20,631 bases of DNA from a virus. Shown here in pieces: positions 1 through 20,631 of this stretch (position 1 is its first letter; each line of letters opens with the position of its first letter). The translations under genes were made by a program, and so were the position numbers. The stretch spans positions 1 to 20,631 of IMG/VR virus record IMGVR_UViG_3300039046_000151; one strand, 5' to 3'. Under the pieces are notes generated by a model, which did not search any database, had not been told where the DNA came from, and saw only the letters and a list, made by a program, of their open reading frames with translations.

Positions 1-450
1 CAAAGTAATTTACATTCGCAAGGTCAGTTAGGTAAAGATTGTCCTTACCATAAAAATCAAAATAAATTTAGTGATGACTTTGAGTTACCTTATATAAAAA
101 TAATGTATCCATTTAAAATAAAAACTCCAAAAGGTTATGCTTGTTTGTTTATGCCACCTTTAAATGTAGAAAAAAAAGATTACGAGATATTGTCTGGTAT
201 TGTTGATACGGACACGTTTCCAATGTATGTAAATTTTCCTTTTAAAATGACTGGCAAAAGTAAAAAGGTTACTTTAAAAAAAGGAGAGGTTTTTGCACAA
301 TGTATTCCTTACAAAAAAGAATCTTGGAGTTTAAAAGTAAGAGCAAATAAAGATAGCAAAAGAGTACAAAAATTAAAAAAAATATTTTTTTTCTCTTATA
401 TAATAGATAATTATAAAAAAATAGTATGGAATAAACAAAGATGGAATTAA
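1..450 (+). CDS. Conserved phage protein, DUF6065-like, 5' end cut off by window
   Basis: The frame is open from base 1, so the gene starts outside the window; 149 residues are visible. An ATG at 103 exists but has no convincing ribosome site, and the codons before it read as protein, so I treat it as internal. The visible part has a TPKGYACLFMPP stretch, a GIVDTDTFPMYVNFPF stretch and a KGEVFAQCIPYKKESW stretch. This pattern recalls small beta-rich phage proteins grouped as DUF6065-like, whose function is unknown. The last residues are basic and lysine-rich. The stop overlaps the start of the following oxygenase gene by 10 bases, so the two are probably translationally coupled. Family assignment is from memory and moderate at best; that it is a real coding region is near certain. 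Confidence 0.8.
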   Translation, partial: QSNLHSQGQLGKDCPYHKNQNKFSDDFELPYIKIMYPFKIKTPKGYACLFMPPLNVEKKDYEILSGIVDTDTFPMYVNFPFKMTGKSKKVTLKKGEVFAQCIPYKKESWSLKVRANKDSKRVQKLKKIFFFSYIIDNYKKIVWNKQRWN

Positions 451-1016
451 AAGATTATATAGAAGTATCTGATAATGTTGTGCCATATCCTTTGCTAAGT
501 AAGTTTTTAGAATATTTAAACCTATGTAAATTTGTTGAAGCTAAAACCATAGGGGAAAACGAAGATGTTAAAATTCCTGCTGACAAAAAATTTAGAAACA
601 CTTATATATATCCTTTTAGAAACGATCATCCTGAATTAAGTAATGTGCATTGGCATAATTTACTTGGAAGTATTTTAATGCCAAAGTTTTTACAGTATGG
701 TAAAAAAATGAAGTGCAGACCAGACATAGGTAAAATTATAGATATAAGTGCTTTAAGGTATGATGAAGGATGTTTTTATAAGTTACATACAGATCATCAC
801 ACAAACATACCAAGAACATTATCTATGATTTTTTTACTTAATAATGATTACGAGGGTGGAGAACTGGTCTTTGAAGAGCAGTATGGTGATAACACATATA
901 CTATAGAAACTAAACCTAATAGAGTAATTGTTTGGTCATCAAGTTTTTTATTTCCACATCAAGTTAAAAAAGTAACGAAAGGTACAAGGTATTCAATAGT
1001 ATCATGGGCATTGTAA
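441..1016 (+). CDS. 2-oxoglutarate/Fe(II)-dependent oxygenase, prolyl 4-hydroxylase-like
   Basis: The 191-aa protein carries the full active-site set of the P4H-type double-stranded beta-helix. H116 and D118 sit in an HTDHH motif, H173 in FPHQVKK, and R183 in GTRYSIVSW is placed to bind 2-oxoglutarate. A YEGGEL motif (typical of this family) lies between them. Such enzymes use O2, Fe(II) and 2-oxoglutarate to hydroxylate a protein, nucleic acid or small-molecule substrate; the substrate here cannot be read from sequence. The N-terminal 80 residues are less conserved-looking. It overlaps the gene before by 10 bases and the second oxygenase gene after it by 13. Marine phages often carry one or more such genes, usually near structural genes. 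Fold and catalytic class are well supported; substrate is open. Confidence 0.9.
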   Translation: MELKDYIEVSDNVVPYPLLSKFLEYLNLCKFVEAKTIGENEDVKIPADKKFRNTYIYPFRNDHPELSNVHWHNLLGSILMPKFLQYGKKMKCRPDIGKIIDISALRYDEGCFYKLHTDHHTNIPRTLSMIFLLNNDYEGGELVFEEQYGDNTYTIETKPNRVIVWSSSFLFPHQVKKVTKGTRYSIVSWAL

Positions 1017-1540
1017 AATATAAACACATTCCTAATTTTTTAACTAAAGATGAATTAAAAGTGTTAGGCTATTACGTTGAGTTTAAGCATAGATTAAATT
1101 ATACTGATTTTGATGATAGACAAAGCACCATTATGGATACTTCTTATTATTCAGACCCCTTGATGGAAAGTTATTTATTAGCAAAAAAAGATAAGATTGA
1201 AAAAGAAGTTGGTGAGAAATTACACGCCACATATAGTTTTTGGAGAATGTATACAAAAGGTGCTGATTTAAAAAAACATAAAGATAGACCTTCTTGTGAA
1301 ATAAGCGTGTCAATAAATTTAAGAGATAGTGGGGAAGATTGGGCATTATACTTTGATGGCACACCAGTTGTAACTAATGTTGGTGACGCTGTAATTTACA
1401 AAGGTATGGATGTTGAACATTGGAGAGAGCCTTTTAAAGGTGACCATCAAGCACAAGTATTTTTACACTATGTAAGAGTAGATGGTAAATACGCACATTT
1501 CTCTGGTGATGGCAGACCTATGTATGGATACCCTAAGTGA
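1004..1540 (+). CDS. 2-oxoglutarate/Fe(II) oxygenase-like protein, second copy
   Basis: This 178-aa protein is not a close repeat of its neighbour but shows the same fold signature. H92 and D94 form an HKD motif after WRMYTKGADLKK; a GDAVIYKGMDVEHWRE stretch supplies the distal H139; it ends in a strand-like QAQVFLHYVR. The GDAVIY...EHWRE pattern is familiar from phage and bacterial members of the superfamily. Function would be oxidation or hydroxylation of an unknown target. The start at 1004 overlaps the end of the first oxygenase by 13 bases, and its stop overlaps the next gene's GTG start by 4 bases (GTGA), so these genes form a coupled run. A minus-strand open frame across it is only a shadow. 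An expected 2OG-binding arginine about ten residues after H139 is not obvious, so inactivity cannot be excluded. Confidence 0.82.
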   Translation: MGIVKYKHIPNFLTKDELKVLGYYVEFKHRLNYTDFDDRQSTIMDTSYYSDPLMESYLLAKKDKIEKEVGEKLHATYSFWRMYTKGADLKKHKDRPSCEISVSINLRDSGEDWALYFDGTPVVTNVGDAVIYKGMDVEHWREPFKGDHQAQVFLHYVRVDGKYAHFSGDGRPMYGYPK

Positions 1541-2298
1541 TTTTTTATACAGTAGTTACAAACAATGATATGGTAGTGCCTAACATTGATATGCCAGATG
1601 AAATCCCTTGTATCTTATATCACGACTTTGATTTCGATGTAAAACCAAAAGGATATGAATTAGTTAAAGTACCAAAACTTTTTGAAAATCCAGTTTTTAC
1701 TCAAAGATACTATAAGATATTAAGTCACAGATTTATAAGAGATGAAACTATATATTTTGATTCTACAGCTAATCTTACAAGATCAGTTATAACTAACCAA
1801 TTATCGAGAAGAGGAGCAAATATATGCACCATAAACAATTGTTACAGAAGAAGTTACTTTGATGAATTATTTGATTGGTTTATCTCAGGTTATATTAGTT
1901 TAGATCAAGCAATAAAGTTTACATCTTTTCTTAAAAACATACATTTTGATTTTACTAAATTTAGAGCTTATCACAATTGGTTTGTTTATAGAAAATATAG
2001 TCAAGAAACGATAGCATTCAATGAGTTGTGGTGGAGTTACTTTATAAAATTTGGTATAAGAGATCAACTGCCTTTTGGTATAGCCAGTGCTTATTTGGAT
2101 ATGAAACCTGCTACTCTAGAGGTAAATGAAGTATGTGACTTTTTTAACCCTAGAAAATACGATAGAGAGGATAAAGCATATCCACAACAAGTAAAAAATA
2201 AGGCACTAATAATGGATTTTAAAAATAAAATAAACAAAATATTACAACAAGATAATAAAATAAATGCAGTCATTCTAGGTCATAGACTTAACACATAA
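1537..2298 (+). CDS. Glycosyltransferase-like protein (DUF616/TOD1-type)
   Basis: The 253-aa protein starts with GTG, overlapping the previous stop as GTGA. Its core resembles the DUF616 family: a KILSHRFIRDETIYFDSTANL stretch (about residues 60-82) in the place where relatives have a 'Lys-His...Asp' nucleotide-sugar pocket, and FNELWWSYFIKFGIRDQLPF (about 162-181) matching the W-W...RDQ signature near the C terminus. Family members are predicted to be GT-A-like glycosyltransferases. The last 50 residues, lysine and asparagine rich, look like a tail without known role. It directly follows two oxygenase genes and precedes the big tail gene, a context that suggests modification of virion or host-envelope glycans. 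The superfamily call is from remembered motifs; the chemistry and acceptor are inference. Confidence 0.6.
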   Translation: MIFYTVVTNNDMVVPNIDMPDEIPCILYHDFDFDVKPKGYELVKVPKLFENPVFTQRYYKILSHRFIRDETIYFDSTANLTRSVITNQLSRRGANICTINNCYRRSYFDELFDWFISGYISLDQAIKFTSFLKNIHFDFTKFRAYHNWFVYRKYSQETIAFNELWWSYFIKFGIRDQLPFGIASAYLDMKPATLEVNEVCDFFNPRKYDREDKAYPQQVKNKALIMDFKNKINKILQQDNKINAVILGHRLNT

Positions 2299-2311
2299 CT
2301 TTATATATAAT
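2299..2311 (+). promoter_or_regulatory. Possible AT-rich promoter element before the tail gene
   Basis: The 19-base gap before the tail gene contains CTTTATATATAATAT, including a TATAAT (2306-2311). The same ten bases CTTTATATAT recur at 8312-8321, ahead of the ejection-protein block, the other place where a real gap occurs. No clear -35 is present and the DNA is very AT-rich, so chance is a serious alternative. The tail gene also lacks an obvious Shine-Dalgarno sequence here. Confidence 0.2.
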
Positions 2312-2317
2312 ATCATT

Positions 2318-4495
2318 ATGCCTTTACGAGATATAAAGATAGCACCTGGTATCAACAAGCAAGTCACACCTACTGGAGCTGAAGGAAAGTGGATTGATTG
2401 TGATAATGTGAGGTTTCGCTATGGATACCCAGAAAAAATTGGTGGATGGATACAAAACGTAGACAAAACCTTAGTTGGTGTGGCAAGGGCAATGCACATA
2501 TGGGCAGATTTAGACGGAAACAGATATATAGCCATAGGAACACACAAAGGGTTATTTTTATATTTTGAGGGAGCTTTTTATGATATAACGCCCTTAGATA
2601 CAGCTTTAACATCTTGCACTTTAACAACTTCTAATGGTTCTGCAACAGTAACAGTAAACAAAAGTTCACATGGTTTAGTAGCAGGAGATTTATTTACATT
2701 CTCTAGTGTTACCCTACCTGGTTCAGGAACAGGTTTTGTAGAAGCAGACTTTACAACAAATACTTTTGAAGTAGTAACTGTAGCAGCTAACCATAACTCT
2801 TTCACTGTTACAATGGCAAAAACTGAATCAGGAGCAGGTATAACTGCAAGTGGTAGTGTTTCAGTAAATCCATATTTTAGGGTTGGTGATGCCACACAGG
2901 TTGTTGGTTATGGTTATGGAACAGGTTTATGGGGTGGAGAAACTGCTGATCTAGTACAGTCTACCTTAAACGGAGCTTTGCTAGATGACACTGCTGGAAC
3001 AGGAGGTTCAGGAACAAGTATTACTTTAGCTTCAACATCTGGGTTTCCTACAAGTGGCACGATAAGGGTTGGTGCTGAGTTAATTACTTATACTGGTGTG
3101 TCTAGTAATGATCTTACTGGTATTACTAGAGCTCAGTCTGGCTCTAACAGATCAGCACATAGTGATGGTGCTACAGTAACTAATGCAACATCTTTTGTTG
3201 GTTGGGGAGAAGCTACTAGCACAGCAGAGGTAACGTTAGAACCTGGTAATTGGTCTTTAGATAATTTTGGAGAGGTTTTAATTGCTACTGTGCGAAATAA
3301 TAAAACTTTTGAATGGGTGCCTTCAGCTGCATCTGCTTTACAAACAAGAGCTACAGTAATTAGTGATAATCCAACTAAATCTGTTATGACTATGATATCA
3401 GACAGAGATAGACATTTAATACATTTAGGCACAGAAGAAACGATAGCAAGTGGCACACAAAATAAAATGTTTATAAGGTTTTCAAGTCAAGAAAGCAAAA
3501 CTGATTATGTGCCTACATCAACCAATACAGCAGGTACTTTTTTATTAGATTCTGGAACAAGAATTGTTGGTGCTGTAAATGCAGGAACTTATAATTTAAT
3601 ACTAACCAACACGTCTGCTTATTCAATGACTTTCATAGGTCCACCTTTTACATTTGGTATACAACAAGTTGGTAGCAACTGTGGATTGATTGCACAACAC
3701 GCTATAGTCGTTGTAAATGGAGTTGTATACTGGATGGGTCAAGCTGGTGGTTTTTATTATTATGATGGTACTGTAAAAAAACTACCTTGCTCTGTTGAAG
3801 ATTTTGTTTTTTCCACACAAGATGAAGGAGACTTAGGTTTAAACTTTGGCAGTGGAGATATAATTTTTGCTGGTTATAATTCGTTATTTAATGAAATTAA
3901 TTGGTTTTATCCTAAAGCAAACTCGTCACAGATTGATAGAGTAGTTACCTACAATTATCAAGAGGGGGTTTGGACAGTTGGTACTTTAGATAGAAGTGCT
4001 TATTATGATAAAACAATTTACGATAATCCCTATGGCACTAAATATGTTGCAACTGCAACTCCAAGTTTTCCTACAATCAATGGGGTATCTAATACCAATG
4101 GTGCATCAACTTTGTATCAACACGAATTTGGTACTGACCAAGTTTCTGCCACTGGTGCAAGTGATGCAATAATAGCTAGTATACAAAGTGGTGATTTTGA
4201 AGTGAGAGCTCCAGAGATTGGAGATGGTGAATTTTTTATTAAAATAAGAAGATTTATTCCAGACTTTAAATCATTAAGTGGTAATGCCAAAGTGACAATA
4301 AATCTCAAAGACTTTCCAAGCGATACAGAAGCAAGTAGCACTTTAGGACCTTTTACTATTTCAGGTTCTACAAAAAAGGTAGACACAAGAGCCAGAGCAA
4401 GAGCTGCAAATTTAAAAATAGAAAACGTTGCAACTTCGGAAAGTTGGAGATATGGTACTTTTAAAGCAGATGTTCAACCTGATGGAAGAAGATAA
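2318..4495 (+). CDS. Large tail protein, nozzle / DNA-stabilisation type (P22 gp10, T7 gp12-like)
   Basis: The 725-aa protein opens with PGINKQVTPTGAEGKWIDCD and FRYGYPEKIGGW. This is the N-terminal signature of phage packaged-DNA stabilisation / tail tube nozzle proteins that close the portal and connect to the tail. Residues about 100-205 form a serine/threonine/glycine-rich beta insert containing HGLVAGDLFTF. Residues about 229-290 form a second small beta module with TLASTSGFPTSGTIRVG and LTGITRAQSG, common in marine phage virion proteins. The middle and C-terminal parts have repeated W/Y-G strands (YNLILTNTSAYSMTFIG, GVVYWMGQAGGFYYYDG) as in a beta-propeller. It would act in the virion tail, as several copies in a ring. 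The gene starts 19 bases after the upstream gene and shares one base (TAATG) with the next. Confidence in a tail structural role is high; the exact equivalent (gp4, gp10 or gp12) is uncertain. Confidence 0.78.
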   Translation: MPLRDIKIAPGINKQVTPTGAEGKWIDCDNVRFRYGYPEKIGGWIQNVDKTLVGVARAMHIWADLDGNRYIAIGTHKGLFLYFEGAFYDITPLDTALTSCTLTTSNGSATVTVNKSSHGLVAGDLFTFSSVTLPGSGTGFVEADFTTNTFEVVTVAANHNSFTVTMAKTESGAGITASGSVSVNPYFRVGDATQVVGYGYGTGLWGGETADLVQSTLNGALLDDTAGTGGSGTSITLASTSGFPTSGTIRVGAELITYTGVSSNDLTGITRAQSGSNRSAHSDGATVTNATSFVGWGEATSTAEVTLEPGNWSLDNFGEVLIATVRNNKTFEWVPSAASALQTRATVISDNPTKSVMTMISDRDRHLIHLGTEETIASGTQNKMFIRFSSQESKTDYVPTSTNTAGTFLLDSGTRIVGAVNAGTYNLILTNTSAYSMTFIGPPFTFGIQQVGSNCGLIAQHAIVVVNGVVYWMGQAGGFYYYDGTVKKLPCSVEDFVFSTQDEGDLGLNFGSGDIIFAGYNSLFNEINWFYPKANSSQIDRVVTYNYQEGVWTVGTLDRSAYYDKTIYDNPYGTKYVATATPSFPTINGVSNTNGASTLYQHEFGTDQVSATGASDAIIASIQSGDFEVRAPEIGDGEFFIKIRRFIPDFKSLSGNAKVTINLKDFPSDTEASSTLGPFTISGSTKKVDTRARARAANLKIENVATSESWRYGTFKADVQPDGRR

Positions 4496-5013
4496 TGAGA
4501 TTAGATTTGTTTTCTCTACCAATTTGGATTGGTAATATTAATGCAACAAATATAAATATTGATGTATCAAATGTAAAAAAATTATGGCTGTCAAAAACAC
4601 CTTCTACACACTATCTAGGCTCTAATAATAAATTAGAACCAGAGCAAGAAAAATATGTTTTAGAAACCATAAGTAAACTAATAAGTAAAGACATTAAAAA
4701 TAAATTTAAAATATGGTTACTTAATATGTGGGTTAATGATTATAAAAAAAATGACTATCAAGAGGCACATATACATGGGGGATCAGATTTAAGTTTTATT
4801 ATATATAAAAAAGTAAACGAATCACATACAGTTTTTTACAACCCCTCAAACAAATTAATTCATGCTTTTGATATGTCAGACTTGTTTAGAGTAACTTTTT
4901 CACCACAATGCAGAGAAAATCAAATTATTGTTTTTCCAAGTTTTTTAGAACATGGTGTGAAAAAAAATTCTAATAATATTACCATATCAGGTAACATAAA
5001 AATGGAGAGATAA
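4495..5013 (+). CDS. Putative 2OG-Fe(II) oxygenase (2OG-FeII_Oxy_5-like)
   Basis: A 172-aa protein whose second half fits the phage/cyanobacterial family related to PF13759: NMWVNDYKKNDYQEAHIHGG with H92 and H94, a following strand LSFIIYKK, then FPSFLEHGVKK with H153 and a closing ISGNIKM. Relatives use HxH...H to hold iron, with the final Ser-x-Asn strand near the cosubstrate site. It differs clearly from the P4H-like enzyme at 441-1016, so it was probably acquired separately. Its start shares one base with the stop of the tail gene, an intimate coupling that suggests co-production with virion proteins. Substrate unknown. The fold call is good; activity is inferred only from retained metal ligands. 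Confidence 0.75.
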   Translation: MRLDLFSLPIWIGNINATNINIDVSNVKKLWLSKTPSTHYLGSNNKLEPEQEKYVLETISKLISKDIKNKFKIWLLNMWVNDYKKNDYQEAHIHGGSDLSFIIYKKVNESHTVFYNPSNKLIHAFDMSDLFRVTFSPQCRENQIIVFPSFLEHGVKKNSNNITISGNIKMER

Positions 5014-5036
5014 AATGCATTATATAGGAGATTTAG

Positions 5037-5213
5037 ATGTCTAAAATAGTAACTTTTATTCCAGAACCAAAATCGGAATATGATATAGAAAATCAAAGAT
5101 TAATAAATTTAGCTCTTACTCAAATTATAGAAAGATTAAATACATCTTACACAAAAGATGTACAAAACGAATCAGAGAGATTTGCTTTTTTTATGGGGTC
5201 TTCAAGTGGCTAA
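5037..5213 (+). CDS. Small conserved phage protein, 58 aa
   Basis: A short gene starting MSKIVTFIPEP and ending FAFFMGSSSG. It has a good ribosome site (TAGGAG, 5025-5030) six bases before the ATG at 5037. The middle (about residues 15-50) is a predicted amphipathic helix with NQRLINLALTQIIERLN and a DVQNESERF segment. Small proteins with an 'ENQR...ERLN...NE.ER' pattern occur beside tail and head genes in many phages, where they may be minor virion or assembly factors; no function is known to me. Its last eight bases overlap the GTG start of the next gene, which supports both start choices. Because it lies in a different frame from the next gene, it is easily missed. Confidence 0.75.
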   Translation: MSKIVTFIPEPKSEYDIENQRLINLALTQIIERLNTSYTKDVQNESERFAFFMGSSSG

Positions 5214-5547
5214 TATTTATAGAAACGCACAATTTGACTTAACTACAACTGATGTTACAGATGTATTTACCTGTCCAGCAGGCTCAAGAGCTATTGTTCA
5301 AAATGTCCACGTTGCAAATGTTGGTTCAGGTAATCATGAAATAAAAGCTTTCATATATGATAATTCTGCTACAACAGCTTTTCAGTTTGCAGAGCATACG
5401 GTAAATTCTGGTAACTCACAATCTATTGCAGATGGTACAGTTATATTAGAAGAAAACGACAAGTTACAACTTCAAGCAGATACTGGTAATGTTTTTGAAG
5501 GTACTTGTGCTATCTTAGAAATAAATCGTTCTGATTCTAATGGATAA
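5206..5547 (+). CDS. Beta-rich putative virion protein
   Basis: I place the start at GTG 5206 (MANIYRNAQFDL), preceded by GGGG at 5195-5198, rather than at the in-frame ATG 5158. The extra 16 residues from 5158 would overlap most of the second half of the 58-aa gene and do not look like family sequence. The 113-aa protein alternates hydrophobic strands and turns (VFTCPAGSRAIVQNVHVANV, KAFIYDNS, LEENDKLQLQAD, GTCAILEINR), consistent with a beta-sandwich. Comparable small proteins accompany tail or head-decoration genes in marine phages; a surface-exposed virion role is plausible. No enzymatic motif is seen. It is followed by about 40 bases without a gene. Confidence 0.7.
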   Translation: MANIYRNAQFDLTTTDVTDVFTCPAGSRAIVQNVHVANVGSGNHEIKAFIYDNSATTAFQFAEHTVNSGNSQSIADGTVILEENDKLQLQADTGNVFEGTCAILEINRSDSNG

Positions 5548-5588
5548 ATAATTCTTGCAATTTATCGTAGGTGTTTTATAACTATGTT

Positions 5589-5783
5589 ATGAAAAAAATA
5601 CAATGCACTACTGAAGAAGTTTATAGAAACAAAAAAACTAATGTGGTTTATGCATCAAAAAAAGATGCTGAACACGATATAAATAATCCTAATACTGATA
5701 CAAAACAAGAAGATATAGCAACAGATGTAAAAGTCATAGTGCCACCAGAAGCTTTATCTTTAATTTCAGACACAAAAAAATGA
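5589..5783 (+). CDS. Small conserved hypothetical phage protein, 64 aa
   Basis: I take ATG 5589 (MKKIQCTTEEVYRNK) as the start. An in-frame GTG at 5571 would add six residues but would sit inside the nearest ribosome-site-like sequence (TAGGTG). The protein is short and charged, with VYASKKDAEHDINNPNTDT in the middle and DVKVIVPPEALSLIS near the end. The VPPEAL segment is familiar from small phage proteins of unknown function found near tail genes. No membrane segment or catalytic motif. Its stop overlaps the next gene's ATG (ATGA). Role unknown; probably expressed with the late operon. Confidence 0.65.
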   Translation: MKKIQCTTEEVYRNKKTNVVYASKKDAEHDINNPNTDTKQEDIATDVKVIVPPEALSLISDTKK

Positions 5784-6004
5784 AATTTGAATATAAAGGT
5801 GAGGATATATATTGGCACTTTACCGATGCTGAAATAGATATATTGAAAAAGCAAAAACATTTAGTACTTAAAGAAGAGTCTATTAAACACATTGCTAATG
5901 TGTTTGGTAGAATAGCTACAGAGTTTAATCTCAAAGTTACAAAACCAGAACTGCAAATGAAAACTACCTCTTTGGATGATAATATTATACTAGATGATAA
6001 ATAA
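5780..6004 (+). CDS. Small hypothetical protein, 74 aa
   Basis: Starts MKFEYKGEDIYWHFTDAEID and contains a helical, charged centre (KKQKHLVLKEESIKHIANVF) and an acidic end (TTSLDDNIILDDK). It overlaps the gene before by four bases and the oxygenase gene after by eleven, fitting a tightly packed phage operon. I do not recognise a family. The size and amphipathic helices would suit a small adaptor or chaperone-like protein, but that is only a guess. Confidence 0.6.
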   Translation: MKFEYKGEDIYWHFTDAEIDILKKQKHLVLKEESIKHIANVFGRIATEFNLKVTKPELQMKTTSLDDNIILDDK

Positions 6005-6554
6005 ACTTTACACTAAGTATGCTTGTACTTGGCAAACTCAAGGAACAATATTTACTCTTAAATATGATGATGAAGAGCATATGCAAGAGTTAGAAAAAAT
6101 AATTATAGCAAACGTAGGTGCATTAGATTACAAAACAAACGTATTAGCAAAAATGACAGATTATTCTTTTTTTGTTGAGCATCCTAGTTTTAAAAAACTC
6201 GCAGAATGGTTTTATGGTAAAGTTTATGATTATCAATTGGTAAACAAACAGTTCTTACAAGAGGATAGATTTCACGCACAAATTAGAGATGCTTGGGGTA
6301 GTGTATTTAACAAAGGTGATAGTGTAAAAAGGCACGATCATCTGGGTTCAAAATACGCTTCTGCTTTATATTTTGATAATCTTGCAAATTTACAAACTGA
6401 GGTAGGAGAGTTTCAAACAGAAAGAGGATTAATCATAACAATACCAAGTCATCTCAAGCATTGGGTAGACCCTTTGTCAAACGAAGTAAATAGAATAAAT
6501 CTTGTTTGGAATTGGTTTGCAAGAACAAGTCAACAAATAAAGGATCAAATATGA
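5994..6554 (+). CDS. Putative 2OG-Fe(II) oxygenase, fourth copy
   Basis: The 186-aa protein shows AWGSVFNKGDSVKRHDHLG with H114, D115 and H116, a strand ASALYFDNL, then GLIITIPSHLKHWVDPL (H153, H156), then NRINLVWNW with an arginine near residue 166. The order matches PF13759-like 2-oxoglutarate oxygenases: proximal H-x-H/D, distal H in a 'P-S-x-x-x-H' loop, final strand. It is similar in plan to the protein at 4495-5013 but not a recent duplicate. The product would hydroxylate an unknown substrate. Its stop overlaps the start of a GT4 glycosyltransferase gene as ATGA, the closest link in the window between a hydroxylase-type and a sugar-transfer enzyme. Fold confidence good; catalytic competence inferred from conserved metal ligands. 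Confidence 0.78.
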   Translation: MINKLYTKYACTWQTQGTIFTLKYDDEEHMQELEKIIIANVGALDYKTNVLAKMTDYSFFVEHPSFKKLAEWFYGKVYDYQLVNKQFLQEDRFHAQIRDAWGSVFNKGDSVKRHDHLGSKYASALYFDNLANLQTEVGEFQTERGLIITIPSHLKHWVDPLSNEVNRINLVWNWFARTSQQIKDQI

Positions 6555-7480
6555 CACCACAAGGAGGCACAGAAATACAACATCGTTTTTTATCACATTA
6601 TGTAGATGAAAAATTATTATCTAACTTTCAAATTTGTACATCTATCCCAGGCAAAATTCCTTTATCTAAAGATAAAATAAATATACTCTGGCAAAAAAAT
6701 AGTTATGATCAACCAAATATTTATCCTTGGTTTGAAGATAAAAGTAATCACAATAAATTTGACTGGTATGTTTTTAACTCACATTGGAACTATGAAAAGT
6801 TTAGATATAAGTTTGATGTGCCTACGCACAAATGCCACGTTATAAAAAACGGAGTTACTAATTTTCCAGAAATAATTCCTTACAAAGAGGGGGATATGGT
6901 TCGTATGTTATTTCACGTCACTCCTTGGAGAGGTTTAAATGTTTTATTAGGTGCTATGCAACAATTACAAGATTGTAATGTTCATCTAGATGTGTTTAGT
7001 AGTTGTAAAATTTATGGAGAAAATTTTGAAAAAGCAAACGAACATATTTACGAGCCTTTATACGAACAAGCAAGAAAACTAGAAAATGTAAATTACATTG
7101 GATATAAAGAACATTCTTTTATTCAAAAATATATCTATCGCTATCATATGTTTGCTTATCCTAGCATATGGGAGGAAACTAGTTGTAACTCGGCTCTTGA
7201 AGCTATGGCTGCTGGTTTAATGTGTATAGTTACAGACTTTGGTGCTTTGTATGAAACCTGTTCCGAGTTTCCTGTGTATGTTACTTATGATAAAAACTAT
7301 CGTAACTTGGCTACATCTTTTGCTCACGCTATTCGAGGAGCAGTATCCACGCTACACGAACCACAAGTGTTAGAACATTTAAAGATACAACAAGACTTTG
7401 TAAAAAGATTTTATAGTTGGGAAAAGAAAAAATTAGAATGGACAAGTTTTTTACAAGGAGTATTAGATGCAAAATCATGA
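6551..7480 (+). CDS. GT4-family (GT-B fold) glycosyltransferase
   Basis: I choose ATG 6551 (MTPQGGTEIQHR), overlapping the previous stop as ATGA with AGGAT just upstream. An in-frame ATG at 6506 would lie 45 bases inside the oxygenase gene. The 309-aa protein has the N-terminal GGTE loop of GT4 enzymes, a linker FHVTPWRGLNVLLGAMQQL, and the C-terminal donor-binding signature EETSCNSALEAMAAG with the E-x7-E pair (E209, E217), followed by IVTDFGALYE. Such enzymes transfer a sugar from a nucleotide-sugar donor with retention of configuration. It is shorter than typical cellular GT4 enzymes (350-400 aa), as phage versions often are. Acceptor is unknown; tail proteins or the host envelope are candidates from context. 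Confidence 0.87.
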   Translation: MTPQGGTEIQHRFLSHYVDEKLLSNFQICTSIPGKIPLSKDKINILWQKNSYDQPNIYPWFEDKSNHNKFDWYVFNSHWNYEKFRYKFDVPTHKCHVIKNGVTNFPEIIPYKEGDMVRMLFHVTPWRGLNVLLGAMQQLQDCNVHLDVFSSCKIYGENFEKANEHIYEPLYEQARKLENVNYIGYKEHSFIQKYIYRYHMFAYPSIWEETSCNSALEAMAAGLMCIVTDFGALYETCSEFPVYVTYDKNYRNLATSFAHAIRGAVSTLHEPQVLEHLKIQQDFVKRFYSWEKKKLEWTSFLQGVLDAKS

Positions 7481-8303
7481 ACCAATTTATTCACCTGATG
7501 CTGATTGGGTTGACAATAAAAATATAAAATTATTTGTAGCTACTCCAGTGCATAGTGAAGTATCTATACACTATATGCAATCCGTTTTTAAGTTACAAGC
7601 CAAGTGTAATGAAAAGAAAATACCTATTATATTACAGTTGATGAAGTCCTCCTTAGTAACACAAGGTCGTAATTTATGTGTGTCGGAGTTTTTAAATTCT
7701 GGTTATACACACTTGTTATTTATAGATAGTGATATATTATTTAGTGCAGATTCTATTTTTAAGATGATAGAAAAAGACGAAGAGGTACTAAGTATACCAT
7801 ATCCTATGAAAGTTATTCAATGGGATAAAATTTTACAAAAATGGAGAGGTATACCAAGTATGAACGCTACACAGGCAGAAACCAGTGGTAATATGTTTCC
7901 TGTTCGTATTAAAGATAAAGAAGACGATATTACTGTTACTAATGGTATGATTGAATTGTCACACTCTATGACTGGTTGTTTACTAATCAAAAGAGAAGCT
8001 TTAGAAAAAATGAAAAAGGCATATCCAGACTTGACTATCAAGCAAGAAACTATGATAGATGGCGAAAAACAATTACGCAAAAACTTGTATAACTTTTTTG
8101 ATACGTATTACGATCCTGAAGAAAAACTGTATCTAGGTGAGGACTTTGCTTTTTCACGATTATGGACAAAAATAGGTGGTAAGTGTATGGCACTTATAAA
8201 CGAGTATATCACTCACGTTGGAGAACATCAGTTTACTGGTAGGTTAATAGACGAAATGGTAGCAATTCCCACAGATAGTATTGATACTTCAACTAAGAAA
8301 TAG
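7467..8303 (+). CDS. GT-A-fold glycosyltransferase (GT2/Anp1-like)
   Basis: A 278-aa protein starting at ATG 7467 behind AGGAG and overlapping the GT4 gene by 14 bases. It has the FVATPVHSEVSIHYMQSV N-terminal nucleotide-binding strand, a GYTHLLFIDSDILF strand with the DxD-type metal/nucleotide motif (D87-S88-D89), and a late LGEDFAFSRLW motif (E225, D226) where GT2 enzymes place the catalytic base. These features fit a metal-dependent inverting glycosyltransferase. Similar genes recur in marine phage genomes next to other sugar enzymes. It closes the accessory enzyme run; a 37-base gap with a clear ribosome site then begins the ejection-protein block. Fold call is good; donor and acceptor cannot be read. 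Confidence 0.8.
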   Translation: MQNHEPIYSPDADWVDNKNIKLFVATPVHSEVSIHYMQSVFKLQAKCNEKKIPIILQLMKSSLVTQGRNLCVSEFLNSGYTHLLFIDSDILFSADSIFKMIEKDEEVLSIPYPMKVIQWDKILQKWRGIPSMNATQAETSGNMFPVRIKDKEDDITVTNGMIELSHSMTGCLLIKREALEKMKKAYPDLTIKQETMIDGEKQLRKNLYNFFDTYYDPEEKLYLGEDFAFSRLWTKIGGKCMALINEYITHVGEHQFTGRLIDEMVAIPTDSIDTSTKK

Positions 8304-8311
8304 TAGAATAT

Positions 8312-8336
8312 CTTTATATATTAACCTATAGGAGTT
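8312..8336 (+). promoter_or_regulatory. Possible promoter element plus ribosome site before ejection genes
   Basis: CTTTATATATTAA (8312-8324) repeats the ten-base core seen before the tail gene. It is followed by a clear TAGGAG ribosome site before ATG 8341. The ribosome site is well supported; promoter activity is a guess from the shared sequence and from this being one of few real gaps in the operon. Confidence 0.25.
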
Positions 8337-8340
8337 TTTT

Positions 8341-9105
8341 ATGGTCGCACCTTTAATACCAATAGCAGCAGGAGTTGGTAGTTTTCTTTTAGCAAAAGCA
8401 AGTGGAGCAAGTAACAGAGACGCATTAATCGCTGGTGGTATAGGTGCATTAAGTGGATATGGATTAGCAGGTGGAACATTCGGTGGTTCAATCGCTGGTT
8501 TAGGAGCAAAGTCTTTAGGAACTGCTGGTGCAATAGGTGGTGGAATAGCTGCTGGTGGACTTACACAAATGGCTATGCAAGGATCACCAGGTCAAGCTCA
8601 ACCTCTTGAAGAAATGAATGTAGGATTTAAGGGAGTTGACCCACAACAATATGCACAAGCTACACAAAATTTACAAGGTATCACACAAAGAGCAACTTAC
8701 GCTGATGCTCCGTCAACAGATGTTGTACAACCTAGTGTTTATGATTTTAGTAATCAAGAAATGTATACAGCGAAAGAAGGTGGGTTAGCAGAGATAAAAA
8801 GATTTAGAGAAGGTGGCGTGAATTATTTACCAAGCAAGACGGATCACGATGAAAACGATTATAACAATTACACTAGAGCTAAAGGTTATGTAGAAGATGG
8901 TAGTGGTAATGGTGATAAAGACGAGGACACAATGTTAGCACAATTAGCTGATGGAGAGTTTGTATCAAGAGCAGATGCAATCTTAGGTGCAGGAATTATG
9001 GAGGGTGCTAGTCCTGAAGATTTTAAAGAGATGAGAAGATTAGGTGCCAAGTTCTTTTATAAACAACAAGATCAGTTGAAAAGAATATACGACATAACCT
9101 CATGA
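8341..9105 (+). CDS. Glycine-rich putative internal virion / ejection protein
   Basis: The 254-aa protein begins with about 75 hydrophobic, glycine- and alanine-rich residues (LIPIAAGVGSFLLAKASG, then repeated GG-I-A blocks) that could insert into or cross a membrane. A Gln/Ala linker follows, and then a charged C-terminal half with KEGGLAEIKRFREGG and LADGEFVSRADAILGAG. The 'GGL...RF..GG' and 'L.DGEFV...A..GAG' motifs are typical of marine-phage virion-associated proteins near the tail genes. It heads a block of large internal-protein genes, so a role in DNA ejection or channel formation is likely but not shown. The stop overlaps the next start (ATGA). Confidence 0.6.
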   Translation: MVAPLIPIAAGVGSFLLAKASGASNRDALIAGGIGALSGYGLAGGTFGGSIAGLGAKSLGTAGAIGGGIAAGGLTQMAMQGSPGQAQPLEEMNVGFKGVDPQQYAQATQNLQGITQRATYADAPSTDVVQPSVYDFSNQEMYTAKEGGLAEIKRFREGGVNYLPSKTDHDENDYNNYTRAKGYVEDGSGNGDKDEDTMLAQLADGEFVSRADAILGAGIMEGASPEDFKEMRRLGAKFFYKQQDQLKRIYDITS

Positions 9106-9515
9106 TTAATATTGTAAAGGTTGATGTCGCAGAACATTGGACAAAAGCATCTGTAATGTTAAAAGATGCGATAGATTTAAGTAATGGTAGGCATACGATA
9201 GAAACAACCTACAACAACTTAAAAAAAGGAGTTATGAGATTGTACGCAGTTTATGTTAAAGATAAAATTAAAAGTTATTTCGTAACCCAAATTACAGTTT
9301 ATCCTGCTAAAAGTGTATATGGTATTATTTTTTGTGGTGGTAAAGAAGTTATACGACATATAAAAAAAATAGAGGCGTTTTTTAAAAATGAAGCAATCTT
9401 AAATGGTTGCAGAGGATTAGAGATTATAGGAAGAAATGGTTGGGAGAGGATCATTGATAATATTCCATCTTTAGAATTTCAAGCAAAAGGTGTGTTTTAT
9501 GAAATGGATACTTAA
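9102..9515 (+). CDS. GNAT-like small phage protein (T7 gp13-type context)
   Basis: A 137-aa protein with VYVKDKIKSYFVTQITVYPAKSVYGIIFCGG followed by a helix and a CRGLEIIGRNGWERI segment. The last segment, a G-C-x-x-L-E-I-x-G-R-x-G-W-x-R pattern, is familiar from a phage family with an acetyltransferase-like (GNAT) fold found just before ejection-protein genes; T7 gp13 occupies a similar place. Known relatives are poorly characterised and may be structural or assembly factors rather than enzymes. A clear acetyl-CoA-binding loop (R/Q-x-x-G-x-G/A) is not evident, so catalysis is doubtful. It overlaps both neighbours (4 bases before, 17 after). Confidence 0.6.
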   Translation: MINIVKVDVAEHWTKASVMLKDAIDLSNGRHTIETTYNNLKKGVMRLYAVYVKDKIKSYFVTQITVYPAKSVYGIIFCGGKEVIRHIKKIEAFFKNEAILNGCRGLEIIGRNGWERIIDNIPSLEFQAKGVFYEMDT

Positions 9516-10584
9516 ACTTTTACCAAATAGATTAAAAGTTTGGTTATATAAATGTTTATACGAAGACATCGCTGAGAAGGGAGAGTATGAAGATACAGAA
9601 CTTGCTCACGTTAATCCTTATGAAGTAAAGTTATTAAAACAAATTGGTGGTAAAGGAAGACTAAATCAAGCTACTGGACTAAAAGGTTATTTTGGTGGTG
9701 GGGGATCACCAGCACCAGCACCAGCTCCCTCTGGCTCTGGAAGACAAGAAACTATATCAAGAGAAGCTCCAGAAATAGAAGCAAGAAAATTAGCCTTATA
9801 CGATCAAGCTATTGACTTAGCCAGACAACCTATGGAGATACCAGAGTATAAAGTTGCAGGTCCTTCTCCATTAGAAACTCAAGCCTTTGAACAATCTGCA
9901 CAAACAGGAATAGGTGCTGTTCCAGTACAAGCTGGCATAGGTGCTACTTTAGGTGCTGGTCAAACTGCTATGACAGATATTACACAACAAGGAGGACTGA
10001 TAGATAGTTTTATGAATCCTTATCAAAGATATGTTATTGATGAAATTAACAGACAAAGTCAAATTCAATCTAACCAACAAGCAGCTGAAGCAGTTGCATC
10101 TGGTGCTTTTGGTAGTGGTAGAGAAGGTGTACAAAGAGCAGAACAAGAAAGATTAAGATTAGGATTAATTGGTCAAGCACAAGCAAAAGGATTTGATACT
10201 GCACTAGGAGCTGCTGAAAGACAAAGACAATTTCAAACCACTGCACAGTTAAATCAGGCAAGTCAACTAGCGTCATTAGGACAGACACAACAGGCGATGG
10301 CTCAAAAAGATATAGCTCAACAATTAAGTGGTGGTCAGTTACAGAGAGATATAGCACAAAAAGGTTTAGAAGCACAAAGAGCAACACAAGTCGCAAGACA
10401 AGCAGAACCTTTTCAAAGAGTAGAATTTGCCAAAGGTATTATGACTGCCTTACCAACAACAGCGTCACAGATTACACAGACTACAGGACCTGGTGCTAAC
10501 CCATTAGCACAGGCTGCAGGTGCTGGTATAGGTGCATATGCTGCTTACAACTTGTTAAAACCAACTGGCTTACAAGGACAATAA
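9499..10584 (+). CDS. Gln/Ala-rich coiled-coil virion protein with small N-terminal fused domain
   Basis: I take ATG 9499 (MKWILKLLPNRLKVW) with AAAAGG (9485-9490) upstream; the GTG at 9490 leaves no spacing. The 361-aa protein has two parts. Residues 1-68 include a hydrophobic/basic helix and DTELAHVNPYEVKLLKQIGG followed by a G-rich turn; this small domain exists as a separate short protein in other phages, as far as I recall. After a Pro/Ala/Gly linker (about residues 65-80) comes a long helical Gln/Ala-rich region with FMNPYQRYVIDEINRQ and AVASGAFGSGREGVQRAEQE, common in marine podovirus structural proteins. The end is a hydrophobic Ala/Gly segment (AAGAGIGAYAAYNLL). Likely an internal or tail-associated virion protein; function not established. 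Confidence 0.65.
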   Translation: MKWILKLLPNRLKVWLYKCLYEDIAEKGEYEDTELAHVNPYEVKLLKQIGGKGRLNQATGLKGYFGGGGSPAPAPAPSGSGRQETISREAPEIEARKLALYDQAIDLARQPMEIPEYKVAGPSPLETQAFEQSAQTGIGAVPVQAGIGATLGAGQTAMTDITQQGGLIDSFMNPYQRYVIDEINRQSQIQSNQQAAEAVASGAFGSGREGVQRAEQERLRLGLIGQAQAKGFDTALGAAERQRQFQTTAQLNQASQLASLGQTQQAMAQKDIAQQLSGGQLQRDIAQKGLEAQRATQVARQAEPFQRVEFAKGIMTALPTTASQITQTTGPGANPLAQAAGAGIGAYAAYNLLKPTGLQGQ

Positions 10585-10587
10585 AAT

Positions 10588-12237
10588 ATGGCAATACCAA
10601 ACGAAACCTCTAAATATATAAGTCAAACACCTGATGAGACTCTTACTGAGGATATAAAAAAAACAGAAACTGTCCAACCAGAACAAATCGTTACTCCAAG
10701 CACAACAACCACGCAACCTCTGTTTAGTAGAAATGAAAGAGTAGCTTACACGCTAATGCCTTTAGCCAGTGCTTTGTTACAAGGTAAAAGAACTGGTAGT
10801 GGTAGTATGTTTGGTGACACTCTCGCTAGTTTAGGTCAAGGGTTAATGGGTACAACTGATGTTGCTTTAAAAATAAAACAATTAGAAGCATCAAATAAAA
10901 CCAAAGCAAGTAGTGCTCTTAAACAATATAAATTACAAACTGATCCTAATAACCCAAACAAAAAAGTTCAAATAGGAGGAACAAACTATACTCCAAATAT
11001 GAACAAAATATTTCAGTTAAGTGTTGATGATGTCAATGCTTATCCACCAGGAACTTTTGTAGAAAGTTCTGCTGATAAAAAAGGCACTATTAAAACTGAA
11101 AAGTTTGGTTTGTTTTATGTTGATACTGAAGAAGAAGCTAAAAGATTATATCCTAATAATCCTCGCATACAAAAAATAATAGTAGACAAGGACAAAGTAG
11201 GTCAACCAGTAATACAAGGAGATAATAGATTAGCAGCTAATGTTATTTTCAGAGATGGAGTACAAGTAAGAGAAACTTTAGATACTCTTTCTAAACAGCC
11301 AGTTGGAACTACTACAGACCCATTAGGTCAACCCACTTACCAAAAAGATAGAGAAAGTGCTGAAAAATATTTAGCAACTTTTGGTATTGATAAAAACACA
11401 AAAGGGTATGAGTCAGTTATGAATACAATAATAAATCCTGCTAAAGCAGGCAAACCAGTATTTCAAAGTGGAGTAGGATTAGTGTTATCTGCAAGAAGAC
11501 CAGATAGAGCTGGTTCAAATATAGAATTTATAGGATTAGCTCCAGAAAAAGATTTAAAAGATTTAAGATATGCTGGTACTTTAGATGAGATTAAAAAGTT
11601 AAACAAAGAATCAACTGCTTTAATCGGTCAAATAAACAGTATGTCTCCTAGAATTGGTAAGGTTTTGAATTCTTTACTTAGTGGAGTAAAAACTGGTGTT
11701 GTAGAAGAGTTTTTGTTGCCTTTTAGGGCATTTGCGATAGAAACATTAGGTGCCACACCAAAGGAATTAGAAAATTTGTCAGCACAACAACTGATACAAA
11801 AATCAGCATTTGCTCTTGCACCTGCAATGAGAGAAAAAGGTTCTGGTTCTACATCTGATATGGAATTTAAAGCATATATGAAGGCAGCAGTAGCTTTAAG
11901 TGATACTCCAAAATCAAACTATATAAGTTTATATATGTTACAAAAAATTAAAGAAAATGCTAATATGCTTCTTGCACTTAGAAAAGACCTTTTATACGAT
12001 GGTAAAACAGCAACAGAAATAGAAAATGCAGTTGATGAAGCAGATCCTGGTATATTTAAAACATACGAAGGATTAACCTCTAATCAAGAGGAAGAAGATG
12101 CTTGGGTTGCAACTCTCAAAAGGGGTGATGTTGTATATAATAGAGATATAAATGGTGAGGCAATATTTAGAAATGGAGATATGGATTTAGGAGAATACAT
12201 TGTGTATGATGGTCAAGGTGGAGAAGTATTTGATTAA
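10588..12237 (+). CDS. Putative internal virion (ejection) protein, 549 aa
   Basis: The N terminus is a flexible Thr/Pro/Gln-rich stretch (to about residue 45). Then come a helix with LMPLASALLQGKRTGSG and FGDTLASLGQGL, and a soluble central domain (about 110-330). The C-terminal helical region (about 340-470) contains LSAQQLIQKSAFALAPAMRE and GSGSTSDMEFKAYMKAAVAL. The last motif, 'G-S-x-S-D-x-E-F-K', is a recurring hallmark of marine podovirus proteins encoded between tail nozzle and large ejection proteins. Some small-molecule-like or Lysin motifs were looked for and not found. It probably sits inside the capsid or tail and enters the host with DNA. Start 10588 follows the prior stop by three bases. 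Confidence 0.65.
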   Translation: MAIPNETSKYISQTPDETLTEDIKKTETVQPEQIVTPSTTTTQPLFSRNERVAYTLMPLASALLQGKRTGSGSMFGDTLASLGQGLMGTTDVALKIKQLEASNKTKASSALKQYKLQTDPNNPNKKVQIGGTNYTPNMNKIFQLSVDDVNAYPPGTFVESSADKKGTIKTEKFGLFYVDTEEEAKRLYPNNPRIQKIIVDKDKVGQPVIQGDNRLAANVIFRDGVQVRETLDTLSKQPVGTTTDPLGQPTYQKDRESAEKYLATFGIDKNTKGYESVMNTIINPAKAGKPVFQSGVGLVLSARRPDRAGSNIEFIGLAPEKDLKDLRYAGTLDEIKKLNKESTALIGQINSMSPRIGKVLNSLLSGVKTGVVEEFLLPFRAFAIETLGATPKELENLSAQQLIQKSAFALAPAMREKGSGSTSDMEFKAYMKAAVALSDTPKSNYISLYMLQKIKENANMLLALRKDLLYDGKTATEIENAVDEADPGIFKTYEGLTSNQEEEDAWVATLKRGDVVYNRDINGEAIFRNGDMDLGEYIVYDGQGGEVFD

Positions 12238-12246
12238 GGATATGTT

Positions 12247-14646
12247 ATGGTACAACAATTAAAAGTAAGTGAACCAAAAGTAAAAAATATTGATGATGGA
12301 ATAGAGTTTCCTAATATGCCTGAAATGACAGGTGAGTTTGCCACAATGGATGATATACCAGAACAGTTTAAAGTTATGTTTACTAGAGGTGCTTTTGGAA
12401 AAGCAGAGGTAATAGAAAATGCCTACAAAGACGATGATAGATTTGGTGGTGTTTTTGTGGATAAATTTAATAACCCTATAGTGGTTTTTAATGGTAAACC
12501 TTTTTATGTAAATAAAAAAGGGTTTTCTCGTACTGATGTTTCTGACTTTGTAGCAGAATTAGCAAAATTTGCTGCACCTACAAAATTAATGAATAGAGTA
12601 AAAACTTTAGGTGGCAAAATAGTAGCAGGAATACCTTTATATGGCACTACTGAATTAGGAGCTGAAGCATTAAGTAAGTTTTTTGCACCAGAAACAGCAG
12701 AAAGAAATGCTAAATCTTTACAAAATTCTTTAGAGGATGCAGCAAAAGTTGGAGCAGTATCAACAGCAACTGATATACTATTGCCTCCTACTTTTTCTTT
12801 ATTTGGAAAAGCAATTAAAACTGGAACAACAGCAGGTTTAAACATTGCAAAAAAAGTATATCCAAAATACAAACCTGGTATAGAAAAAACTTTAGGTCAA
12901 TCAATTTTAAAAGAAGCAGACATAGTGGGAGAAGAAGCAGCAAAAGAAGATATACCTTTAACTATTGGACAAAGATTAGGAGACTTAATTCAACTAGGTA
13001 GAGAGGAGTTATTAAGATATAGTAATGCTGCAGGTAAAAGAGCAAACGAAATAATTACCGATTTTGATGAAAACCAACTTAAAATTATTAGAAAAATTGC
13101 TAATAGTTTAGCTAATAAATTTGGCTCTGGCGATGACATATTAAAAAGTGAAACACCTATACAGGATGTAGTGGAGGGAATAACCACTATAGCTAGGGAA
13201 GGTGCAGAAAGCATAAAAAAGAAGTCTCAAGATTTATATACCAAAGTTCAAAATTCTGTTGACCCCACAACTGGCGTATCCTCTGTAGTTGTTTCCAAAA
13301 CAACAGCCTCTGATTTATCTCAAAAACTTATACAACAACTAGATGACAAGGCAGTTGATGACGCAACTTTAAAGATTATGCCTATTTTAAAAAATGCTAA
13401 AAATCAGATTTTAAATCAATTACCAAAAGCAAAAACTTTAGTTGATATTCATAGAATTCAAAAAAACATAAATTTACAATTTAGAGAGGCACAAGGAGAG
13501 CAAAAAAATTTAATAGGTTTGTTGAAAGGTGGTTTAGATGATGCTGTGTTTAAAAATATTGATGAGGGTTTATTGGTTGGTGATGAACAAGTTATAAAAG
13601 AATTAGCCGAGGCTACTGGTTTATACAAAGATTATTTAGCTCTTACTGGAAAGATTAAAGGTAAAAATTTAGCTCAAAAAAAAGTTAATAGTATATTAGA
13701 AAAAATAACTACAGAAGGACTATCTCCTCAACAAGTGGCTAATAGTATTTTTGGTCATAATAAATTAAACAACCCAAGTGAAATGGTTGCAGTAATAAAT
13801 AAGTTAGAGGCTGTTTTACCTGCTAATGCAAAAGACCAAATTATGAAAAAATTAAAAGATGGTATTTTAGTAAAAGCATTTATGGGTAAAAGTCCATCAA
13901 AAGACCTTGTTGTAAATAGAACTTCAATAGTTAATAATTACAATAAAATATTTAAAGAAGGCAAAGAGCTAGTTAATAGATTATTTACTAAAGATGAGTT
14001 GGATGCCATCGAAGTTTTCAAAGATAAAGTTTTACCTACTATAAAAGCTGAAGAAAAAATAAACAAATCAGGTACAAGTTATTTAATGGCAACCTTAATT
14101 TCCGATATGGTTGAGGGTGGGTTACTTTTAAATTTAGCTAAACCAGTTGCAGGATTAGTTGGTACTGTTGGAAGAATAACACCTTTTGTGAGTGAGTCTT
14201 TTAAAGAAGGAGCTGAGTCTTTATATATAAGAGAAGCGAAGGAGGCTACTGAAAAATTTCTTTTTAATATGGAAGTAAATCCTTGGATTAGTAACACGAC
14301 ACAACAAATCATTAGAAATCAATTAATAGAAGAAAAAGGTGGTGCTGCTGACATTGAACAACTACCAGCAGAATTTAGACCACAAAGTGAATTAGAGACT
14401 GATGAGGATATATTAGTTGCTGATGCAGAAACACCACAACAAAAAGTAGGTAATATACAAGTAACACAACCCAATATTAATATTACTCCACCTACGTCTC
14501 AACCACCACGACAGACGGCTTCTCTCCTCCCTAACACACCGTCTGTTGGTGGTGGTATTACCGATGTCGCAAAAAAAGAACAGTTTGGGGGTTTATTCCC
14601 TACCGACAATATTGGTAAACTAATAGCAGATAGGAAAGTGACATGA
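12247..14646 (+). CDS. Large internal virion (ejection) protein, 799 aa
   Basis: The start follows AAGGA by about seven bases. Residues about 35-95 carry a small folded domain (RFGGVFVDKFNNPIVVFNGK, FYVNKKGFSRTDVSDF) followed by Ala-rich segments with TTELGAEALSKFFAPETAER and LLPPTFSLFGKAIKTG. The N-terminal pattern 'G.y.D....P.v...GK.fyvN..G.s..D' recurs in ejection proteins of several podovirus groups. The rest is almost wholly helical (about 200-680), with a hydrophobic segment near 610-650. It ends in a Pro/Gln/Thr-rich tail with SVGGGITDVA. Size, helicity and neighbours fit a protein that crosses the host envelope ahead of the genome, like T7 gp15/gp16. No lytic transglycosylase motif is visible. 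The stop overlaps the next start (ATGA). Confidence 0.68.
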   Translation: MVQQLKVSEPKVKNIDDGIEFPNMPEMTGEFATMDDIPEQFKVMFTRGAFGKAEVIENAYKDDDRFGGVFVDKFNNPIVVFNGKPFYVNKKGFSRTDVSDFVAELAKFAAPTKLMNRVKTLGGKIVAGIPLYGTTELGAEALSKFFAPETAERNAKSLQNSLEDAAKVGAVSTATDILLPPTFSLFGKAIKTGTTAGLNIAKKVYPKYKPGIEKTLGQSILKEADIVGEEAAKEDIPLTIGQRLGDLIQLGREELLRYSNAAGKRANEIITDFDENQLKIIRKIANSLANKFGSGDDILKSETPIQDVVEGITTIAREGAESIKKKSQDLYTKVQNSVDPTTGVSSVVVSKTTASDLSQKLIQQLDDKAVDDATLKIMPILKNAKNQILNQLPKAKTLVDIHRIQKNINLQFREAQGEQKNLIGLLKGGLDDAVFKNIDEGLLVGDEQVIKELAEATGLYKDYLALTGKIKGKNLAQKKVNSILEKITTEGLSPQQVANSIFGHNKLNNPSEMVAVINKLEAVLPANAKDQIMKKLKDGILVKAFMGKSPSKDLVVNRTSIVNNYNKIFKEGKELVNRLFTKDELDAIEVFKDKVLPTIKAEEKINKSGTSYLMATLISDMVEGGLLLNLAKPVAGLVGTVGRITPFVSESFKEGAESLYIREAKEATEKFLFNMEVNPWISNTTQQIIRNQLIEEKGGAADIEQLPAEFRPQSELETDEDILVADAETPQQKVGNIQVTQPNINITPPTSQPPRQTASLLPNTPSVGGGITDVAKKEQFGGLFPTDNIGKLIADRKVT

Positions 14647-14837
14647 ACAAAATAAAAATATTAGCACCGTATATGGTTATAGTAGCTACAGGTTTAGTTA
14701 CTTGGGGTAGTTTTTCTGCTCGATTAGATGAGGTAGAAAGAAAAGCAGACAATATAGCACAGATACAACAAGACATAGCTGTCATAAAACAAGAGATCGT
14801 ATGGATGAAAGCTTTCTTATTAAATATGGATAGATAA
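14643..14837 (+). CDS. Small membrane protein, holin- or i-spanin-like
   Basis: A 64-aa protein with one N-terminal hydrophobic segment (about residues 7-24, IKILAPYMVIVATGLVTW) and a charged coiled-coil rest with heptad-like spacing (LDEVERKADNIAQIQQDIAV). This architecture suits a small phage membrane protein such as a holin, an inner-membrane spanin or an XhlA-like accessory protein, although XhlA has the reverse order. No endolysin gene lies in the window to support the lysis reading. Start overlaps the previous stop as ATGA. Confidence 0.6.
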   Translation: MNKIKILAPYMVIVATGLVTWGSFSARLDEVERKADNIAQIQQDIAVIKQEIVWMKAFLLNMDR

Positions 14838-14851
14838 AGAGTGGTGGTCAA

Positions 14852-17800
14852 TTGCAAAATGAAGTTGATAATAGTGGTATAAAAGGAATAGAAGAACAAG
14901 ACCTTGGCACCGTAACAGTAAATCCAAACGAAGAAAAAACAGAATCTGCCTTTCCACAGTTTACTGATCAAGAAAAAAGTAAAAGAGGACTAGAAGATTT
15001 TAGAACTTTAAAAAAGAATTTTAAATCTGCACTACCTCACATACCCAACCTAGCTCAAGAGTTTGCACCAGGTGCTGACTTATTAAGATACTTTGGTGTA
15101 CTAGGAGATATAGGAGGAGAACAAACTTTTCAACCTAGTACAAAAGAAAACGTAGCTACTGGCATAAAAAAAATAAAAGAAGGACAAAGAGTAGAAGGTG
15201 CAGTGGATGTAGCTACTGGTGGTTTAGAAACTTTAGGAGCTGCATCAGATGTTATGATATTAGGTGCTGGGTTAACAGGACCTTTAGCACCTGTGCTTTT
15301 AGGAGCAGGTGTAGCACTTAAAGGTATTACCAAAACTGGTTTGGCTATATTGAAAAGTAAAAAAGGCAAAACTTTTTTTGCTAAACTAAAGGGTAATGAT
15401 GTAACAAGAACACCTGCTAAAGAAGGACTTGGTTATGATGTTACAGCAGAGGTTGAAAGTATAGTAGCCAATAAACCAGAAGATGTTGAGGAATTAGGAA
15501 ATACAGACAATTTACCAATAAATTATGTAAGCGAAGAAATATTAGAGAAAGAGGGCAGACGAGATAGATTTCAAGAAAAATCAAGGTTAAATCAAGCTAT
15601 TGACACTTTACAAAATAAAGCAAGTGGAGAACAGTTTTTAAGAACTCTAGAAAAGAAAGGTAATTATTCACCAGAAGAATTGGAACAGTCAGGATTAAAA
15701 GATTTTTTACTAAGTGAAGAAAACAAAAATAAAACTATATCTCTAGATGACATAAAAAAATATATGGACAAAAACACACCATCATTTGTAGTAGAAAGAA
15801 GAGTCAGATATCCTTCTGGTGAAGATGACTTAATCACAGAAATGACTTTTGATAATGAAGAAGAAATAAGTTTTGTTGATTCTGGTAGATATGATCTTGA
15901 AATAGAAATGTCTCAAGAATATATGTTTGATAATAGAACTGGTTCTCCTGTGAATGATTTATTGGTATATAAATTAAAAGAAAGAGATGGTGTTACTACA
16001 GGACCTGACGAAGCAAACTTTTTTCAATTTGCTGACCAAGCTAATATAAAAAAAGAGAGAATTAAAGAGATTGAAGATAATGCAAAAGCATTAATAGAAG
16101 ACATACCAAGTTACGCAGAGGTTACATCACAAACCGATTTGTTCGATCCTGATAAAACAAAAAGATTTTTAGAAATGGGAGAAGATGCATATTACGAACA
16201 AGCTATTAAAGATAAAAGAGATAGATTAGATAATCAACCAGAAGGCTATGATGCTTTAGAAGAAAGATACTTTCTTGATCAAGATGGATTTATTACAGAA
16301 GAATACGCAAGAACAGCTTATGATGATGCACCTGAGATAATATATAGAGATGATGCCACTGGCTACGAAATTATAGGAGATGAACAATCAGGATATTATT
16401 CTATAAGAAGAGAAAATGGTGAATATATAGAAAACGCAAGCAGTTACGATGAGGCACGAATACAGGCTCAACAAGATGCACAAGACAGAGGAATATTAGA
16501 GTATGAGTACGATGATGATGAAGATTACGCAGAAAGAGTAGGCAAAACTTTATACCACAATTATAAAACTAATTTAGGTAAAGATGAGGCTTATGAAGAA
16601 TTACCTTACAAAATATCAAGTAAAAAAGGTTACAGAAATGTATTTTTTGATGCAGAGCAAAATCATTTTCGTCAAGTTAATAATGTAGGTCATATAAGAA
16701 CAACTGTAGTAGATGAGACTTTACCATCAGCTAAAGGTAGAAAAATTTTTTTAGTAGAAGAATTTCAACAAGACCCAGTGAATGTTGCTAGAAAAGATGG
16801 TGGTTTTGCACCCTCTAAAGAAGATATTGATGAAATACAAAAAATAGTTGGAGACGATAAAATAGGTCGTAACACAAGAGGAATTATTAACATTACAGGA
16901 AGTGATGGCACTTTATATAGTTTTGATACTGATTTTATGGGAGATATAAATAAATCAGTAGGATTTACTTATACGAGGATGGTTGAGGGTCAAGGCACAA
17001 CCATGACTAAACATCCAAAAAACGATGAGATTATGGCATACCTAAAGAAAAATAAATTAAATCCAGCAGGTAGTGTTGATTCAGGAATACCTTTTAAAAA
17101 TGATGGATATAAGTTTAATTTCAGACTAGCATTAGCAGAAGCTGTAGATAAAAACCAATCACATATGCACTATGTAGCAGGTGAAACACACGCACTGCGA
17201 TATGGTGAAGCTGTACCTTTAGATAGTGTTGATAGGGTGCCTGATCAATTATTAAAAGATCAATATAAAACATTTGTTAGAGAACACGATCAAGGTAGGT
17301 ATAATGATGATACACTACGTTATAACAGACAAACAGGTGAGTCTAAAGCAGAATATGTTGCAGGTCGAGATGGCAATGAAATAGCATTACCTTTTGATCC
17401 AGATTTGATGAGTCCCAAATATAAAGGGAAACTTGAGGCGTATGCTCAAGATAGGACACAAGAAGATTTTTTTGATGACATAATGATGGTAGATATTAAC
17501 ACAAGTGTTAATCGAAATAGAGACGGAAGTGTAAAAAAACATCATCTTATGGTAAATAAAAAAACAGACGAAATACTAGGTGTATTTTATTCCGATCAAA
17601 ATCCAAATATGCAAAGACCCTCTCAAGAAAGTGATGGCAAAATGTTTAACGCAAAACTAAGAGATATGGGTGATTCTTTTAAATTAAAAGAGAGTGATTT
17701 TGCGTTTAGAGGTAAAGCAAATTTGCCAGATAAAATATCAGAGCTTCTTACCAAAGATGAACTTGAGAAACTTAAAAAAGATAGCACAGAAGAAAATTAT

Positions 17801-18181
17801 TTTGATGTATATGCTGACATTAGTACAGATGGCAGAGTAATTGGTGGACAAGGTAAGAAAGATTTATACAACAATATGATAAAAAAGTATGGAGAAAAGT
17901 ATCTTAAAAAGATTGATCCTGATGTTAAAATTCAGTATGAAATTTTAGAAGACCCAAACGGTAATCCAGTTCCTACTTATGGTTTTGAAATTACAGATAA
18001 AATTAGGAAACATATTTTAACTGAAGGTATAGAAAGTTTTAGTAAAGGTGGAGCTGTTATTATACTGAGAGAGAAAGAGAAAAAACCTGAACCAAAAAAA
18101 TATATTCCACAAGTAATTCGTAAAGATTATGGAGCTTTCGTAGATAAACAATATAACTCTTACGATATTATAGATGGTTGA
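14852..18181 (+). CDS. 1109-aa protein with polyvalent-protein-like C-terminal half
   Basis: The best start is TTG 14852 (MQNEVDNSGIKG); an upstream in-frame stop at 14831 and the lack of ATG or GTG nearby leave little choice. Residues about 60-190 include hydrophobic Gly/Ala-rich helices (GLETLGAASDVMILGAG, PLAPVLLGAGVALKG) that could be membrane-active. About 210-590 is acidic and repetitive in charge, with YEYDDDEDYAERVGK. From about 595 to 1080 the protein matches in order the domain seen in phage large polyvalent proteins: HFRQVNNVGHIRTTVV, KIFLVEEFQQD (about 631, normally 'VEEIQSDW'), GIPFKNDGYKF (about 744), HYVAGETHALRYGE (about 776) and KKDLYNNMIKKYGEKYL (about 998). It follows ejection genes, so delivery into the host with DNA is plausible. 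The biochemical activity of this domain is not known to me. Confidence 0.7.
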   Translation: MQNEVDNSGIKGIEEQDLGTVTVNPNEEKTESAFPQFTDQEKSKRGLEDFRTLKKNFKSALPHIPNLAQEFAPGADLLRYFGVLGDIGGEQTFQPSTKENVATGIKKIKEGQRVEGAVDVATGGLETLGAASDVMILGAGLTGPLAPVLLGAGVALKGITKTGLAILKSKKGKTFFAKLKGNDVTRTPAKEGLGYDVTAEVESIVANKPEDVEELGNTDNLPINYVSEEILEKEGRRDRFQEKSRLNQAIDTLQNKASGEQFLRTLEKKGNYSPEELEQSGLKDFLLSEENKNKTISLDDIKKYMDKNTPSFVVERRVRYPSGEDDLITEMTFDNEEEISFVDSGRYDLEIEMSQEYMFDNRTGSPVNDLLVYKLKERDGVTTGPDEANFFQFADQANIKKERIKEIEDNAKALIEDIPSYAEVTSQTDLFDPDKTKRFLEMGEDAYYEQAIKDKRDRLDNQPEGYDALEERYFLDQDGFITEEYARTAYDDAPEIIYRDDATGYEIIGDEQSGYYSIRRENGEYIENASSYDEARIQAQQDAQDRGILEYEYDDDEDYAERVGKTLYHNYKTNLGKDEAYEELPYKISSKKGYRNVFFDAEQNHFRQVNNVGHIRTTVVDETLPSAKGRKIFLVEEFQQDPVNVARKDGGFAPSKEDIDEIQKIVGDDKIGRNTRGIINITGSDGTLYSFDTDFMGDINKSVGFTYTRMVEGQGTTMTKHPKNDEIMAYLKKNKLNPAGSVDSGIPFKNDGYKFNFRLALAEAVDKNQSHMHYVAGETHALRYGEAVPLDSVDRVPDQLLKDQYKTFVREHDQGRYNDDTLRYNRQTGESKAEYVAGRDGNEIALPFDPDLMSPKYKGKLEAYAQDRTQEDFFDDIMMVDINTSVNRNRDGSVKKHHLMVNKKTDEILGVFYSDQNPNMQRPSQESDGKMFNAKLRDMGDSFKLKESDFAFRGKANLPDKISELLTKDELEKLKKDSTEENYFDVYADISTDGRVIGGQGKKDLYNNMIKKYGEKYLKKIDPDVKIQYEILEDPNGNPVPTYGFEITDKIRKHILTEGIESFSKGGAVIILREKEKKPEPKKYIPQVIRKDYGAFVDKQYNSYDIIDG

Positions 18182-18821
18182 GCCAATATCCACTGCCCTC
18201 GCTGGATTGGCACTAGTTAAACAAAGTGTAGAGTTCATTAAATCCAACATCAGCACAGCGAAAGACATAGGTGATATTATTAACCACGTTGATGCTGCAA
18301 TGAATGGTGAACAACAACTAATTAAAGAAAGAGATAGAAAAGGAGATGACCCATTCGCTGTAGAGAACGTGGCGAAAAGTGTCCTTGACGCCAGAATCGC
18401 CAGAGAGAACCTACAGGAGTTGAAATTGCTGGTGGAGATGAGATTTCCTGGTGCTTGGGGTCAAATACTAGCAGAGAGAAAAAGAAGAATTGATGCAAAG
18501 AAACAAGCAATAAAAGAAGCTAAAGCAAAAAAAATAAAAAAAATGCAAGAGATAGAAGAGTATGTCAAATATGGTTTTATAGCACTAGCTACAGTTTTAT
18601 TTATCGGAGTGTCTGTAGGGATCACTATAAAGTTTTTTGTGTCTTTAGGTCATCCATTAATGGCTCACGATGTTGAATATGATGATAATAGCTGTATGAT
18701 TTATGAGCCAAAATATTGGTTTATGTGTATTAATGAATCACGAGGCTATGCCGACACAGAATTATATTTAGATTATAAAAAAAGTCGTGGAAACTGGATT
18801 GAAATAGAAGATGATAAGTAG
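18174..18821 (+). CDS. Coiled-coil membrane protein of marine phages, 215 aa
   Basis: Starts MVEPISTALAGLALVKQSVEF. Residues about 15-130 are helical with DDPFAVENVAKSVLDARIAR, a conserved MRFPGAWGQILAERKRR motif (around residue 88-104) and a strongly basic Lys/Ala helix. One membrane segment follows (about 132-156, YGFIALATVLFIGVSVGITI). A C-terminal domain with two cysteines (about 178 and 188) lies on the far side. The 'RFPG.W..I..ER..R' motif occurs in many uncultured marine phage proteins of unknown role. The single membrane crossing and exterior cysteines would fit a spanin-like or envelope-acting protein, but this is inference. It overlaps the 1109-aa gene by eight bases. Confidence 0.62.
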   Translation: MVEPISTALAGLALVKQSVEFIKSNISTAKDIGDIINHVDAAMNGEQQLIKERDRKGDDPFAVENVAKSVLDARIARENLQELKLLVEMRFPGAWGQILAERKRRIDAKKQAIKEAKAKKIKKMQEIEEYVKYGFIALATVLFIGVSVGITIKFFVSLGHPLMAHDVEYDDNSCMIYEPKYWFMCINESRGYADTELYLDYKKSRGNWIEIEDDK

Positions 18822-18837
18822 TAAAATATTTATAATA

Positions 18838-18906
18838 AATTCGTTTAACTCTTTTGAGTCGGAAGTAGGGTAAACCGAAGAAACGCATTACTTTTAAGGA
18901 GGTGAT
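18838..18906 (+). promoter_or_regulatory. Candidate structured leader with near-perfect Shine-Dalgarno
   Basis: The gap after the 215-aa gene holds ACTC-TTTT-GAGT (18848-18859), a small hairpin. Two related blocks follow, CGGAAGTAGGG (18860-18870) and CCGAAGAAACG (18875-18885), where CGG and CCG could pair. It ends in AAGGAGGTGAT (18896-18906), eleven bases complementary to the 3' end of 16S rRNA. G+C here is above its surroundings. No U-run follows the hairpin, so it is not a standard terminator. A translation-control leader is inferred. Confidence 0.4.
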
Positions 18907-18910
18907 GTGT

Positions 18911-19015
18911 ATGAGTAAAATGGCTTTATGGTATTTTAAAAAAGATCAGAGACATTATAAAAAATTAAATAGGAGAAAACTATGGCTATGCATGATGAAG
19001 ATCAAAGAGAAGTGA
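18911..19015 (+). CDS. Micro-ORF, 34 aa, basic
   Basis: Encodes MSKMALWYFKKDQRHYKKLN and a further 14 residues ending KEK. ATG 18911 lies seven bases after GGAGG within the strongest ribosome site in the window. The first 23 residues are aromatic and basic and look protein-like. The last dozen codons run through the ribosome site and start of the acidic gene in another frame, so coupled translation is likely. It may be a functional small protein or a leader peptide. I recall similar short ORFs behind similar leaders in marine phages but cannot verify this. Confidence 0.5.
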   Translation: MSKMALWYFKKDQRHYKKLNRRKLWLCMMKIKEK

Positions 19016-19251
19016 TTGAAGAAGTTGTTGAAGAGGTAGTTGAAGACAAAGTAATAGAAATAGTTGAAGAAAAAGTAGATGACATTATAGAGAAAAAAGT
19101 TAAAAATGTTATTGCTGATATGATTGAGTTTAATGAAATAAAGTTATCAGTTGACAGAGAAGATGAAGATGAAGAAGATGAAGATGAAGATGAAGATGAA
19201 GATGAAGATGAAGATGAAGATGAAGATGTTTTAACAAGTGATAAGGAGTAG
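18982..19251 (+). CDS. Hyper-acidic low-complexity protein, 89 aa
   Basis: ATG 18982 has AGGAG at 18971-18975. Residues 9-50 are Glu/Val/Ile-rich with a heptad-like coil (VIEEVVEEVVEDKVIEIVEE). Residues 58-82 are almost purely alternating Glu and Asp, encoded by a GATGAA hexamer repeat. The tail ends LTSDKE. Such acidic proteins may mimic DNA, bind divalent cations or act as chaperones for basic proteins. The next gene encodes a strongly basic protein, so charge pairing is an appealing but untested idea. The minus-strand open frame here is a poly-serine shadow of the repeat. Confidence 0.68.
   Translation: MAMHDEDQREVIEEVVEEVVEDKVIEIVEEKVDDIIEKKVKNVIADMIEFNEIKLSVDREDEDEEDEDEDEDEDEDEDEDEDVLTSDKE
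19177..19224 (+). repeat. GATGAA hexamer repeat, eight perfect units
   Basis: Eight perfect tandem GATGAA units, with imperfect units just upstream (from about 19159) and a half unit downstream. Each codes Asp-Glu. The six-base period keeps frame, so unit number can vary by slippage and change only the length of the acidic tail. Confidence 0.9.
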
Positions 19252-19253
19252 TT

Positions 19254-19529
19254 ATGAGAAAAAGTAAAGGTTATGCCAAAGGTGGAGCTAAGATGATGAA
19301 AGCTATGAGAGGTCAAATGGCTGACAGACCTATGAATAGTGGCACTATGTCTAAAGGTACAAGAGCAAGACCTATGAAAGCTATGAAGGGTAAGATGGCT
19401 AAAGGTTATGCCAAAGGTGGAGCTAAAATGATGAAGGCTAAAAGAGGTAATATGGCTAATATGTCTTTAGCACAAGCAAAAAAAGTTTTAAAAGCAAATA
19501 ATATGAAAGCAGTAAAAATTAAATCATAA
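19254..19529 (+). CDS. Hyper-basic repeat protein, 91 aa
   Basis: ATG 19254 follows AAGGAG (19244-19249). The protein is rich in Lys, Arg, Met, Gly and Ala. It has two copies of KGYAKGGAKMMKA-x-RG-x-MA (residues 5-23 and 50-68) and a shorter copy PMKAMKGKMA between them. The C terminus (SLAQAKKVLKANNMKAVKIK) looks like a basic amphipathic helix. This composition suggests binding to nucleic acid or to an acidic partner, perhaps as a packaged condensing protein; the acidic gene lies two bases upstream. 'KGYAKGG' segments occur in small marine phage proteins of unknown function. No enzymatic motif is present. Confidence 0.68.
   Translation: MRKSKGYAKGGAKMMKAMRGQMADRPMNSGTMSKGTRARPMKAMKGKMAKGYAKGGAKMMKAKRGNMANMSLAQAKKVLKANNMKAVKIKS
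19266..19457 (+). repeat. Two 57-base direct repeats inside the basic gene
   Basis: Bases 19266-19322 and 19401-19457 align over 57 bases with about six differences, starting AAAGGTTATGCC in both. They are 135 bases apart start to start. A shorter related block (about 19372-19400) lies between. In-frame internal duplication is the likely origin. Confidence 0.85.
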
Positions 19530-19567
19530 TTTACTTGCTTAGTTCATAATTTTATTTAATATAGGGT

Positions 19568-20260
19568 ATGGCTTATTTGACAGCAAACATACCCTATTTT
19601 AAAGTTTGGGTACGAAAAGAATTCACACACAATCACTCCAATTATGAAGGTGAATTTATTCACGCATTAGCAATAGCTGTTACAGCTATTCCAGATAGGT
19701 CATTATCTTTTCAAGTTGTTTTTACAGGTTGTGAAGATGAAGATAATCGACTAGACAGTCCTCATGGTGGTGCTATGTGGGCAAGGATGCCAATACAAGC
19801 ATTAGTAGCTGACGAAATACTAGACAACTACCCACCCAGAATCCCTAACCATTTCGTTCAGCCTTGGGATTGTTCTAGTCGAGATTTCAGTATAATTAAA
19901 TATGATCGTACTAGCAGTTCTCCTTGGATAACCAAAATAGATGGAGAGTTTTATAATGCGAAATATTATTTTACTATTGATTACACTAATGGTGATGACT
20001 TAAATGCTTTAGGTGATGACGTTGCACAACACAAACAAAGTCATATTCTAGCAATAACTAGTGGTGAATTTAAAGGTCAAATAGTAGCACAACCAAACAA
20101 CAGAGTTCGTGTTACAAATCCTGCATTGTGGGTTACAGGTTCTGGTGCTCCAGATTTTATTCCTAGTCAGTATGAGTTTAGTGCAGAAGAAGATGAAAGT
20201 TATATGAACCCTGAATATACGTTTGATAATTTATACGCAAAAAAAAAGGAGACTAAATAG
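19568..20260 (+). CDS. Conserved marine-phage hypothetical protein, 230 aa
   Basis: Starts MAYLTANIPYFKVWVRKEFT behind TAGGG. The protein continues with HALAIAVTAIPDRSLSFQVVF, a GAMWARMPIQALVADE segment, a QPWDCSSRDFSIIKYDR segment and KYYFTIDYTNGDDLNALGDD, then HILAITSGEFKGQIVAQPNNR. The order 'IPYFK.WVRKE...FQV...PI.A.V...WDC' is familiar from proteins of unknown function shared by marine phages, often at the end of the structural operon. No membrane segment; mixed alpha/beta with many aromatic residues. It could be a virion-associated or late regulatory protein. It is the last rightward gene and ends at a terminator. Confidence 0.65.
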   Translation: MAYLTANIPYFKVWVRKEFTHNHSNYEGEFIHALAIAVTAIPDRSLSFQVVFTGCEDEDNRLDSPHGGAMWARMPIQALVADEILDNYPPRIPNHFVQPWDCSSRDFSIIKYDRTSSSPWITKIDGEFYNAKYYFTIDYTNGDDLNALGDDVAQHKQSHILAITSGEFKGQIVAQPNNRVRVTNPALWVTGSGAPDFIPSQYEFSAEEDESYMNPEYTFDNLYAKKKETK

Positions 20261-20272
20261 CCTCCCTTTTTT
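20239..20272 (+). terminator. Rho-independent-type terminator between convergent genes
   Basis: GGAG (20248-20251) can pair with CTCC (20262-20265) across a ten-base loop. A-run 20239-20247 pairs with T-run 20267-20272 after a single bulged C. The A-run on one side and T-run on the other mean it could end transcripts from both directions. It lies at the stop of the last rightward gene and 16 bases from the end of the leftward gene. Confidence 0.72.
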
Positions 20273-20287
20273 GTTTGTAAATTACTT

Positions 20288-20482
20288 TTAATCAAAAGTA
20301 ACTTGTGTGTGATAATCAACTTCGTTAAAAAAAGCTTCTATGTTAGCGATCATCTCACGACATTTTTTTTCTGCAAATTTGTTACCTTCAGTTTTATTTT
20401 CAATAGCTTCAATGTCTTTTAATAAACCAGTAAAAAATTCATAATCTCTTTGTGCTTCATTTATTTGTTCGTTTAATGTCAT
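20288..20482 (-). CDS. Small leftward helical protein, 64 aa
   Basis: On the minus strand the ATG at 20482 has AAAGGAG (complement of 20492-20498) at good distance. The protein starts MTLNEQINEAQRDYEFFTGL, continues with LKDIEAIENKTEG and CREMIANIEAFFNEVDYHTQ. It is nearly all helix and acidic, with one cysteine. I do not recognise a family; size and location next to the strand switch suit an early phage gene, possibly a regulator or host-takeover factor, but that is inference from position only. It is separated by about 24 bases from the partial gene upstream of it, so they likely share a transcript. Confidence 0.7.
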   Translation of the reverse strand: MTLNEQINEAQRDYEFFTGLLKDIEAIENKTEGNKFAEKKCREMIANIEAFFNEVDYHTQVTFD

Positions 20483-20506
20483 TTATTTTTCTCCTTTGTT
20501 TTATTA

Positions 20507-20631
20507 TTATTCAACTATTTCAGTTATTGTACTTGGCTTTATGAACCATGAATATTTATTTCCAGTACTAACTCTTATTATTTTTACTCTTTTAGGTGTA
20601 AAACCAATAATTTTAAATAATTCATTAGTAT
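20507..20631 (-). CDS. Leftward gene, 5' part outside window
   Basis: An open minus-strand frame runs from the window edge to TAA at 20507-20509, giving the last 40 residues of a protein. It reads TNELFKIIGFTPKRVKIIRV and then NKYSWFIKPSTITEIVE. It is followed at 24 bases by the next leftward gene with its own ribosome site, which supports it as the upstream member of an operon. Too little is visible to name it. Confidence 0.6.
   Translation of the reverse strand, partial: TNELFKIIGFTPKRVKIIRVSTGNKYSWFIKPSTITEIVE

Follow-up and report, generated by a model that had tools for sequence, protein, structure and literature searches.

Oxygenase and glycosyltransferase genes among the virion genes of a marine pelagiphage relative: a candidate exchangeable cassette and a separate gene pair

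SAR11 are the most abundant bacteria in the ocean and are infected by pelagiphages. Two described pelagiphages, HTVC023P and HTVC027P, carry several oxygenases together with the same order of virion genes and glycosyltransferase (GT) pair as found here (Wittmers et al. 2022, PMC9599517). In HTVC023P a gene of the type starting at position 1004 in our sequence is present and was called ferrochelatase (PMC9599517), and that mSystems 2022 study names "ferrochelatase" as an oxygenase partner, in an iron or haem partner reading (Wittmers et al. 2022, PMC9599517). The same phrog_2954 "ferrochelatase" is a headline auxiliary gene of an ISME J 2024 study (PMC11561400). One cyanophage carries 24 2OG oxygenases (PMC9602691).

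The sequence analysed here, hereafter the window, is a stretch of 20,631 nucleotides from IMG/VR record IMGVR_UViG_3300039046_000151, and its genes are named by their first nucleotide. It belongs to a marine, HTVC023P-type pelagiphage relative. No DNA-level match was found in INPHARED, and a relative (L002) is 99.99% identical over 7.9 kb. Unlike the window, neither HTVC023P nor HTVC027P has 1537 or an oxygenase directly before the 6551 homologue, and 4495, immediately 3' of 2318, is an addition in the window. For gp72-74 and gp80-81, no expression timing is stated in the accessible text of the HTVC027P transcriptome study.

Enzyme genes of the window

A sequence-only reading had described four oxygenases and three GT-like genes woven into tail genes, possibly as one hydroxylation-glycosylation system. 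All seven open reading frames exist at the coordinates it gave (Table 1). The oxygenase assignments were borne out by family matches for 441, 4495 and 5994 and by the predicted fold for 1004, and the GT-like assignments by the predicted GT-A fold of 1537 and the Glycos_transf_1 match of 6551; 7467 carries a DSD motif of the GT-A (DxD) type. "Tail genes" was a loose label: the product of 2318 is a structural protein of the virion (phrog_3287; 48% identical to HTVC023P gp72), and in L002 the actual tail gene is seen to lie outside the window, to its left. The four-nucleotide start-stop overlaps (GTGA at 1537, ATGA at 6551) are real, but 12 of the 22 gene junctions within the window overlap, so such overlaps do not single out oxygenase-GT pairs.

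Table 1 Features of the window discussed in the text, with the matches or models on which each name is based
Feature	Coordinates	Strand	Basis
DUF6065 gene, 3' part, dUTPase-like similarity; first cassette member	1..450	+	PF19541 1.5e-8, phrog_7084 2e-23
2OG-Fe(II) oxygenase, Oxy_3 / P4H type	441..1016	+	PF13640 2.3e-18
Predicted P4H-fold Fe(II) oxygenase, widely and apparently mislabelled "ferrochelatase"	1004..1540	+	phrog_2954 2e-50; AF2 + Foldseek
Predicted GT-A-fold glycosyltransferase, TOD1/MUCI70-like; last cassette gene	1537..2298	+	AF2 + Foldseek; PF04765 in 4/21 family members
Virion structural protein, conserved (anchor)	2318..4495	+	phrog_3287 5e-85
2OG-Fe(II) oxygenase, Oxy_5 type, HxH...H	4495..5013	+	PF13759 1.1e-9
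2OG-Fe(II) oxygenase, Oxy_5 type, HxH...H + Arg167	5994..6554	+	phrog_81 1.2e-13
GT4-like glycosyltransferase, core pair member 1	6551..7480	+	PF00534 (Glycos_transf_1) 1e-11
Putative GT-A-type (DSD) glycosyltransferase-like protein, core pair member 2	7467..8303	+	phrog_1574 2e-31; motifs

The family alignment of 441 (n=51) gives it both the HxD/E...H iron triad (H116, H173 and D/E118 in 51/51) and the 2OG-binding Arg/Lys (R/K183 in 50/51). Among the 54 aligned members of the Oxy_5 family, 49 have HxH...H and five have HxD...H; the 2OG-binding Arg column holds R or K in 42 of the 54 and a gap in 4495. The match of 5994 to PF13759 (2e-4) is below the curated cut-off. HTVC027P gp74 is a distant homologue of 5994, which as a search bait recovered only three close IMG/VR relatives. 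Both 4495 and 5994 may be further insertions of the same class as the cassette oxygenases described below.

Gene 1004 has no Pfam match, and a PDB sequence-profile search with its family returned nothing significant. Its AF2 model (pLDDT 94.4), Foldseek and the family alignment agree on a predicted double-stranded beta-helix fold with HxD...H, the top Foldseek hit in the PDB being the P. putida P4H (1.5e-8), and 43 of 44 homologues retain H92, as do 43 of 44 for D94 and for H139. The alignment contains no conserved R/K at the usual 2OG Arg/Lys spacing; the conserved R81, R95 and R141 lie away from that position. The ferrochelatase family PF00762 had no match at E<=10 in nine genomes (10/14 controls positive), which together with the predicted P4H fold speaks against 1004 being a ferrochelatase. 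The phrog_2954 "ferrochelatase" thus appears, from the predicted structure, to be another oxygenase, and the haem and iron readings built on the label therefore need revision.

A cassette adjoining tail adhesin genes

The DUF6065 gene, complete in L002, begins a DUF6065-441-1004(-1537) cassette that adjoins tail adhesin genes. The exact order DUF6065-441-1004-1537 was found only in the window and near relatives, the gene overlaps are conserved, and the overlapping genes are probably translated together. Across 73 surveyed loci, DUF6065 was accompanied by the 1004 family in 17/17 cases and the 1004 family by an O3 (Oxy_3) oxygenase in 26/27. An ACG-2014f cyanophage encodes 441-type and 1004-type genes as one fusion, which makes a working partnership of 441 and 1004 probable. 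For 1537, the predicted model matched an alpha-1,3-galactosyltransferase (Foldseek 6e-5, TM about 0.47). TOD1_MUCI70 (PF04765) is matched by four of the 21 family members (best E 0.0024) and not by 1537 itself; two relatives score 16.3 and 14.8 bits, under the curated cut-off of 21.4. We call the protein TOD1-like, with a predicted GT-A fold.

An exchange boundary lies at ~2273, where relatives 93-95% identical rightwards carry a different enzyme set leftwards, namely oxygenases and a radical SAM gene beside Ig-like adhesin-type genes. The enzyme set tracks the adhesin type (16/21 versus 0/51, and 17/36 versus 0/36, counts that include shared ancestry). This linkage could be hitchhiking within one exchangeable block; most likely, the cassette would tailor the tail adhesin. 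Flanked by tail adhesin genes on one side and by the conserved virion gene 2318 on the other, and exchangeable as a block, the cassette would hydroxylate the adjacent tail adhesin or an adhesin accessory protein. Versions that include a 1537-type enzyme would also glycosylate it, and replacement of the adhesin would bring replacement of the cassette.

A search with an oxygenase as the only bait recovered T4-like, psbA-linked phages with a conserved GT11-GT7C-GT25-oxygenase-(TOD1-like GT)n operon; the linkage between oxygenase and 1537 family thus recurs in unrelated phages. It is seen in three contexts. The GT25 family includes collagen galactosyltransferases as well as LPS galactosyltransferases.

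The 6551-7467 pair and the proposed common pathway

Gene 6551 scores 45.1 bits against Glycos_transf_1 (cut-off 26.4) and its product is 57% and 55% identical to those of the HTVC023P and HTVC027P genes; a PDB sequence-profile search with it gave nothing at E<=0.001. Gene 7467 has no match to a family of known function, and the PDB search with its family found nothing significant. DSD, GED and HVGE are invariant across three homologues, and by these motifs we class it as a putative GT-A-type glycosyltransferase-like protein. A 7467 homologue lies directly 3' of the 6551 homologue in 108 of 110 loci, and the two are jointly present in T4-like phages. They may form a core, oxygenase-independent, two-step GT pair of HTVC023P-type phages that would act on a virion or envelope acceptor.

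Lack of co-occurrence between oxygenase and GT genes, with 5994 and 6551 as the named pair, had been set beforehand as refuting a joint pathway, and that pair fails the test. The gene immediately upstream of the 6551 homologue is an oxygenase in only five of 121 loci, these being the window, one further locus and those of three close relatives, and the 5994-6551 overlap is confined to close relatives. In the near-complete genomes G007-G009 the 6551 gene is present and no match of O3, O5 or 1004 type was found; conversely, HTVC033P and HTVC008M encode oxygenases and lack a 6551 homologue. The proposed hydroxylation-glycosylation system is therefore contradicted for 6551/7467 by this double dissociation, and survives in part for the 1537 family, where oxygenase and GT do co-occur. 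A single collagen-like pathway, in which hydroxylation by all four oxygenases would supply the acceptor residues for every one of the three GTs, is accordingly very improbable and, for 6551/7467, largely refuted by the missing co-occurrence, despite the overlapping gene pairs and the GT25 in the T4-like operon. The collagen analogy also finds no sequence counterpart: in about 5,800 open reading frames of relatives there was no long GXY run, the longest being eight triplets. The other half of the suggestion fared better: oxygenases are repeatedly linked to 1537-type GTs, and oxygenase sets accompany adhesin types. Hydroxylation of a virion protein may be supposed, and no evidence was found that any one residue is first hydroxylated and then glycosylated.

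Competing explanations and known systems

We tentatively favour, at somewhat below an even chance, a reading in which the seven enzymes are two units and two loose oxygenases: an exchangeable adhesin-tailoring cassette, and a separate core GT pair acting on the virion or envelope. Substrates, partnership and reaction order we infer from the observed identities, folds, synteny, swaps and associations. A somewhat unlikely alternative is that the GTs, with the oxygenases as tailoring enzymes, alter LPS or some other glycan in the envelope of the infected cell, perhaps as a superinfection block. The T4-like (cyanophage-like) oxygenase-1537-family module does lie inside a surface-glycan-type cluster (GDP-mannose-type epimerase, GT17, GT10, GT2 and GT11), the 6551 homologue of Cr30 adjoins UDP-glucose epimerase and heptose genes, and pelagimyophage GTs have been argued to modify the O-chain (PMC7029224); however, no sugar-nucleotide gene was found within the window, the enzyme genes are interleaved with virion genes, and the enzyme sets go with adhesin types.

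Another possibility is that the oxygenases are independent cargo whose targets are host metabolites, DNA or the 2OG pool, placed near tail genes by frequent recombination. Against it stand the non-random way in which DUF6065, O3 and 1004-family genes partner, the fusion protein and the oxygenase-1537-family order conserved in unrelated phages. Their variable positions, on both strands and in many non-orthologous copies (PMC9599517), a 2OG-pool role proposed for cyanophages (PMC3037559) and the 1004-family genes in the replication modules of G001 and G002, with no adhesin adjoining, fit such cargo, which we consider distinctly unlikely. It is less probable still that 6551 and 7467 glycosylate phage DNA. 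Three T4-like phages do have their 7467 homologue in the replication cluster, next to genes for the clamp and the clamp loader, but neither a thymidylate-synthase/hydroxymethylase-type gene (PF00303) nor ThyX (PF02511) was found in 18 genomes, 16 of them with the 6551 gene, and this role is therefore rejected as the main reading; the pair also lies in the late virion block of HTVC023P-type phages, and G007-G009 lack the tested oxygenases too. The available portions of the DLP6 and vB_OspM_OC papers contain no evidence of DNA glycosylation.

The association of oxygenase sets with particular adhesin types, and in the case of the 1537 family with particular GTs, makes the tail adhesin and a surface glycan concrete candidate substrates, open to testing on cultured phages. 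A broader proposal, which we hold to be unlikely, is that marine tailed phages carry exchangeable adhesin-maturation cassettes of P4H-type oxygenases, 1537-type GTs and, in relatives, radical SAM enzymes that would modify the neighbouring tail adhesin after translation, the psbA-linked T4-like operon being a second use of the module. If so, enzyme chemistry, besides adhesin sequence, would set host recognition.

Mimivirus L230 and the collagen lysyl hydroxylase-glycosyltransferase LH3 (PMC5802723, PMC6082870) share with this locus the idea of virus-encoded hydroxylation then glycosylation; here no oxygenase-GT fusion was seen, no long collagen-like run was found, and the GT families differ. 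T4-type DNA glucosyltransferases, compared by gene context, resemble the pair in being two phage GTs and in that some T4-like phages have their 7467 homologue at a replication-cluster site, whereas the genomes here have no hydroxymethylase-type gene and the pair a late-block position. With the P4Hs (P. putida P4H, PBCV-1 vCPH and PHD2), to which identity is 17% or less in most top hits and whose usual 2OG Arg/Lys it lacks, 1004 shares its predicted fold and the Fe-binding HxD...H.

Window relatives and enzyme families

The window is the entire IMG/VR record (20,631 bases, G+C 33%), and megablast against INPHARED gave no match. Among cultured phages, it is closest to the Pelagibacter phages HTVC023P and HTVC027P: the product of the virion gene 2318 shares 48% identity with HTVC023P gp72, and that of the glycosyltransferase (GT) gene 6551 shares 57% with HTVC023P gp77 and 55% with HTVC027P gp80. 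Based upon this relatedness, the host is probably SAR11. A related locus, L002, is 99.99% identical to the window across 7.9 kb and prolongs its left edge, giving the order tail69 (a tail gene), 150-aa ORF, complete DUF6065 gene, 441, 1004, 1537 and 2318. Elsewhere in the window, one stretch only weakly matches PHROGs that lack an assigned function (best 7e-4); a second codes for a basic repetitive protein with KGYAKGGAKMMKA repeats.

The seven enzyme ORFs proposed in the sequence-only reading exist, and their classes held in family, motif and fold comparisons. By family matches, 441 is an Oxy_3 oxygenase, 4495 and 5994 are Oxy_5 oxygenases, and 6551 is GT4-like. No family of known function was matched by 7467, in which DSD, GED and HVGE were kept in all three aligned homologues. 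The predicted model of 1537 (pLDDT 84.5) has a GT-A fold (Foldseek 6e-5, TM ~0.47), and 4 of 21 members of its family touched TOD1_MUCI70 (best 0.0024). Oxy_5 oxygenases of these phages, including 4495 and 5994, may have a three-histidine iron site, because HxH...H, not HxD...H, was found in 49 of 54 sequences.

Coordinates of the features discussed
Feature	Locus	Positions
'Ferrochelatase'-labelled gene, predicted P4H-fold oxygenase	window	1004-1540
'Ferrochelatase'-labelled gene, predicted P4H-fold oxygenase	L005	5340-5960
'Ferrochelatase'-labelled gene, predicted P4H-fold oxygenase	L175	5968-7056
1004-type gene beside helicase-like gene	L205	6073-6741
1004-type gene beside helicase-like gene	L206	6048-6668
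Oxy_5 oxygenase gene	window	4495-5013
Oxy_5 oxygenase gene	window	5994-6554
Radical SAM enzyme of the replacement content	L090	8544-9968
Radical SAM enzyme of the replacement content	L003	486-1910
Weak PHROG matches	window	9102-9515
Basic repetitive protein	window	19254-19529

The phage 'ferrochelatase' family

Gene 1004 had no Pfam match and carries the PHROG label 'ferrochelatase'. An AF2 model built from 40 sequences (pLDDT 94.4, pTM 0.90) gave 439 PDB matches at E<=0.001, with prolyl-4-hydroxylases (P4H) ranked first (P. putida P4H at 1.5e-8, PBCV-1 vCPH, PHD2). H92, D94 and H139 were each conserved in 43 of 44 homologues, and the protein lacks the usual 2OG-anchoring Arg/Lys. The ferrochelatase profile PF00762 had zero matches at E<=10 in nine phage genomes, including five named records that have the 1004 family; as a positive control, it matched in 10 of 14 control genomes. 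Judged by its predicted fold, the cyanophage and pelagiphage 'ferrochelatase' (phrog_2954, phrog_3531) is a P4H-fold oxygenase, with putative 2OG use. In cyanophage ACG-2014f, a single 362-aa protein annotated 'ferrochelatase' fuses a 1004-family match (residues 11-182) with an Oxy_3 match (187-361).

Sullivan et al. 2010 had already listed a 'Hyp. with ferrochetalase domain' cluster, probably the same family, and in BFVD an S-SM1 protein with the 1004-type fold is named 'Ferrochelatase'. The label is built upon in PMC9599517 and in PMC11561400, which names phrog2954. A correction was not found in the literature consulted on phage ferrochelatase and 2OG-Fe oxygenases, and an earlier one may exist elsewhere. 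In two relatives, L205 and L206, the 1004-type gene lies not near the tail but in the replication region, where it adjoins a helicase-like gene.

Separate glycosyltransferase pair and exchangeable left cassette

All seven enzymes had been read as possibly one system that hydroxylates and then glycosylates a virion or host-surface protein. This single pathway fails on the evidence of 159 mapped loci, for nearly all of which the bait was the 6551 or the 2318 family. Only the window, its close relatives L002-L004, and L074 had an oxygenase directly 5' of the 6551 homologue (5 of 121 cases); a 7467 homologue lay directly 3' of it in 108 of 110, with gene ends almost always overlapping. Loci numbered as fetched with the neutral bait 2318 contained a 6551 homologue in 20 of the 21 cases where downstream sequence reached 4.5 kb or more, regardless of oxygenase count. 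Oxygenases and 6551 homologues also occur without each other: in the near-complete genomes G007, G008 and G009 the 6551 gene is accompanied by no Oxy_3, Oxy_5 or 1004-type match, and in HTVC033P and HTVC008M oxygenases are present but a 6551 homologue is not. The start-stop overlaps exist (ATGA at 6551, GTGA at 1537) but are not specific; 12 of 22 window junctions overlap, and therefore overlap alone does not mark out oxygenase-GT pairs.

In T4-like phages outside this group, the 6551 and 7467 families share host groups (Sinorhizobium, Caulobacter, Stenotrophomonas, Rhizobium and Ochrobactrum phages), and they occupy separate loci in the three phages inspected for both (DLP_6, Cr30, vB_OspM_OC). 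These patterns suggest that the two GTs cooperate and do not require the oxygenases. In these three phages (L209, L210, L211), the 7467 homologue belongs to a DNA-replication cluster and is widely separated from the 6551 homologue.

Across 73 loci covering tail69/collar to 2318, DUF6065 was found solely alongside the 1004 family (17/17; Fisher 5e-10, ignoring ancestry), and the 1004 family was accompanied by Oxy_3 in 26 of 27 (Fisher 8e-8, likewise ignoring ancestry). A 13-nt overlap joins the paired Oxy_3 and 1004 genes in 20 loci. L003 and L090 match the window at 93-95% identity rightwards of ~2273, and leftwards their content differs. In L090 this content consists of two Oxy_5 oxygenases, a radical SAM enzyme and one more 2OG enzyme; of the two genes beside them, one has a weak match to an Ig-like domain. 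In both loci, a radical SAM enzyme and further 2OG oxygenases replace the window's left cassette.

A second lineage and proposed roles

Relatives of 1537 were found in T4-like phages (gp23 matches: G015 1.6e-151, G018 1.6e-153), where an Oxy_3 oxygenase retaining H-C-E, distal H and K is flanked by a GT25 gene and two to five tandem 1537-family genes. With this oxygenase alone as bait, hand tallies over 61 loci, which include near-duplicate contigs and are not 61 independent events, placed GT25 immediately before the oxygenase in 58; a downstream gene is present in 59, and in 55 of these the immediate neighbour belongs to the 1537 family. In many psbA comes next, from which the host is probably a cyanobacterium. 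A GT11-GT7C-GT25-oxygenase-(TOD1-like GT)n operon was observed in these psbA-linked phages (L183, L214-L287, L212). In INPHARED, the second-lineage 1537-family enzyme occurs in one record only, single-cell virus AG-345-D19. The module would be part of glycan assembly there, since the wider cluster has a GDP-mannose-type epimerase, GT17, GT10, GT2 and GT11. In the Oxy_3 protein tree, this oxygenase clusters with those of collar-type pelagiphages, some having a 1537-type gene, and 441 falls within the DUF6065-partnered clade.

The comparisons establish identities, folds, synteny and swaps. Most likely, the left cassette modifies the neighbouring tail adhesin, which it would hydroxylate and, where a 1537-type enzyme exists, also glycosylate, and the 6551-7467 pair would attach sugars to an acceptor of the virion or the envelope; we infer the substrates, reaction order and complex formation. 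Across 72 loci, adhesin type and enzyme set are associated: oxygenases on the minus strand occur in 16 of 21 collar-type loci versus 0 of 51 others (5e-12), and the DUF6065 module in 17 of 36 loci without a collar or glycine-rich gene versus 0 of 36 with one. A halovirus carries a DUF6065 homologue near genes annotated as glycine-rich adhesin and tail fibre. Hitchhiking in a single exchangeable block could also explain the association of enzyme set and adhesin type, and the contigs have common ancestry. That the enzymes act instead on the infected host's surface is a less probable reading, retained because the 1004 family is present in replication modules of genomes G001 and G002 and the second-lineage module sits in a glycan cluster.
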